DNA from: a virus
Virus record (IMG/VR): IMGVR_UViG_3300018914_000073
Location: 1-56,923 of that record
Length of the DNA stretch: 56,923 nucleotides
Direction: 5' to 3' (one strand)
The notes under the pieces: generated by a model
The model's input: only the letters and a program-made list of their open reading frames with translations
The model's database searches: none
What the model was told of the DNA's origin: nothing
Shown here: positions 1-56,923 of the stretch, in pieces
Position numbering within the stretch: position 1 is the first letter of the stretch
Layout of the letters: each line of letters begins with the position of its first letter
Translations under genes and position numbers: made by a program

Positions 1-834
1 ATGGATGCGCGTGGACGTTTGGTCAGCCTCGGCCGTGGGGCTTCTGTGATTGGCGCGGCAGTTCTTCTGGTTACATCTCTGACCTCGAATCCAGCCCTAT
101 CCCAGGACCTAGGCGTTGGTGTCAGTATCGGCGGAGAAGGAGGCATCTCGGCCGGAGTCGGGGCTAGTCTCGGCGGGGAGCGCGGCACCGGAGCCGGTGT
201 TGGCGCAAATGTTGGCGGCGAAAGAGGCGTGTCCGCAGGAGGCGGCGCTAGCATTGGTGGATCGAACGGCGTTTCGGCCGGCGCAGGGGCAAGTGTCGGA
301 GGCTCTCACGGCACCAATGCTGGCGCGGGCGCCAATGTCGGCGGCTCCTCAGGTGTCAGTGCCGGCCTCGGCGCGAGCGTGGGTGGATCTTCGGGGGTGA
401 ATGCCGGTGCGGGTGTGAATGTCGGCGGCTCCAACGGCGTCGGGGCCGGAGGCGGTGCTAGCATTGGCGGCTCGAGGGGCGTCAATGCCGGACTTGGGGC
501 GAACGTCGGCGGCTCGAATGGTGTTGAGGTTGGCATCGGTGTGGGGATTGGCAGTGGCGGAACCAGACCCCCTGGTAGCGGGGTCGTCGGGGGCGGGACA
601 GCCAACCCGTCGCGTCCCGGGATTAGCAACCCGCCTGCCACAGGCGGCCTCAACCCTAACCGGCCCAGCAATCCACCCGAGGCCGAGCGCCTCCGGGCGG
701 AAATCCGCAACATGTCCGAGGATGAACGCCTGAAGCTGCGGCGCAGCTGCGCCATGGTGTCTGCCGCGCCGGAAAGCTACGATGCCGACATGCAGGCCCT
801 GTGCCGCCTCATGAGCCGTATGTCCGCGCTTTAA
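1..834 (+). CDS. Secreted glycine-rich repeat protein
   Basis: The N-terminus has a basic stretch followed by a hydrophobic segment (about residues 15-32) and a likely cleavage site after NPALSQ, so export is expected. Residues about 45-190 are roughly ten tandem copies of a 14-residue unit of the form VSAGxGASVGGSNG, in which S/N and V/I alternate between copies. The C-terminal 50 residues are different: charged and helical, with two Cys (in RRSCAM and ALCRLM) that could form a disulphide. I recognise no enzyme. The repeats suggest an extended surface or matrix protein. The gene lies outside the prophage, in host DNA, and starts on the first base of the window, so upstream signals are not visible. 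Confidence 0.8.
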   Translation: MDARGRLVSLGRGASVIGAAVLLVTSLTSNPALSQDLGVGVSIGGEGGISAGVGASLGGERGTGAGVGANVGGERGVSAGGGASIGGSNGVSAGAGASVGGSHGTNAGAGANVGGSSGVSAGLGASVGGSSGVNAGAGVNVGGSNGVGAGGGASIGGSRGVNAGLGANVGGSNGVEVGIGVGIGSGGTRPPGSGVVGGGTANPSRPGISNPPATGGLNPNRPSNPPEAERLRAEIRNMSEDERLKLRRSCAMVSAAPESYDADMQALCRLMSRMSAL

Positions 835-1304
835 CGGCAGGGTACAAGGCAAGAAATATCGGCGCGGTGTTTCCAATACCGCGCCCATTCGTCTGGGCGC
901 TATGAGCACGCGTTCTGAGCGCTCTTCATTAGCTCCTCAGAGAAGGAACATCAGAGAGGCTCGTCGTATACTTTGGCGAGCGCTTCTCGAACTGTGTCCC
1001 CTGCCGCATGCCCAGACGGGGGACCCCAACGGCTCCCGATGAACCGGGTAGCCAGAACCGACGACGGAAATGAATTAGCAAATATTCGCGCTGTCGCAGA
1101 ATAGATCCAACGAACTCTAATAGTTACCTACATTCTGTAAACATTCTCAAAAAATACTACCTAAGACTATCAATACCTCTTAATCACTTTATGTCTGACA
1201 GGTGAAACCTAAAAAACCAGTTTGACAATGACCGATGGTGAATGCGTGATGTCATAGTTGGCGAGCTATGGACAGCTGGTCAACGAAGCTGAATGGAGGC
1301 GGCC
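835..1304. other. Intergenic region, no gene seen
   Basis: The stretch has no convincing ORF and becomes AT-rich around 1070-1220. A TTGACA-like hexamer occurs near 1222 upstream of the small gene at 1305, but no good -10 element stands at the right spacing, so a promoter is only possible. Confidence 0.4.
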
Positions 1305-1577
1305 ATGCCTGCAGAGAAATTCGAATCCGAGGAGACCTTCTTCTACGGAACGGTCACAATCAAGAGCGTCGAAAATCTTAACAATGGCGACAGCGGCTAC
1401 AGCTACACTCTTCAGAGATCCGTTGATTATAACGAAGAGTACGAATCGTATGGCTTTGTCGACTGGAAAGAAAACCTGCACTCCAGTGAAAATACCTTCA
1501 ATGCAGTCGACCATTTCGACGACCTGCACCCGATTCATTTACACACCAATGCTAATCAATGGGAACTGTTAGCCTAA
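1305..1577 (+). CDS. Small acidic hypothetical protein
   Basis: The product is about 90 residues, acidic and aromatic-rich (ETFFYGTV near the start, YNEEYESYGF in the middle, HLHTNAN near the end), with no signal peptide or membrane segment. The start at 1305 is preferred over an in-frame ATG 12 bases upstream because GGAGG lies a few bases before it. Family and function are not recognised. It is in host DNA left of the prophage. Confidence 0.5.
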   Translation: MPAEKFESEETFFYGTVTIKSVENLNNGDSGYSYTLQRSVDYNEEYESYGFVDWKENLHSSENTFNAVDHFDDLHPIHLHTNANQWELLA

Positions 1578-2094
1578 AACTTCAGAAAACGAGAGTTCGC
1601 TCCATCTTTACCTCAAAGGAATTGTTGGATCGCACTCATCCAACCCCGACGGAGGTGGGTCGAGGATTAGTCTCCGACCCACCGACTGGGTCTGCGACGG
1701 TCTGATCTGGGCTTCCGTCACGAGGCGCTGCGAGCCATCCTCTAAGCAGCGGGTGTGATGCTGATCCCCTACATCTTTACCGTGAGCAGACGCTCGACCT
1801 GCCAGGTCCGATACTCCTCCTGGCAGGGGCCCGACGCCGATGAATTGCAGGCAGGCGACCGTGTTGGGGACGAGAAGTCGATCTTTCCGTACGCGCCGCC
1901 TTCATTGCACCAACATCGACCCAGGCTCTGAGGACGTTCCACATCTTGAGCAGCATGAACCCCAGGCAAACCCGGAAAAACTGTCCAGACGCCACCATTG
2001 CTTGGGATTGAAATCAAGATTGCGCTTGTGACAGCTATAAGGTTGCTAGGCTCTAGCGAAACCTGCCGTAACTTCACCAAGCTCTTGGAAATAT
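1578..2094. other. Intergenic region with an inverted repeat at 1654-1683
   Basis: No gene is supported. A perfect 9-bp inverted repeat (GGTGGGTCG at 1654-1662, CGACCCACC at 1675-1683) follows the small gene and may end its transcript, though no T-run follows. The rest resembles degraded coding sequence but no family could be named. Confidence 0.4.
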
Positions 2095-2139
2095 TGGTGG
2101 GTGTGCAAGGATTCGAACCTTGGACCCGCTGATTAAGAG
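2095..2139 (-). other. tRNA-Lys(CTT) 3' fragment, left attachment site
   Basis: Read on the minus strand this is the 3' part of a tRNA: anticodon loop CTCTTAA (anticodon CTT), anticodon-stem strand TCAGC, variable loop, a T arm CAAGG-TTCGAAT-CCTTG, acceptor strand CACACCC, then A and CCA. The bases further 5' do not form the rest of a tRNA, so the match starts sharply in the anticodon loop. Such a 3'-end duplicate is what a phage integrase leaves when it uses a tRNA gene as attB. Orientation predicts the intact tRNA on the minus strand just right of the integrase, beyond the window. Confidence 0.8.
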
Positions 2140-2455
2140 AAATGCGCTCGCGGCTGATTTCCCTTAAATATCAATGTTGTCGGTTGCCAATACGCCGAGC
2201 CTGATCGGACATTTCCCCTCCGTAGAAGAACCACTTTGGCAACCACTCTACTGTAGCTGATCATCATGGCGCCGGATCCACCAGCCCTGTGGATACCGTG
2301 GATAACAGCCTGGTCCTTGAAGGGCGATTTCTACAACCACAAAATGAGCTGCCCGGGTCCTGACGATCCCTGCCGAGAACATCATAGAGACGATGCGCAG
2401 GCTGCCGAGGCCGTGAGGCTAGGAAGGCCTGAGGCTGCGAGCTATTCTGTTGCGC
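2140..2455. other. Left prophage end, non-coding
   Basis: Between the att fragment and the nuclease gene no ORF with coding character is seen. Integrase arm sites could lie here, but no clear repeat was found. Confidence 0.4.
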
Positions 2456-2995
2456 ATGGCTGACCGTGTGCATGGGCCTCACCGCCCTACCCCTGAACAA
2501 CTCCGCTTCCGTGACCGATACCGGCAGGCCCGACAGGACCGGACGGACTACCTGCGCATTGGCGCCGGATCGGTCCTGCTGGCCCTGGCTCTCTTCGTCT
2601 TCAGCTCCCTGATGTATGCGGCCAGGGCCGAGACGGTGGACGGCCGGCGCATCGTCATCATCGACGGCGACACCATCGATGTCGGGGGCGAGCGCATCCG
2701 GATCCTCAACATCGATGCCCCTGAGAGCTTTCGCTCGAGATGCGAGGCGGAGCTGAAGCTTGCCCTGCGGACGAAAGAGCGGCTCGCACAGCTCTTGCGC
2801 TCCGGGCCGGTCGAGATCAATCGCGAAGGCCAGGACCGTTACCGGCGTACCCTGGCGACCCTCAGGGTCCGAGAAGGCGACGTGGGAAGGATCCTGGTGA
2901 GGGAGCGGCTTGCCCTGCCCTGGCAGGAGGGCAGCGAGGCGAAGAAGGACCGGCTGCAGGCGTGGTGCGGGCGGGATTCGACTCTCCCTTGGTGA
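2456..2995 (+). CDS. Membrane-anchored thermonuclease-like (SNase) protein
   Basis: This 179-residue protein has a basic N-terminus, one membrane segment (about 37-55) and a staphylococcal-nuclease-like OB fold. Family landmarks are visible: IIDGDTI (Asp70, Asp72), an Arg at about 82, IDAPE (Asp88, Glu90) and an Arg in DRYRR (about 129-131), which match the calcium-binding and catalytic positions of SNase. The expected activity is Ca-dependent cleavage of DNA or RNA outside the inner membrane face. The ATG at 2456 is chosen over a TTG two codons upstream; the ribosome site is weak. It sits just inside the left att site, a usual place for cargo, and could degrade incoming or host-released DNA. 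Confidence 0.8.
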   Translation: MADRVHGPHRPTPEQLRFRDRYRQARQDRTDYLRIGAGSVLLALALFVFSSLMYAARAETVDGRRIVIIDGDTIDVGGERIRILNIDAPESFRSRCEAELKLALRTKERLAQLLRSGPVEINREGQDRYRRTLATLRVREGDVGRILVRERLALPWQEGSEAKKDRLQAWCGRDSTLPW

Positions 2996-3030
2996 GATGG
3001 CATGTTCTCAATCCGTTCACGGAGCAGACC

Positions 3031-3360
3031 ATGTCACAGGCTTATGATCGGACATTCCAGCTAAGGCATTACCCACTGCCGAAGCTGGTCATTGAGTGCA
3101 TCAAGTGCCGGCGGACGGGCCGGTTCGACGTGGCCCAACTGATCGAGAAGCTCGGCGAGACTTACCCAGTCTATCAGGCTGTCGACAGATTGACCCGCGA
3201 TTGGGAATGCGAGAAGCCCGGCGCCATCCCAGCCTATAAGCTGCATCCCAAGGCTATGTACTGCCTCCCTCACCTGCCTGAGTGGCACGAGCGGGTCGGC
3301 CGCTTCTGGTGCGACGCGAACAACGGCCGTAAACCGGCGCCGCTCTACAAAAGCTCATGA
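3031..3360 (+). CDS. Hypothetical protein, 109 aa
   Basis: The protein has a Cys pair (CIKC, about residues 20-23) and later single Cys residues, which hints at a zinc-binding fold, followed by a helical stretch LIEKLGETYPVYQAVDRL and a C-terminal WHERVGRFWCDAN. It follows the SNase gene by 35 bases on the same strand and converges with the next minus-strand gene, overlapping it by a few bases. No family recognised. Confidence 0.6.
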   Translation: MSQAYDRTFQLRHYPLPKLVIECIKCRRTGRFDVAQLIEKLGETYPVYQAVDRLTRDWECEKPGAIPAYKLHPKAMYCLPHLPEWHERVGRFWCDANNGRKPAPLYKSS

Positions 3361-3621
3361 CCGCCGCTTGAGCAGCAGATCCCTCACCGCAGCATAGAGG
3401 GCAGGATCGCTGTAGATCCTGACCTTACACCGATGCCAGATCTCGGCCTCGTCTCGGTCTTGAGGATCTTCAGGCTCTATGAAGCGCAGGTGTTCACCAT
3501 CGGGGAGCACGTCCACCCGCACCCTCGTGCGGCGGGCAAAATGGAGGAAGTACTCGGCCAACTCGTGGAGCGTAGGGCTTGTTGAATGGCCGCGCGGCGG
3601 CGTATGCTGCCAATCGTCCAT
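3355..3621 (-). CDS. Hypothetical protein, 88 aa
   Basis: A small soluble protein with a helical HELAEYFLHFARRTRVRVDVL segment and an acidic centre (EPEDPQDRDEAEIW). Codon use is like the phage genes. It converges with the 109-residue gene and overlaps its last bases. Function unknown. Confidence 0.5.
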   Translation of the reverse strand: MDDWQHTPPRGHSTSPTLHELAEYFLHFARRTRVRVDVLPDGEHLRFIEPEDPQDRDEAEIWHRCKVRIYSDPALYAAVRDLLLKRRS

Positions 3622-4451
3622 GGCAACCTCTTGAGATGGGGCTGTTGGGATAGGCCCGGTCAGCGCCGCAATCGCTGACTGGGCCGCTTGTTTTGCGAAG
3701 ACAGGCTTCGGCTAGGTCTCGATGGCGATGCGACAGACGCCAGCACAATGATCCTGGTTGCAATCAGCTGGCGGCGTGTCTCGCATCGGCATCGTTAGGC
3801 CCTCAGATGAGTTGATGGGCACCGATTGTGGCGCGACTATCTGAACTTTCAAGCAAAAAATTTCTGACGAATGTTGGCCGTGTAGGGTATAGATCGTACC
3901 CAACCTACAACTACGGGCGCATTTCAGCGAGGCGATTAATCGGATTACGAACGTTCCTAGGTCGGATATTTAATTCCGATTTTCGTCACACGAATTCGCA
4001 TTAATTCGAATCCTTTGGTCAGTGAAAACTTACTTACTTTTGGAGAATCCAATTTTCAAAATACAGAACTCAATCCTTCAAAAATGCCGCTGAGAAAATC
4101 TCGTTCGCTGATACGAGCAAGGATTGGGCTTAGGATTCACGATCAGGATTGATGAACGAATCCTGCATCGATCTTTCCGTTGCGTGGGAAAACGACGTGG
4201 GAAAAGGATCAGTCAATATTGATCCTTAATTCAGCGAGCCAAACTCGGCGTTGCTCTCTGACCTGGGTAGGATTGGTTAAACGAAATTGGTCGGAAATTT
4301 GCTCGAAAGCGAACGCTCCCCGGTCGGAAATTCGATCACAAAAATCGAATTTCCGACTGTTTTTCGTCGCCCGTTTCATCCGCATGACAGGGCCCTACAG
4401 GGCCCCAACACTGCAATCCAGATAAGACTAAAGAATGAAGCTCAAGACGAC
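3622..4451. other. AT-rich island with repeated AGGATT motifs, no gene
   Basis: Roughly 3820-4360 is much richer in A+T than the rest of the prophage and has no believable ORF. AGGATT or its complement AATCCT occurs exactly at 4009, 4072, 4120, 4132, 4145, 4159 and 4269. There is an 8-bp inverted repeat (AAGGATCA 4204-4211, TGATCCTT 4220-4227), a TCGGA/TCCGA pair near 3962-3979, and a direct repeat GGTCGGAAATT at 4289-4299 and 4322-4332. The island separates the plus-strand left-end genes from the end of the minus-strand late block. Confidence 0.6.
4323..4364 (+). terminator. Hairpin with T-run
   Basis: GTCGGAAATTCGAT (4323-4336) pairs perfectly with ATCGAATTTCCGAC (4344-4357) around a 7-base loop and is followed by TGTTTTT. 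It fits a Rho-independent terminator on the plus strand, though no gene immediately precedes it; it may instead block transcription entering the late block. Confidence 0.55.
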
Positions 4452-4485
4452 AAAAGAGCCCTCCCGAGCCGTAGCTCAGGAGGGC
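4452..4485 (-). terminator. Late operon terminator
   Basis: Minus-strand stem GCCCTCC/GGAGGGC with an inner GAGC/GCTC pairing, followed on that strand by TCTTTTG. It lies about 60 bases past the stop of the last minus-strand late gene and is well placed to end the lysis transcript. Confidence 0.7.
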
Positions 4486-4547
4486 TAGTTTGGGAGGGAA
4501 CGCCCTAGAAGGGCTCCTCCCCCACCGGAGGCACCGGCGAGGAAGCT

Positions 4548-5015
4548 CTAAATCTGTGGGACAGGAATCACGGGCAGGTCCTGCCATATGGTCCAGAAGC
4601 CGTGTGGGACGGCGTAGTTTACCTGCCCTCGGATTACCAAGTCCCTGAGGCCGTCCAACTCTGCCGGGATCTTCGCGCAGAGCTCGTTTGAGCCCGGGCC
4701 AAGACTGGCAGTCCGGATGTCCTTGATGACCTCGCCGTCCCGCCGGCGCGCGACTACGGCCGGATACTCAACAGCGGTCCCATCCACAACCAAGCTCCAG
4801 GCTACGACGGTCGGCTGAGCGTAGCGCTCCTTGTGCCAGGTCCAGCGCCAGCAGACACGCCCCGGTTCGCGGAGCGTCACCTCCGCCTTCTGGTTGGACA
4901 GAACGGGAGCGAAATGAGCTTCAAGCGATGGGCTCACGTACATGAACAGGGAAGAGCCGACGAACGCAGCGATGAGCCACACTGCGGCGCCGGCCATGAC
5001 TTTCCGCATGGTCAT
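4548..5015 (-). CDS. Membrane-anchored lysis-region protein, possible spanin
   Basis: A 155-residue protein with a signal-anchor (about residues 7-28) and a periplasmic domain holding two Cys (in RVCWRW and NELCAK). It is the last gene of the late block and its start overlaps the stop of the upstream holin-like gene (ATGA), so translation is coupled. Position and topology fit a spanin or other lysis accessory protein, but no spanin signature is recognised, so this is inference. Confidence 0.6.
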   Translation of the reverse strand: MTMRKVMAGAAVWLIAAFVGSSLFMYVSPSLEAHFAPVLSNQKAEVTLREPGRVCWRWTWHKERYAQPTVVAWSLVVDGTAVEYPAVVARRRDGEVIKDIRTASLGPGSNELCAKIPAELDGLRDLVIRGQVNYAVPHGFWTIWQDLPVIPVPQI

Positions 5016-5401
5016 TTGACGCCGCCTCCCCTGAGAAAGAACATGATCGCGGTGCCGATGCCGCCGAGCAGGATGGTCATCACAGCCAGGAAGCCCTGCT
5101 TGACGATGGCCTCCTTGATCTCACGCGATGAGCGCATCGAGGCAAAATCCTTACGCAGGTTCGCCATATCGTTGGGATCGATCCCGGCCCGCTCAAGAAA
5201 CCGCTCGATACCGCGCTCAACGGCATGCTCTGCCGCCTCAGTGGCCGCGGCCTTGGCGATCTGCTCCACCTCCTCCTTCGAGGGCGCTCGGGCCAACGCC
5301 TGGGCGACCGCATGATCGGCCGCCAGCCTCGCGATGTTCTCGAGCTGGCTGACGGGGATGATGGCCTGAGGGCTTGTTCCGAGATCCGGGATATCGACCA
5401 T
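5012..5401 (-). CDS. Holin-like membrane protein
   Basis: Of 129 residues, most form acidic and alanine-rich helices likely to be coiled coil (about 35-100). One strong membrane segment follows near the C-terminus (GFLAVMTILLGGIGTAIMFF) with a short basic-glycine tail. A single C-terminal membrane helix beside the endolysin fits a holin or holin regulator. The gene follows the LLH-like holin by a few bases. Confidence 0.55.
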   Translation of the reverse strand: MVDIPDLGTSPQAIIPVSQLENIARLAADHAVAQALARAPSKEEVEQIAKAAATEAAEHAVERGIERFLERAGIDPNDMANLRKDFASMRSSREIKEAIVKQGFLAVMTILLGGIGTAIMFFLRGGGVK

Positions 5402-5407
5402 GATGGG

Positions 5408-5857
5408 CTAGGCTCCCGGACGCTTGGCCTGATCACCGTCCACCGCGTCGATCACGGCCGCTCCGATGGTGCCGATAACGGAGCCGAGCGGCCCGAAGGT
5501 GCCGAGCACCTGGGGTAGATGGGTCTTGGCGAGATCCACGAGGTTTTCCTGCGGCACTCCGAGCTTCTTGAGGGTGTCAGGAACTGTCTTGCGTGTGTAC
5601 TCGGCAGCCTCGACCAGCACTTCCGCCTGGACATCGGCCGGCACGACATCGCCCTGCTTGAAGCCACGCTGCGAGAGGGCTCCGACGAGGCCATTGACCA
5701 TGGCAGAGATCACCGCCTTGCGCCGTTCGGTGTCCGCCAGGGCTCCCCATTTGTCGAAGAGCCGGTTCAGAACGATGGGCACGGCCACCGGAATCAGGGC
5801 CACGATGATCGTGACGAAGGCGGTGAGCATCTGCTCGAAAAACAGGTTCCAGTCCAT
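5408..5857 (-). CDS. Phage holin, LLH-like
   Basis: The protein has an N-terminal membrane segment (FVTIIVALIPVAVPIVL, about 14-30) and a long soluble region with features of LLH-type holins: VLVEAAEYTRK followed by LKKLGVPQENLVDLAK. A glycine-rich hydrophobic stretch near the end (LGSVIGTIGAAVIDAV) may be a second membrane contact. It lies directly after the endolysin gene and would time its access to the cell wall. Confidence 0.65.
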   Translation of the reverse strand: MDWNLFFEQMLTAFVTIIVALIPVAVPIVLNRLFDKWGALADTERRKAVISAMVNGLVGALSQRGFKQGDVVPADVQAEVLVEAAEYTRKTVPDTLKKLGVPQENLVDLAKTHLPQVLGTFGPLGSVIGTIGAAVIDAVDGDQAKRPGA

Positions 5858-5867
5858 GGGGTTTCTC

Positions 5868-6575
5868 CTACGGGATCATGGCTTTGAGGGCTGAGGCATC
5901 GATGCCGAGAACGGCAGCGACGGCGACGAGGGCAGTGATGAGGGCCGCCATGGCAGCGAGAGCGGCAGGGGATGGACCGGCGGCGGGCGGCTGCGCCGCC
6001 GGGGTCGACGGGATGTCGCGAGGCGGAGGAACAGGAGCCGTGCCAGCCAGGCCCTTGGCCTTCGTCAGGGCGGCCTCAACGGCCTCGGCACTGATGAGGG
6101 ACTTGTTCAAGCCGTCGCCCGCGTAATAGCTCTGCCCCCGCTCCACCGTCCGGTGAGCGCCCCTCATGCGATAGGGCACCGGGAACGAGGCCCATTCCTT
6201 GGCGAGTTCGATCATGAACTCATGATCGGTCATGCGACCGGAGATCCACCTCTCGTAGCCGCGGCGCCGGAGCAGATACAGGCCTAGCCGGTCCTGATAA
6301 TCGGGCGTGAAGACGTCTTCCGCCTTCAGGTTCAGCTCGGTCGCTAGATCCCGGAGGGTGGCGTCCATGAACTGGTACCGGCCGCAGGCCGAGGAGCCGA
6401 AGGTCTTGGTGCGCCACTTCCCCTGATCCAGCACCTCTTTCATGGTCATGGAGGTCAGGGGCTTGGGCATCCGGTCCATGCGGTTGCCGTAGACGGTATC
6501 GTAGCCTTTCGGGGCTTCCTTCGATCCGATGAAGTCAAGAAGCATCGCCGCCGGCCTGGGGACGGTCTTATCCAT
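5868..6575 (-). CDS. Endolysin, lambda R-like murein lytic transglycosylase, membrane-tailed
   Basis: Residues about 10-165 match the lambda endolysin fold: FIGSKEAPKGYDTV carries the expected catalytic Glu (Glu20), SACGRYQF is the conserved GRYQ block, and WASFPVP the later one. A Pro/Ala linker (about 180-205) leads to a C-terminal hydrophobic helix (AALITALVAVAAVLGI) that lambda R lacks. There is no N-terminal signal, so release should need a holin; the C-terminal helix might tether the enzyme to the membrane. It starts the lysis cassette. Confidence 0.8.
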   Translation of the reverse strand: MDKTVPRPAAMLLDFIGSKEAPKGYDTVYGNRMDRMPKPLTSMTMKEVLDQGKWRTKTFGSSACGRYQFMDATLRDLATELNLKAEDVFTPDYQDRLGLYLLRRRGYERWISGRMTDHEFMIELAKEWASFPVPYRMRGAHRTVERGQSYYAGDGLNKSLISAEAVEAALTKAKGLAGTAPVPPPRDIPSTPAAQPPAAGPSPAALAAMAALITALVAVAAVLGIDASALKAMIP

Positions 6576-6675
6576 GGGGATTCCTCGGTTGTGGGGGAGT
6601 TCAGTCAGAAGCCGTCCACCCGAGCGACAGCGCCCGCCCGAATGTCTCGATGGTCATGATGGATCGTAGTGGGGA

Positions 6676-6702
6676 TAAAGAAAAAGCCGCCCGAAGGCGG
6701 CT
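6676..6702 (-). terminator. Terminator after the dioxygenase gene
   Basis: Perfect stem AGCCGCC/GGCGGCT around a 4-base loop, with TTTTTCTTTA following on the minus strand. It lies about 25 bases past the stop of the dioxygenase gene and before the endolysin gene, so the dioxygenase may end a transcript and lysis genes may need readthrough or their own promoter. Confidence 0.7.
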
Positions 6703-6727
6703 GTCTTAAGTCACTTCGTTTTCGTGC

Positions 6728-7540
6728 TTAGGGGATCATGCTCGGATCGAGATCAGCCAACTTGCCGTCCTTGATATAGTACGGCCAGGGCTTTGAGCAT
6801 TCCGCTTTTGCAAACCCGTTCATGTAGTACATGCGGTGGTGCTCGGACCGGTTCGGCTGTGAGCCATGGACGATCAGAGAAGACCAAATCAGCATGTCGC
6901 CGGGATCCGCATCGAAGATCTTTGTCGGCAGATGCTTGAACTTCTCCGCATTCTTGTTGCGATCGAAGCCGCGCAGTGATCCAAAATCATTGTCCTCGAT
7001 AATTCCGATGTCGCCCAGCTTATGGCTGCCCAGGACATATTCTACGCCACCGTTCTCCGCCCGCATCCGGTCAACGATGATCGCTGTTTGCAGATAGGCG
7101 TCTTGTTCGATGATACCTGGATACTCAGAGCGTGGGGACCGGAACATGATATCTTGGTGCCAAGCGAAGCTATCCCCATCCCCAGGCAGGCGATAATACA
7201 GCTGATTGTTCAGCTGCTTGACGTTCGGACCAAGGATCGACGAGACGATTTTCTGAAGCCGCTCGTCCTTCCGGTAGCGGTCGAGTGTCTCATTTGCCAA
7301 CGAAGGCCAGAAGATCAGGGCGGGAGACTCGCCACCGCTTCTCGTGGTGGTTTCCAGAGGGCGATACTTGTACCCGTTCTCGGTGATCTTGGAGAGCTGG
7401 GTCAGTGCCATGTAAGCCGCTGACCGGATTTCGTTCATCTCCTCCGGCCTGAAAACCCCTTTGATGACTGTAACACCATCACGGCGGTAAGCATCTACGT
7501 AACTCTCTTCCTTGGGCTTCCTCACGAGACCAAACATCAT
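6728..7540 (-). CDS. Phytanoyl-CoA dioxygenase (PhyH) family Fe(II)/2-oxoglutarate oxygenase
   Basis: A 270-residue cupin-type oxygenase. The iron triad is visible: His128 and Asp130 in WHQD and His225 in VHGSQPNRS, with Arg236 placed to bind 2-oxoglutarate. Family members hydroxylate acyl-CoAs, amino acids or secondary metabolites using O2; the substrate here cannot be read from sequence. It is not a structural protein, yet sits in the late block between fibre accessory genes and the endolysin, with a gap upstream and its own terminator downstream. It looks like cargo that may alter the host surface, a metabolite or the virion. Codon use is slightly more AT-rich than its neighbours. Confidence 0.85.
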   Translation of the reverse strand: MMFGLVRKPKEESYVDAYRRDGVTVIKGVFRPEEMNEIRSAAYMALTQLSKITENGYKYRPLETTTRSGGESPALIFWPSLANETLDRYRKDERLQKIVSSILGPNVKQLNNQLYYRLPGDGDSFAWHQDIMFRSPRSEYPGIIEQDAYLQTAIIVDRMRAENGGVEYVLGSHKLGDIGIIEDNDFGSLRGFDRNKNAEKFKHLPTKIFDADPGDMLIWSSLIVHGSQPNRSEHHRMYYMNGFAKAECSKPWPYYIKDGKLADLDPSMIP

Positions 7541-7633
7541 TGCCCCTCCCGGCTGAATATCGTTGCATACTCATCAGGAGGCCCGGGCGTGTCAACTGCC
7601 CTCCTCGGTCGCACGGCCCCTTCTGTGTAGGCC

Positions 7634-8161
7634 CTAGAGGTCAGCAAAAGCGAGATCGACCTGCTCGGTGGTCGTGACCTCTCCGGCATCGATCATCGCG
7701 AGCACGGCGGCCCGGCGATCGAAGGTCGCCTGCACGAAGGCTCCAACGGCAGCTGCAAAGGCAATCGCCTGAGCGGCACTCATCTGGATTGGCCCTGCCG
7801 CCGTGTCAAAGTTGAAAACACGCTCCGGCTCGAGCTGCGCCAAGTTCGCCATTCCGTTGATCAAGGTCAGGCTATCAGGGTCGGTCTGCACATAGAGACC
7901 ATTATAGCCAAATCCACCGGTCCGCTTTTCCCGGCTTACCTGGCGGACATAGGACTTAAGGCCCTCTACGCCCAATCGGTCTGCTTCCGCCAGAGCTTTG
8001 AGCAGCTCCTGCTCCGTCGGCAGTTCCCTGCCGTAGCGTTCCCGGATGCCATCGGCGTCCACCGTTTCGACGAACGCCTCGTAAGACGAGACATCCCGAT
8101 AGCCGTCGAGGATGCCGAGGTGTGTCAGGGCACGCCGGATTGCGATTTCATCGAGTGTCAT
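7634..8161 (-). CDS. DUF4376-containing tail-fibre-associated protein
   Basis: A 175-residue protein whose C-terminal half (about 78-175) fits DUF4376: KRTGGFGYNGLYVQTD, then SAAQAIAFAAAVGAFVQATF and a terminal IDAGEVTTTEQVDLA. These domains are common next to tail-fibre genes, where they serve as fibre accessory or assembly parts. It directly follows the fibre-region gene, and its start codon is separated from that stop by two bases. Confidence 0.75.
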   Translation of the reverse strand: MTLDEIAIRRALTHLGILDGYRDVSSYEAFVETVDADGIRERYGRELPTEQELLKALAEADRLGVEGLKSYVRQVSREKRTGGFGYNGLYVQTDPDSLTLINGMANLAQLEPERVFNFDTAAGPIQMSAAQAIAFAAAVGAFVQATFDRRAAVLAMIDAGEVTTTEQVDLAFADL

Positions 8162-8163
8162 GA

Positions 8164-8859
8164 TCAGCCGACCTTCTGGATGGTGATAAGGGTATATCGG
8201 TTTGGAGCGCCAAAGGTATTCGACAGACCAAGCCCGTAGGTCTGCCCTGCCAGCCCAACCTGATCGACGCGCTGTTCAATGCGGAATGTCTTGGTTGATG
8301 CTATGTTGATCTCGGTGAAGATGATCGCATAGGAATTCACAAGGTCAGCCGATCCGGCGTCGTTCGCGTTCGCGGTCGTGCTGTAGTCCACCACGACGGC
8401 ATCGGAGACGTTGTAGAGCCGCGCCATGTGGCGCTGGACGGCCTCACCGAGTACATAGGCTTGGAATAGATATCGCCCCGCTTGCAGGGTGAACTGATCG
8501 GACGACAGGGTCACGATGCCCTTCGGATCGGCGATAATCGCATTGGTCTTGCGCGTGAACCAGGTGTTGGCGGCCGGCGCATTGCCGGCATTCGTTCCGG
8601 CCGGCTCCGTGTGCGCGAGCACGGCATAGGACGACGCCTGGGCTGAGATCAAGGCTCTGATGGCCTTGAGAAGCTGGGTCGTGTCGCTTTCGCTCGGCGT
8701 CAGTACCTCTTTGATGACGTTGACAATCTCACGCTGCGGATGCTCGACGGCCCGCGGCGGGATGCGCGAGCCCTGTGTGCCGGCCGCGAGGTTGCGGCCG
8801 ACATAGCCGACGCTTTCGTTGAAGGGATCCGGCGTACCGGAGGGCGCGACATAGCGCAT
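8164..8859 (-). CDS. Putative tail fibre or fibre-tip protein
   Basis: This 231-residue product starts MRYVAPSGTP and contains a beta-rich region with alternating hydrophobic residues (VTLSSDQFTLQAGRYLFQAYV) typical of phage adhesin domains. The frame stays open far upstream, but that part is a shadow of the preceding gene; the ATG at 8859 is chosen. It lies between the gp48-fibre fusion and the DUF4376 gene, so host attachment is the likely role. Confidence 0.6.
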   Translation of the reverse strand: MRYVAPSGTPDPFNESVGYVGRNLAAGTQGSRIPPRAVEHPQREIVNVIKEVLTPSESDTTQLLKAIRALISAQASSYAVLAHTEPAGTNAGNAPAANTWFTRKTNAIIADPKGIVTLSSDQFTLQAGRYLFQAYVLGEAVQRHMARLYNVSDAVVVDYSTTANANDAGSADLVNSYAIIFTEINIASTKTFRIEQRVDQVGLAGQTYGLGLSNTFGAPNRYTLITIQKVG

Positions 8860-8906
8860 CAGGAAGCTCCCGAAGTGGTTGAGGCGGAATGGAAGGGGAT
8901 GGAGCC

Positions 8907-10832
8907 TCAGGCGGTCAGGGCCTGAAGCTCGGTGTTGGAGAGGCGCTCGGGGAAGTAGGTGACGCGGCGGATGTAGCCATTGAGAGGAACCGTACCTCCC
9001 GGCCGGGTTCCGAGACGCAAGGCCGACACGGCCGGGATAGCCGCAGCCCCGGTCGTGACTGCGGACCCGCCACTCGAGACGCCGCAATCGGCCGCCTTGT
9101 AAGCGCCCGCGATGCGCGACACACTGCCATCGGCGATAGCTGCGCCTGGGGCCACATCGAACCCTGTGACACCGCCGCTCGTCACCACAAACCCGCCGAT
9201 GTTCGGGATATTGCGCGTGATCATCATACGGTTTGACGCGGTGCCGTCATCGACGTGCAGGAGGGTATCCGATGCAAGCCCAGCCGTCCCGGGGTTATGA
9301 AGCGCCTCGGCATAGAAGGTACCCTCGACCGGATTGAACTCCGCCCCGAGCGCCCGCGTGATCTGATCAGCCTGGCGCGTCGCCGCAGAGCCCGTCGTGC
9401 GGATCGGAGATGTGGCAAAGGCACCCTGCTCAATCTGTGGCGAGCCAATGCGCTCCTGACAGGTCATGCTCACACCGCTGACGTGAGTAACCAGCAGGCG
9501 AAACAGCACAAAAGCGGTATTGGCCGGAAGATTGGCAAAGGTCACTTCATGCCTCTTCCAACTCAGTCGATCTGCATAGATGTTCTTGACAGCCGGTGAC
9601 CCGACCTGAGCACTTGAGGAATTGAGAGCATAGATTAGCAGCTCAATCTTCGTGATGTCCGGATCATCGACGAGCATCTGGTAGAACAGCGAAGCGGTCC
9701 AAGTCTCACCAGCGTTTGCTGGAGCGGATCCGATGGGTTGCATAAAATCGATGTAGCGACTGGCGCTTCCTGTCGTTCCACTCCACGCAATATCGACAGT
9801 ATTGATAGCGCTGGCGGCGTCCACAGCGACAAGGGTCCGCGTCAGCCCTGCCCCCGAGTAACCCCATCCTGTCGGCGAACCGTTTACTCCGGCTACGGCG
9901 CCCACCATCCCGCTGTTCTTCACTTGGTTCGTCCGCGCCTCCTCGACCAGCAGGCCGTTGTCAGTGATCCGGGGCTCGTTCGCCGCAAACGACACCCAGG
10001 TGCCGTCCGCGCGCTGCGCCATGCCGGGAGAGGCGCGCACACAGGTGAAAGCCGCCGCCCGCTCCGTCGTGGTGCGGTCAATGGCATAGACGTCGTTCAC
10101 GAAGTCGAAGTCGAGGCTGCTGCCCTCCATCGACCAGAACGCCGCCGTATAGTCGAACACGACAGTGGTGTGCAGCGGAGCCAGGCGCCGGAACACGCAT
10201 TCAAGGTCAGTGGCGACCGCGAAGCCCTCGAGGGGCGTGTCGTCGCACTCACCCTCGTCGCAGTAGAACCAGGTATCCCCGAGCCCGTTGAGCCGCACCA
10301 CCCATTCATGGTGGCCGTTGACGTTCACCACCGTGTCGTCGCCGTCGCATTCCGACACGTCGCAGATGAAGTCCGAGGGCTCGGTGATGGTGACCTCGTA
10401 CCCGATGGAGGCGGCCAGGCACACAAAGTAGGCCGGGCTCGACCCTCCCTGTGCCCCGAAGCGCGCCCGCACGGCGTTGATGCGGCCCTGCACGCCGGAT
10501 TCCGGCGAGGTACAGGGATCGGGAAGGCCGTATTCCGCCTCCCAATCCTCAAGAGAGAACGTGATGCCGGAGGGAAAGCACTGCACGGCCGTGTCGAAGG
10601 CGGCCTTGTAGAGGTCCGCCATCCAGCCGGCCATAGCGGTCCAGACCTTGCGCATCACCGGCGAGGCGCCCGTGCCGTCGCTGGCCTCGTCCGTGCCCCA
10701 GATCACCCCGCGCGGGGCGGTGGCAATCACCTGCGGCAGCAGATCCTCCTGCGCCGGAGCGCTCAGCCGGTCGCCCACCGAAGGCGGGGAGGCAGGCAGC
10801 AGCGCGCAAGGCCAGCCGGGCTGAACCGCCAT
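8907..10832 (-). CDS. Mu gp48-like baseplate protein fused to a receptor-binding fibre
   Basis: Residues 1 to about 225 match the YmfQ/Mu gp48 (DUF2313) baseplate family: an early SPVMRKVWTAMAGWMADLY block, a GLPDPCTSPESGVQGRINAV motif and the ending LAPLHTTVVFDYTA. The remaining 400 residues form a fibre: a head-spike-type start (FDFVNDVYAIDR, LVEEARTNQVKNS), a carbohydrate-binding-like beta domain and a C-terminal LamG-like fold ending RVTYFPERLSNTELQAL. In Mu the two functions are separate genes. Joining them puts the adhesin directly on the baseplate. Confidence 0.8.
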   Translation of the reverse strand: MAVQPGWPCALLPASPPSVGDRLSAPAQEDLLPQVIATAPRGVIWGTDEASDGTGASPVMRKVWTAMAGWMADLYKAAFDTAVQCFPSGITFSLEDWEAEYGLPDPCTSPESGVQGRINAVRARFGAQGGSSPAYFVCLAASIGYEVTITEPSDFICDVSECDGDDTVVNVNGHHEWVVRLNGLGDTWFYCDEGECDDTPLEGFAVATDLECVFRRLAPLHTTVVFDYTAAFWSMEGSSLDFDFVNDVYAIDRTTTERAAAFTCVRASPGMAQRADGTWVSFAANEPRITDNGLLVEEARTNQVKNSGMVGAVAGVNGSPTGWGYSGAGLTRTLVAVDAASAINTVDIAWSGTTGSASRYIDFMQPIGSAPANAGETWTASLFYQMLVDDPDITKIELLIYALNSSSAQVGSPAVKNIYADRLSWKRHEVTFANLPANTAFVLFRLLVTHVSGVSMTCQERIGSPQIEQGAFATSPIRTTGSAATRQADQITRALGAEFNPVEGTFYAEALHNPGTAGLASDTLLHVDDGTASNRMMITRNIPNIGGFVVTSGGVTGFDVAPGAAIADGSVSRIAGAYKAADCGVSSGGSAVTTGAAAIPAVSALRLGTRPGGTVPLNGYIRRVTYFPERLSNTELQALTA

Positions 10833-10844
10833 GAGGGGAACTCC

Positions 10845-11939
10845 TTAGACAGTGGTGTAGGAAACCGTGCCGAGCACCGGGTAGTGCGCCGGCGTGGAAT
10901 AGGTGAGGTATTCGGGCAGCCCCGGCAGGGAGTGGCTTTCCTCGCCCGTGGCGCGCGAGATCGCCTCCGAGATCCAGGCGCGGGGCAGCTGGAAGCTCTT
11001 GGAGGGGGTTGCCGGCGCGGCCCGGTCGGCGAACATCGCCTTCAGCTCCGCCTCCACCGCCGCCCGTATGGCCGGGGTGTCGTGGCTGAGGTTCGCGATG
11101 GTGAGGTTCACCGCTTGCGGCACCGGCGCCACGACCGTGACACGGGCCGTCACCGGGCGGCGGATCGGGTCCTGCACATAGGCCTGCACCGCCGCCACAT
11201 CGGCCCCGCTCGGGATGCCATTGGTGCGGTCGGAGCGCAGGAAGCAGATCCAGACCTCACGCGCATCGCCGATGAAGCTGTCGACGAAGACACGCGAGAC
11301 CGCGCCTGAGCTTTCCTTGACCCAGCGGATCCAGTCCGTGGCCGATCCGCCCTGGGGCGGGTTGCGCTTGCGGTCGAGGACGCGCTGGCGGAAGCTCTCG
11401 ACCGGCTCGACATCGGCGCCGCCGCCCAAGCCGCCCGATGCGACAGTGGCCGTCGTGCCAAGGCCGGGCACGACGCCGGTATCGACGAGCGTCAGGACCG
11501 CTCCAGCCGGTGTGTTGCGGGCGGCTCCGTCGCTGAGCGACTCCAGTTGAATTGTGGTCGATGCCCCTGCCCCAACGGCGCTGGCGCGGGTGCGAAACAG
11601 CTCCCCGTCCGCCCGGCGGAAGGTTAGTCCGAAGGGGATCACCGTGCCGGAGGGGCATGAAATTGTCGCCGTGCCGGTCGCCACCGTGGCCGGGATGCGG
11701 GTGATGCCGAGCTCGAAGCCATGACGGGTCAGCCAGGTCTCATCAGCTGTGGAGGCGAAGAGCTGCCGGTAGAGGAATCCCAGCCGCAGGTGCCATTCCT
11801 TGGCGTGAAGGGCGAGCACCTTGGCCAGGATGGGAAACAGGTTTGGCCACAGGTCGATGGTTGCCCCTTCCGTCGCATTGGCGATGATCAGGCGCGCGCG
11901 CTGCGACAGTTCGGAGAGCTTGGGAACGACGAAGGTCAT
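10845..11939 (-). CDS. Baseplate J-like protein (Mu gp47)
   Basis: A 364-residue baseplate wedge protein with the conserved LTRHGFELGITRIPATVATGTATI block, a central RADGELFRTRASA strand region and ESFRQRVLDRKRNPPQGGSATDW, the hallmark of the family. It forms the wedge ring of contractile tails. Its start overlaps the stop of the gp46-like gene by four bases. Confidence 0.9.
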   Translation of the reverse strand: MTFVVPKLSELSQRARLIIANATEGATIDLWPNLFPILAKVLALHAKEWHLRLGFLYRQLFASTADETWLTRHGFELGITRIPATVATGTATISCPSGTVIPFGLTFRRADGELFRTRASAVGAGASTTIQLESLSDGAARNTPAGAVLTLVDTGVVPGLGTTATVASGGLGGGADVEPVESFRQRVLDRKRNPPQGGSATDWIRWVKESSGAVSRVFVDSFIGDAREVWICFLRSDRTNGIPSGADVAAVQAYVQDPIRRPVTARVTVVAPVPQAVNLTIANLSHDTPAIRAAVEAELKAMFADRAAPATPSKSFQLPRAWISEAISRATGEESHSLPGLPEYLTYSTPAHYPVLGTVSYTTV

Positions 11940-12445
11940 TGAACCAATTTCCAGAGAGGATCGAAACGGACGTTCGTGGTGGTGCGGCCGTCCCGGCCAA
12001 TCACCGCCACCTCGAGAGCGATGCGCCCTTCCGCCTTCTGCACCGTCGCCTTCACGTCGATGCGGGTGGCGGCGCCCTGGCGGATGAGCGGCTGCAGGGC
12101 GCGACGGGCCTCATCCTCGACCGCCCTTCCCGTCTCGTCGGTCAGCTCGTGCCGCCGGTAGAGCCAGAGCTTGGAGCCCAGCTCCGTCTCGCCGCGGGAG
12201 GCGTCGATGTCGAAGCCGTCGCCGGGCCAGCCGCGGGGGTCGCCGGCATGCTCGTGCCGCAGCTCGTCGGCGGACGCCCGGGCATCGGTCAGCAGGCAGA
12301 GCACGATCGCGGTGGCAATCGGGTTCTGTGCAAGCAAGCCGGTGCGCTCGTCGAGCACGAAATCCCCGGTGGTGCCGTCGACGATCACGACATCGGGCGG
12401 CAGGACCGTGCGGTCCGACCCGGAGAGAGGCTTGATGGTGAGCAT
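11936..12445 (-). CDS. Phage gp46-like baseplate protein
   Basis: The product of 169 residues matches Mu gp46/GP46: an N-terminal VVIVDGTTGDFVLDE strand pair, AIVLCLLTDARA, and RRALQPLIRQGAATRIDV near the end. The start at 12445 (MLTIKPL) is preferred over an ATG seven codons upstream. In Mu this protein is part of the baseplate wedge with gp47. Confidence 0.85.
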   Translation of the reverse strand: MLTIKPLSGSDRTVLPPDVVIVDGTTGDFVLDERTGLLAQNPIATAIVLCLLTDARASADELRHEHAGDPRGWPGDGFDIDASRGETELGSKLWLYRRHELTDETGRAVEDEARRALQPLIRQGAATRIDVKATVQKAEGRIALEVAVIGRDGRTTTNVRFDPLWKLVQ

Positions 12446-12456
12446 GGAGAGCCCTT

Positions 12457-12720
12457 TCAGGAGCACTCGAAGGTGGGCGAGCCGTCGGAGATCACCGCGC
12501 CGCAGCCGCAGACCGAGCCAACCCGGGCGGCAGGCTTGCCCTCCACCTCAAGGTTGGGCGAGCCGGTGAGGATGGGCGTCACCCCATGACCGGGGATCGG
12601 GCAATCGTGGAGATCGCCGACCCGGGCGATGAGGATGCCGTCGGCATACGTGCGCGCGGAGGACGAGATGATGACCCCGCCATGATCGGAGGGGTCGCCG
12701 AGGCGAGCGACTTTGGGCAT
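12457..12720 (-). CDS. PAAR-domain tail spike tip protein
   Basis: An 87-residue protein that is almost wholly a PAAR fold: MPKVARLGD at the start, HGVTPILTGSPNLEVEGKPAARVG in the middle and CGCGAVISDGSPTFE at the end. His and Cys residues (HDC, HG, CGC) can hold the metal at the tip. PAAR proteins cap the spike of contractile tails and type VI systems. Its start overlaps the stop of the gp45-like spike gene by one base, so the two are made together. Confidence 0.85.
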   Translation of the reverse strand: MPKVARLGDPSDHGGVIISSSARTYADGILIARVGDLHDCPIPGHGVTPILTGSPNLEVEGKPAARVGSVCGCGAVISDGSPTFECS

Positions 12721-13115
12721 CAGGAATTGATCTTCACTTTGCCGTCGGCGGTCATCACCATGGTGGCGGCGCCGCAGACATGCTCGATCTTCTGGGCATG
12801 GACGATGCGCATGTTGCTCTGCACGAGCGACACCGCCGAGCCGTACATGTCGTAGAGCACCGTGCCGCCGAGCTGGGTGGCCTTGGGCCGATACTGCGGA
12901 TGTTCCAGCCCGAGGACCGCAACGAGATCTCGCTGCCCGTGCAAGGCCATGCCGATGCCGTGGGAGCCGGCGGGCGGATGGGAGGAGAGGCCGAACGGCT
13001 GCACCCGATGCACCCGGGTCAGCTCCTCGCCCCCGACGCCGAAGAGGGTGACCGTCTGCTGGCCGCCATCGTCCTGCGTCTCGCGCAGCTCGGTGCGGAA
13101 GATGTCGTAGTTCAT
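12720..13115 (-). CDS. Baseplate spike protein, Mu gp45-like
   Basis: A 131-residue protein with an OB-fold-like start (TVTLFGVGGEELTRVHRVQPFGL) and GVGxHGxRDL-type turns (ALHGQRDLVAVLGLEHPQYRP) seen in the gp45/gpV family. The C-terminus has short strands likely to form a triple-stranded beta spike. It overlaps the hub gene upstream and the PAAR tip gene downstream. Confidence 0.85.
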   Translation of the reverse strand: MNYDIFRTELRETQDDGGQQTVTLFGVGGEELTRVHRVQPFGLSSHPPAGSHGIGMALHGQRDLVAVLGLEHPQYRPKATQLGGTVLYDMYGSAVSLVQSNMRIVHAQKIEHVCGAATMVMTADGKVKINS

Positions 13116-14170
13116 TCCAACAGCCCCTTGCCGGCGTCATAGGCTTTGTCGGACTTGCCCTTCGGCTTCTTGCCGCCATGGCTGCGCGGGTCGACGAAGG
13201 TGAGTGCCGCGGTCGCGCCCTGATGGTTCTGGGTGAAGGTGACGCTGGACAGGATCATGTCCTGATCCACCCGCTCGCTCGGCAACTTGATTGCCATCAG
13301 ACGTCCGGGCTCCCAGAGCAGGCCGTCCGCATCGCGCCAGGTGGTGACCGTGATCGAAATCGAGGTGCTCGTGCCCTGCCGCCGCAGGCGCTCCCATTGC
13401 GCCCGGGTCTTCAGGTCCTCCTCTGTGCCGTCCCCTTCCAGGAACACGACTAGAGGCCGGTAGCGGCCGACCTCAGGGTCGTATTCCTTGACCTCCTGCC
13501 GCAGATCCTTGGCGCTGGTGCCGAGCGCGCGCTGCGCCTTCGCCGTCACCTCGGAGAACTTGCCCTCGGCCGAGAAGCTCACGCCGAAGCGCTTGATCGG
13601 CGGCTGGCCCTCGACCAGTGCCCCGGCATGGCGCTTCGAGCCGGCCCGGGTGATGAGCACGCCGCCGTCGGGCTTGCCCATCAGCATCAGGCCCTGCGCG
13701 CGCGCCTCCCGCTCCAGGGTCTCGTGCACGCTGTCGGTGGGATAGCGCTGCACCTTCGGGATGGGCTTGAGCGGCACGTCGGCCTCGTAGCCGATGCCGA
13801 ACTCGTCGAACTCCTTGGCCACGTCCAGGAGGGTCTTGCCCTCGACGCGGCCGGTGGGGTGCTTGGCCGGCGGACAGTCGATGGCATCCGCCGCCTTCGA
13901 GCGGCCGGAGACGCGCACCTCGTGCTGCCCGCCTTCGCCGTGATCGGCCTCGTAGCGGTCGGTGTAGCCCCGGCATAGAAGCGTGCTGTTGGGATAAAGC
14001 TCCACCAGCGCGCCAAGCCGCAGCTCCCAGGCATCCTCGTGCCAGGATGGGTTCGTGGCCTTGAGGCCGAAGGTGATCGCCGCCTGCTCCATCGAGCGGG
14101 TGACGTTCACCTCCTGGAAGCCGGCGAGCTTTTTGCCGCCGACCACCAGGGTCACGATCTCTTCGGTCAT
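13112..14170 (-). CDS. Baseplate hub protein, Mu gp44-like (gpP)
   Basis: A 352-residue hub protein of the gp27-like/late control D superfamily. It starts with the typical VTLVVGGKKLAGFQEVNVTRSMEQ, contains YTDRYEADHGEGGQHEVRVSGRS and ends with ITVTTWRDADGLLWEPG and a Lys-rich tail. Its start overlaps the stop of the C-terminal gpN-like gene (ATGA). It links the tail tube to the spike. Confidence 0.9.
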   Translation of the reverse strand: MTEEIVTLVVGGKKLAGFQEVNVTRSMEQAAITFGLKATNPSWHEDAWELRLGALVELYPNSTLLCRGYTDRYEADHGEGGQHEVRVSGRSKAADAIDCPPAKHPTGRVEGKTLLDVAKEFDEFGIGYEADVPLKPIPKVQRYPTDSVHETLEREARAQGLMLMGKPDGGVLITRAGSKRHAGALVEGQPPIKRFGVSFSAEGKFSEVTAKAQRALGTSAKDLRQEVKEYDPEVGRYRPLVVFLEGDGTEEDLKTRAQWERLRRQGTSTSISITVTTWRDADGLLWEPGRLMAIKLPSERVDQDMILSSVTFTQNHQGATAALTFVDPRSHGGKKPKGKSDKAYDAGKGLLE

Positions 14171-14637
14171 GAGGCCAGCGCCTCCAGGGCGGTCGGCATG
14201 AACAGCGAGGTCGTCACCCCATTGCGCGAAACCAGCTCCTCGGCCCGCTCCGGATCGCCGTAGAGACGCCAGGCGAGCACCGTCGACGGGAAGGAGCGCA
14301 TGCTCTCGACCAGCACCACGGGCTTCAGGTCGAGGGACGTGCGCGAGAGGTGCTCGATGGCGTGCTGCACCGCATCGGAAGCGGCACGCCAGACCTCCTC
14401 GTTGGTGTACTCGGCAATCCGCTCCAGCGCCGGCTCGGCCGTCGCCGCGAGTTCCTGAATGGCAGCCTGCGCCTGCTGCCGGTCGGCATACTCGATGCTG
14501 GCGTAAGCGACGGCGGCTTCGGCGAGCAGGGCCGCTTCAAGGCACGCCGCCGCGGCCCGCGCCAGGCGCGATTGCGCCTGCAGCGCCGGCGAGGACGTGC
14601 TCATCAGCGCCAAGGCGTCGTCGTAGAGCGTGGTCAT
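14167..14637 (-). CDS. DNA circularisation protein (Mu gpN-like), C-terminal half as its own ORF
   Basis: This 156-residue protein carries motifs found at the C-terminus of full-length gpN-type proteins: an alanine-rich helical stretch (AACLEAALLAEAAVAYASI) and then VLAWRLYGDPERAEELVSRNG, which corresponds to the usual LAYRLYGDADRADEIVARNG. Its start codon overlaps the stop of the N-terminal half by one base (TGATG on the minus strand). Together the two ORFs make 413 residues, close to the normal length of one gpN protein. Confidence 0.8.
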   Translation of the reverse strand: MTTLYDDALALMSTSSPALQAQSRLARAAAACLEAALLAEAAVAYASIEYADRQQAQAAIQELAATAEPALERIAEYTNEEVWRAASDAVQHAIEHLSRTSLDLKPVVLVESMRSFPSTVLAWRLYGDPERAEELVSRNGVTTSLFMPTALEALAS

Positions 14638-15410
14638 CACAGTCCCTTCACGAGTGCGCCCACCTGCCGGGAGGCGGCGAGCATCATCGGTGCGGCCTGG
14701 AGCGGATTGGCAGCCCCGCCGATCTCCCGCACCACACCGGAGAGCGTTCCGACGGCGCTGCCGAGATTGGCCGCTGAGGTGAGGCCAGAGGCGAGCACGC
14801 CAGCGCCTGCCACCTTCGAAGCGAGCGAGGCGCCGAGATCCACTGGCAGCGGCAGGGACGAGGCGAGATTGCCGACCACGCCGCCGAGGGCCTGGGTGAC
14901 GGTGCCGGCCATCGAAAGGCTGGCGCCGCCGAGCAGGGTGCCGGCGACCCCTGATAGCATGGAGTTCGCCGCGCCGCCGAGCAGCCCGGCCGCCGCGCCC
15001 GCGAGCCGGTCGCCCAGGGCAAGGCTGGGGAAAGCCGAACTGGCACCCGCCTCGACGGCCTCGAAATCGAAGCCGACATAGCCGAGCCGGTCTTTCGAAT
15101 GGTTCGTGCTGACGTCGCCCGAGATCCGGACCTCGACTGGCCCAAGCATCGGCAGCATCAGCATGCCGGGGCCCGGAGAGGTCAGGGCAGCGACAAGCGC
15201 CGCGCCCTGCACGTCGGCCATGTCGTTGGCGATGTAGGCCGTGATCCGGTAGCGCTTGGCCTTGCGGCCCATGTCCTCCGTCTGGATCTCCTCCGAGCGG
15301 ACATACTCGTGCACGGCCACGTGGCGGCCCGCGACAAGCCCTTCGGTCTCGACGTGGAACGGCACCCCACGGAAGGAAGCCGGCCGCAGGGTCTTGGTCC
15401 AATCACGCAT
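14637..15410 (-). CDS. DNA circularisation protein (Mu gpN-like), N-terminal half
   Basis: The start, RPASFRGVPFHVETEGLVAGR followed by HEYVRSE and GRKAKRYRITAYI, is the DNA_circ_N signature of Mu gp43/gpN, a tail protein located around the baseplate hub. The later part is Gly/Ala/Leu-rich (about 130-250) and may be a hydrophobic linker. The C-terminal gpN region is missing and is encoded by the next, overlapping ORF. Confidence 0.85.
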   Translation of the reverse strand: MRDWTKTLRPASFRGVPFHVETEGLVAGRHVAVHEYVRSEEIQTEDMGRKAKRYRITAYIANDMADVQGAALVAALTSPGPGMLMLPMLGPVEVRISGDVSTNHSKDRLGYVGFDFEAVEAGASSAFPSLALGDRLAGAAAGLLGGAANSMLSGVAGTLLGGASLSMAGTVTQALGGVVGNLASSLPLPVDLGASLASKVAGAGVLASGLTSAANLGSAVGTLSGVVREIGGAANPLQAAPMMLAASRQVGALVKGL

Positions 15411-15419
15411 GATGAGCCC

Positions 15420-17420
15420 TTATCGCGGTCCGGCCTTGATGTGCGGCATGGAGGTACCGACCCTGCCCTGAGCGTTGCCGCTCGACGCCGCCGACATGCC
15501 GGTCACCCGGCCATCGCCCTCGACGCTGACCTTCACGTTGACGTCCACCTTCGATGCCGGATCGAGAGACACCTGCCCTGTCACATCGACCGGAACGGGT
15601 TGATCCACGGTGGCTTTGATGTCGGTCAGGCTATTGAGCAGTGAACCGAAGTTCCCGAAGCCTGTTCCGCCGGCGGAGGTGCCACCCGTCAGGGGACCAG
15701 CATTGATGGGACCGTCAATCCTCCCGAAGGCTTCGAAGCCCGGTCCTCTCAGGCGGGTCAGGCGGGCATCAGTGGCGCTGAGCTCCTGCTGCATCTCGTA
15801 CATGCGCTTCTCGTAGAGGCGGCGGTTCTCAAGCCGGCTGTTGACCTGATAGAGCCGCCTCTCGGTGTCCCGAAGCCCGAAATGCCCGCTGGCTCTCTGA
15901 CGCTCTGCGCGCTCCCTGAGATCGGCTGCCTCCTGCTGGTCACGGATCAGATCAGCGTCGACCGCTGCTCTGACAGATCGCTGCTGATCCCCAATAGACG
16001 GGAAGATCCAGCGCTGCAGCGTCATGTCCTTGTCGCCAAAGAGCCATTCGCGGATCTGGGCGCCCGCTTCCTGCTGCTCCTTGATCTCGGCCTCCAGAGC
16101 CTTCTTGCCTGCATCCGGATCACGCCCGGCCGCAACATCCCTGGCACGGCGCTGAGCCTCAAGCCGGTCGAGGATCGTCTCGCCCTTCTCGATCCTATCG
16201 ACGACCTGATTGATCTCCTCGGCGATCCCACCCGCGATCCCTTTGAAGGCGTTGCCGGCGCGGACCCCGAGAACCTCGATCGCACGGGCCGCCCGATCAA
16301 GCCTACCGACGTCCGTGTTGATGGATGTAGTGAAGTTCGCGAAGACCGAGCCTGCATACTTGCTCTTGTCGCCGACGAGGCCGAGAGCCCTCTGCACGCC
16401 GCTTATATTGCCGGCGAGAATGGCGATGTTGTCTTGATATTCCTTGCCGAACAGATCGGTCAGGATCTCCGCCCGCTTGATCGGATCAGCGACCTTGTTG
16501 ATGCGCTCAAGCAGCTTCACCGTGGTTTCGAGCGGCTTCTTGGCGAATTCCTTTTGCACCTTGGCAGCGTTCAACCCGAGGGCAGCGAAGCCTTCTTTAC
16601 TGCTGTCGAGGAACTTATCCCCCAACGCCATCATGTTCATGAGGGTGTTGAAGGTGTTGGCAGCGACCTCCGTGTTGACACCGACCTCCTTCATCGCCGC
16701 GCCCATGGCGATGGTTTGCTCGGCGGTGAGACCCGCTTGATCGCCGGCGGCGCCTGATCGGCGGATGAACTCGATCAGGTCCGATTCGCGAGCCGCCGCA
16801 TTGTCGGCCACGTAGTTGATGGCGTCGCCGATCTCCTCAAGCCGAGACTGGCTGGCCTTGTAGGTGTTGGCAATCTCAGCGAGCGCTTGACCGGTCTCTG
16901 CGGCAGAGGTGCCCCAAGCTGCTGTAGCTTTGGCAGCATACTCAGTATACCGGGTCAGGTCCTGTGTCGGGCGCCCGGCGAAGGCCGCTGCCGCCATGAT
17001 GCTGCCGATCTCCTCCTTCGTCTTGCCTGTTGCCCGGGACAGATCGAGGATGGATCTCTCGTAGGCTTTCAGATCATCACCCGACGCGTTGGTTGCCTTG
17101 CCGACCTCGATCATCGTGCGCTCGAGCGAGATCGCCTGATCGGTCGCAAGCTTCATGCCATAGCCAATGGCGGCGGGACCCAGCACTCGGGATGCGATGC
17201 CCGCGGCGGCCATGTTGACCGCGGATCCTACGCGATCTGCCTGCCGAACCTGCCAGTCGAGCACTCGGGCGGTCCGGGCGGCGGCGGCGTTCGAGGCTGC
17301 ATTCGCCCGCTTTGCCGCCCGGCTGATGTTCTCGATCTTTCGCGAGACATCGTTAAAGACCCGGCCGGTCCCATCCCTGGCGACGATCCGGGCTTCGGCC
17401 GTCATGGTTCGAGTGGCCAT
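15420..17420 (-). CDS. Tail tape measure protein
   Basis: A 666-residue protein with the PhageMin_Tail domain (about 100-300: ERTMIEVGKATNASGDD, ATGKTKEEIGSIMAAAAFAG, TAEQTIAMGAAMKEVG). The N-terminal 60 residues are alanine-rich coiled coil, and about 430-560 is a charged coiled coil. It should set tail length and leave the tube at DNA entry. It is short for a tape measure, predicting a short tail of the order of 100 nm by the usual rule of about 0.15 nm per residue. Its ATG overlaps the stop of the frameshifted chaperone. Confidence 0.9.
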   Translation of the reverse strand: MATRTMTAEARIVARDGTGRVFNDVSRKIENISRAAKRANAASNAAAARTARVLDWQVRQADRVGSAVNMAAAGIASRVLGPAAIGYGMKLATDQAISLERTMIEVGKATNASGDDLKAYERSILDLSRATGKTKEEIGSIMAAAAFAGRPTQDLTRYTEYAAKATAAWGTSAAETGQALAEIANTYKASQSRLEEIGDAINYVADNAAARESDLIEFIRRSGAAGDQAGLTAEQTIAMGAAMKEVGVNTEVAANTFNTLMNMMALGDKFLDSSKEGFAALGLNAAKVQKEFAKKPLETTVKLLERINKVADPIKRAEILTDLFGKEYQDNIAILAGNISGVQRALGLVGDKSKYAGSVFANFTTSINTDVGRLDRAARAIEVLGVRAGNAFKGIAGGIAEEINQVVDRIEKGETILDRLEAQRRARDVAAGRDPDAGKKALEAEIKEQQEAGAQIREWLFGDKDMTLQRWIFPSIGDQQRSVRAAVDADLIRDQQEAADLRERAERQRASGHFGLRDTERRLYQVNSRLENRRLYEKRMYEMQQELSATDARLTRLRGPGFEAFGRIDGPINAGPLTGGTSAGGTGFGNFGSLLNSLTDIKATVDQPVPVDVTGQVSLDPASKVDVNVKVSVEGDGRVTGMSAASSGNAQGRVGTSMPHIKAGPR

Positions 17421-17865
17421 TAGCGCTTCCTCTTCCGTCGCTCAACGAAGTCGACTGCCATCAGCTTCCACTCGACAAGGCGGGAGAGTGGCATTTTCTC
17501 GATGGCTGCCGGATCGACACTCAGCTCGAAGGCGAGCTCTTGGGCGAGCTGTCGGTAGATGAGCTCGTCGCTCGGGCCTCGGTAAAAAAACTCAGCATGA
17601 CCTCAGAGACGGCAAGGCTGTCCTTGAGGTTCAGCTTGGGAAGCATGAGACCAACGCCGCCTTCAGCACAGCGCTCGCAGTACTCCCCGATCGCTGGCCA
17701 GTTCACGGTCCTAACGAAGTGGCCATCCGATGTTCGGATGACGTCGATCGGATCGCCAATGTCGATTAGCTCGGCGAAGGTCGGTTCCCGGAATACGATC
17801 TGTGAGATTGGCCCGGCATGACCGATCAAAGGCTCGGTGAGAGTTACTGTCTTGCTTTTTGGCAT
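17420..17865 (-). CDS. Tail assembly chaperone GT fusion by -1 frameshift
   Basis: The minus strand has T TTT TTT at 17590-17584, a perfect slippery heptamer in the zero frame (codons AGT-TTT-TTT-ACC). A -1 shift there leaves the G frame and reads 54 further codons, starting YRGPSDELIYRQLAQ and ending LVEWKLMAVDFVERRKR, to give a 148-residue product. The extension is coherent, helical and basic at the end, like known T domains. Its TAA overlaps the ATG of the tape measure gene. There is no independent T start codon in a good context. Confidence 0.8.
17521..17865 (-). CDS. Tail assembly chaperone G-type (Mu gp41-like)
   Basis: The 114-residue unshifted product of the tail chaperone locus. It has the gp41-family start (TVTLTEPLIGHAGPISQIVFREPTFAELIDIG) and ends in a low-complexity Ser/Thr/Pro tail after VMLSFF. 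That tail lies past a T7 run at 17584-17590 and is unlike the rest, as expected for a frame that is read only when ribosomes do not shift. It lies between tube and tape measure genes, the standard place. Confidence 0.85.
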   Translation of the reverse strand: MPKSKTVTLTEPLIGHAGPISQIVFREPTFAELIDIGDPIDVIRTSDGHFVRTVNWPAIGEYCERCAEGGVGLMLPKLNLKDSLAVSEVMLSFFTEARATSSSTDSSPKSSPSS

Positions 17866-17908
17866 CTGTCATTCCTAAATGTGTGCACCTTGGCTTCGGG
17901 GTACACCG

Positions 17909-18253
17909 ATGGAATTTCTATTTCTCTGGCTCGGCCTCTCGATCGTGGTCTGGGTAGGCGCTTCGTCGAAAGGACGCTTCGGCTTCGGCTGGTTCCTACT
18001 CGCGATCATCATCTCGCCTTTGATTGCAGGACTCTTGGTCCTGGTCCTCCCGAGCCGCCGTCCGCAGCCGGTGACGATCGTTCAGGCGTCACAAGGGCAG
18101 CCTAATAACCTGAAAAGGTGCCCTGAATGCGCAGAGGTCGTGCAGGCGGACGCCAGGATTTGTCGGTTCTGTCGGCACGAATTCTACCCGGCACAGCCAC
18201 CCGCCAGCCCGCCCCGACAGCCTGATCGGAACTTCAAGCTGCCACCTGTTTGA
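17909..18253 (+). CDS. Zinc-ribbon membrane protein, inserted cargo gene
   Basis: This plus-strand gene lies inside the minus-strand tail block. The ATG at 17909 gives a protein with two membrane segments (about 1-18 and 28-48) and a C-terminal zinc ribbon (CPECAEVVQADARICRFC). Hydrophobic helices plus a cytoplasmic ribbon occur in small bacterial membrane proteins of unknown role. Orientation and isolation between chaperone and tube genes mark it as a moron, which could be expressed in the lysogen and act in superinfection exclusion; that is inference. Confidence 0.7.
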   Translation: MEFLFLWLGLSIVVWVGASSKGRFGFGWFLLAIIISPLIAGLLVLVLPSRRPQPVTIVQASQGQPNNLKRCPECAEVVQADARICRFCRHEFYPAQPPASPPRQPDRNFKLPPV

Positions 18254-18275
18254 AAGCACCGGGCCGGTAGGGATC

Positions 18276-18641
18276 CTAAGTCAGCTGATAGCTGTCCGTA
18301 GCAATGCTGATCCCGCTCACCTCGCCAGTCGCAGTGTTGAGCGCCGCCCCGTCCCCCACGAAGCTGGCCCTGGTAAAGAGGTGGGTCCGTTTCGTGTCCG
18401 TCTCCCGGAAGGTGACGTTGATCTCCTGCAGGAGCATTGCCTCATCCCACTTCAGCCCGACACCTCGGTCAAAGGTCAGTTCAAGCGTGGCGAGCCGGGG
18501 CTGAATGGTCCGGTAGGCAGAATTGTCCATGTTGGCCCCTGCCGTGATCCCAACCCGGCTCGCGTTGATGGTAGCCTCGCCGCGCCCTGAATAAACGCGG
18601 CCATTGATCTCGATTTCGAAGCGACCGCCCTTGGTGTCCAT
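18276..18641 (-). CDS. Tail tube protein
   Basis: A 121-residue protein of the Mu gp40/phage tail tube family: GGRFEIEINGRVYSGRGEATINASR at the start and ATGEVSGISIATDSYQLT at the end. It stacks in hexameric rings inside the sheath. It follows the sheath gene by about 45 bases. Confidence 0.85.
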   Translation of the reverse strand: MDTKGGRFEIEINGRVYSGRGEATINASRVGITAGANMDNSAYRTIQPRLATLELTFDRGVGLKWDEAMLLQEINVTFRETDTKRTHLFTRASFVGDGAALNTATGEVSGISIATDSYQLT

Positions 18642-18686
18642 GGCGCGCGTCTCCTGCTGTTACGGGAAGTGAACGAAGGGGCGGCG

Positions 18687-20228
18687 CTACTGGAGCGCCG
18701 CGATCTGATCGTTGAGTTCGGGGAAGATCGTGATGTTCGCGGCGAACACCCGGAACTGGTTGGCCACGTCCACCGGCAGGTAGGCGTTGACCCGGTTCGG
18801 ATCGCCTGAACGCTCGACGATCAGGTACTGAGCGAACAGATCCGGCTTCTCGACCAGCCCCGCGTCGAACAGCTCACGATAGGCATGAATGATCGCGGCC
18901 CGGATCTGGTTTGGCGTCACGATGCCCTGCATATTGCGCGGGTTCTCGTCCTTCAGCACGTGGCGCGGATAGAGCGAGGTGATGCGCGTCTTGAGGTAGC
19001 GCTTCACATAGGCTGCGATGGCCAGCGTCTCGACATCGAGGAACGTGATGTCGGCCTGACCCCAGTCATTGCTCTGGTAGGTCGTGACCATGCGGTCGAT
19101 CGCTACTTGGCCATCGGCTCGCACCACATCGGCGGCAATGCCGTTGCGGTAGAGCGAGTCGCGGTCCGCGAGCTTCCACTGGTCGGACGCAGCCTTGGGC
19201 GGGCGCACGCCCTGCTTGACCAGGGTATGCAGCGGCCGGGCGATTTCCACCGCTTCCGTGATCGAACGCCCGAGGTTTTTCGAGAAGGCGGTGATCGCGC
19301 CATCGATTGCCGCATGCAGCCAGGGTGCCGAAGGCGAGTTGAGGCCGCCCTTGATGGTCACATGGCGGTCGTTGCGGCCGGCACCGAAGGCGGTGAGCGT
19401 CGCAAGGTTCCCGTTGAGGTAGGTGATGTAGTGGCCGTCGAGCCCCACCGTCGGCGACCAGCGGCCCGCGCCGGAATCGGACAGGAAGCTGCGCACTGCA
19501 TCGAGCTGGGCAGTCGAGGCATAGGGAGCCGCGATCCAGTCGAACGGCTCGGCGCCGAGCGCGGCGAGCGCCGTGGCCATGTCCACGTCGCCAGTGCCGC
19601 CGGTGAGCGTTGCCGAGGCGATGGTGACGGTCAGTCCGGGCGGGTCGACCTCGTCACCGTCGAGACCGGCCTCGACCCGGATGCTGTTACCCTCCGTGCC
19701 GACATGACGCGCGGTGAGCGTCACGGTGCCAGTGGCATGAGCGGCGGTGACCGGATGGGCCAGGGTGCGGCCGTACTTCGTGAAGCCCTTGCCGACAGCG
19801 GCGGCGAGAGCGGCCCCCACGACCGCGGCCGTGTCGCCGGCGGCAACCGCCACCTGCACCCGCTCACCGGCGATGTAGCGCACCAGCGTGCCGGCCGCGG
19901 TGGCCGTGCCGCTGATGGCGATGGTCCCCGAAGCTGCAGTGCCGGCCGGATCGGCGACCGGAAGGACCCAGATCTCGCCGACCGGATTATGCCATCGCGC
20001 GGCAGCGGCCTGCAGGGCCAGCATCGAGCCGACGCCAAACAGGGCATTCGGATCAGCCGAGCCCAGGTTGCGGGGCACGCCGATCTGGGCGGAGCCCCCG
20101 GCGAGTTTGCGGCCCATCAGCAGCAGGCGCGAGGTGCCGGCATAGGGCGGCACCCCTGCGTTCACCTCGGCATAGAAGAGCGGCACCCGGATATCCCCGG
20201 GCATGTTGTTGAAGGCTACGCCTGGCAT
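18687..20228 (-). CDS. Contractile tail sheath protein (Mu gpL-like)
   Basis: A sheath subunit of about 513 residues with the family order: N-terminal IRVPLFYAEVNAG, an inserted beta domain rich in Ala/Gly/Thr (about 105-210), then TYQSNDWGQADITFLDVETL and YPRHVLKDEN near the C-terminal core. The ATG at 20228 is chosen because GGAG lies ten bases upstream, while an ATG four codons earlier has no site. The first bases overlap the end of the HNH endonuclease gene. Confidence 0.9.
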   Translation of the reverse strand: MPGVAFNNMPGDIRVPLFYAEVNAGVPPYAGTSRLLLMGRKLAGGSAQIGVPRNLGSADPNALFGVGSMLALQAAAARWHNPVGEIWVLPVADPAGTAASGTIAISGTATAAGTLVRYIAGERVQVAVAAGDTAAVVGAALAAAVGKGFTKYGRTLAHPVTAAHATGTVTLTARHVGTEGNSIRVEAGLDGDEVDPPGLTVTIASATLTGGTGDVDMATALAALGAEPFDWIAAPYASTAQLDAVRSFLSDSGAGRWSPTVGLDGHYITYLNGNLATLTAFGAGRNDRHVTIKGGLNSPSAPWLHAAIDGAITAFSKNLGRSITEAVEIARPLHTLVKQGVRPPKAASDQWKLADRDSLYRNGIAADVVRADGQVAIDRMVTTYQSNDWGQADITFLDVETLAIAAYVKRYLKTRITSLYPRHVLKDENPRNMQGIVTPNQIRAAIIHAYRELFDAGLVEKPDLFAQYLIVERSGDPNRVNAYLPVDVANQFRVFAANITIFPELNDQIAALQ

Positions 20229-20689
20229 GCAAGTCTCCATCTCTTACCGGAGCGAATCCGGCTTATCGTCGACTGGTGGATTCCGAACTGACGCGATAGC
20301 TCATCCTGTGATAGCCCCACGGCGTCTCGAATTTGTCGCGCTTGTTCGTTTGTGAGCTTCGCGTCTACGTGGCGCTCGCCGTGCTGATGACGGCGCTTGG
20401 CGACCATATCGTTGACATTGTCCTGATGCGTTCCGAGGAAGAGATGATCAGGGTTGCAGCAACAGCGATTGTCGCAGGAATGGAGTACGGACGCCCCCTT
20501 CGGTACAGGACCTCTGAAGATCTCGTATGCCGTCCGATGGGCAAGCCTGTACTCCATCCGGAACGAGAAGACGCCGTACCCGTGTGAACCGCAGCATCCT
20601 GACCAGAGCCAGCATCCACTGTTCGGTTCTGGAGACAGACGCACCTCAAGTGCATCTTGTAAGGACGCGTGCCGTGGCTTCCCGGCCAT
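20216..20689 (-). CDS. HNH homing-type endonuclease with C-terminal HTH
   Basis: Residues about 50-95 form an HNH_3-type domain: LAHRTAYEIFRGPVPKG, then VLHSCDNRCCCNPDHLFLG with His70, Asn74 and His82 as likely metal and catalytic residues, plus Cys ligands. Residues about 112-150 are a helix-turn-helix (NEQARQIRDAVGLSQDELS, then IHQSTISRIRSGKRWR) that would direct target choice. The gene is wedged between gp38-like and sheath genes and overlaps the sheath start by 13 bases. Free-standing homing endonucleases spread in phage genomes in this way. Confidence 0.85.
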   Translation of the reverse strand: MAGKPRHASLQDALEVRLSPEPNSGCWLWSGCCGSHGYGVFSFRMEYRLAHRTAYEIFRGPVPKGASVLHSCDNRCCCNPDHLFLGTHQDNVNDMVAKRRHQHGERHVDAKLTNEQARQIRDAVGLSQDELSRQFGIHQSTISRIRSGKRWRLACQA

Positions 20690-20736
20690 CGCAGGCTTCC
20701 CTTGAAGAACGGCCGCGCGTGTCGGCCAGGTGATGA

Positions 20737-21042
20737 TTAGAGGTCGGTGGAGGTGGAGCCCGGCTCGGGATCCGTCGTCGGCTGGGCATCAGAGGACGGC
20801 CGGTCGTCGGCCTCTTCCATAGGCTCCGGCTGGACGGGCGAGGTCCGACGCTTGCTCTTGGACTTCGCCTCGGCAGGCTCGTCCTCGACGTCCTTTATGG
20901 TGATATCGCCGCGCTCGAGCAGGCCGGCCCAATACGCAGACCACTCGACCTCCATGCCCTCCCAAGGCAGATCCCGGCCACGGTCCGGATCCGGGATCGA
21001 TGCGCCCTTGCGGGCTGGCTTGACGAACTTCCGTTCTGACAT
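20737..21042 (-). CDS. DUF2635 protein (Mu gp38-like)
   Basis: A 101-residue protein whose first half fits DUF2635: FVKPARKGASIPDPDRGRDLPWEG, then WSAYWAGLLERGDI. The second half is disordered, Pro/Ser/Glu-rich. In Mu the homologue lies just before the sheath gene, as here apart from the inserted HNH gene. Confidence 0.75.
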   Translation of the reverse strand: MSERKFVKPARKGASIPDPDRGRDLPWEGMEVEWSAYWAGLLERGDITIKDVEDEPAEAKSKSKRRTSPVQPEPMEEADDRPSSDAQPTTDPEPGSTSTDL

Positions 21043-21045
21043 GGC

Positions 21046-21801
21046 TCACTCCTGTGTGATCGTGACATCCAGGCCGACGAACGGCGGATGCGGCTCGCCT
21101 TCCTCGGGCTGAGGGTTCGGGTCGCCTTGGCTTGGGTTGATCGCGAGATCGCCGCCCTCGAAGAACTCGACGCCCGCCGGCGGCAGGGCATCCGAGATCA
21201 TCTGGCAGACCAGGTGCCCTGACGATCCCGAGGGCAGCGCCCTGCAGACGGTGCGCAGAGGATCCGGAAGGTTCGCGAAGGGGCCCGTAGGGACATCGGT
21301 GATGTCGAGCTGATCTTCGCCCTTCAGTTCGACCGAGAGCGTCACCACCCTGACGGCAAGGCGAAGGCCGTTCTCATTGTCAGGGAACCGGGACGACTTG
21401 TACTTGGGGACACGGCGGGTGACCTTGCGGGTCAGCGCCGGCCCCTCTCCTACCGTGACGACCTCGACCGCACGATGCTCGACAAGATCCAGCATCGCCT
21501 CGAGCTCACGGTCCGTGACGGGGATAAGCGGATCGTCATCCGGCTTCTCGCCCTTGGCGGCCATGGCGATCTCGAGCACCAGGTCGCATGTCTGGTTGAA
21601 GGGAACCCCGCCGTTCTGCCTGTCAAACGCTTCTCCGTCATCGTCCTCAGTCGTGATCGTGATGATGGGACGGAACTTCTCGCTGGCGGGCGGGTCCATG
21701 ATCGAGTCGAAGACCCGGCCTGGACAGAGCGCAGCAATGACCGGATCGGCCAGCAGGTCGCGCGAGACCGCCAGCCTCAATGCCGTTCGTGCAAGGCTCA
21801 T
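21046..21801 (-). CDS. Putative tail completion/terminator protein
   Basis: A 251-residue protein between head-tail connector and gp38-like genes, the slot for the tail terminator or Mu gp37. An alpha/beta start (ALRLAVSRDLLADPVIAALCPGRVFDS) is followed by RPIITITTEDDD and CDLVLEIAMAAKG strands, a layout seen in terminator proteins. The C-terminal 50 residues are acidic and Pro-rich. The assignment rests mainly on position. Confidence 0.55.
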   Translation of the reverse strand: MSLARTALRLAVSRDLLADPVIAALCPGRVFDSIMDPPASEKFRPIITITTEDDDGEAFDRQNGGVPFNQTCDLVLEIAMAAKGEKPDDDPLIPVTDRELEAMLDLVEHRAVEVVTVGEGPALTRKVTRRVPKYKSSRFPDNENGLRLAVRVVTLSVELKGEDQLDITDVPTGPFANLPDPLRTVCRALPSGSSGHLVCQMISDALPPAGVEFFEGGDLAINPSQGDPNPQPEEGEPHPPFVGLDVTITQE

Positions 21802-22190
21802 CAGACCCTCAGATTGATCGTGGACGTGTTGAGATCGTCGGGGATGACGCTGGTGATGGTGAACGTCTCGTTAGTAGCCACGCGCCTCACCTGGTCGCCC
21901 GGTGTGACCCAATCGGGGAGAACTGATGTGGCGACCTTGATGTGGGCCGGGCGGGCTACATAGGGGCCTGTCCATTCACCCGAGCGGCCCCGGCCGTCAG
22001 GCCTAGCCAACGCGCCCTCGGATGTGAACGATCCGATGAAGGGGAAGGGCGGCCGGGACGTGTCAGCGATAGTCCGGGCGTCCGGATCCGTAACCGAACG
22101 AGCGCGGGCGAGGAGGATGAACTCCTCGCCGAACGCTTCATCAAAAGCGGGCTGCGCCTCAGCCCATGCCTCACGGAACGGGCTGGGCAT
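21801..22190 (-). CDS. Putative head-tail connector protein
   Basis: A 129-residue protein with a beta-rich second half (RPAHIKVATSVLPDWVTPGD, FTITSVIPDD) like the small FII or stopper-type connectors. It overlaps the downstream tail-completion gene by one base and follows a capsid-region gene. Position is the main support. Confidence 0.55.
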   Translation of the reverse strand: MPSPFREAWAEAQPAFDEAFGEEFILLARARSVTDPDARTIADTSRPPFPFIGSFTSEGALARPDGRGRSGEWTGPYVARPAHIKVATSVLPDWVTPGDQVRRVATNETFTITSVIPDDLNTSTINLRV

Positions 22191-22194
22191 CGGA

Positions 22195-22560
22195 TTACGC
22201 CGCAGCCTTGAGGGCGGCCAGGATCTCGTCCTTGGACTGAGCTGGCTTCACATCGACTCCACGCTTCTCGGCTTCCGCCAGGAGCTGCTCCTTCGTCATG
22301 CTGTCGAGTGGATCGACAGAGCCGGATCTGCTCCTGGTGCGCGTCTCGTCATCAAGGCCGGCGGCGGCTAGGTCGGTGCGCGTTGCCTTGCGCACCGCAC
22401 CCTCGGCCTCCAGCTCTTCGAACGTGTCCTGATCCAAGTCAAGGACAGCCCCAGGCTTATGCTCGGCGATCTTCGCCGCACGAATGATCCGGCCATCTTC
22501 GGCCACCTTGCCCGCTGCGGCGAGCGTGTGCACCGCGCTGAGCGCAACTGCTTTCACCAT
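22195..22560 (-). CDS. Capsid-region hypothetical protein with SAP/Rho-N-like C-terminus
   Basis: A 121-residue protein with an N-terminal AVHTLAAAGKVAEDGRIIRAA strand region and a C-terminal helical motif (MTKEQLLAEAEKRGVDVK, then KDEILAALKAA) that resembles SAP or Rho N-terminal nucleic-acid-binding helices. It lies directly after the major capsid gene. Role unknown; it may bind DNA or a connector. Confidence 0.6.
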   Translation of the reverse strand: MVKAVALSAVHTLAAAGKVAEDGRIIRAAKIAEHKPGAVLDLDQDTFEELEAEGAVRKATRTDLAAAGLDDETRTRSRSGSVDPLDSMTKEQLLAEAEKRGVDVKPAQSKDEILAALKAAA

Positions 22561-22615
22561 TTCTCTGCTCCTTGGGAGTTCCGGTCCGGCGCGGGTTCAC
22601 CGCACCGGACTAGGA

Positions 22616-23689
22616 TTACGCAACGACGCGGGCGCGGAACGTGCGATTGGGGTTGACGGGGATCATCAGCGGAGCCGACTGGCTCATGATGAAGCGAGCC
22701 GACGGGTCTTTCTGGCTCCACATCTTCGGGAAGATGTCGATGGCCTGCAGGCCGGCATCCTCGTCGAGGATTGCCCCGAAGGCCTTGACGCCCTCCACAC
22801 CAGGGGCCGTCAGGACGATGTCCCGCGGATCCATGATGTTGGCGAGAGAGCCGTCATCGTTCTGGAAGGTGCCGTTGTAGACGTAGGCTTCGATGCCTGC
22901 GCCGAAGGTGCCCACATAGGTCGCCGGCTGCTCCACATCGCGGCGAACGATGCCTCGGTTCAGCGTCAGATCCGGGGACCCGCGATAGCGGGTATCCATC
23001 ATCTCCCTAAGCGCCGGGTCCTTCTGAGCAACAGCCCAGGCGCTCGTGCCGAAGGTGATACGGTTCGGGAAGCCCCCGAAGGCAGCCGCCGCCATCGTAT
23101 TGGCGAAGCCTTGAATGCTGTCCACGATGGAGACACCCGCATCGCCCCAGCGGGCGCCTGCCCCGAGGACAACCGTGTGGCCGGCATCACGGCCGAAGTC
23201 GACTACGACAGAGGGGTAGTTCGAGCCGCCGTCACGGATGTAGTTCACCGTGATCTTACCATCGAGGATGGCCTTGGCCGCCATGTAGTCCCAGAGCCGG
23301 TTGATCGCGCTGCGCTGGAACTGCACGATGCGGATCACCTCGGCGTCATACCGGGCCTGCGGAGTCAGGGCATTCTCGCCCAGGATCTCGCCCGGTTGAC
23401 GCTTCAGCATCTCGGACGGGCGAACCGCATCCTTCGGCTTGGTATAGGCCGGCTTGAAGGATTGCAGCGTCTCGCCCTGCCGGCGGTAGATCGGCTTGCC
23501 CTGTTCATTCGGGAGCATGAAGGGCGCGATCTTCCGGCTCGAAGGGATCTTCTCGAAGTAGATCTCCTCGGCGGTCGAGAAATAGCTGTCGGGAAAGTAC
23601 TGGTCGAGCCAGTAGGAAGTCGGGGCAGTCAGCCGCTCATCGTACATGATGCGGTAGAGCTGCCGGGAGGTGTAGAGATCAAGTGCCAT
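22616..23689 (-). CDS. Major capsid protein, lambda E-type
   Basis: A 357-residue capsid protein with E-family features: DLYTSRQLYRIMYDERLTAPTSYWLDQYFP at the start (given here in part), a P-loop-like RRQGETLQSFKPAYTKPKD and GRDAGHTVVLGAGARWGD, and LMIPVNPNRTFRARVVA at the end. It follows the decoration protein by about 30 bases, the usual D-E order. Confidence 0.9.
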   Translation of the reverse strand: MALDLYTSRQLYRIMYDERLTAPTSYWLDQYFPDSYFSTAEEIYFEKIPSSRKIAPFMLPNEQGKPIYRRQGETLQSFKPAYTKPKDAVRPSEMLKRQPGEILGENALTPQARYDAEVIRIVQFQRSAINRLWDYMAAKAILDGKITVNYIRDGGSNYPSVVVDFGRDAGHTVVLGAGARWGDAGVSIVDSIQGFANTMAAAAFGGFPNRITFGTSAWAVAQKDPALREMMDTRYRGSPDLTLNRGIVRRDVEQPATYVGTFGAGIEAYVYNGTFQNDDGSLANIMDPRDIVLTAPGVEGVKAFGAILDEDAGLQAIDIFPKMWSQKDPSARFIMSQSAPLMIPVNPNRTFRARVVA

Positions 23690-23717
23690 GTGCGTGACGC
23701 CTTCCCTGGTTTTGGCC

Positions 23718-24137
23718 TTAGACCGTCATGGTCCGAGGGGCGCGAATGACGATGCTGGTTGGCGTCGGGGCCCCGTTGAACGCCGTCTTCTTTTTCTCGG
23801 CTGTGTCGTAGGAGGCCGGCCAATTGATCTGGTCAGGATTGAACACGCCCTGACGGTAGATTGGCACGCGGGTGGTGGTTTCCCCGGCGCCGGTGGTCAC
23901 GGCGGCGACCGTGATGCCGATGGCCTGGGTCGTGCCGTGAACCGCTGGGACGAGAGCGCCCGACGAGAAGCCAACCGGGGTGCGGGCCGGAATGTTCTGG
24001 CTGGCTGCGACCAGCTCATCCGTGGTCACGACCGGCGGAAAGTCGCCGGTGATGAAGGGATCGAAGTTGTTGATGCTCTCGACGGAGCTGCCCGCGATGC
24101 CGGCTGTGTCGGCGCTGGTGGGGATATCGATAGGCAT
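23718..24137 (-). CDS. Head decoration protein (lambda gpD-like)
   Basis: A 139-residue beta-rich protein with ASQNIPARTPVGF, LVPAVHGTTQAIGITVAAV and a PVYRQG-type strand (VPIYRQGVFNPDQINWP) as in phage decoration proteins that trimerise on the expanded capsid. It lies between protease and capsid genes. Confidence 0.85.
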   Translation of the reverse strand: MPIDIPTSADTAGIAGSSVESINNFDPFITGDFPPVVTTDELVAASQNIPARTPVGFSSGALVPAVHGTTQAIGITVAAVTTGAGETTTRVPIYRQGVFNPDQINWPASYDTAEKKKTAFNGAPTPTSIVIRAPRTMTV

Positions 24138-24177
24138 GGGATGAGGTCTCCACTATCTGATTGGGTTGCGGGATGGC

Positions 24178-24585
24178 TCAGCCGGCCTTGCGAGGTGCGT
24201 AGCCGGCGCTTGCGAAGATCCCCTCAACATCGTCAGGGCTCCTTTGGCTGGCCTCGCCCTCGGCGCCGACGACTGGGTTCCTCGCAGCCGCCATGGCCTG
24301 CTCAAAGCGGTTCGGCTCCTTGCCCTGGCCAGCTGCCTTCGGCGCTTTGGCCATCGCAGCGACCGCCTTCTCGGGGGCGTCATCGGTATCGAAGGCATAA
24401 TAGCTCGCGAGATCCTCGCGCCCCTTCGCCTCCTCGGCGCTGAGGATGGCCTTGATGCGAGCGCGCTCGGCAGTCGCACCCTCTTTCTTGCCAGCCTCGA
24501 GGCCGGCCTTCTCGCCTTCCGTGCGGCCCTCGGCGCGCGCGGCATCGAGAGCAGCCTTCTCGGCTGCCTTGTCCTGATTGGACAT
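24178..24585 (-). CDS. Nested scaffold protein (lambda Nu3-like)
   Basis: An in-frame ATG at codon 294 of the protease gene is preceded by AAGGAG with an 8-base gap, a much better ribosome site than most starts here. It would give a 135-residue protein (MSNQDKAAEKAAL...) made only of the charged coiled coil and a flexible C-terminus. Lambda makes Nu3 in the same way from gene C. The start sequence is seen; expression is inferred. Confidence 0.75.
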   Translation of the reverse strand: MSNQDKAAEKAALDAARAEGRTEGEKAGLEAGKKEGATAERARIKAILSAEEAKGREDLASYYAFDTDDAPEKAVAAMAKAPKAAGQGKEPNRFEQAMAAARNPVVGAEGEASQRSPDDVEGIFASAGYAPRKAG

Positions 24586-25464
24586 CTCTTCATCTCCTTC
24601 GTCAGGATACAATTCAGCCGCGAATGCAGCCGTGGCGTCTTCGAGCGAACCGATCTCATCGGCCAGCCCATTCGACAGTGCTTGCGAGGCCGTGAACGTG
24701 AGGGCTTCCGTCCTGCGGATGGCCCTCTCCTCCATGCCTCGGTTCCGTGCCACGGTGGACACGAAAACCCCGTAGAGCTCGTCGATGCGAGCCTGGATGC
24801 GGTCCTTCACGTCATCGGGAAGCGCCTCATAGGCGTTGCCGTCAACCTTGTGCTTGCCCGCGTGAATGAACGTGATCTTGATACCGGCGGCATCGACCGC
24901 CTTGCTGATGTCGATGTGAAACGTCACCACGCCGATTGAGCCAACGCCGCCGGTGCGTGAAACCACGATCTTGTCGGCGGCAGAGGCAATGGAATAGGCG
25001 GCGGAATAGGCGCTCTCCGCGGCGAAAGCCCGGACCGGCTTCGTCCCCCTCGCCTCGAACATCTTGTCGACGAGGTCGAAGTTCCCGGCCACATGTCCGC
25101 CCGGGCTGTCGATGATCAGAGCGATGCCCCTGACATTCCCGTCCGCCAGCCCGCGCTCAAAGGCCTTCCAGATGTAAGGGTAGCCTGTAGCCCAGGATCC
25201 GAGCTGGTAGCCGAAGCCGTGGAGGAGGACACCCTTCACCGGGATGTGCAGGATGCCATCCTTGACGATGTAAGGCCGGTAGACCGCCCGCCAATCGCTG
25301 GGATCGAACCAGAAATCATCGGCCATGACGGCCGGCGCCTCGGCCTTCTCGATGCTCTCCAGAATGGAAGAGGCCCGCGCCAAGCAAGCCTCGAACATCC
25401 CCTTCATCTCGACCGCGATCAGCGACGGCTGCAGGTCGAAGCTGGCAAGCAGCGAATTATGCAT
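24178..25464 (-). CDS. S49 capsid maturation protease with fused scaffold (lambda gpC-like)
   Basis: Residues about 60-285 are a SppA-type serine protease: ALIIDSPGGHVAG, the AESAYSAAYSIASAAD block with likely nucleophile Ser154, GGVGSIGV, and the AGKHK stretch (202-206) with the catalytic Lys. From residue 294 the chain becomes an Ala/Glu/Lys-rich coiled coil, the scaffold region, which is also made separately from a nested start. In lambda such a protein cleaves portal and itself inside the procapsid. The gene overlaps the portal stop. Confidence 0.9.
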   Translation of the reverse strand: MHNSLLASFDLQPSLIAVEMKGMFEACLARASSILESIEKAEAPAVMADDFWFDPSDWRAVYRPYIVKDGILHIPVKGVLLHGFGYQLGSWATGYPYIWKAFERGLADGNVRGIALIIDSPGGHVAGNFDLVDKMFEARGTKPVRAFAAESAYSAAYSIASAADKIVVSRTGGVGSIGVVTFHIDISKAVDAAGIKITFIHAGKHKVDGNAYEALPDDVKDRIQARIDELYGVFVSTVARNRGMEERAIRRTEALTFTASQALSNGLADEIGSLEDATAAFAAELYPDEGDEEMSNQDKAAEKAALDAARAEGRTEGEKAGLEAGKKEGATAERARIKAILSAEEAKGREDLASYYAFDTDDAPEKAVAAMAKAPKAAGQGKEPNRFEQAMAAARNPVVGAEGEASQRSPDDVEGIFASAGYAPRKAG

Positions 25465-27067
25465 TGGCTTCCGCCTCTTCTTCCTGTGGGGTCGACCTGG
25501 CGCCGGATGTCTGCGCCGGCGGCCATGGGAGGCCGAGATCCTCGTAGACCTTCTTCTGATAGGCCTGCTCGCGGGCGTCCTGGTCGATCTGCTCGCGCCA
25601 GTCCCTGCCCTGCTCGCCGGCCTCGTCGGCCAGCGTCGAGACCTTGTTGCTCATCCGCTCGGTCGCCGCCTTGGCCTCTTTGAGCGGATCGACCCAGCCG
25701 CGGCCGGCGAAGATCCACTTGCAGCGGGTCCAGGCGATCTGGTCGGCGTAGTAGTCATCCGGCGTGCAGTCCGGGATCATCCCCCGGTTCACCGCCTCCT
25801 CGAACCAGAGGTCGTAGATGACGGAGCACCAGTGATCGATCAGGAACTGCCGGACAGACGAGAAGTAGCGCCATGCTTCGAGAAGGGCCGCACGCGCCGA
25901 CGAGTAGTTCGTCTTTGAGAAGTCCCGAAAGACGAGCTCGTAGGGCATGTTGAGGCCGGTACCGATGCTCCGCAGCATCACGGTCGCAAAGCTGTCCAGC
26001 TCGGTCAGCTGCTGGTTCGGCGCGAAGGCCTTGAGCTGGGTCCCAGGCGGCAGCGGGATCATGGTCCCGCCGGACATCTGGATACGCCACTGGTCGAGCG
26101 CACCGCGATATTCGCCCATCGGATCATCAGCCTGCCCGAACATGGTCGCGATTTGGCCGGCGTCCATCGGCGTTTCGAGCGCCGCGAAGATCAGCGAGTT
26201 CAGCACCGCCTTGCGGAGTGTCTCGCGGTTCATGTGGTCGAACATCTTGAAGAGCCGCGCGACCGACGTGATCACGGCCTTGCCGCGGGTCTGGCCGACC
26301 CGCTCGCTCTCGTAGATGTGAATGACCCGCCGGCGGCCCCACGGCATGTAGGCCGGGATCCGCTCCCATTCGCCGACGCCATAGCCCGCGCCATACCCGT
26401 AGATATCGCCGGGGTGGGTCTTGCGGATGTGGTAGGCCACAGCCGCCGTCGTGACGGGATCAAGCTCGATTCCCCCGCGGAAGTTGATGCTCTCGATTGT
26501 CCCCATAGGGTTCGAGAGCCGCGCCGGGTCCACCAGCTGAATGCAGGTATTCCACTTCGAGCCGTTTCGCTTCGTCCAGAGCGGCAGAGCCAGAGCCTCG
26601 CCCGTGGCTGCGATCATGCGGGCCTGAAGGCGGGTCGAGGTATGAAAGTTGTAGCGCAGGCCGGCATCGAACCAGTCGGTATCGGCGAAGGTCGCGAACT
26701 CGGATTCGACCTCACGGGCCCATCCGTCGACCCAGCTGGCTTCCTTCTTCAGGCGGATCCTGTCCGGGTTCGGCTTGCAGGTGATCCGGGGACCAATGAC
26801 GTTGTCGATGAAGGTCCGCTCGGAACCCGCCGCGACGCCGTTGTTGCGCACTAGGTCATCGATGCGGCCGGAGATCGTATCGAGTTCCGGCAGCAGAGCG
26901 GCGTCAGGCGACAACCGCGCGGCCTGCCACGTAGCCATGTCCTTGGCCATATATGAGGCGGCATGGTGCGCCGTCTCGACCTCAGGCACAGCCATCAGGT
27001 CACGGCCTGACTGCTGCCGCCGGACCTTCAGCCCAGGCGCGCCTCTATGATTCCAGGATGACTGCAT
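25457..27067 (-). CDS. Portal protein, lambda B-type
   Basis: A 536-residue portal protein of the lambda family: NNGVAAGSERTFIDNVIG near the start, LPLWTKRNGSKWNTCIQLVDP, HIYESERVGQTRG and IGTGLNMPYELVFRDFSKTNYSSARA. It forms the dodecamer at one capsid vertex. Its start overlaps the stop of gpW by one base. Confidence 0.9.
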   Translation of the reverse strand: MQSSWNHRGAPGLKVRRQQSGRDLMAVPEVETAHHAASYMAKDMATWQAARLSPDAALLPELDTISGRIDDLVRNNGVAAGSERTFIDNVIGPRITCKPNPDRIRLKKEASWVDGWAREVESEFATFADTDWFDAGLRYNFHTSTRLQARMIAATGEALALPLWTKRNGSKWNTCIQLVDPARLSNPMGTIESINFRGGIELDPVTTAAVAYHIRKTHPGDIYGYGAGYGVGEWERIPAYMPWGRRRVIHIYESERVGQTRGKAVITSVARLFKMFDHMNRETLRKAVLNSLIFAALETPMDAGQIATMFGQADDPMGEYRGALDQWRIQMSGGTMIPLPPGTQLKAFAPNQQLTELDSFATVMLRSIGTGLNMPYELVFRDFSKTNYSSARAALLEAWRYFSSVRQFLIDHWCSVIYDLWFEEAVNRGMIPDCTPDDYYADQIAWTRCKWIFAGRGWVDPLKEAKAATERMSNKVSTLADEAGEQGRDWREQIDQDAREQAYQKKVYEDLGLPWPPAQTSGARSTPQEEEAEANA

Positions 27068-27297
27068 CAGAAGGACATCACGATGGGCCCACGGCGGGGC
27101 GGGATGGGGCTCTCAAGCGCCGCGATCTGGCGCTTGAGGTCATCAATGTAGGCGCGCAGCTGGCCGATGGTGGCCGCCGTGTAGGTGAGCTTCCGCTCCC
27201 CGTCCGAGATCGACACGACCGACTTACCGATCGAGAGCCGATGCAGGGCGCTCTCCGCCTCGGTCAGGCGTAGCTTCAAAGTCGCAAGGTCGGCCAT
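27067..27297 (-). CDS. gpW-like head-tail joining protein
   Basis: A 76-residue protein with LATLKLRLTEAESALHRL, then a short beta turn with SISDGERKLTYTAA and TIGQLRAYIDDLKRQIAAL: the helix-hairpin-helix layout of lambda gpW. The ATG at 27297 is chosen because the extra upstream residues belong to the terminase overlap. Confidence 0.85.
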   Translation of the reverse strand: MADLATLKLRLTEAESALHRLSIGKSVVSISDGERKLTYTAATIGQLRAYIDDLKRQIAALESPIPPRRGPIVMSF

Positions 27298-27304
27298 GTC
27301 ACTC

Positions 27305-29308
27305 TCAGATGTAGGGGTCGGATGCCGTTGCCATCGGGCGAACAACAGGACTTCGCGCAGACCCGGTAGATTGCTGAGGCTGGGCCCCGGCCTCTTCGGC
27401 CGGGGCGCTCCGCCGGCTAGCGGTTTCGGACAGTCGCTGCACGTTGAGCATGTACCCGGCAGCGCCCTGCATCGCCTCGCAGTCGAGATAGTGGTTATCC
27501 TTCGACCGCTGAACCCATTGCACCCTCCCCGAAGGACGCTTCACGCGTGCCTCAGAGACGATCTGCATGCAGTAGTCGTTGTCGACGTCGATCGGCAGAT
27601 GCCACGCCCCGAGCTGATCGGAAGGCCAGCGCACACGCTCGTGAACCCAGCTTTTCCAGTAGTCCGTGTCCAGGCGTACTAGTTCGAGGCCGTATTTGTT
27701 GGCCCGGCCATCCCGGTTCACCTCAAGCTTGCTGACGACCAGCGGGGTCTTGAGGGGAACCGACGAGCCTTTCGTCGGGCGCACGTGACGCTGAAACTGC
27801 CGGCAGAATTCATAGACACGGTTCAACGGCAAGGTATCGACCTTGCCCGGCCGGAAACCGGAATCCACGAAAGCTAGCTTGATTGGGATACCTGCCACCG
27901 GTGTGGTGACGAGGTCCGCAAGATCCGCCCAGATCTCCTCATCGGTCGTGGGCCCGTGCAGCACCCCATGATCGATCAGCCAGGAGGTGGAGCGGGCTCC
28001 CCAACCACGGATCACCCAATAGATCACGTTCTTCTGGACGTCAGCCGTCAGCGTGAGATGGATCACGCCTTTCGGCACCTCTCCACGCTCATAGCCGGAA
28101 TCGGTCCGTTTGCTCGCGACCTCCGTCCATTCAGGGGCATCCCCGCCGCCGGGCGCATAGAGCTCCCCGAAGCCGGTATTGATGACGCCCTGGATCTTCT
28201 CCTGATCACCAGAGGCAACCGCCTCAAGCCACTCCGCCGCACGCTCGCCGAACGTGACAAACGGCGATGCCAGCCCGGATACCCAGAACGAGAGCGTCAA
28301 CGAAGGCGGGGGATCGCCGATGACCTCACCCTCGGGCGTGACCATCTGCCCGGGCGCCACATAGACGCCCCTGGCATTCATCTCCGCCTTATGATGCTCC
28401 TCGATGATCCCGCCGCAGTCCTCCCGCGGGCAGACCATGAACGCCTTGCGTTGCGCCTGCTCCGGAGTGGCCTTTTCCGGCCACCGCAGCTGGCGGAACC
28501 TCGGGACGAAGTACTCACCGCAGCAGGGACATGGCCATGCCCAGTGATGGCGGGTCCCGGATTGCCACAGCTTCCAGATCGGGCTCTCAAGATCGCGGGG
28601 ATCGACCTTCTTCCAGAACTCGAGGCCGCTGTCCGGGTCCTTCTCCACGTCAACTGCACCCTTCTTCGGGGTCGATGTCACCACGACCTTCCGGTCGCGG
28701 TAGGTGAAGCCTCGGGCCTTCACGACAGTCAGGGGATCACCGTTCCCCTTCACGTCGGTCACCATCTGATCGAGCTCGTCGACGTGGACGTCGCCGGCCT
28801 GATCGGACGAGAGCTGCGTTCCGGATCCGGCCCAGGCCAGACGAAGTGGTACGCCAGCCACCAGCTTGCGGGTCTTCTTCATCCGCTTGCCGCGGGCGAC
28901 CTTGTTCTGGAGCGTCGGCGCCTGGTCGAGCAGCTGCATGATGCGAGGCTCGAGCTGGTCAGTCAGGAAGTCCTTGGACGGGCCCACATAAAGCTGCGGG
29001 CGCGGCCGGGTGTCGAGACGCCAGCCGACCATGTCCAGCACCGCGTCGGTCTTGCCCATCTGGGAGCCACAGACCAGGCAGAGCACCCCGTAGGACACAC
29101 TGTCGATCGCATTGGAGAAGGGGACCACATAGGGTGTGTAGTAGGGGTCCCGCTTGCCGGGCCGCCCCGCCGAGACCGGATACCGCCTACTCTTCTGCGC
29201 CCACTCCGTCGGAGTCATCCGGGGCGTCGGCTTCAGCAGCGTCGCGGCCCGACTGGATATCGCTCGCAGCCCGTGCGCACCTCTCGCTGATTTCGGCAAG
29301 GACAGCAT
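27305..29308 (-). CDS. Terminase large subunit, GpA-type
   Basis: An ATP-driven packaging motor and nuclease. Walker A is GSQMGKT (about 81-87), Walker B the VHVDELDQM block, and the CPCCGEYFVPRF and CPREDCGG Cys pairs are typical for GpA. The nuclease part holds LAFVDSGFRPGKV. A TTG gives a longer frame, but the ATG at 29308 is preferred; an ATG at 29221 is also possible. It overlaps the small subunit by about 120 bases, and the GpA type implies cos or similar site cutting. Confidence 0.9.
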   Translation of the reverse strand: MLSLPKSARGAHGLRAISSRAATLLKPTPRMTPTEWAQKSRRYPVSAGRPGKRDPYYTPYVVPFSNAIDSVSYGVLCLVCGSQMGKTDAVLDMVGWRLDTRPRPQLYVGPSKDFLTDQLEPRIMQLLDQAPTLQNKVARGKRMKKTRKLVAGVPLRLAWAGSGTQLSSDQAGDVHVDELDQMVTDVKGNGDPLTVVKARGFTYRDRKVVVTSTPKKGAVDVEKDPDSGLEFWKKVDPRDLESPIWKLWQSGTRHHWAWPCPCCGEYFVPRFRQLRWPEKATPEQAQRKAFMVCPREDCGGIIEEHHKAEMNARGVYVAPGQMVTPEGEVIGDPPPSLTLSFWVSGLASPFVTFGERAAEWLEAVASGDQEKIQGVINTGFGELYAPGGGDAPEWTEVASKRTDSGYERGEVPKGVIHLTLTADVQKNVIYWVIRGWGARSTSWLIDHGVLHGPTTDEEIWADLADLVTTPVAGIPIKLAFVDSGFRPGKVDTLPLNRVYEFCRQFQRHVRPTKGSSVPLKTPLVVSKLEVNRDGRANKYGLELVRLDTDYWKSWVHERVRWPSDQLGAWHLPIDVDNDYCMQIVSEARVKRPSGRVQWVQRSKDNHYLDCEAMQGAAGYMLNVQRLSETASRRSAPAEEAGAQPQQSTGSARSPVVRPMATASDPYI

Positions 29309-29696
29309 TGATCTCGTCTTCGATTTTCCTCCGGACAACAACGTCTTCCGTCACCCGGGCCGGCACCGATGCGAGGTCTGACACCAGTGAACCAATGATC
29401 GTGTCGAAGGCCGCCACCGCGTCCTCGACGGGCATCAGCAGGCGCTCGGCCTCATCGTTCTCGCGGCGCATCCGGCGGACCCGCTCGGCCTCAAGCGGGT
29501 CTTCCGCCTTTCGAGCGTCCGTTTCCGCTTTAAGCTTCCCACCGAAGTAGGCTTCGACGCTCTCTTTGAGCAGGTATTTTCCCCTGCCCGCCTTCGTCAG
29601 AACCCCTTGATCCGCAAGCTGCCGGATCCGGCGGTCGGTCAACGACAGCAGCCATCCGAGGGCACGCCCACTGACTTCGGTCGGGAGGTCTGTCAT
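29187..29696 (-). CDS. Terminase small subunit (Nu1-like)
   Basis: From the ATG at 29696 the protein has 169 residues. It opens with a winged-helix region (VSGRALGWLLSLTDRRIRQLADQGVLTKAGRGKYLL, shown in part) that recognises the packaging site, followed by a coiled-coil region (RVRRMRRENDEAERLL) and an acidic tail. Neighbours are the large subunit and a gpZ-like gene. Confidence 0.8.
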   Translation of the reverse strand: MTDLPTEVSGRALGWLLSLTDRRIRQLADQGVLTKAGRGKYLLKESVEAYFGGKLKAETDARKAEDPLEAERVRRMRRENDEAERLLMPVEDAVAAFDTIIGSLVSDLASVPARVTEDVVVRRKIEDEINAVLAEISERCARAASDIQSGRDAAEADAPDDSDGVGAEE

Positions 29697-29863
29697 CGGA
29701 AGCGGAAATGCCTTTTTGCGAGGGCCAAATATGCGCAAAACCCGGGCCGTTCTCCGCCCGCATGGAGGGGGTGCCAGGTAAGGACCCGCGCCCTCTTGGG
29801 GCGTGACATTGGTGCAACATGAAGGGGTTGCGACCACCCCATTTCAGAGGCGGGTTCGACCCC

Positions 29864-30433
29864 TCACTTGCCATCCAGGACGCGCAGGAGCTCATGTCCG
29901 AGACGGTCTGCTAGGTCTCGTTGAGCCACCTCATAGAAGGCTGCCTCGGTGGCGCCGCTGATCATCTCGTTGGGGATGACGACGCCGCTATCCACCATCT
30001 CGATGGGTGTCCTGGACTTGGAGGTTCGGCGGTAGACGTGACCGCCCATGTTGAGCGCGACGCGGTTGGGTTTGCGACCGCCTTTCAGGAATGCCATCGG
30101 AGTGTAGGAGCGCTTGCCGAATGGCTTGGCGCTGACGCCCTTCCTGACCTCCTTCGGGTCGAAGTACTTGAGGGAGATGTCTCCACCTCGAGACCAGATC
30201 GTGTAGGAGAGGTCGCCTTTCTGGGCGGCCTTCCTGACCTTCAGGGCTTTGACGATGGTCTTTCTCTTGAGCCCGGTCTGGGCCGTGAGAGACTTGACCA
30301 TCGCTGTTCTTGCCTGGGCTCCGGTGTGGTTGAGAGCCCGTGCGATAGCCACGGGCGCTCTCTTACCGGCTGCCGCAATCTGGTTGCCCAGGCGTGAGAC
30401 GTCGACCGTATCGATTCTGATCTGCAGCGCCAT
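29864..30433 (-). CDS. Minor tail protein Z-like
   Basis: A 189-residue basic protein like the prophage minor tail protein Z family: LGNQIAAAGKRAPVAIARALNHTG at the start, KSLTAQTGLKRKTIVKAL and the FDPKEVRKGVSA stretch. In lambda, Z joins the tail to the head, but here the gene comes before the terminase genes at the start of the late block. The ATG at 30433 has GAGG upstream. Confidence 0.75.
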   Translation of the reverse strand: MALQIRIDTVDVSRLGNQIAAAGKRAPVAIARALNHTGAQARTAMVKSLTAQTGLKRKTIVKALKVRKAAQKGDLSYTIWSRGGDISLKYFDPKEVRKGVSAKPFGKRSYTPMAFLKGGRKPNRVALNMGGHVYRRTSKSRTPIEMVDSGVVIPNEMISGATEAAFYEVAQRDLADRLGHELLRVLDGK

Positions 30434-30968
30434 CAAAACCTCGCGGATACATAACCTTGATACGTTGAGGCTAGCGGCGCCGTCGGCAGGATCGCTCTGG
30501 ATTGGCTCGCCCTCGCCGCTTGGGGCGGCGGGTCGATCCAGGTGAGAGCTCTACGAGGCTGCCTATCTGCGCTGACGCTTGATGATCGGCAGAAGGAGTG
30601 TTGCCCTCTGTCAATCGGGTGGTCAATGGGGCGTCGCGGTGTGCTTCAAATTATGAGCACACCTGGATCGGACGGGTCGGTTGGTTGCAAGCCCTTGAAG
30701 GAAGAGGCTTTCCCGCTGCCGTGCTCACCGCCGGGAGCTATGCTCATAACGGTGAATTTTGTTGGCTCCGATCATGGGATGAGCGGTTGACAGGATGCCG
30801 GCGGACACCGGCCCTGTCGCTCATCTTGCGACGTTTCGTGGCCCGCGTTTAAGGCGGGCAAGCTAGGTTCGTTTCGGCGTAAGGGTCAACACAAAGGAGC
30901 ACTTAAATTAAGCAAAGCTGTTTGATAATGATGCCGGAGAGGGCGCGTGAAGTATTAAGGGGGGCACC
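30434..30968. other. Non-coding region with a long hairpin (30778-30825)
   Basis: No gene is supported. The main feature is a 48-base imperfect hairpin: GATGAGC/GCTCATC outer stem, GACAG/CTGTC middle stem and GCCGG/CCGGC inner stem with small bulges. No T-run follows it. As the divergent region upstream of the packaging genes it may hold the late promoter or the packaging site, but neither is recognised. Confidence 0.5.
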
Positions 30969-31427
30969 ATGCCAAATAATGTCACTGCAGGTTCAGTTTC
31001 TACAATCATAATTTCAATGCTTCTGGCTGGGTGTAACCCATTTGAATCCAAGTTCGTTGCCGCGTGTGAGACCGCACTCAAAAGTCGGCTGCGCTCCCCT
31101 TCAGGATACAAGCGCGTTGAGGTCACAGAGTACAACAATCCAATTTCTATAGACGAATACGTCGCTATCCGCAGAGCCGAGAAGAGTGAACTTCTGAAAT
31201 TTGAAATAGATTACATGAAAAATAGTAATAAGCAGCCTACAAGGCACATCGCTTTCATAAGCTATGATGCACCAAACGCTTATGGAACCTTGGTCAGAGG
31301 AACCTCCCAGTGCGAATACGTTACCAGTGATGGCGACGCTTCACGTGCGAGCGAAATTTTGGTCAAGATCGATGGCAAGACGAACACTGATCGCTTGATC
31401 GATGCTGTTAAGAGCATGACTCAGTAG
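30969..31427 (+). CDS. Small lipoprotein, cargo gene
   Basis: A 152-residue protein with a signal and lipobox (SMLLAGC) near residue 22, so it should be lipid-anchored at an envelope membrane. The mature part has two more Cys (in VAACETAL and SQCEYV) and a mixed helical and beta pattern. It has AAGGGGGG before the ATG, is clearly AT-richer than the neighbours and is on the opposite strand to the late genes. Phage lipoproteins of this kind often block adsorption or injection of other phages; here that is only a suggestion. Confidence 0.7.
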   Translation: MPNNVTAGSVSTIIISMLLAGCNPFESKFVAACETALKSRLRSPSGYKRVEVTEYNNPISIDEYVAIRRAEKSELLKFEIDYMKNSNKQPTRHIAFISYDAPNAYGTLVRGTSQCEYVTSDGDASRASEILVKIDGKTNTDRLIDAVKSMTQ

Positions 31428-31665
31428 GACGACAGCTCGAGCGGTCACTTCCAGGCCGCCGCGCCAAGCGCCGCTTCTCTGCCATGGTCTCGATCGTGCT
31501 GGTCACTGCCTCAGGCAGGAGCGCCGGCAGCAGATCCGGCATCGGAGGATCGGCCCGCTCGATGTCCTTCCGGCTCATCGGGCGAGGCGCGGCCTTGGCC
31601 AAGCCGATATTCCCCATCGTGGCGACGGCCGCAGCCATCGCAAGGCCAGCGAATCCAAGGCGCAT
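31408..31665 (-). CDS. Small exported protein
   Basis: From the ATG at 31665, with GAGGA before it, the protein has 85 residues: a signal peptide (LGFAGLAMAAAVATMGNIGLAKA) and a short Pro-rich, basic mature part. Its 3' end overlaps the lipoprotein gene by about 20 bases, convergently. No family recognised. Confidence 0.45.
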   Translation of the reverse strand: MRLGFAGLAMAAAVATMGNIGLAKAAPRPMSRKDIERADPPMPDLLPALLPEAVTSTIETMAEKRRLARRPGSDRSSCRPTESCS

Positions 31666-31805
31666 CGGGTCCTCACTTCTGCGCACTGCCAGGGGCTTTC
31701 CCAGCCGGATCAGGTCGGGTTAATCTTTGATTGCGTGTTCCGATCACGCCGCCCGAGCGCAGGCCTTTGAAGGCGGGTACTGGCCCGGGAAAGGAGGTGA
31801 GCCGC

Positions 31806-31925
31806 ATGGCTACACGCAAGATCGGTCGCAACGCTGGGACTGGCCGCTTCACCACTGTGAAGACGGCCAAGGGGCACCCCAAGACCCATGTCGTTGAGAC
31901 CATCAAGACGCCCAAGAAGAAGTAA
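31806..31925 (+). CDS. Tiny basic TGRF-motif protein, 39 aa
   Basis: The ATG at 31806 has a near-perfect ribosome site (AAAGGAGGTGA). The product is Lys/Arg-rich with RNAGTGRFTTVKTAKGHP and a VVETIK tail, the pattern of small proteins with a (S/N)AxTGRF...TTVxE module that are widespread but unassigned. A related segment (RDAGTGQFK) occurs in the HigA-type antitoxin 3.4 kb away. A terminator follows at 31947, so it is a one-gene unit. Confidence 0.7.
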   Translation: MATRKIGRNAGTGRFTTVKTAKGHPKTHVVETIKTPKKK

Positions 31926-31946
31926 GCTTCTTTCGGGGCATCGGAG

Positions 31947-31980
31947 CGAGGTCGGGTCGGATCCGGCCTCGTCTCTTTTT
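31947..31980 (+). terminator. Terminator of the TGRF-motif gene
   Basis: Stem CGAGGTCGG (31947-31955) with CCGGCCTCG (31963-31971), one G-T pair, then TCTCTTTTT. Confidence 0.75.
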
Positions 31981-32274
31981 GGCTGCGCCCATATCCCTCG
32001 CGACCATGGCAAGATTGATGCCTCAAACTGGGGTCGATGTCACCACCCCAAATTTTCCATTTCAAATCATGGGCATAGCTCGCCAGTTGCGAACGAAAGT
32101 CAAAAAATCTGCAATTTGATCAGCTTAGGCTGCACGGGTTAGGGCCTTGCAGTGTGCTGATAATGAATAATTTTCCTAGGGCGGCTCTCGACTCTCAGAC
32201 TTGGCCAAGGGCACACTGTGAAGGGGATATTCCCCTCCCTCATATTGTCCAACCTACCAGCTCCCTGACTACCA
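31981..32274. other. Upstream region of the OLD-like gene
   Basis: AT-richer non-coding DNA. CAGTGTGC (32150-32157) and GCACACTG (32211-32218) form an 8-bp inverted repeat 53 bases apart, and GGGGATATTCCCC at 32223-32235 is a 13-bp palindrome. They may be binding sites for control of the next gene. Confidence 0.4.
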
Positions 32275-34053
32275 ATGCCAATCTTTCTCCACGGCCTCGC
32301 ACTTAGGTTCTACAGGGGCATCGGTCCGAAGACCGCGCGCCTTGCCCCGTTCAAGGACTTCAACTTTTTCATCGGCGCCAACAACGCAGGCAAGTCAACG
32401 GTTCTGAATTTCATCTCCGAGCATTTATTTCCGCTTCGATCCGCCTCACGGAAAAAAATTGCTGGTAAAGCTCTGTCGCCTCTTGAGCAATATAGAGGTG
32501 AAGAAACAGGCCAAACAGAACTCGAGATTGCCATCCCTATTGATCAGTTCAAGGCAACCTGTATCGAGCACCTTCAGCCGTCACACGATCATAGGTATGT
32601 AGAAAACATCGTTAGTCGAATATGCGATCACATTGCTGAAGATGGCTTCGTATGGCTTACTAATACGGTTCCGATCACAGGTGAGTTCAGCCTGAGGATC
32701 CAAGCAGACGACCTGATAGGCATCCAGGATATTAGTATACAAGACTGGAACCGCGTCTGGAACGCTGCAACGGCGCGGTCTGGCGGGGGTCTCCGTGATC
32801 ATTGGATTCCTGAGACCCTACACCGCTTTAAGACGGTTCAAAATATCGGCTTGCCCGAGGTGAAGCTCATCCCTGCCATACGGCAGATTGGGCCGAGCGG
32901 AGCAGAATTTTCGGATTTCAGCGGACAGGGCCTGATAGATCGATTGGCGCAGATCCAGAGCCCTGATCATGACATGCGGCATGAGCGAGAACTCTTCGAC
33001 AAGATTAACACGTTCCTTCAACAGGTAACTGGTCGCGAGAACGCGGTGATTGAAGTGCCCCATAATCGCGGGCACATCCTGGTCCACATGGACAACAAGG
33101 TTCTGCCTCTCACCTCATTGGGGACGGGCATCCATGAGGTGATCATGATCGCGGCATTCTGCACTCTCAGTGAGAACCAGATTGTCTGTATTGAGGAGCC
33201 TGAGATCCACTTGCACCCTCTGCTGCAGAGGAAGCTCGTCCGGTACCTACAAGAATACACCAGCAATCAGTACTTCATCGCGACCCATTCGGCAGCCTTC
33301 ATTGATACTCCAGGAGCCGCTATCTTCCATGTCACAAATGACGGGAAGCAGACCCATATTTCGGAGACTGTTCTCCCTAGCGAGCGGTACTCGATCTGCG
33401 TCGATCTGGGGTACAAGGCTTCGGATATTGTCCAGTCGAATGCTGTAGTCTGGGTAGAAGGCCCATCAGATCGCATATATATCCAGCATTGGATAAAGGC
33501 CGTAGCTCCGGAATTGATCGAAGGAATCCATTACTCGATCATGTACTACGGCGGGCGCTTGTTGAGTCACCTCAGCGCTGATGAAGACGAGATCAATGAA
33601 TTTATCGCGCTGAGGTCCCTCAACCAGAACCTCGCTCTTGTCATGGACAGCGATCGTAAACACGCTCGAGACAGCATCAATGCGACGAAAGAGCGTCTAA
33701 AGCGCGAGTTGTCGAGTGGTCCAAGCGTCGCGTGGATCACAAGGGGACGTGAGATCGAGAACTACATCGACCATGTCGCGCTGCAGGCTGCCGTTAAAGA
33801 GGTATACAGCTCCATCTATGCAGAACCGGCAGCCGGCGGCCAGTTCGATCACGCTCTCTACTTCAAGAGAACTGGACCCAGGCGGCGGCGAAGAGTGGCT
33901 GTCAGCGAGGGATCTCAGGATCTTATTCAAACGGATGTCGACAAGGTCAAAGTCGCGCGCCTCGTTTGCCAACAACCTGCAAATCTAGACATTCTAGACC
34001 TCAGGGAGCGAGTGGAGGAGCTGGTGGCTATGATCCGGCAGGCCAACCACTAA
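32275..34053 (+). CDS. OLD-family ATPase/TOPRIM nuclease
   Basis: A 592-residue protein with an ABC-type ATPase: Walker A GANNAGKST (34-42), signature-like SLGTGIHEV (281-289), Walker B IVCIEEPEIHLHP (303-315) and switch His in THSAAF (337-342). The C-terminal TOPRIM domain has Glu395 in VEGPSDR and the acidic pair Asp458/Asp460 in VMDSDRK. P2 Old and related proteins are ATP-regulated nucleases that stop other phages. No helicase partner follows, so it looks like the single-gene OLD type rather than a GajA-GajB pair. Codon use differs from the prophage average. Confidence 0.85.
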   Translation: MPIFLHGLALRFYRGIGPKTARLAPFKDFNFFIGANNAGKSTVLNFISEHLFPLRSASRKKIAGKALSPLEQYRGEETGQTELEIAIPIDQFKATCIEHLQPSHDHRYVENIVSRICDHIAEDGFVWLTNTVPITGEFSLRIQADDLIGIQDISIQDWNRVWNAATARSGGGLRDHWIPETLHRFKTVQNIGLPEVKLIPAIRQIGPSGAEFSDFSGQGLIDRLAQIQSPDHDMRHERELFDKINTFLQQVTGRENAVIEVPHNRGHILVHMDNKVLPLTSLGTGIHEVIMIAAFCTLSENQIVCIEEPEIHLHPLLQRKLVRYLQEYTSNQYFIATHSAAFIDTPGAAIFHVTNDGKQTHISETVLPSERYSICVDLGYKASDIVQSNAVVWVEGPSDRIYIQHWIKAVAPELIEGIHYSIMYYGGRLLSHLSADEDEINEFIALRSLNQNLALVMDSDRKHARDSINATKERLKRELSSGPSVAWITRGREIENYIDHVALQAAVKEVYSSIYAEPAAGGQFDHALYFKRTGPRRRRRVAVSEGSQDLIQTDVDKVKVARLVCQQPANLDILDLRERVEELVAMIRQANH

Positions 34054-34067
34054 CTGACCAACCCTAC

Positions 34068-34796
34068 TCATCTTACCCGAACCCGTGCACGGTGGAGCTG
34101 CTCGGCCAGGTAGGCCAGCCCGGCCGGCAGGTACCGATCCAGCGAGCTCCGGCTGAGGATCTTCTCGGGCATAACCTGCCAAGGCAGGGCGACCGGCGGC
34201 TTCAGGGCCGCCAGCTCGTTGCGAACCTGGATGGCGCGGCGTGCAATCTCCGGATCAGCTTCTCCCCTCGCCTGCAGCTCATGTGCCCGGGCCAGGAGGC
34301 TCCTGCCCTCATCGAGGAGGCTGGCCTTCGCCCGCTGGTACTCGGCCGCCGCCATGCGCTCGGCCATAGCCTTGGCCTTGGCCGAGCGCTCCCGCAGCAG
34401 TCGGGCGATCGAGAAGCCTCCGGCCTTGCACATGGCCCACAGCAGGACTGCATCGCAGGCCATGGGCTCATGGGCAGCGTACTTGAGAGGCCAAGCCAGC
34501 GCCTCGTCAGACATGCTGATCTCTTCGGCTGTGGGGCGCCGCAGGTTCTCGGCATAGGCCTCCCGGGCCGCGTTCATCGATTGCTCGTCGATCAGGTCTG
34601 AGAACTCGCGCAGAGCTGTCGGCCAGCCGCGGCCGTAGGACGATGGCGCGATCCGGCCTGAGGTGGCCATCAGGACGTCGAAGGCGTGGATCAGGCGATG
34701 AGCCACGTGCTCTGAGGTCCAAAATGGCGGGATCTCGTAGGAGCCCGGCCCTGCCCCTGAGGATTGAGAAGGGTCGAAGTCGAGCACATCAGGCAT
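34068..34796 (-). CDS. Phage hypothetical protein
   Basis: A 242-residue protein, mostly helical; GAGGTGG precedes the ATG at 34796. It begins MPDVLDFDPSQ and ends with basic helices (EQLHRARVRVR). A conserved-looking region is EYQRAKASLLDEGRSLLARAHELQARG. No family named. It is convergent with the OLD-like gene and divergent from the toxin gene. Confidence 0.6.
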   Translation of the reverse strand: MPDVLDFDPSQSSGAGPGSYEIPPFWTSEHVAHRLIHAFDVLMATSGRIAPSSYGRGWPTALREFSDLIDEQSMNAAREAYAENLRRPTAEEISMSDEALAWPLKYAAHEPMACDAVLLWAMCKAGGFSIARLLRERSAKAKAMAERMAAAEYQRAKASLLDEGRSLLARAHELQARGEADPEIARRAIQVRNELAALKPPVALPWQVMPEKILSRSSLDRYLPAGLAYLAEQLHRARVRVR

Positions 34797-34811
34797 AGGC
34801 CACCTCAATTC

Positions 34812-34865
34812 CGTCCAACTTTCTTGCGCTAAATAGCTTGCGAGCTTCGTCCAACTTTGTTATAC
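34812..34865 (+). promoter_or_regulatory. Promoter and repeats of the toxin-antitoxin operon
   Basis: TTGCGA (34838-34843) and TTATAC (34860-34865) are 16 bases apart, a fair sigma70-like pair. The 11-mer CGTCCAACTTT occurs twice, at 34812-34822 and 34848-34858, the second copy inside the spacer, and an imperfect CCAAC-TTTGTT/AACAAAG-GTTGG dyad straddles the -10. These fit operator sites for the HigA-like antitoxin. Confidence 0.55.
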
Positions 34866-34893
34866 GGAATTCAACAAAGGGTTGGGGCGGGCG

Positions 34894-35175
34894 ATGATCC
34901 GGAGCTTCAAGGACAAGGTGACCAAAGCGGTTTTCAACGGAAAGCAACCCAAAGGCTTTCCTCCTGACCTCTTCAAAGCGGCACAGCGAAAGCTCACGAT
35001 GCTGAATGCGGCGACGTCCCTTGACGATCTGAAGTTCCCGCCGAGCAACAAGCTTCATCCGCTGACCGGAGATCGCAAGGGTCAGCACGCCATTTGGATC
35101 AACACGCAATTTCGTCTCTGCTTCACCTGGAAAGATGACGGCGCAGAGCAAGTCGAGATCGTCGACTACCACTAG
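34894..35175 (+). CDS. higB: HigB-type toxin (RelE superfamily)
   Basis: A 93-residue toxin: MIRSFKDKVTKAVF, then LFKAAQRKLTMLNAA and DDLKFPPSNKLHPLTGDRKGQ, and WINTQFRLCFTWKDD as the core strands. RelE/HigB proteins cleave mRNA at the ribosome. The toxin gene comes first and the antitoxin follows after 24 bases, the order of higBA and opposite to most type II pairs. The pair would stabilise the prophage or act after phage attack. Confidence 0.85.
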   Translation: MIRSFKDKVTKAVFNGKQPKGFPPDLFKAAQRKLTMLNAATSLDDLKFPPSNKLHPLTGDRKGQHAIWINTQFRLCFTWKDDGAEQVEIVDYH

Positions 35176-35199
35176 GTCTGAGATCGAGGAGGAAGAACA

Positions 35200-35850
35200 A
35201 TGCGTAAGAAGACTCCTACTACCGGTAGCCGGGAGACCCACGGCAAGTCCGGTTCCACTACGACCGGCCGCAACAAGTCTACAACCAGAGTATCCCGGGA
35301 TGCTGGCACGGGTCAGTTCAAGGCCTCTGCCAAGATGGCTACCAAGAAAATCTCGCGGCAGGGCACGCTCAAGGCCAGCCTTGTGACGTCCTTTGGACCA
35401 GTCCATGCCCTCCGGGGCGATACCGGCCGCGACCCTCCTGTAAAAAGGGGGCCTGTTGGCGGGGGGCGCAACGACATCCGCCACATGCTCGGATTTGAGG
35501 ATGTAGTCCAGCCGCGCAAGACGGAAGAGCCCCTCCTGATCGAGGCGAGCCATCCCCCGGTGCATCCAGGCGAGATCCTGCGCGAGGAGTTCATGGCGCC
35601 AGAAGGATTGACGGCCTATGCGATCGCGAAGGCCTGCAAAATTCCCCGCTCCAAGGTCGAGCGGATCGTGCGGGAGGATCTCGGCATCAGCGGGGACACT
35701 GCAGTCCGTCTCGGCCGATTCTTCGGCAACAGCCCACAGTTCTGGATGAACCTGCAGGCCACCTATGAGGTCATGAAAGCCAGCCAGGAGCTCGGCGATG
35801 CTGTTAACGAGATTGAGCCCTACAAGCAGGTAGACAAATCGGCTCTCTGA
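35200..35850 (+). CDS. higA: HigA-type antitoxin with a long N-terminal extension
   Basis: Residues about 117-216 are a normal HigA: HPPVHPGEILREEFM, an Xre helix-turn-helix (AYAIAKACKIPRSKVERIV), then TAVRLGRFFGNSPQFWMNLQ. The first 115 residues are unusual: a basic Ser/Thr-rich stretch with SRDAGTGQF, close to the TGRF-motif protein at 31.8 kb, and a linker. AGGAGG before the ATG at 35200 supports the long form; an internal ATG at 35485 could give a shorter HigA. The protein should bind HigB and repress the operon. Confidence 0.8.
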   Translation: MRKKTPTTGSRETHGKSGSTTTGRNKSTTRVSRDAGTGQFKASAKMATKKISRQGTLKASLVTSFGPVHALRGDTGRDPPVKRGPVGGGRNDIRHMLGFEDVVQPRKTEEPLLIEASHPPVHPGEILREEFMAPEGLTAYAIAKACKIPRSKVERIVREDLGISGDTAVRLGRFFGNSPQFWMNLQATYEVMKASQELGDAVNEIEPYKQVDKSAL

Positions 35851-35893
35851 TGATTCCCTAATGGAGTGTTCGGCGGACTTGAGCACGGTATTG

Positions 35894-35932
35894 GGCCGGG
35901 TTTCCATGGAGGTGGGAACCCGGCCTTTTTCT
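35894..35932 (+). terminator. Terminator of the toxin-antitoxin operon
   Basis: Strong stem GGCCGGGTT...AACCCGGCC, extended by TCC/GGG, followed by TTTTTCTTG. It lies just past the antitoxin stop. Confidence 0.85.
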
Positions 35933-36011
35933 TGCGGGTGAACCAAAGCAACTTCCCGTGACAGGATGCGTGACAGGTTCGTTTTCACGCGTGACAAATC
36001 CTCGCTGAAAC

Positions 36012-37346
36012 TCACCACGGCACCTCATCTTCCGTGATGGCAGGGTTCCATTGCGTGACGGAGCCCTGCTCCTCAGACTGCGGCTGCTGCCCCCTTTTCC
36101 CGCCCCTCAACTCCTTGCCGGTAAGCCAGACCCAAGGGTCGCTGGAGCCGATCAGGCCGAGGGCGATCAGCCTCTCGCCGCAGAACTTCCGGGCCTGCCT
36201 GAGAGCCGCGTTCCGCTTCTCGCCCTCCGGCTCTTCACCCATCCACTTCTTGGCAAAGGCGTCGCGGACGTGATCCTTGTGGACTACCCGGAAACCACCT
36301 GGCAGCTTGATGTTGTCGGGCGGCGCCTCACCATGCTCTTGGATCGCCTCCTGGACGGACATGAAGTAGTTGTAGACGCGGTCCGAGAGCTTCTTAGTGT
36401 CCTGCGGCTTGTCGCGCTCGACGCCGGCCAGAACACCCTCGTCGGGCAGGTCCACGACGCAGGATGTGACCTCGTCCCCATCCTCATCGACCCCGATCTT
36501 GACCTGCGGCAGGACGAACCGGAACCTGCGGTCGGCATCGCCGTCCTTGAGCTTGGTGACGACAGCCTCGCGGATCTTCCGGCCATTGGCGTCCTTGGCG
36601 ATGACGGCGCCTTTCCCGTTCTTGCCGCCATCCAGCTCGACCAGGGACACGTCCAGGACATTCTCGACGTCCGCGAACATGCTGGTATGGCCGCGTGCCT
36701 TTGTCCCGGCCGCATTCTTGTGGTGGACCAAGAGGACGGTGCAGCCGAGGGCCAGCTCCAGCTTCTTGCAGCGCCGGCGGATCGCTGAGACGTCCTTGCT
36801 CCCGTTCTCATCGGCGCCGGGCGTCGCCGCGCTGAAGGTGTCGATCACCAGCAGCTCGAGCTTGAAGTCAGGATATTGCTCTTCCCAGTACCGGCACTCG
36901 GCAATCAGGGCGTCGCAATCCTCGTCCGAGGCGTAGAGGTCGATCGGGAGGGTCAAGAGGACGAAAGGCAGACTGTTGTCGCCTTTCAGGCCGTGGAATT
37001 CCTCATAAGCCGGGATGCGCTTGTCGCGCACCCCTTTGGCGCTCTCCCCCGCCTGATAGATCACGAGGCCTCGGCGGGTCTTGTTCCCGAACCAGGGCGT
37101 GCCTCTCGCGACGGCCATGCCAATGTCGATCGCAAGGAAGGACTTGCCGGACTGAGAGGCTCCGACCAGCATGGCCTGCTCGCCCCGGGTGATCACGTTC
37201 TTGACCAGCCACTCGTGCTTCGAGGCACGAGGGGCGTGGCGCTCATGCCAGGGGATTGCACCGAACCGAGACCTGAACGGCTGGATCATCGCCGTCGTCT
37301 CGCGCTCGAACTGCTCGAAGGACTTGATGGAGGGAATAGCGTTCAA
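36012..37346 (-). CDS. RepA-like AAA ATPase/helicase
   Basis: A 444-residue RecA-fold ATPase of the RepA/AAA_25 group: Walker A VGASQSGKS (61-69), Walker B LLVID (165-169), and LLVHHKNAAGTKARGHTSM for the later conserved block. The C-terminal part (about 320-420) looks like a winged-helix DNA-binding region. Such proteins act as hexameric helicases in phage replication. It is the last gene of the minus-strand replication transcript. Short CGTGACA repeats lie just past its stop (35957, 35969, 35990). Confidence 0.8.
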   Translation of the reverse strand: MNAIPSIKSFEQFERETTAMIQPFRSRFGAIPWHERHAPRASKHEWLVKNVITRGEQAMLVGASQSGKSFLAIDIGMAVARGTPWFGNKTRRGLVIYQAGESAKGVRDKRIPAYEEFHGLKGDNSLPFVLLTLPIDLYASDEDCDALIAECRYWEEQYPDFKLELLVIDTFSAATPGADENGSKDVSAIRRRCKKLELALGCTVLLVHHKNAAGTKARGHTSMFADVENVLDVSLVELDGGKNGKGAVIAKDANGRKIREAVVTKLKDGDADRRFRFVLPQVKIGVDEDGDEVTSCVVDLPDEGVLAGVERDKPQDTKKLSDRVYNYFMSVQEAIQEHGEAPPDNIKLPGGFRVVHKDHVRDAFAKKWMGEEPEGEKRNAALRQARKFCGERLIALGLIGSSDPWVWLTGKELRGGKRGQQPQSEEQGSVTQWNPAITEDEVPW

Positions 37347-37390
37347 TAGAGCCTCCCACAGGCAAGTCTTGAGGAAAGGAGCAGCACGAT

Positions 37391-38245
37391 ATGGAGAAGA
37401 TCAGACAGCAAGCGCGACGCGTTCCCTGGTGGGTTTGGGGTACAATCTGCGTGCTGGTGCCAATAGGTCTCTGGTTGACAGTCTGGCTCGGGAACAGTTG
37501 CTCTGTCCCTGGGCGTCGGCTCGCCATGAAGGCGGTTGGAGGCGCTGGTGGGGGAGGCGGCGTTGGGTGCTTCGAATTTTGGTTTTACCGGTACCAAGGA
37601 CTCCTTGCTGCGGCGGTGGCACTGGGGGCAGCCATCATCGCGGTTCGTCCGGTCTGGGTCCAACTTGCCGAGATGCGCAAACAATCGGCAGAAATGGCCC
37701 GGCAGTCCGCTCAACAAGCGTTCCAGACCCTCCGCGGACTGATAGTCCAACTTGCCGAAGAAGAGATCATAGTCCGAGATATCGAGCTCAATGCGAGCTA
37801 TTGCACGATTTTTGAAGAACGAGTGAGTTCCAGTGCTGAGAGCCCGGCATTCGCTCGGACACACTACAAGGATTTCGAACGGCGGCTCGAGGAGTTGGCT
37901 CTTCTTGAACGCAAGCTGCGCGAAAGCGGAGCAAAGAGCTGGGGTAGTAGAGAGGCTCACGGAGCGCGGGAAGACATATTCGCGGCGATCCTCGACCTCC
38001 GTCGTGCCATCCTCGATACGCAGAAGAAGATTCACTCTGTGGTTTATCGTTTTGATGGGGCATACAATGTTGCCGAGTGGCAGAAGGCTGCGGAAAATTT
38101 CCGAGGACTTAGCATGAAGAATGAAGCTGAGGCTCTTCGTGCAGCTTGTTCCAGGCTCCTGGGCGAGATCAGGGGTGAGCGGGATCGCATTGAACCTGCT
38201 CTCCACGAGGCCACTCAAGCAGCCTTCGGATTTGGTCCAAGGTAG
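37391..38245 (+). CDS. Membrane/coiled-coil cargo protein
   Basis: A 284-residue plus-strand gene among minus-strand replication genes. Two membrane segments (about 12-33 and 68-86) enclose a Gly-rich loop with Cys, and the rest is a long charged coiled coil (EMRKQSAEMARQSAQQ; FERRLEELALLERKL; a helical C-terminus). AAAGGAG precedes the ATG. This topology is shared by several phage-exclusion and membrane stress proteins but no family is recognised. Isolated strand and position make it a likely lysogenic conversion gene. Confidence 0.65.
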   Translation: MEKIRQQARRVPWWVWGTICVLVPIGLWLTVWLGNSCSVPGRRLAMKAVGGAGGGGGVGCFEFWFYRYQGLLAAAVALGAAIIAVRPVWVQLAEMRKQSAEMARQSAQQAFQTLRGLIVQLAEEEIIVRDIELNASYCTIFEERVSSSAESPAFARTHYKDFERRLEELALLERKLRESGAKSWGSREAHGAREDIFAAILDLRRAILDTQKKIHSVVYRFDGAYNVAEWQKAAENFRGLSMKNEAEALRAACSRLLGEIRGERDRIEPALHEATQAAFGFGPR

Positions 38246-38250
38246 TAACC

Positions 38251-39444
38251 TCATGCTGCTTCCCCAAGCCCGAGTTCTTTAAGGAGCAGATCGTTGAAAT
38301 CAGAGCCATCAGCCGCCATGGAGACCAGGACCTCCCTGCCCTGCTGATGGAAGCGGCGGCCGGCCACGAGGATACGGGTCCGGGTGGTTTCCGGGTCGCT
38401 GTCGCCATCCCCCAGCAGGATGACACGCCGAACCTGCGGAGGAAGGATCACACCCGGCCTGTCATAGTCAGGAACGCCATTCGGGATCGGGAGCGGCGAA
38501 CCGTCCGGGCGCTTGCGCTTAGGATGGTGGATGGTGCCCGCGGCGCCTCCGGAGAGATTCCCGAGGCTGACAGAGGTGGCGAGACTGACATCGAAGTCCA
38601 CGAGGCCAAGCACATACCAGGACAGGACCGTCTCGATCCCCTCCCCGATCGCCAGCGTCTCACCGATCTCCCCCAGTCGGATCATTCCGCCCATCTGCTC
38701 GCCCATCACCTTCTTGGCCTTATTCCGCTTCCGGTCGCCAGGCGGCGTCAGCTTTCGAGGCTGTGCCGGGTCGAGATAGGTGCGGTGCAGGCCGATAATC
38801 GTGCCGTCCACAGCACGGATCGCGGCCAGCATGGCGGGATAGGAGCCCAGCGGCGATGTCCTGTCGGCATCCGCATTGGCATAGCCGTGATAACCGAGAT
38901 CCGGCACGAACCGGAGATCCTGCGTCAGTCGCGCCGGCGGCGTCAGGCCGCGAGCCTCAAGGTAAGCCGCGGCGTGCGTGCCAGAGATCGGCTTCGCGGA
39001 TTGCCATAGCCGCTCGACGCTCTCCTGTGTCTCCTGCCGTTCCCGCTCCTCCCGCGCCCGGGCTTCGGCCTCCTCCTTGCGGCGTTGCTCTGCTCGTGCC
39101 GCGAGGCGCGCTTCTCGCGCGCTGCGCTCCTCCTCCGTCTCAGCCTGATCACGTCCCGGCGGCGGCCGGCCCGTGAGCGTTTCGCAGGCGGCAAGGAAGC
39201 TGCAGCTGTCCAGGTGCTCGACCATAGCGATGACGTCCCCGCCGCCTGCCCCGCGGCAGTTGAAGATGTTTTTCCGGGTGTTGATGCTGAAGCGGTCGGT
39301 CCCGCCACAGGCTGGGCACGGGCCAGAGCGCTCGACGGAGCCCTTCATGCGGACGCCCCGGCGCCCGAGCTCGTCGAGGATGGAGACGCTGCGGGCTTCC
39401 TCAACCCACTCGTCAAACGCCTGGCTTGTGCCGGTGCTGGCCAT
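38251..39444 (-). CDS. TOPRIM primase with CHC2-like zinc finger
   Basis: A 397-residue primase. The zinc finger GPCPACGGTDRF has Cys43 and Cys46, and NCRGAGGGD has Cys63, but the usual fourth Cys is an Ala/Gly, as in a number of phage primases. A charged linker (about 100-150) leads to a TOPRIM domain with LAIGEGIET and VILLGDGDSD as metal sites. It should make replication primers together with the RepA-like ATPase two genes on. Confidence 0.85.
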   Translation of the reverse strand: MASTGTSQAFDEWVEEARSVSILDELGRRGVRMKGSVERSGPCPACGGTDRFSINTRKNIFNCRGAGGGDVIAMVEHLDSCSFLAACETLTGRPPPGRDQAETEEERSAREARLAARAEQRRKEEAEARAREERERQETQESVERLWQSAKPISGTHAAAYLEARGLTPPARLTQDLRFVPDLGYHGYANADADRTSPLGSYPAMLAAIRAVDGTIIGLHRTYLDPAQPRKLTPPGDRKRNKAKKVMGEQMGGMIRLGEIGETLAIGEGIETVLSWYVLGLVDFDVSLATSVSLGNLSGGAAGTIHHPKRKRPDGSPLPIPNGVPDYDRPGVILPPQVRRVILLGDGDSDPETTRTRILVAGRRFHQQGREVLVSMAADGSDFNDLLLKELGLGEAA

Positions 39445-39447
39445 GGG

Positions 39448-40026
39448 TCACTCCGCAGCCTTCCGGAGCCAATGGACAGATGGCCGCCCCTCATAACCCT
39501 TGAGCCAGACAAACCACGAGAAGTCCGCTTTGCCTCCTCCTGGCTTCTCACCGGCGACGATCACCCGACCGGGAGGCATAGAGGGGCGCGGCCCAATACG
39601 GTACTCGCGATAGAGCGGTGTCGATTCCAGCCATGCTCCAGTAGATGCCGAGTTCGCCCAGACAGTCGGCAGGAGCATCGCAACCTTTCCGCGACTGAGC
39701 TGCAGTGCGCGCTCGATGAAGGCCCGCGCGATACCGAACGGAGGATTGCTGACGATGTTCTCGCCGAGCACGATTACCTGCTCGAGGAAGTCCATGGGTG
39801 TGACACAGTGTTCCGAGCGGATGACCTTGTCAGATCCTCGTGCCTCATAGCCTGCTGCCCGAGCGGCTTCCACGATCCGGCCGAGGCCGCAAGCCGGATC
39901 CCAGATCCGCCCCTCGAACCGCTCCGTTGCAAATAGACGTTCCGAGACCCATACCGGCTCGACGTACCAGTCATCTGGATCACGAGCCCAGATATGCGCT
40001 TCGATCTTTCTTTCAGGCTGCAGCAT
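39448..40026 (-). CDS. DNA N6-adenine methyltransferase-like protein
   Basis: A 192-residue SAM-dependent enzyme: DPACGLG (43-49) for SAM, ARGSDKV as the acidic loop, and NPPF (94-97) as the catalytic motif of adenine methylases. No restriction gene is near, so it is an orphan methylase, perhaps protecting phage DNA or marking replication state. It is tightly packed between the primase gene and a regulatory-looking gene. Confidence 0.8.
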   Translation of the reverse strand: MLQPERKIEAHIWARDPDDWYVEPVWVSERLFATERFEGRIWDPACGLGRIVEAARAAGYEARGSDKVIRSEHCVTPMDFLEQVIVLGENIVSNPPFGIARAFIERALQLSRGKVAMLLPTVWANSASTGAWLESTPLYREYRIGPRPSMPPGRVIVAGEKPGGGKADFSWFVWLKGYEGRPSVHWLRKAAE

Positions 40027-40027
40027 C

Positions 40028-41074
40028 TCACGCCTCCAGCCGGCGAACGCGGAACATGAACTTGTTGACCGTCACCAGGTCGATCCCGATGGAAGCCAGC
40101 TTCGAGCGCATGACGCTGAAGTGCCCCTTCATGGCATCCGTTCGCGGCCAGGGTCCGAGATCCCGGAGGGTGTCCACGTCATAGGTCCCGCCGTCTGCCA
40201 TGCGCTCCATCGAGCGGGCAAAGGGCCGCGCTACTTCCAATACCCCGAGTGGCCCGTGGATCTGAGAAGCCTCGACGTCCACGACCATGATCTTGCTCGG
40301 GTCGAAATCGGTTGCAGGCTCCCGCCGTGGCTCCTCATTGTATGTCTCGACCACCTTCGCCTTCGGGGCAGCCGGAATGCTCGGGAGCCTCAGGCGAGCC
40401 GGGCTTGCATCGTCGTCTTCTGAGTATCGAGGGACGCGGGGGAAGACGCGCAGGCTCGAAAGGCCGGCGCTCACCTCCTCGGGCACCTCATGCCTGGATG
40501 GGGCAAACGGTTCGTCCACCTGGACGATGACCGTCTCGACAATCTCCTCAGCTTCCAGATCTGCTCCAGCCTCAGCAGCCGCCGGCGCCGCAGAGCGCCG
40601 GGCGGCATCGCCCTTCACCACCCGAGGATCCTTGGCTTTCCGACCCATCGCTAGATAAGAGCCGACGCTCGAGCGGTTCATTCCCAACCGGCGAGAGATC
40701 TCGGCTGGGGTGAGCGTCGTGTCACCGTAAAGGTCCAGAACCTTCTGGCATGCTGGGGACTGAGGCTCGTAGTGCTTCAGAGGAAGCGGTGCGCTGTCTG
40801 CCTCGTTCTCCGTGACCACACTTCCCTCGGGAGTTGCCGGGACGGAGCATGACGCCTCCTCGGGCGCGCTCAACGCCTCAGAAACAGCGTTGAGGATACC
40901 TTCTAGGTCGGTCTCAGAGGGGATAGTTGCCTGTCGCGTCACCATCTGCTGCGCGAGGCGGCTTACCCTACCCTGCAGGTCCGACAGGGCGCTGTTGATG
41001 GCCAGGATCTCGGCCAGGACAGCATCGTTGTGATCGTGTGGCTCGACGGCCTTGAGAATGGATTGGGCAGTCAT
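40028..41074 (-). CDS. HTH-containing phage protein
   Basis: A 348-residue protein with a helical N-terminus (about 1-70), a helix-turn-helix at 121-143 (LTPAEISRRLGMNRSSVGSYL), an acidic linker and a folded C-terminal domain (about 260-348). The HTH resembles that of sigma- or resolvase-type proteins. Role in regulation or replication is probable but not shown. Confidence 0.6.
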   Translation of the reverse strand: MTAQSILKAVEPHDHNDAVLAEILAINSALSDLQGRVSRLAQQMVTRQATIPSETDLEGILNAVSEALSAPEEASCSVPATPEGSVVTENEADSAPLPLKHYEPQSPACQKVLDLYGDTTLTPAEISRRLGMNRSSVGSYLAMGRKAKDPRVVKGDAARRSAAPAAAEAGADLEAEEIVETVIVQVDEPFAPSRHEVPEEVSAGLSSLRVFPRVPRYSEDDDASPARLRLPSIPAAPKAKVVETYNEEPRREPATDFDPSKIMVVDVEASQIHGPLGVLEVARPFARSMERMADGGTYDVDTLRDLGPWPRTDAMKGHFSVMRSKLASIGIDLVTVNKFMFRVRRLEA

Positions 41075-41478
41075 CAGGCAGCCTCGATTTGAACGGGGGC
41101 TTTGCGGGTCCGCGGCTTGTACCGACGCTTCGGGCGGGCTTCCTTGCCGAGATCCTTGAGAATGGCTTGCATTCCCTTGTCGAGCGTGACGCGAAGCAAG
41201 CGCTCCAGGGCTGCTGCCTTGGAGACCTCCATCTCCTGAGCCAGGTGGTTCAGCTTCTCGTAGTGGCGCCGGCGAATGCCGCAGTGGACCTGGCGGTAGC
41301 CGCCTCGGCCGGCAAGTTTCACCGGCGGCTTTGCTTGGCGGGCAACCCTGATGATGCGCCGCGGATTCTCACCCAGCAATCGACCGATCTCATCGGCCGA
41401 ATGCCCTTCGCGGGCGAGGATCGTGATCTTCGCCAAGAGCTCCCTCCGGCTCATCAGTTGCTTCGGCTGGCTGTCCAT
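41074..41478 (-). CDS. Small HTH-type DNA-binding protein
   Basis: A 134-residue basic protein with an N-terminal helix-turn-helix (LLAKITILAREGHSADEIGRLLGENPRRIIRVAR in part), a possible ribbon-helix region (YEKLNHLAQEMEVSKAAALERLL), and an Arg/Lys-rich C-terminus. Its stop overlaps the start of the next HTH gene, so the two are coupled. Confidence 0.6.
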   Translation of the reverse strand: MDSQPKQLMSRRELLAKITILAREGHSADEIGRLLGENPRRIIRVARQAKPPVKLAGRGGYRQVHCGIRRRHYEKLNHLAQEMEVSKAAALERLLRVTLDKGMQAILKDLGKEARPKRRYKPRTRKAPVQIEAA

Positions 41479-41767
41479 TGCTGGCCCTCGTGATCGCTGC
41501 CTCTTTCAGGGCTGTGCGAAAGGTCGTGATCAGGTCTCGGGTGAACTGGGTGTCGCCCATCGCATGCAGACGCTCGAACAGCATGCGCGTGGCGTAGAAG
41601 AGGTCAGCGCGGTTCAGCTGCTCTTCCGAGGCCGCTTTGAAGAGCCGCTCTTCCCTCACGCGCTCGGAGCCTCTGAGGTCGCCGTCGCGATCGGTGTAGA
41701 AGATCGCCATGTATTGGCAGATCTCGCCGCCGCGGCACGCTGCCAGCTCGTCGGGACGAATCGTCAT
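41390..41767 (-). CDS. Hypothetical protein, 125 aa
   Basis: An acidic-basic mixed protein (CQYMAIFYTDRDGDLRGSERV, then LFYATRMLFERLHAMGDTQFT) that overlaps the start of the downstream HTH gene by about 90 bases. Its own start overlaps the stop of the resolvase gene. Function unknown. Confidence 0.5.
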   Translation of the reverse strand: MTIRPDELAACRGGEICQYMAIFYTDRDGDLRGSERVREERLFKAASEEQLNRADLFYATRMLFERLHAMGDTQFTRDLITTFRTALKEAAITRASNGQPAEATDEPEGALGEDHDPRPRRAFGR

Positions 41768-42324
41768 GCTGCAGGCCTCTGGTAGTGCAGCTCAGGCGCG
41801 ATCTTCGGGGTCGCGTCCGGGTTCCACTTGTGAGCGGCCCAGTGCCAGATTGCTGCAGCGTCAGCGGCGTCCAGATTCGGCGGGTTCCATCCCATGGCCT
41901 CTGCCACCCGCTTCGCCTCGCGTTTCGCGACATCACCAGGCAGATTGCCCACGCCGATGAAGTGCTTGCGGACCGTGGCGACGTGGGCGCGTGAAACCGG
42001 GATACGGCGCGCGCGCGCGAAACCACTGATGGAGGCCCAGAGACCCTTCGTCACGATGAGAGAGCTTGCGTTAGTGCCTCCCCCGCTCCCCGTGATGATG
42101 GGGGCTTCGACGACGATCCGGAGATCGCGCTCCTCGACGGCCTTCTTCTCCGCGTAGAGCCGGTCTGCAATCCAGCCGACCGCGCGACCGAACGTGTCCT
42201 CGAACTCGTCGTCGGGCTTCCGGAGGTCCACGGAGTAGAGCCGCGGGACCTCGCCGGGGCGCCCTTCGGCGACCCCGGTCCGGCCTGCGATGTCGAGAGC
42301 AATGATGATGCCGTCGAAGGCCAT
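41764..42324 (-). CDS. RuvC-like Holliday junction resolvase
   Basis: A 186-residue RNase H-fold nuclease: ALDIAGRTG with Asp11, VVEAP with Glu73, and DAADAAAIW with Asp152 and Asp155 as the acidic metal site, in RuvC order. Phages use such enzymes to resolve branched DNA before packaging. It lies in the replication transcript, overlapping the following gene. Confidence 0.85.
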   Translation of the reverse strand: MAFDGIIIALDIAGRTGVAEGRPGEVPRLYSVDLRKPDDEFEDTFGRAVGWIADRLYAEKKAVEERDLRIVVEAPIITGSGGGTNASSLIVTKGLWASISGFARARRIPVSRAHVATVRKHFIGVGNLPGDVAKREAKRVAEAMGWNPPNLDAADAAAIWHWAAHKWNPDATPKIAPELHYQRPAA

Positions 42325-42340
42325 GTTCGAACTCTGCCGC

Positions 42341-42796
42341 TCAGTGCGCCGTCACGCTGTCGAGCGCAGCATCGCGCTCAGCCTGGCGATCCTTTTCGCG
42401 CTGCTTCAGGTGGCGGGGCCGGACATCCTCCTCGTCGGCGGGCTCTGCCCCTGCCTGCTTCATCGCAGCCTGGCCAAGGGGCGTGTCCTTGTAGTCGCCG
42501 AGAGCCTCTTCGAGCTGCTCGAAGAGATCCTGATCTTCCTCCTCCAGCCCTTCGATCAGAGCCTCGGCTCGTTCCAGGAGCTTCGCACGCTTGACGTAGG
42601 TCTTGAGGGGGCGCTTCGGGATGCCGGAATCCTTGGCGCGATCGTAGATCCCGTTGATGAGCTCGCGCTGGCGCTTACACCACGCCATGTACTCGCCCTT
42701 CTTGCTCTCCATCTCGGCTTCGAGACGCCGGATGTCGCTCAGGAACTGGTTTGCGGTCTTCGGATCAAAGCCGTTCGTGCCGGAGCTTTCCGCCAT
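42341..42796 (-). CDS. GapR-like (DUF2312-type) protein
   Basis: A 151-residue protein whose first half (NQFLSDIRRLEAEMESKKGEY; INGIYDRAKDSGIPKRPLK) is a coiled coil plus helix like GapR/DUF2312, an alphaproteobacterial DNA-binding protein that senses over-twisted DNA. The C-terminal half is an acidic and basic tail. A role at the replication fork fits the context. The match is by pattern only. Confidence 0.55.
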   Translation of the reverse strand: MAESSGTNGFDPKTANQFLSDIRRLEAEMESKKGEYMAWCKRQRELINGIYDRAKDSGIPKRPLKTYVKRAKLLERAEALIEGLEEEDQDLFEQLEEALGDYKDTPLGQAAMKQAGAEPADEEDVRPRHLKQREKDRQAERDAALDSVTAH

Positions 42797-42799
42797 GGC

Positions 42800-43045
42800 T
42801 CAACCTTTCAGGATGTCAGTGGTGTGGGACAGGAGAAGAGGCTCGGCGGATTGGTCCGCCTTCCGCTGAAAGGTGCCGTAGGTCGCCTCGGGGCCTATGG
42901 CTGCGAGAAGCTCGTCGCGGATGCCTTCGAGCCAGCCCTCGGCTACGACCCCCGCTGCACAGATCCCATGCTGCCGACGGATCTCGGCAAGGCGCTCACG
43001 GGTCTGAGCACGGGCCGTTTCGTAGAGGGAGCCGGCGCCGGACAT
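42800..43045 (-). CDS. Hypothetical protein, 81 aa
   Basis: A small helical protein (YETARAQTRERLAEIRRQHG) between the CII-like and GapR-like genes, with 2-3 base gaps on each side. No family recognised. Confidence 0.5.
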   Translation of the reverse strand: MSGAGSLYETARAQTRERLAEIRRQHGICAAGVVAEGWLEGIRDELLAAIGPEATYGTFQRKADQSAEPLLLSHTTDILKG

Positions 43046-43047
43046 GA

Positions 43048-43542
43048 TCAGGCCCGCTTCCGATCCATCGGAACCACTGGGCTTTCGGCTCGCTCCAGAT
43101 CGGCATCGAGATCGGCGAGAGCCTCCTGGCTTTCCCTCACCTGCTCACGAATGGTCTTGATCTCGGCCGGGCTGACGGAGCCGTCTGCCTTCGCGGCGAC
43201 GATCTCCCCGACCACGTCCGACATCTCGCGCGCGATCGCCGCCAGGTGCTGATCGAAATCGACGCTGCGGGTAGCAGCCTTCTTCGGCACGAGCACGAAA
43301 CCAGCCAGATCGGCGAGAACGCGCGATACGATCGGCTCGCCGACATGGGCTTCCAGATCCCTGATCACGTCGACCGGGGCGAACATCGGCTCGTTCGGGT
43401 TGCCGTATCGGGACAGGCGCGCCGGGTCAGTGCGGGTGATTTCCTGGGCCGCATAGGTCGGTCCTCCAGCCGCCTTCAAGAGGCTGCGGTAGGCGGCCTT
43501 GAGGATCAGATGATCGTCTCCGAGGAGGTTCCGAGTGTTCAT
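43048..43542 (-). CDS. CII-like phage regulatory protein
   Basis: A 164-residue protein with a lambda-CII-type layout: LKAAYRSLLKAAGGPTYAAQ, then ITRTDPARLSRYGNPN as the DNA-binding helix pair, and FAPVDVIRDLEAHVG. The later part is a charged coiled coil. The ATG at 43542 has AGGA upstream. It is the second gene after the Cro-like gene on the leftward transcript, as cII is after cro. Confidence 0.65.
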   Translation of the reverse strand: MNTRNLLGDDHLILKAAYRSLLKAAGGPTYAAQEITRTDPARLSRYGNPNEPMFAPVDVIRDLEAHVGEPIVSRVLADLAGFVLVPKKAATRSVDFDQHLAAIAREMSDVVGEIVAAKADGSVSPAEIKTIREQVRESQEALADLDADLERAESPVVPMDRKRA

Positions 43543-43629
43543 GCAATGGTTCCTAGGAATTTTGTTTTGTCTGTACGGCCCAGGCTCGGCACATTCTCGA
43601 CACCACAAGAGGAGCCGAGACGATGGGTG

Positions 43630-43896
43630 TCAGGAGACAGGTTCTGGATGAGGCAGAGGGTTGGGCTCCGGGCGGGCCGGACCGTCAGGCCAAGGCAGAT
43701 CACCCGGCCACCGGTCGGAGAACCACTGCCGGATCTCATCGACGCGCCGGAGCGTCGTGGTCCTGCCGGTCTCAAGATTGGCAAAGAAGGACCCGTCCCG
43801 TGTCGCTGCGCGCGCCACGGCGGTCATGCTCATGCCCGTGGCCTGGGCGTACGCCTCAGCCAGTGCTCTCAAATGGGTAATCACGTCGCGTTCCAT
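43630..43896 (-). CDS. Cro-like repressor
   Basis: An 88-residue protein with a helix-turn-helix (LAEAYAQATGMSMTAVARAATRD, then FFANLETGRTTTLRRVDEI) and a short Pro-rich tail. It is divergent from the S24 repressor, its start codon next to the operator at 43908, and leads the leftward operon. Confidence 0.7.
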   Translation of the reverse strand: MERDVITHLRALAEAYAQATGMSMTAVARAATRDGSFFANLETGRTTTLRRVDEIRQWFSDRWPGDLPWPDGPARPEPNPLPHPEPVS

Positions 43897-43907
43897 ACGA
43901 CGATTCA

Positions 43908-43923
43908 GTCGTATTAATCCGAC
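43908..43923. promoter_or_regulatory. Operator, left pair, site 1
   Basis: GTCGTATTAATCCGAC, a 16-bp imperfect palindrome, 12 bases upstream of the Cro-like start. It matches the consensus RTCGTRWWWWTACGAY shared by four sites, with one change in the right arm. A wider 7-bp dyad (ATACGAC/GTCGTAT, 43895-43914) overlaps it and the start codon. Confidence 0.6.
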
Positions 43924-43930
43924 TTTGTCA

Positions 43931-43946
43931 ATCGTGAAATTACGAT
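43931..43946. promoter_or_regulatory. Operator, left pair, site 2
   Basis: ATCGTGAAATTACGAT, a 16-bp palindrome midway between the divergent repressor and Cro-like genes. With site 1 it should control both promoters. Confidence 0.7.
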
Positions 43947-43995
43947 TTGCGTCAAACTGCTGTTTGTATGAGTTTTGCGACGGCGGAGAAAACCA

Positions 43996-44820
43996 ATGCC
44001 TGACAAAGACTTCGTGCGGAGAAACCTAAAAAAGCTAATCGAGGTACGAGGGGTGTCACCCTATCAGCTGTCCGTGGACATGGGTCACGCGAGGACTTTC
44101 ATCCATGATTTCCTGACCGGTCGGAAGCAAAAGTTCGGCGGGAATTCAGTCTTCGAGATCGCGCGGAGGCTGAACGCGGATGTGGCAACCTACTTCTTCG
44201 AGGATAACGAGATCCCCGACGATCCTAGGCAGATCGTTCCGTTCTCAGCCACGGCAAGCATCGGAGCGAGATCCGGCCCTCTGCAGGCGGAGGAACAAGA
44301 GCTTCTGGACGAACTGACGCGAATTAGACCATCCTCTCCTCTACCTGCGCCAGATATTGACCTCTCCGAGGCCAAGGATCTGCCTGGCAGACCTCGCTTC
44401 GGTGGACCACGCAATGTGCCGGTTCTCGGAACTGCCGTGGGCGGCGGCGACGATGATGGCGACTTCCGCTTCAATGGCGACACGATCGACTACGTGCCGC
44501 GGCCGGCAGCCATCGCCCACCGCAAGGATGTCTATGCCGTGTACCTCCAGAACACGAGCATGCATCCAAGATACAAGGACGGAGCCTGTCTTTACATAGA
44601 TCCCCACCGTAAACCCTCAGTAGATGACGAAGCTTTGATAGAGCTTCACCCAGAAGAGGACGGAGAAAACGGGCGCGGTTACATTAAGACAATCGTTCGG
44701 AGAACTCCGACGCAGCTGGTCGTTTCACAATTCAACCCGCCGAAAGAAATCACATTCGACGCAAAGCGCGTGAAGACTTTGCATCGCGTGATTCCCTATG
44801 AAGAACTGCTGGGGATCTAA
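43996..44820 (+). CDS. CI-like S24 phage repressor
   Basis: A 274-residue repressor with an N-terminal helix-turn-helix (about 8-50: LIEVRGVSPYQLSVDMG, ARTFIHDFLTG), a linker, and an S24/LexA-type domain. Likely catalytic residues are Ser188 in NTSMHP and Lys231 in GYIKTIV, and TAVGG (146-150) may be the self-cleavage site. RecA-stimulated cleavage would induce the prophage. The ATG at 43996 has GGAG upstream. Confidence 0.85.
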   Translation: MPDKDFVRRNLKKLIEVRGVSPYQLSVDMGHARTFIHDFLTGRKQKFGGNSVFEIARRLNADVATYFFEDNEIPDDPRQIVPFSATASIGARSGPLQAEEQELLDELTRIRPSSPLPAPDIDLSEAKDLPGRPRFGGPRNVPVLGTAVGGGDDDGDFRFNGDTIDYVPRPAAIAHRKDVYAVYLQNTSMHPRYKDGACLYIDPHRKPSVDDEALIELHPEEDGENGRGYIKTIVRRTPTQLVVSQFNPPKEITFDAKRVKTLHRVIPYEELLGI

Positions 44821-45107
44821 TCGACCCAGTCTGGGCCCATCCAAGCCTTGAGATCCTCTGGAAGGCGGCCGTGCTGGAAGATGATCACGGCATCGTCGTA
44901 TTCCCCGGTGTCCATGCTCCCGGTCCTGGAGAATGCCAGGACGCCGTCCTTGTCGAACGTCGCCGCAAGAGCCAGAGCCACAGCGCTGTCCCTGCTCCTG
45001 GCCTCGACCGGCTCATTCGCGATCAGGACCTCGTTCTCGTCGTCAGCCTGGAAGGTCTGGACGACGTAGTAGGTGAAGCGGGTGTCATCGATCATCTCAC
45101 GCTCCAT
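44817..45107 (-). CDS. Hypothetical protein, 96 aa
   Basis: A small acidic protein (YYVVQTFQADDENEVLIANEP; SMDTGEYDDAVIIFQHGRLP) on the minus strand, convergent with and overlapping the repressor end by four bases. The long upstream extension of the frame is a shadow. No family recognised. Confidence 0.55.
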   Translation of the reverse strand: MEREMIDDTRFTYYVVQTFQADDENEVLIANEPVEARSRDSAVALALAATFDKDGVLAFSRTGSMDTGEYDDAVIIFQHGRLPEDLKAWMGPDWVD

Positions 45108-45112
45108 GACAG

Positions 45113-45334
45113 CTATGCCCAAATCGGTTTGATGGTGATGTTTTTGCCGTCGCCGCCCTTGGCCAGGCATGACTTGCATCGCAGCCTCGGCGCAATGTCC
45201 CGGAAGGTGCGCACACCCTGAGACCTGAGCTCCAGCAGCTTCTGCTGGTCGAATGTCCGTGGCCTGCCGCAATCCTCGCAAAATAGGCTCAACCCCTTGG
45301 CTCGACTAATATTTTGATCAATCCAGCGGTGCAT
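45113..45334 (-). CDS. Small zinc-ribbon protein
   Basis: From the ATG at 45334 the protein has 73 residues with two Cys pairs (CEDC at 19-22 and CKSC at 53-56) and a helical RTFDQQKLLELRSQG between them. A GTG at 45424 would extend it by 30 residues. It could bind DNA near the putative origin just upstream of it. Confidence 0.55.
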   Translation of the reverse strand: MHRWIDQNISRAKGLSLFCEDCGRPRTFDQQKLLELRSQGVRTFRDIAPRLRCKSCLAKGGDGKNITIKPIWA

Positions 45335-45416
45335 CGATAACTCGGCTTGTTCTTTTTCTGTTCTCAAACTGAACGAACCGTAAAATCGAGTCGAGTCAGA
45401 TTTTCCTATGCACAGG

Positions 45417-45600
45417 TTATCCACCGAGGGGTGTGGAAAAGGCGGCCTTCAAGGGCCGCCGTTTGCCTAGCTCAAACCTTTCCTGCGCGCGTAGGTATGA
45501 ATCTACGCGCGCGCGTGGGGTATATAACTAACCTATATAACTACACTCCCTTGTAGAGCCCGATGGTCCGAGAGAAGGGACGCCGCTTTAAGGCGGCGCC
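45417..45600. other. Putative replication origin or structured control region
   Basis: Two DnaA-box-like 9-mers lie close together: TTATCCACC at 45417-45425 and TTTTCCACA on the minus strand at 45432-45440. Three hairpins follow: GGCGGCC/GGCCGCC (45441-45460), GCGCGCGTAG/CTACGCGCGC (45485-45512) and CGCCGC/GCGGCG (45581-45598). Between the last two is an AT-rich direct repeat, TATATAACTA at 45521-45530 and 45534-45543. No gene lies here. DnaA boxes plus an AT-rich element suggest an origin; attenuators are the alternative. Confidence 0.4.
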
Positions 45601-45670
45601 CCTCTGCCATGGCTCACCCAGTCCTCCAGTAGTGGTTCCGCGCGAGGCATCCAGGCGGCTGTCGATCCTT

Positions 45671-45686
45671 GTCGTATTTTTACGAT
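45671..45686. promoter_or_regulatory. Operator, right pair, site 1
   Basis: GTCGTATTTTTACGAT, a 16-bp palindrome of the repressor operator consensus, just upstream of the -35 of the early promoter. Confidence 0.7.
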
Positions 45687-45694
45687 AAAATCGG

Positions 45695-45722
45695 TTGACT
45701 GTCGCAAATCTCTCTGTATCGT
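45695..45722 (+). promoter_or_regulatory. Early rightward promoter
   Basis: TTGACT (45695-45700) and TATCGT (45717-45722) are separated by 16 bases. Operators stand on both sides, the second overlapping the -10. The operon's first ATG is 27 bases further on with TGGAG in front. It should be shut off by the S24 repressor. Confidence 0.7.
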
Positions 45723-45733
45723 AAATTTACGAC
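45718..45733. promoter_or_regulatory. Operator, right pair, site 2
   Basis: ATCGTAAATTTACGAC; its centre TCGTAAATTTACGA is a perfect 14-bp palindrome. It covers the -10 and the likely transcription start of the early promoter. Confidence 0.75.
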
Positions 45734-45749
45734 GATCTGGAGATCACAA

Positions 45750-46283
45750 ATGCCAACCGCGCAGCGCAAACCAGTTCTATCCCAGACCGCGAAGGAACGT
45801 CGCTCCCTCGCCACGGAAGCTCGTGCTGCTCTCGCCGAGGCTGACGGAGATGTCGTTGCAGCGACGTCTAAGCTCTTCCTCCGGGTGATTGAAGATCACA
45901 GCTTCATCAAGGAGTTTCTGTCCGAGATCGTCCGCAAAGCCTGTTACGAGGCCGTTGCCGGCCAAGTCCGCGCTGATCGGCGTCAGGTTTGGTCCACGCT
46001 CCAGCCGACAGCTGAGGCGCGCTCGGCTCAGGTCATGGCGCTTGCATCAGGTACGGTTCGGACCTTGCACGACTTCCCGCTCCCCGGCGGCAAGAAGCTT
46101 GGCGACGCCTTACGCGGGGAGGTCGTGGCGGCCGCAGACTTCTTCAGGGGCCAGGCCTCCGACATGGCTCGCAAGGCTCACTGGCTCCAGCACATCGCCC
46201 AGCATGTCCCCGACGGAAAGACCGTCCGCGACGTGCTCAGCGCCGAACGTCTCGCCGAACTCCGCGATGAGGTTTCCCAATGA
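45750..46283 (+). CDS. First early-operon protein, unknown
   Basis: A 177-residue mostly helical protein (SLATEARAALAEADGDVVAATSKL; FLSEIVRKACYEAVAGQV; SAERLAELRDEV). Its place directly behind the repressed promoter suggests a regulatory or antitermination-type role, but no family is recognised. It overlaps the next gene by four bases. Confidence 0.65.
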   Translation: MPTAQRKPVLSQTAKERRSLATEARAALAEADGDVVAATSKLFLRVIEDHSFIKEFLSEIVRKACYEAVAGQVRADRRQVWSTLQPTAEARSAQVMALASGTVRTLHDFPLPGGKKLGDALRGEVVAAADFFRGQASDMARKAHWLQHIAQHVPDGKTVRDVLSAERLAELRDEVSQ

Positions 46284-47791
46284 ATTTCGATCCCGCATTC
46301 CGCCATCAGGCGGACGCTGCTGGCCAGCGACAGCACGATCTCAATCCAGGAGTCGCCAGCAGCGAAAGTTCCCCCACGGGGGGCTCTCTCGACCATCGAT
46401 CCAGCGCGATCCAACCCTCTGCCGTCGAGAGAGATCAATCCGGCTCCGGCCGGGCCGAGGGCCAGTCACCGCCTGAAGACCATGTCCTGCACGCCCTCGG
46501 TATCTCGTCCGCCAGCAATGGCGGGGATCTCGGCCACTTCCCGCATGCGACCCACGCATACCTCGCCGAGATCCAACCTTCCGGCGAGAGCCGGGCTGAG
46601 AGCCACGCAGCCAACGAGACCCATACATCCAACGCTCTCAGCACTCAATCCGACCTCGCGGTCGGGGACGCAGGTCAAGCTTCTCACGAAACCCAGAGGA
46701 AGCCTGCCTGCGTCCGAAAATCCCGCCGCAAGGCGGGCGGTGATGGTGACATTTTACCTGCGCACACCATGCATCACGCGCACCTCACTGAACCTTCCGC
46801 CGATGAGGCGGGGGCGATAGCCAAGAGCGTCACGCAACCCGGAGCGCAGTCGCTATCGCCCACCTCTTCCGAGCATAGGCTCGGAGGCGACCTTGGCCAC
46901 AGGATCTGTGTAGACCAAGTAGGCCGTGCCGAGGTCGCCAACAACATCGCCGAAATACGCATGCTTTGGCGCCGCCATCGCCAATGGCACCGTGCCGAGA
47001 AGAGCCTGACGCTTCAGGCATTCGCGGTCTGCTGGTCGTTTCTCGGCGGCGGCACCGAGAACAAGAAGCTCGCTGGAGCAATTCTAAAGCGGATTGAGGA
47101 AGGGACAGCCACACCCGACGACCTAGTTGCTGAGATTGGAGCGACGCCGCTTCTCAATGCACGCGGCGTTATCCGAGCCGAGCGTGAGGCTGTCGAGAAG
47201 ATGCTCTGCAAACTGGCCCGCAAGCTCCCAGTCTATCCGTGGGTGAAAAGTGTCTACGGTGCCAGTGAGTTCGCTCTGGCTAAGATCGTCGGTGAATGCG
47301 GCGATGTTGGTTCCTACAAGTCCGTGGCTGCCGTGTGGAAGCGCATGGGGCTTGCCGTGATCGACGGCGGCCGGCAGCGGCGCGCCAGCGGCGACGCAGC
47401 GCTCGAGCACGGATACTCGCCGGATCGGCGCTCCGTTATGTGGAACATCGGTGGCGGACTAATCGGTGGCATGGGCAAGGGCCCGCGCCCCGGCGTCGGC
47501 GAGGACATCTCCACCCGCGACGATCTCTCGCCCTACCAGAAGCTCTTTATCGAGCGTCTCCGGTACGAGGCCGAGTGCGACCCTGAGGCACACCGCAAGG
47601 AACCTGTGCTGAACACTAAAACAGGTGAACTGCGTGAGAGCTTCTCAGCTCATGCTGCTAACCGCGCCAAAAGATACGTCGAGAAGAGATTTCTCCGGGA
47701 TCTCTACTCGGCGTGGCGTCAGACCTCAGGAAATGTGCACTCCACAAAACGACCGTCTGACGCCCCTGCCCTCTTTGGAGAGCAAAACTGA
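46280..47791 (+). CDS. Early protein with IS110-transposase-like C-terminal domain
   Basis: Residues 1 to about 225 are low-complexity, rich in His, Ser, Gly and Ala, and probably disordered. The C-terminal half resembles the helix-hairpin-helix part of IS110/IS116 transposases: VKSVYGASEFALAKIVGECGD, then YKSVAAVWKRMGL and AAVIDGGRQRR-like positions (about 320-365), and later HAANRAKRYVEKRFLRDLY. The DEDD catalytic domain of IS110 is absent and there are no element ends. It may be a transposase-derived DNA-binding protein kept by the phage. Confidence 0.55.
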   Translation: MNFDPAFRHQADAAGQRQHDLNPGVASSESSPTGGSLDHRSSAIQPSAVERDQSGSGRAEGQSPPEDHVLHALGISSASNGGDLGHFPHATHAYLAEIQPSGESRAESHAANETHTSNALSTQSDLAVGDAGQASHETQRKPACVRKSRRKAGGDGDILPAHTMHHAHLTEPSADEAGAIAKSVTQPGAQSLSPTSSEHRLGGDLGHRICVDQVGRAEVANNIAEIRMLWRRHRQWHRAEKSLTLQAFAVCWSFLGGGTENKKLAGAILKRIEEGTATPDDLVAEIGATPLLNARGVIRAEREAVEKMLCKLARKLPVYPWVKSVYGASEFALAKIVGECGDVGSYKSVAAVWKRMGLAVIDGGRQRRASGDAALEHGYSPDRRSVMWNIGGGLIGGMGKGPRPGVGEDISTRDDLSPYQKLFIERLRYEAECDPEAHRKEPVLNTKTGELRESFSAHAANRAKRYVEKRFLRDLYSAWRQTSGNVHSTKRPSDAPALFGEQN

Positions 47792-48018
47792 TGCCCCGTC
47801 TCAAGTATCCGCTCGTCCCCACCTACGTGCCCGGCCAGTCGATGGCCGAAGATCTCGCGATGTCGGGCGTCGATCTCGGCGATGACCGTGCGTGCATCCT
47901 TCTGCTGATGTCCTTCGGGTATCGGGGAAAACACATCGCGCTCCGCCTGGATGACGCCCAGGAGCACGCCCGCGTTCTTCGCCATCAGGCTCCGCTCTCG
48001 ATGCCGGAGGCTGCGTGA
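47791..48018 (+). CDS. Hypothetical early protein, 75 aa
   Basis: A short protein with MPRLKYPLVPTYVPGQSMAED and a central hydrophobic ACILLLMSFGYRGKHIALRL, possibly a small HTH-like fold. Its ATG overlaps the preceding stop (TGATG), so translation is coupled. Confidence 0.55.
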   Translation: MPRLKYPLVPTYVPGQSMAEDLAMSGVDLGDDRACILLLMSFGYRGKHIALRLDDAQEHARVLRHQAPLSMPEAA

Positions 48019-48266
48019 TGGCGATGACCACGATCTTCTCGGGCATGGGAACGGCCTGCATGATCAAGTTCGCCGGCCACACCGCCATGGTGCACCGGGC
48101 GAACCTCCCGCTCGAGCGCAACAATTTCCGAGCCACGTTCTGGTTCAACAACGGCGCTCAGGGGCCGCGGATCGTGGAAGGCTTCAGCACCTTCAATGAA
48201 GCCCGGCGCTTCGCACAATCTGTGCTCCCGGATGGCTTTCTCCCGAACGCGAGGGAGACCGCCTGA
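48018..48266 (+). CDS. Hypothetical early protein, 82 aa
   Basis: A compact beta-rich protein (CMIKFAGHTAMVHRANLP; FRATFWFNNGAQGPRIVEGF) ending in a helix. Starts on the overlapped ATG at 48018. No family recognised. Confidence 0.55.
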   Translation: MAMTTIFSGMGTACMIKFAGHTAMVHRANLPLERNNFRATFWFNNGAQGPRIVEGFSTFNEARRFAQSVLPDGFLPNARETA

Positions 48267-48484
48267 TGCGCCAGCGCTTCATCAACTTCTCAGGCCAGAT
48301 GCGCGACATGCGCAATGCACGCCTCCCTCAGAACCGGCTCACCAAGGAAATGCTGGCTGCTCTGAAGGGGCTTCTCGCCCAGGTCGATGCGCGCTGCGGC
48401 GGCCGGGCTGAGGGCAACTCCGAACTGGTTCGCGCTGCAGACGCGGCGCGGGCGGTCATCGCCAAGGCGGAGGGACTGCCATGA
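48266..48484 (+). CDS. Hypothetical early protein, 72 aa
   Basis: A basic helical protein (MRQRFINFSGQMRDMRNARLP; MLAALKGLLAQVDARCGG). Start and stop overlap those of its neighbours. Confidence 0.5.
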   Translation: MRQRFINFSGQMRDMRNARLPQNRLTKEMLAALKGLLAQVDARCGGRAEGNSELVRAADAARAVIAKAEGLP

Positions 48485-48687
48485 TCGGCGTCATCCTCGG
48501 CTTGGGCATCTCGTCCCTGATGTGGGCGACCATCGCCTGGGTCCTTGGCTTTTGGGGCATGGAAGACGACGCGGCCTTTCCCTGGGCCATGGCCTTCCTC
48601 TCCTTCGCGATCGCGCTGGTCCTGCTGTCCTTCACGGCCTGGTCGGATCTGCGCGCCTGTAGAGCAACCACCACGGAGGACCGCTGA
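48481..48687 (+). CDS. Small membrane protein, two helices
   Basis: A 68-residue protein with membrane segments at about 2-24 and 36-54 and a basic C-terminus. It overlaps the gene before by four bases. Role unknown. Confidence 0.55.
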   Translation: MIGVILGLGISSLMWATIAWVLGFWGMEDDAAFPWAMAFLSFAIALVLLSFTAWSDLRACRATTTEDR

Positions 48688-48915
48688 ATGCTGTCTCGTG
48701 ATTTCTGCATAGCCCTCCTGTCCGAACACAACGACGAGGCCGAGGGCGGTCCGCTCGACCAGGCGCATGATGCCGTGGTCGAGACATTGGGATGGGGAGC
48801 CTTCAGCGACGAAGCTCTGTCGCTGATGGCCACCGAGCTGCTGCGCCTGTCGGGCAAGAGCGCCCTGACCGATCCCGCCGGCGGCATTCTGACCGCCCCT
48901 CAACGGAGACACTGA
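48688..48915 (+). CDS. Hypothetical early protein, 75 aa
   Basis: An acidic protein (LLSEHNDEAEGGPLDQAHDAV; FSDEALSLMATELLRLSG) that begins directly after the stop of the membrane protein. No family recognised. Confidence 0.5.
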   Translation: MLSRDFCIALLSEHNDEAEGGPLDQAHDAVVETLGWGAFSDEALSLMATELLRLSGKSALTDPAGGILTAPQRRH

Positions 48916-49013
48916 TGACCTCGGACGAACAACGCCGCGAGGGCTGGATGGTCCTCGGCTGGACCATCGGCGCCCTCGCCATCCTTTTCATCGCCGGAGC
49001 CCTGCTGCAATGA
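48915..49013 (+). CDS. Very small membrane protein, 32 aa
   Basis: ATG overlapping the previous stop; a polar start (MTSDEQRREGW) and one membrane helix (MVLGWTIGALAILFIAGALL). Its stop overlaps the next start (ATGA). Too short to classify; tight coupling supports translation. Confidence 0.5.
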   Translation: MTSDEQRREGWMVLGWTIGALAILFIAGALLQ

Positions 49014-50014
49014 CCAATCAGACCACTCAGGCCCCACACGAAACAGATGATGCGGCCTGGGACTTCTACTATGCCCAGCTCGATGCTGTCGGAGATCTCC
49101 TGCCGAAGGAAAAATGGCCGGAGCCCCATCCGGGGAAGCCAGAGAAGATGCTCGGTTTCTATCGCCGGATCGGCAAGGACAGGGAAACAAGGGCTGCCGT
49201 GTGGGTGCCGGTTGCCATCTACACTGCGCCCGACGGTTCGGCCGTATGCCGTGACGGAAATCGTGAAATTCGTGATCGGGATGTGGTCGATGAGGTGCTC
49301 GGCCAATGCTGCCGTAACCCGATTCCGTACGAGCTCTACGTTGCCGTAACCGAGCAGGGTGCCGCATGGCCTGACCAGCCGCCAGAGGCCGCTAAGGCTG
49401 AACAGGACTTCACCCGTGACATCGTCAGCGAGGAAGATCAGCTCAGGGACGAGGCGACGCGGGAGCTGGAGCGGTTCAAGCAGGAGATCGCGAACGGCGT
49501 TACCGATGAGAACGCCGACAAGGTTGGCAACTGGATGCAACGTGCCGCCCAGCGTCTGAAGACGCTGGATGCACAGCGCGCAGCTGAGAAGAAGCCCCAT
49601 GACGATGCCGCCAAGGCCATCCAGGCAAAGTGGAAGCCCATCCTCGAGATCTGGGAGCAGTTCTCGAAGCTCGGGAAACCTCTGGTCACTCGACACCTGA
49701 CCGAGAAACAGCGTCGCATCGATGAGCAGCGGGCTAAGGAAACGCTTGGTCTCGCGCAGCCCGACTTGGGAGCCCAGGACCGGCCTCAGACTGCATCGAT
49801 CGGAGGCGGCACCGGGAGGAAGATGAGCCTCGCCACCCGGAAAGTGGCGGTCATCAAGGACCCTCGGGCCTTCGCCGATTACCTGCTCAGCCTCAACCAA
49901 GGTCCTCACCCCGATGTTTTGGAGACCCTTCAGAAGGTCGCCAATCGCATCGTGTCCGCCGGGGCGAGTGCGCCTGGCATTGAGATCGAAACGACAGCCA
50001 CAGCCCGCGTCTAA
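49010..50014 (+). CDS. Early phage protein with coiled coil, DNA-metabolism context
   Basis: A 334-residue protein. The N-terminal 120 residues look folded (WDFYYAQLDAVGDLLPKEKWP; VWVPVAIYTAPDGSAVC); the middle (about 130-245) is a long charged coiled coil; near the end is KMSLATRKVAVIKDPRAFADYLLSLNQGP. Similar proteins precede RecT-like genes in other prophages, so a part in recombination or nuclease control is likely. No enzyme motif seen. Confidence 0.6.
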   Translation: MTNQTTQAPHETDDAAWDFYYAQLDAVGDLLPKEKWPEPHPGKPEKMLGFYRRIGKDRETRAAVWVPVAIYTAPDGSAVCRDGNREIRDRDVVDEVLGQCCRNPIPYELYVAVTEQGAAWPDQPPEAAKAEQDFTRDIVSEEDQLRDEATRELERFKQEIANGVTDENADKVGNWMQRAAQRLKTLDAQRAAEKKPHDDAAKAIQAKWKPILEIWEQFSKLGKPLVTRHLTEKQRRIDEQRAKETLGLAQPDLGAQDRPQTASIGGGTGRKMSLATRKVAVIKDPRAFADYLLSLNQGPHPDVLETLQKVANRIVSAGASAPGIEIETTATARV

Positions 50015-50025
50015 GGAGCCAAGCA

Positions 50026-51372
50026 ATGAACGCCGTGACTACACTTCAGGAAAGCCGCCCCCTCGCCACCTCTACAGACCTGCAGCCAACTCGGGCTGTC
50101 GGGGCGGCTACCTCGATGTTCAACGATCCGGACAAGTTCGCTCACGCACAGCGTGTCGCCAACGTCTTCGCCAATTCGCAGCTCGTCCCTGCACACATGC
50201 GTGGGAAGCTTCCGGACTGCCTGATCGCTCTGAACCTCGCTGACCGGCTCAATGAAGATCCCCTGACCGTGATGCAAAACATCGTGGTGGTGCATGGGTC
50301 CCCGGGCTGGAAAGCTACCTACCTGATCGCGCGGGCCAATGTCTCCGGCCGCCTGCATGGACCGATCCGTTGGCGGCATGAGGGCATCCCGGGCAAGGCG
50401 GGTTACGTCTGTACGGCCTATGCCGATCTTGCCGATCCGCGACTGTCTCAGGACGAGAGACGAATTGAAGCGTCCGTCACGTGGGAGATGGCAGAGGCCG
50501 AAGGGTGGACGAAGAACGCGAAGTACAAGTCCATGCCCCAGGTCATGATGCAGTACCGTGCGGCTACCTTCCTGGTCAGGCTTTACCTGTCCGACATCAT
50601 GTTGGGTATTCAGTCAACGGACGTGGAGCTCGAAACCCAGCAAGATGAGACTGGCACCTATCAGATCGTAGGCACTGTTCCTGCGGCTCCGCCAGCCCGC
50701 CCCTCGCGGCGTCAACAAGCGCCTGATGCTCAGAATGAGGAGGTTGTCGATCAAACGACCGGAGAGATCACGCCGGCTGTGCCGATGCCGCCTCCGCGGC
50801 AGCGCGGCTCTACTGTTGAGCGCGCCGTGGCTGACCGCATCGTGGATGATCGCGGGACGGTATTGAAGGACAAGAACCCTGAGGCACTGGGAACAACCGG
50901 CGCAACAGGTCACGCGGCCGAGGGTGAAGGTAGCGGCGTACAGCCCTCGGCCGCCGCTGACGATTTCCCGGGCGACAGGCCGATGCCCGCCTCTTCGGAG
51001 CCGGATCTCGACGCGATGGTCGAGCGCTTTGAGGAAGCCGCGGCGAACGCCGGAACCATGGACGAGCTGGATGATGCGGCGTCTGATCTCCAGCCTTACG
51101 TGAATGGCGACAAGTCCCACTTGATGGGCCGTGCGCTGCGGACCAGAGCAGAGGATGCCTACGAGGACAATCGCAAGCGGATCGTAGGCGCTTCTGCCAC
51201 GAAGCAGAAACCGGACGGCGTCGATCCCAACGATCCAGATTACCGGAAGGGCTGGAGCGACAAGGAGAAGGGTCTGAGCAAGTGCATCACCTCCGCGATC
51301 CGGGACAATCCGGAGCGCCTCGCCAAGTGGCAGGCTGGCTTTGATGCCTGCGGCGCGCAGCAGGAGGGCTGA
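50026..51372 (+). CDS. RecT-like single-strand annealing protein with RMF-like tail
   Basis: A 448-residue protein. Residues about 35-205 fit the RecT fold: IALNLADRLNEDPLTVMQNI, then GWKATYLIARANVSGR and MPQVMMQYRAATFLVRLYL (170-188), with IMLGIQSTDVELE after it. The middle is disordered. The last 40 residues (YRKGWSDKEKGLSKC; LAKWQAGFDAC) resemble ribosome modulation factor-type tails. It would anneal strands with the exonuclease encoded next. Confidence 0.75.
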   Translation: MNAVTTLQESRPLATSTDLQPTRAVGAATSMFNDPDKFAHAQRVANVFANSQLVPAHMRGKLPDCLIALNLADRLNEDPLTVMQNIVVVHGSPGWKATYLIARANVSGRLHGPIRWRHEGIPGKAGYVCTAYADLADPRLSQDERRIEASVTWEMAEAEGWTKNAKYKSMPQVMMQYRAATFLVRLYLSDIMLGIQSTDVELETQQDETGTYQIVGTVPAAPPARPSRRQQAPDAQNEEVVDQTTGEITPAVPMPPPRQRGSTVERAVADRIVDDRGTVLKDKNPEALGTTGATGHAAEGEGSGVQPSAAADDFPGDRPMPASSEPDLDAMVERFEEAAANAGTMDELDDAASDLQPYVNGDKSHLMGRALRTRAEDAYEDNRKRIVGASATKQKPDGVDPNDPDYRKGWSDKEKGLSKCITSAIRDNPERLAKWQAGFDACGAQQEG

Positions 51373-51375
51373 TCC

Positions 51376-52149
51376 ATGTTGATCCGCGTCATCGACCTCG
51401 AGACGACATCCTTTACGCCAGACGATGGCGCGGTCTGTGAGATCGGCTTCTGCGATCTCGGCACGATCAAGCAGGACCTGAGCGGCGCGCCGACGGATTG
51501 GCAGGTCAAAGGCGGCATGGGCATCCTGGTCAATCCAGGGCGCCCGATCCCGCCCGAGACATCGGCCATCCATCACATAGTCGACGAGGATGTCGCCCAG
51601 GCCGACGATTGGGCGCTCGCCCGGGACTATGTGTTGGGGGAAGATGCGACCGAGATCGTCGCCTTCGCAGCACACTCGGCCAAGTTCGAGCGGCTCTGGA
51701 TTCCCGAGGAGCATACCGGTCAGGCGCCATGGATCTGCACCTACAAGTGCGCACTCCGGCTCTGGCCCGATGCCCCCTCTCACTCCAATCAGGCCCTGCG
51801 CTACTGGCGCAGGCCTGAGGGGCTGGATCGTTCTATCGCCAGCGTTGCCCACCGAGCCTACCCGGATGCCTATGTGACCGCTTTCCTGCTGCGCGAGATG
51901 CTGAAGGAAGCCTCCATCGAGCAGCTCGTAGAGTGGTCGAGCCAGCCAGCCCTTCAGGTCCGCTGCCACATTGGTGCCTGGCGCGGCAAGCTCTGGTCCG
52001 AGGTGGATAACGGCTTCCTTCAATGGGTCGCCGCCCGCGACTTTGACGAGGATGTGCTCTTCACCGTCGAGCACGAGCTCCGGCGCCGGCGGGACGCGGC
52101 TCGCGTTCAGAGCCAGTTCGATGATGACGATGAGGATCTGGCGTCATGA
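51376..52149 (+). CDS. DnaQ/ExoX-like 3'-5' exonuclease
   Basis: A 257-residue DEDD nuclease: IDLETTS with Asp7 and Glu9, AAHSAKFER as Exo II with Glu105 where Asp is usual, and HRAYPDAYVT as Exo III with His159 and Asp164. It follows the RecT-like gene after three bases, so the two may form a recombination pair in which the exonuclease is of DnaQ type rather than RecE or lambda Exo type. Confidence 0.75.
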   Translation: MLIRVIDLETTSFTPDDGAVCEIGFCDLGTIKQDLSGAPTDWQVKGGMGILVNPGRPIPPETSAIHHIVDEDVAQADDWALARDYVLGEDATEIVAFAAHSAKFERLWIPEEHTGQAPWICTYKCALRLWPDAPSHSNQALRYWRRPEGLDRSIASVAHRAYPDAYVTAFLLREMLKEASIEQLVEWSSQPALQVRCHIGAWRGKLWSEVDNGFLQWVAARDFDEDVLFTVEHELRRRRDAARVQSQFDDDDEDLAS

Positions 52150-52463
52150 GCGAAGAAACCCTCCTGACAGCTGCCCGCCGGGTCGTCCGCTTCATGAACA
52201 TCGACCAGGCGAAAGGCGGGTTCACCACTGATCCGACGTTCGAGGCCTTGCACACACTGCGGCGTCAGATTGCTCGAGCGGAAAAAGACCCGAATGTCGA
52301 CTGCCGGCTATTCGACGCGGCGCGCGCATTCGAGGTGCGCTTCTCGATCGACGAGAGCAACAGCGGCGGCCTCACGTCCGTCGAGACGCTCAAGGCCGTC
52401 GAAGCGCTCGACAAACAGGTTCGGAGGCTCGCCGCCCTCGCGTCTGCGGAGGAAATGCCATGA
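52146..52463 (+). CDS. Hypothetical early protein, 105 aa
   Basis: A helical protein (LTAARRVVRFMNIDQAKGGF; VETLKAVEALDKQVRRLAAL) that overlaps both neighbours by four bases. No family recognised. Confidence 0.55.
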   Translation: MSEETLLTAARRVVRFMNIDQAKGGFTTDPTFEALHTLRRQIARAEKDPNVDCRLFDAARAFEVRFSIDESNSGGLTSVETLKAVEALDKQVRRLAALASAEEMP

Positions 52464-52669
52464 CGTTCTCTGCCGAGCAACTGGCAGCCTGCGCTGAGCG
52501 AGAAGTGAAGCAGCGCCGCCGCGTCTATCCTCGTTGGGTCGAGGACGGGCGGATGTCCCAGGCTTTCGCCGACGAGCAGTTCGCCATGATGGAGCAGATC
52601 GCCCGCGAGTACCGCGCAAAGGCCGATGCTGAGGCCCTCAAGGGCGACCTCTTTGGAGGCGCCGCATGA
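52460..52669 (+). CDS. Small conserved-type phage protein, 69 aa
   Basis: It has the pattern LAACAEREVKQRRRVYPRWVE followed by GRMS and a helix, which I recall from many small prophage proteins without an assigned role. It overlaps both neighbours by four bases. Confidence 0.6.
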   Translation: MTFSAEQLAACAEREVKQRRRVYPRWVEDGRMSQAFADEQFAMMEQIAREYRAKADAEALKGDLFGGAA

Positions 52670-52950
52670 CGCTCTGCAATGCCTGTGGTGCCCACATCGA
52701 CGACTGGAAGCACCGGACGGCTTTTCTCTGTCCACCCTGCTACCGCCGGTGCCCGCCGACGGTAATGGCGGTTTATGAGGACGCCATCACGGCCTTCGAG
52801 CGGTTCAGGAAAGAAGAGTACCGGCGCTCGCTCATCGGCATGGCCCCGCGCCTGGGCCAGCGGGAGAAGCTTCTCGGGCGGATCTCGTCGGCCTGGTACG
52901 CGGCAAGGGCGGCCGTCAAAGGCGGCCTGCAGCAGAGGGCGGCGTCATGA
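52666..52950 (+). CDS. Small zinc-finger protein, 94 aa
   Basis: Cys4, Cys7, Cys22 and Cys25 form a CxxC-CxxC zinc ribbon at the N-terminus, followed by helices (VMAVYEDAITAFERFRKEEY) and a basic C-terminus. It may bind nucleic acid. Coupled to its neighbours by start-stop overlaps. Confidence 0.6.
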   Translation: MTLCNACGAHIDDWKHRTAFLCPPCYRRCPPTVMAVYEDAITAFERFRKEEYRRSLIGMAPRLGQREKLLGRISSAWYAARAAVKGGLQQRAAS

Positions 52951-53045
52951 TCCCAGAGGACGATAGCCGCCCCTACCCCACCTGGTTCCCCTGGTTCTTC
53001 GCCGCAGCGTGCATGACGCTGGCGGCGGCGATCCTTTTCGCCTGA
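52947..53045 (+). CDS. Very small membrane protein, 32 aa
   Basis: The ATG at 52947 overlaps the preceding stop. The product is MIPEDDSRPYPTWFPW and one membrane helix (FFAAACMTLAAAILFA). It is the second such single-helix microprotein in this operon. Confidence 0.5.
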   Translation: MIPEDDSRPYPTWFPWFFAAACMTLAAAILFA

Positions 53046-53054
53046 GGTTTCCCG

Positions 53055-53624
53055 ATGACCACTGCCTATCCCCTCTCATGGCCCCCAGGCTTCCCGCGCT
53101 ACAAGTATGCGCGGGCCTCAGGGGCATTCAAGACATCACTTTCCGGAGCATTGAAAAACGTCCAGGACAGCCTGCGCCGTTTCGGGGCCGATAGCGGTAA
53201 GTCAGTCAAGGACGTGGTTCTTTCCTCCAACGTCACGCTGGGCGTAAACCGTCCGAGTGACCCGGGTGTGGCCGTGTGGTTCACCTGGGATGACATGCAG
53301 GTCTGCATCCCCGTCGATCGATATTCGACCCCTGAGGCCAACCTGCAGGCAATCCATCACATCATAGAAGCGCGTCGTACTGAGCTGCGACACGGCACTC
53401 TTGCACTCGTACGTGCCAGCTTCCAGGGCTTCAAAGCGCTGCCTTCTCCTAAAGGCGAGCACTGGACCGAGATCCTCGGTCTGCCTGCGACAGCTACTGC
53501 TGAGCAGATCCATGCGAAGCACCGCGATCTTGCCAAGACAGCGCATCCGGATGCCGGCGGCTCCGATGAGCGAATGGCACAAATAAATCGCGCTCGTGAC
53601 GAAGCGCTGAAGGAGCGGACATGA
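53055..53624 (+). CDS. J-domain (DnaJ-like) protein
   Basis: A 189-residue protein. The first 130 residues are a domain of unknown type (AVWFTWDDMQVCIPVDRY); residues 137-186 are a J domain: WTEILGLPATATAEQIHAKH, HPDAGG with the HPD triad at 164-166, and AQINRARDEAL. It should stimulate host DnaK. Phage J proteins help take apart replication complexes or fold virion parts. Confidence 0.8.
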   Translation: MTTAYPLSWPPGFPRYKYARASGAFKTSLSGALKNVQDSLRRFGADSGKSVKDVVLSSNVTLGVNRPSDPGVAVWFTWDDMQVCIPVDRYSTPEANLQAIHHIIEARRTELRHGTLALVRASFQGFKALPSPKGEHWTEILGLPATATAEQIHAKHRDLAKTAHPDAGGSDERMAQINRARDEALKERT

Positions 53625-53890
53625 GCCATGGACCTATCGAAGAGGAGCAGCGAGCCTTGATGAACATGCTCGCAGAGACACTGGACGAGATCTTCAACGG
53701 TCCTCCGAGCCCTGTCCGTCAGAAGACCATCGGATTCGCACTTCTGGTCTATCCCCTGACCGAGAACATCGAAGGCACTGGACGGATCAACTACATCGGG
53801 AACGGGAAGCGCGCCGACATGCTGGTGGCGCTCAAGGAATTGGTCGCGCGATGGGAAGGCCGTGTCCCGTCTGAGGGAGGCCACGCGTGA
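53621..53890 (+). CDS. Hypothetical early protein, 89 aa
   Basis: A soluble protein with LMNMLAETLDEIFNG, a beta pair (IGFALLVYPLTENIEGTGRINYI) and NGKRADMLVALKELVARW. Its ends overlap both neighbours. No family recognised. Confidence 0.55.
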   Translation: MSHGPIEEEQRALMNMLAETLDEIFNGPPSPVRQKTIGFALLVYPLTENIEGTGRINYIGNGKRADMLVALKELVARWEGRVPSEGGHA

Positions 53891-54060
53891 AGATCCAGGT
53901 CAACACCGGCACCAGCGGCGACGACACCGTAATGATCGTCACGGAGGACGAGACGATCACGCTCACCGTCTCTGAAGCCCGTCGCCTCGCCACCATCATC
54001 GCCTTCGTCGCTGATCAAGCGCGCAAGGGAAACTCCTACGAGGAGGTGATTGAGGTATGA
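53887..54060 (+). CDS. Small hypothetical protein, 57 aa, GTG start
   Basis: It begins with GTG at 53887, overlapping the previous stop, and ends with ATGA overlap into the next gene. The product is beta-rich then helical (VMIVTEDETITLTVSEARRL). Coupled overlaps on both sides support it. Confidence 0.5.
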   Translation: MKIQVNTGTSGDDTVMIVTEDETITLTVSEARRLATIIAFVADQARKGNSYEEVIEV

Positions 54061-54689
54061 CCGACCGCCCCATCATCTTCTCCGCGCCGATGGTCCGCGC
54101 GCTCCTCGAAGGGCGCAAGACACAGACGCGCCGGATCATCAAGCCGCGCCGGAGGCGTCCGAGCCTTTTCGATGGAACATGGTCTGACAGCTACGTCCTA
54201 GACCCCGCCAATGCATCTTGGCGTGCGCAGGACGTGCGCTATGAACCGGGCGACCGTCTTTGGGTGCGGGAGTCCCATTACGTCTGGAGTGCAGGCAATC
54301 AAGACGGGAGCGGTCAGCGGATCGACTATATGGCAACAGAGCCGGACAGCCCCTGTGGCGGTTGGACGCCTTCGATCCACATGCCACGCTGGGCCTCGCG
54401 TCTTACGCTGATTATTACCAGCGTGAAGGTCGAGCGCCTGCAAGACATCAGCGAGCAGGATGCGATCGCAGAGGGAATCGAACGCGCGGGCGATATCGCA
54501 GGCCAGCTCGGATGGAAGCACTATCCAGACGGCTCTCCGGCAGGTGGATGGCTCGATCCTCGCGAGAGCTTCCGGTCACTCTGGAACTCCATCAACGGCA
54601 CCGGGGCTTGGGACACTGACCCTTGGGTCGTAGCCCTCTCCTTCACCGTCCACAAAGGCAACATCGACAGCTTGGAGGGGCAGCCATGA
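54057..54689 (+). CDS. ASCH-like phage protein (morphogenetic protein family)
   Basis: A 210-residue protein that begins with the family motif IIFSAPMVRALLEGRKTQTRR, followed by YEPGDRLWVRES, WASRLTLIITSVKVERLQDI and FRSLWNSINGTGAWDTDPWV. These are ASCH/PUA-type folds that bind RNA or modified nucleosides, often labelled morphogenetic protein in prophages. Its real role is not known. Confidence 0.75.
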   Translation: MTDRPIIFSAPMVRALLEGRKTQTRRIIKPRRRRPSLFDGTWSDSYVLDPANASWRAQDVRYEPGDRLWVRESHYVWSAGNQDGSGQRIDYMATEPDSPCGGWTPSIHMPRWASRLTLIITSVKVERLQDISEQDAIAEGIERAGDIAGQLGWKHYPDGSPAGGWLDPRESFRSLWNSINGTGAWDTDPWVVALSFTVHKGNIDSLEGQP

Positions 54690-54697
54690 CGGCTGCT

Positions 54698-54955
54698 TCA
54701 AACGTCCACCAGTTCGTATTGGGTCACGAACTTGCGCCAGGCCCTGTATGCGAGTTCCTCGAACCAACCGTTGTCATCGGTTCCGCCAATGTCAGGGCCG
54801 AGGGTCCAAACCTTCGTCTCGGGATCTCGAATGAACCCGATTCCACCGTGCTCGCGCCTCCTAGGTCCGAGGCGCTGGTCCGCTCCTGGCGCCTTCCCAA
54901 TCTCCTCGATGAAAACCTTTCGAAGGTCATAGCGGTGGATTTGCGTCTTGATCAT
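54698..54955 (-). CDS. Counter-oriented hypothetical protein, 85 aa
   Basis: A minus-strand gene inside the plus-strand early operon. The ATG at 54955 has AAGGGG in front, and the product (KTQIHRYDLRKVFIEEIGKAP; FIRDPETKVWTLGPDIGGTD; WFEELAYRAWRKF) reads like a real globular protein, whereas the plus-strand frames here do not. No family recognised. Its placement suggests separate, perhaps lysogenic, expression. Confidence 0.6.
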   Translation of the reverse strand: MIKTQIHRYDLRKVFIEEIGKAPGADQRLGPRRREHGGIGFIRDPETKVWTLGPDIGGTDDNGWFEELAYRAWRKFVTQYELVDV

Positions 54956-55056
54956 AGCGGTCCCCTTAATGTCGAAGACCATTCCGGCTCCTTATGCCTT
55001 TCCACTGGCTTAACAAACGGGCGCCGCCCTTTAGTTCCTGTGGGAAAGGTGCAGCC

Positions 55057-55293
55057 ATGACAGCCCGGATTACCTGCTGTGTCCCATTCTGCCGGCGGAC
55101 CTGCAGGAATGAGAAGGGCTGGCAGGAATGGATCTGCCAAAAGCACTGGAGCCAAGTCCCGAAACGGCTCCGGCGCGTCCATACCCGCATTCTCCGGCTG
55201 GAGCGGATGGGGCAACCGGTCCCTGCCCTCCGGGCGGGCAGGATCTGGGCCCGCGTGAAGCGGGCTGCCGTTGAAGCTGCCGCAGGGATTTGA
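55057..55293 (+). CDS. Small Cys-rich basic protein, 78 aa
   Basis: The start at 55057 has AAAGG upstream. Five Cys are clustered at the N-terminus (TCCVPFCRRTC, then WICQKHW), suggesting zinc binding; the rest is Arg-rich helix (KRLRRVHTRILRLERMG). It may bind DNA. It lies just before the excisionase-like gene. Confidence 0.6.
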   Translation: MTARITCCVPFCRRTCRNEKGWQEWICQKHWSQVPKRLRRVHTRILRLERMGQPVPALRAGRIWARVKRAAVEAAAGI

Positions 55294-55296
55294 GGC

Positions 55297-55614
55297 ATGC
55301 GCGCGATCACACCACCCTCAGCCCCCTCCATCCGTTTCCGGGTCGAGCCGGGAGACGTGCCGCCCGAGAAGGCAGCCCGCCGGCTGCACCTGACGCTGGC
55401 CGAATTTACCCGCCTCCTGCCCGATCTTAGGAGGCGCGGATTTCCGGACGCTGACCCAACCACAGGTATGTATGACCTCGAGGCCATCGACGAATGGCGC
55501 CGGAATCGGTGGCGGAAGGAGGGCTTGACCCTCGGCCCCCCCACCCAGCAGGCTTCGGCCATGGGCATGTCGGAGCGGTTCAATGCGGCCAAGAATGGGA
55601 ACAGGAATGGTTGA
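55297..55614 (+). CDS. Putative excisionase
   Basis: A 105-residue protein with a winged-helix pattern of AlpA/Xis type: VPPEKAARRLHLTLAEFTRLLPDLRRRGFPD, then YDLEAIDEWRR (shown in part). Its 3' end overlaps the integrase start, so both are made from one transcript, as usual for xis-int pairs. Role inferred from fold and place. Confidence 0.65.
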   Translation: MRAITPPSAPSIRFRVEPGDVPPEKAARRLHLTLAEFTRLLPDLRRRGFPDADPTTGMYDLEAIDEWRRNRWRKEGLTLGPPTQQASAMGMSERFNAAKNGNRNG

Positions 55615-56923
55615 TCTGCCCCGCTACGTCAGAGCTCGTCCGAAGCCAAATGGCCGAACGTTCTACTACTACGAGCGGCATCGGGGCACGCCGCGGGCTT
55701 GGCCGCGCCTTTCCCTACCGTTTCATCCTCAGGCGCCAGAATTCTGGCTTCGGTGCAGGCAATGCGAGCGGCTGGACGCCAATCGGAACGATGACGGTAC
55801 ATGGGCCTGGGCTTGGCTGTCCGATACCGGCCGGCGCTATGTGTTGCCTGATCCGAAGGGCGACGCCGGCATCGATGCTTTTTGGAAGGCCATCGATAAG
55901 GCAGAGGCGGCCGACGCTGGCTACCTTGCCGGGGTCAACAAGACATTCAGGGCGCTCATCGAGCAATACAAGGAGCACGCGGACTATCTGAAACTCTCTG
56001 CCTCAGCCAAGGGCGATTACGACCGGTACCTCAACGTCGTTCTGAAGGCCTGGGGCGACGATCCGGTCAACGAGCTCACGGCCGAGATCGCGCAGGCCGC
56101 GATCGACACCTACCAGAACGCACCGGCCTCCGGCCGCTATTTCCGCTCTGTCCTGTCGAAGCTCGTGGCTTTCGGCATTCCCCGCGGCTACTCCGACAGC
56201 AACCCTGTCGAGCACACCGAGAACATCAACTACGATAAGCAACCCTACAAGCCTTGGCCGGATTGGGCTTTCGAGCTTTTCTTCGAGTTCGCCAGGGTCA
56301 GCCTCCACCTGCCCGTCTACTCCGCCCTGTATACAGGTCAGCGGAAGGTGGATGTAGTGCCGATGCTCAGGCCAAAGCGGGAAGACACCGTCATTGAGCT
56401 GGTCGCCCGCAAGACCAAGGCCAACGTGTGGGTTCCCATCCACTCCGAGTACCGCCAGGTGATTGATGCGACCCGTCTGGTCGGCGCCGATGGCATCCCA
56501 CAGATCGAGCACAGCCGCCTCCATCTGACCGAGGAGGGCGAGCCATGGAGCTACGAGGGATTCGCGACGGCCTGGCAGCGCGATATGACCTTCACCGTCG
56601 ACGAAGCCAAGGCAGAGGCTTCAGGCCTCGACCTGGCGTGGCTCAGGGAGAAGGAAGCAGCCATGAAGCGGCTGCGGGCCGAGGGGCTGGTCTTCCACGG
56701 CCTGCGCAAGAACGCCGTGAACATGCTTCTTGAGGTCGGATGTACCGAGGCCGAGGTCGCCGCGATCGTCGAGATGAGCGAGCAGATGGTGCGCCACTAC
56801 TCGAAGGACGTGAACAAGCGCAGGTTGGCAGTCAACGCGATGAAGAAGCTCGAAGCCGGCTGGGCCGACACCCGCAAACAGCTCTTCGGCGGCACGGTCC
56901 ATCGCCTCGTCAAGAACAGCTGA
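55607..56923 (+). CDS. int: Tyrosine-type phage integrase
   Basis: A 438-residue recombinase. The catalytic set is visible: Arg246 in YTGQRKVD, Lys in ARKTKAN (269 or 271), His364 and Arg367 in FHGLRKNA, His397 and nucleophile Tyr398 in VRHYSKD. The N-terminus (RPKPNGRTFYYYER) suits arm-site binding and has a Cys pair (LRCRQCER). It is the last gene of the early operon and should cut within the tRNA-Lys 3' end, as the left att fragment shows. The stop is the last base of the window, so the gene is complete. Confidence 0.9.
   Translation: MVDLPRYVRARPKPNGRTFYYYERHRGTPRAWPRLSLPFHPQAPEFWLRCRQCERLDANRNDDGTWAWAWLSDTGRRYVLPDPKGDAGIDAFWKAIDKAEAADAGYLAGVNKTFRALIEQYKEHADYLKLSASAKGDYDRYLNVVLKAWGDDPVNELTAEIAQAAIDTYQNAPASGRYFRSVLSKLVAFGIPRGYSDSNPVEHTENINYDKQPYKPWPDWAFELFFEFARVSLHLPVYSALYTGQRKVDVVPMLRPKREDTVIELVARKTKANVWVPIHSEYRQVIDATRLVGADGIPQIEHSRLHLTEEGEPWSYEGFATAWQRDMTFTVDEAKAEASGLDLAWLREKEAAMKRLRAEGLVFHGLRKNAVNMLLEVGCTEAEVAAIVEMSEQMVRHYSKDVNKRRLAVNAMKKLEAGWADTRKQLFGGTVHRLVKNS

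Follow-up and report, generated by a model that had tools for sequence, protein, structure and literature searches.

The stretch of viral DNA analyzed here (the window, 56,923 nucleotides; IMG/VR record IMGVR_UViG_3300018914_000073) carries an intact oxygenase gene on its minus strand at 7540..6728, an uninterrupted open reading frame of 270 codons with an ATG start and a stop at 6728-6730. A strong Shine-Dalgarno-like sequence, GGGAGGGG, lies ahead of the ATG. Upstream on the same strand are a DUF4376 / PHROG 10508 tail-fibre-assembly-like gene (7634..8161, identified by Pfam and PHROG profiles) and the tail fibre gene (8164..8859; its start was taken from the related locus L019, and the listed reading frame reaches 9087). 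The endolysin gene lies downstream (5868..6575, minus strand; PHROG 90, 1.2e-38).

An intrinsic terminator (6685..6702, minus strand) was found immediately 3' of the oxygenase gene. The number of terminators in the scan was not above the shuffle expectation, and the assignment is supported by conservation: an identical hairpin follows the fibre-assembly gene of L019 and a variant is present in L020. About 50 bp ahead of the ATG, a perfect −35-like hexamer, TTGACA (7590..7595, minus strand), is followed after a 17-bp spacer by GAGTAT (7567-7572), both read by eye. Because the latter is a poor −10 and the consensus promoter scan reported none, a promoter of its own is a weak possibility.

The probable prophage and its host

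The initial annotation took the gene to be carried by a prophage, and the wider window makes this very probable. It encodes terminase, portal, protease, capsid, sheath, tape measure, Mu-like baseplate, PAAR and fibre proteins. A segment resembling the 3' end of a tRNA (2093..2140; by eye, its anticodon loop is that of a Lys tRNA) is the probable attachment site. At precisely this segment the related isolate prophage record L113 ends, matching its 48 bp at 100%; the host-like sequence to its left is shared with L112 at 90-94%. The reading frame at 55583..56923 (plus strand), which gave no match in Pfam, has a C-terminal HGLRK...Y-like motif by eye and is a putative tyrosine integrase. The host is probably alphaproteobacterial and rhizobial-like, as weakly indicated by one Mesorhizobium match (35%) of a host-flank protein.

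Several other features of the window were recorded. The best terminase match among GenBank phages (window 27305-29341) is to Microcystis phage Mae-JY30, at 50%, whereas the other indications favour a proteobacterial host. A protein with a PAAR motif and a long extension at its N terminus (12457-13179), within the baseplate module, is a candidate tail spike tip. An AAA_15/AAA_21 ATPase gene (32275-34053, plus strand; GC 51-53%, GC3 0.61) lies inside a minus-strand region and is likely another cargo gene, a candidate for OLD/Abi-like defence. Past the terminator, an 18-codon remnant (6604-6660, minus strand; MTIETFGRALSLGWTASD, then a stop) resembles the start of an endolysin of the L021 type (MTTETFGRALTLV...). 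It immediately precedes the present endolysin, which is a different one; the remnant in L113 is very similar, and the feature looks like the scar of a lysis-gene replacement.

The oxygenase and its predicted fold

The 270-aa product is matched by the Pfam PhyH profile PF05721 over positions 1-212 of 213 (E=2.6e-22). With a score of 80.6 bits (cut-off 22) over nearly the full profile, a chance match is ruled out. We aligned the window protein with 31 relatives of about 40% identity. The iron ligands H128-x-D130 ('FAWHQD') and H225 ('VHGS') do not vary among the 32 sequences, nor does the 2-oxoglutarate arginine, R236, which stands 11 residues past the second histidine, the spacing of His264 and Arg275 in human PHYH. 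The complete iron triad and 2-oxoglutarate arginine of the initial annotation are thus present and invariant.

The AlphaFold2 model built from this alignment (pLDDT 91.7, pTM 0.89) has the double-stranded beta-helix fold and matches solved oxygenases of the PhyH clan with Z scores of 21-26, at structural-alignment identities of about 13-22% to any solved member. The protein therefore belongs to the PhyH family on all testable features, namely profile, HxD...H plus Arg, and predicted fold. The conserved residues and the confident predicted fold suggest catalytic activity, which the initial annotation had considered plausible.

The closest structural matches of the model are GriE, a leucine 5-hydroxylase (Z 26.0), and H11, a proline hydroxylase (Z 25.9), with lower scores for SnoK (22.9), EctD (22.8), human PHYH (22.8) and AviO1 (22.6); GriE is also the best phmmer match in the PDB. 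GriE and H11 are only about 20% identical to the window protein, and the context of the gene does not imply free amino acids as substrates. The window protein shares the full-length profile match, the motif and the fold with the PhyH (phytanoyl-CoA dioxygenase) family, but gives no sign of phytanoyl-CoA specificity. The sugar-tailoring oxygenases SnoN/SnoK and EvdO1/AviO1 act on glycosylated natural products. They belong to the same clan (SnoK, SnoN and AviO1 at Z about 22.6-22.9), but they are 16-20% identical to the window protein and come from antibiotic biosynthesis. Only a few Z units separate the amino-acid from the sugar oxygenases, so likeness of fold does not settle the substrate, and a substrate call from the fold matches was dropped.

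No PHROG family matches the protein. Known NCBIfam equivalogs (ectoine hydroxylase, methylphosphonate hydroxylase and chlorinating enzyme) were rejected because their scores are far under the cut-offs, the similarity to the methylphosphonate and ectoine hydroxylases being weak.

A variable cargo slot

Comparison with L019, which is 94-95% identical to the window across the tail genes, delimits the oxygenase gene as an insert. L019 aligns up to window position 7638, in the fibre-assembly gene, and again from 6704 to 6677, at the terminator, the two aligned parts being separated in L019 by about 28 bp of different sequence; the block of about 933 bp that carries the oxygenase gene (6705..7637, minus strand) is absent. 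No PhyH gene was found between the fibre genes and the lysis genes in L020 or L113. The equivalent slot of L021, which is 77% identical, holds a gene for a 494-aa, nine-TM protein with weak likeness to PMT_2 (E=0.0016, below the cut-off) and a methyltransferase-like gene on the opposite strand; a search for relatives of the nine-TM protein recovered only the protein itself. The equivalent slot of L112 holds, also on the opposite strand, a gene for an RTX/serralysin C-terminal-like protein (7066-7851). In related prophages, then, the site is empty or is filled by a pair of membrane-glycosyltransferase-like and methyltransferase genes or by an RTX gene, which makes it a variable slot for cargo.

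The composition of the gene (GC 54%, GC3 0.69) also differs from that of twelve late genes (65%, GC3 0.80 ± 0.06); the adjoining DUF4376 gene has a GC3 of 0.70 as well. By insertion and composition, the oxygenase gene is single-gene prophage cargo, or a 'moron'. The pair formed by the window and L019 is a clean natural presence/absence comparison for the effect of one oxygenase.

Phage clade, glycan-enzyme neighbours and possible function

Relatives of the window protein were found mainly in viral metagenomes. IMG/VR contains about 66 loci with homologues, with dozens of phage loci at 37-46% identity, whereas a tblastn search of 50,697 GenBank phage records (E<=1e-3) gave MW202801 as the sole match; with one such record, the clade is apparently near-uncharacterized. 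A scan of genome contigs recovered only two contigs of phage-like type (in MAGs, about 40%), a Nostoc fragment (45%) and remote homologues, and 385 alphaproteobacterial genomes contain a distinct set of stand-alone oxygenases at no more than 36% identity. With the latter sister clade as outgroup, the phage set, including the window protein, is supported at 100/99. Bit scores against the window protein fall in disjoint ranges (164-219 for phage relatives, at most 140 for the sampled alphaproteobacterial ones). Two sequence signatures of the phage set, 'NNQ-Y-[YF]R' and 'RM-YMNG', are both found in the window protein; their counterparts in the sister clade are 'INQ-HWKPPG' and 'RR-Y[IL]NG'. An earlier tree, in which remote cellular sequences served as outgroup, suffered from long branches and was superseded; it paired the window copy with that of MW202801 (Manatee Spring) at 82/87, a placement left open within the phage clade by the later tree. 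As judged from these sequence comparisons, the branch is one that occurs almost only in phages.

A recent capture from the host is thereby ruled out among the sampled genomes, and the scenario that the initial annotation had set against its own view, a chromosomal homologue marking recent capture with no conservation among phages, is the reverse of what was found. That the gene is a recently captured, non-functional passenger we consider improbable, more so than any other alternative weighed here. Its foreign composition and its presence as a single-gene insert missing from close relatives fit such a history, but the reading frame is uninterrupted, the residues invariant in the clade are all kept at about 40% identity, the Shine-Dalgarno-like sequence ahead of the ATG is strong, and the gene derives from a phage clade and not from the sampled hosts.

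The neighbours of the phage homologues provide the main clue to function. A SAM methyltransferase, a NodB-like deacetylase and a GT2 glycosyltransferase lie within 3 kb of the PhyH gene in 51 of 59 IMG/VR loci (45 of the 50 with adequate flanks, and 26 of 33 clusters at 90%). The NodB-like and GT2 partners have Pfam matches above the cut-offs (4.5e-11 and 1.4e-9); the best match of the methyltransferase is under its cut-off (7e-5), and a glycine-rich motif is present. The order of the genes varies (MT-NodB-PhyH-GT, GT-PhyH-MT-NodB and MT-NodB-GT-PhyH), as do their strands, with GT2 inverted in L047. That the linkage persists through such rearrangement makes a functional tie a better explanation than mere co-inheritance. 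Several deeper branches (L038, L043, L045, L063, L037 and MW202801) have the cassette, or PhyH together with other glycosyltransferases, next to genes for the major capsid protein or terminase or to those of the portal region.

MW202801, from an uncultured Manatee Spring podovirus, holds the nearest relative by tree path (UOF82071, about 45-48% identity). Six genes lie there between the capsid and phage stabilization genes (MW202801.1, L002 18169-22832), in the order Fe-S oxidoreductase, glycosyltransferase, PhyH, methyltransferase, NodB-like and glycosyltransferase. The window copy, in contrast, stands alone beside fibre and lysis genes. The methyltransferase, NodB and GT2 partners have no match in the window, and membership of its PhyH gene in a four-gene MT-NodB-PhyH-GT2 cassette was rejected for that reason. 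L040 and L062 also have PhyH without recognizable partners on the short flanks available, so that solo copies may exist elsewhere. It is possible, though somewhat short of an even chance, that the phage PhyH clade characterizes a previously undescribed cassette of four glycan-tailoring genes, spread across unrelated and mostly metagenomic phages, which would make an oxidized, deacetylated and methylated sugar on the virion or the host surface, and of which the window gene would be a solo, separately mobile member.

Since the partners of the cassette transfer, deacetylate and methylate sugars, we infer that the oxygenase acts on the same glycan, and we put the chance that the window protein is a glycan-tailoring hydroxylase of host-made or virion sugar at about even. 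A self-contained cargo gene would have entered a temperate phage with a Mu-like tail, at the variable slot that separates the gene for tail-fibre assembly from the terminator of the late genes. Its product, a functional Fe(II)/2-oxoglutarate oxygenase from the phage-specific clade, presumably co-expressed with the late genes, would hydroxylate or otherwise oxidize a glycan sugar in late infection or in the lysogen. The target could be a surface glycan made by the host, or a precursor of it, so that the receptor is altered, or a glycan on the virion; with no partner genes in the window, the solo enzyme would have to use a host-made sugar. The benefit might lie in a changed receptor, in the exclusion of superinfecting phages or in a decorated virion. 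Clade membership, the partner genes, the late context, the content of the L021 slot and the sugar-acting structural relatives speak for such a role. The higher ranking of the GriE and H11 folds over the sugar-acting ones counts against it, as does the cellular sister clade, whose genes have no obvious glycan cluster and, by eye, some neighbours resembling amino-acid metabolism (neighbours in GC-rich cellular genomes were called with GC3 guidance). The link to the cassette rests on relatives of 37-46% identity, across which the substrate could have shifted. From the proximity of the fibre genes the initial annotation had suggested modification of a receptor, a surface glycan or lipid, or the fibre, with a metabolic benefit to the lysogen as another option. 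The inference from position is weaker now that the site is seen to be a variable cargo slot, while a glycan role gains from the partners in other phages.

The same structural ranking, together with EctD, the phmmer match to GriE, the weak NCBIfam likenesses and the stand-alone cellular sister genes, favours the main rival, a hydroxylase of a small molecule (amino acid, osmolyte, phosphonate or acyl chain) of metabolic benefit to the lysogen or infected cell. Cyanophages are known to carry PhyH genes, and a role in converting 2-oxoglutarate to succinate has been proposed for the PhyH of the T4-like core (Sullivan et al. 2010, PMC3037559). The window protein is likewise a phage-borne PhyH-family oxygenase, but it shares only about 10-13% identity with the cyanophage proteins in structural matches and differs from them in branch and context. 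The tblastn search of the GenBank phage records matched no cyanophage, its sole hit being to another kind of phage, and gave no support for a place in the cyanophage branch. With members of the clade linked to glycan genes and a common fold that is no guide to substrate, we regard the small-molecule alternative as rather unlikely, though it is the strongest of the competitors.

Some 2-oxoglutarate oxygenases modify proteins and nucleic acids, and the PhyH gene adjoins fibre genes. The product might then hydroxylate a residue of a phage protein, such as the neighbouring fibre, or a nucleic acid. This seems improbable, only slightly less so than the passenger explanation; L019 and L020 retain a near-identical fibre gene without PhyH, and the partners elsewhere are glycan enzymes, none of which acts on proteins or nucleic acids.

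A glycan-tailoring role would share its logic with the cargo of serotype-converting Shigella gtr/oac phages (PMC3636060), in which a prophage gene alters the surface glycan. Their cargo is a glucosyl- or acetyltransferase, whereas that of the window is an oxygenase and the conversion putative.

Phage PhyH genes are usually classed as auxiliary metabolic genes and explained via 2-oxoglutarate or nitrogen metabolism. A distinct PhyH clade tied to glycan enzymes over rearranged loci points to a concrete, testable substrate class. Phage PhyH is of a known kind, but neither this clade nor its cassette or solo form seems to be described in the open-access literature searched, where nothing relevant on a phage cassette of PhyH and NodB was found.

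The Nostoc fragment (L026 9983-13837, Nostoc sp. CHAB 5836) has a shortened, phage-type PhyH reading frame (112 aa), followed by a methyltransferase gene and one for a 980-aa protein containing NodB-like and GT2-like parts. This locus probably represents the cassette in a diverged form, either cellular or relict.
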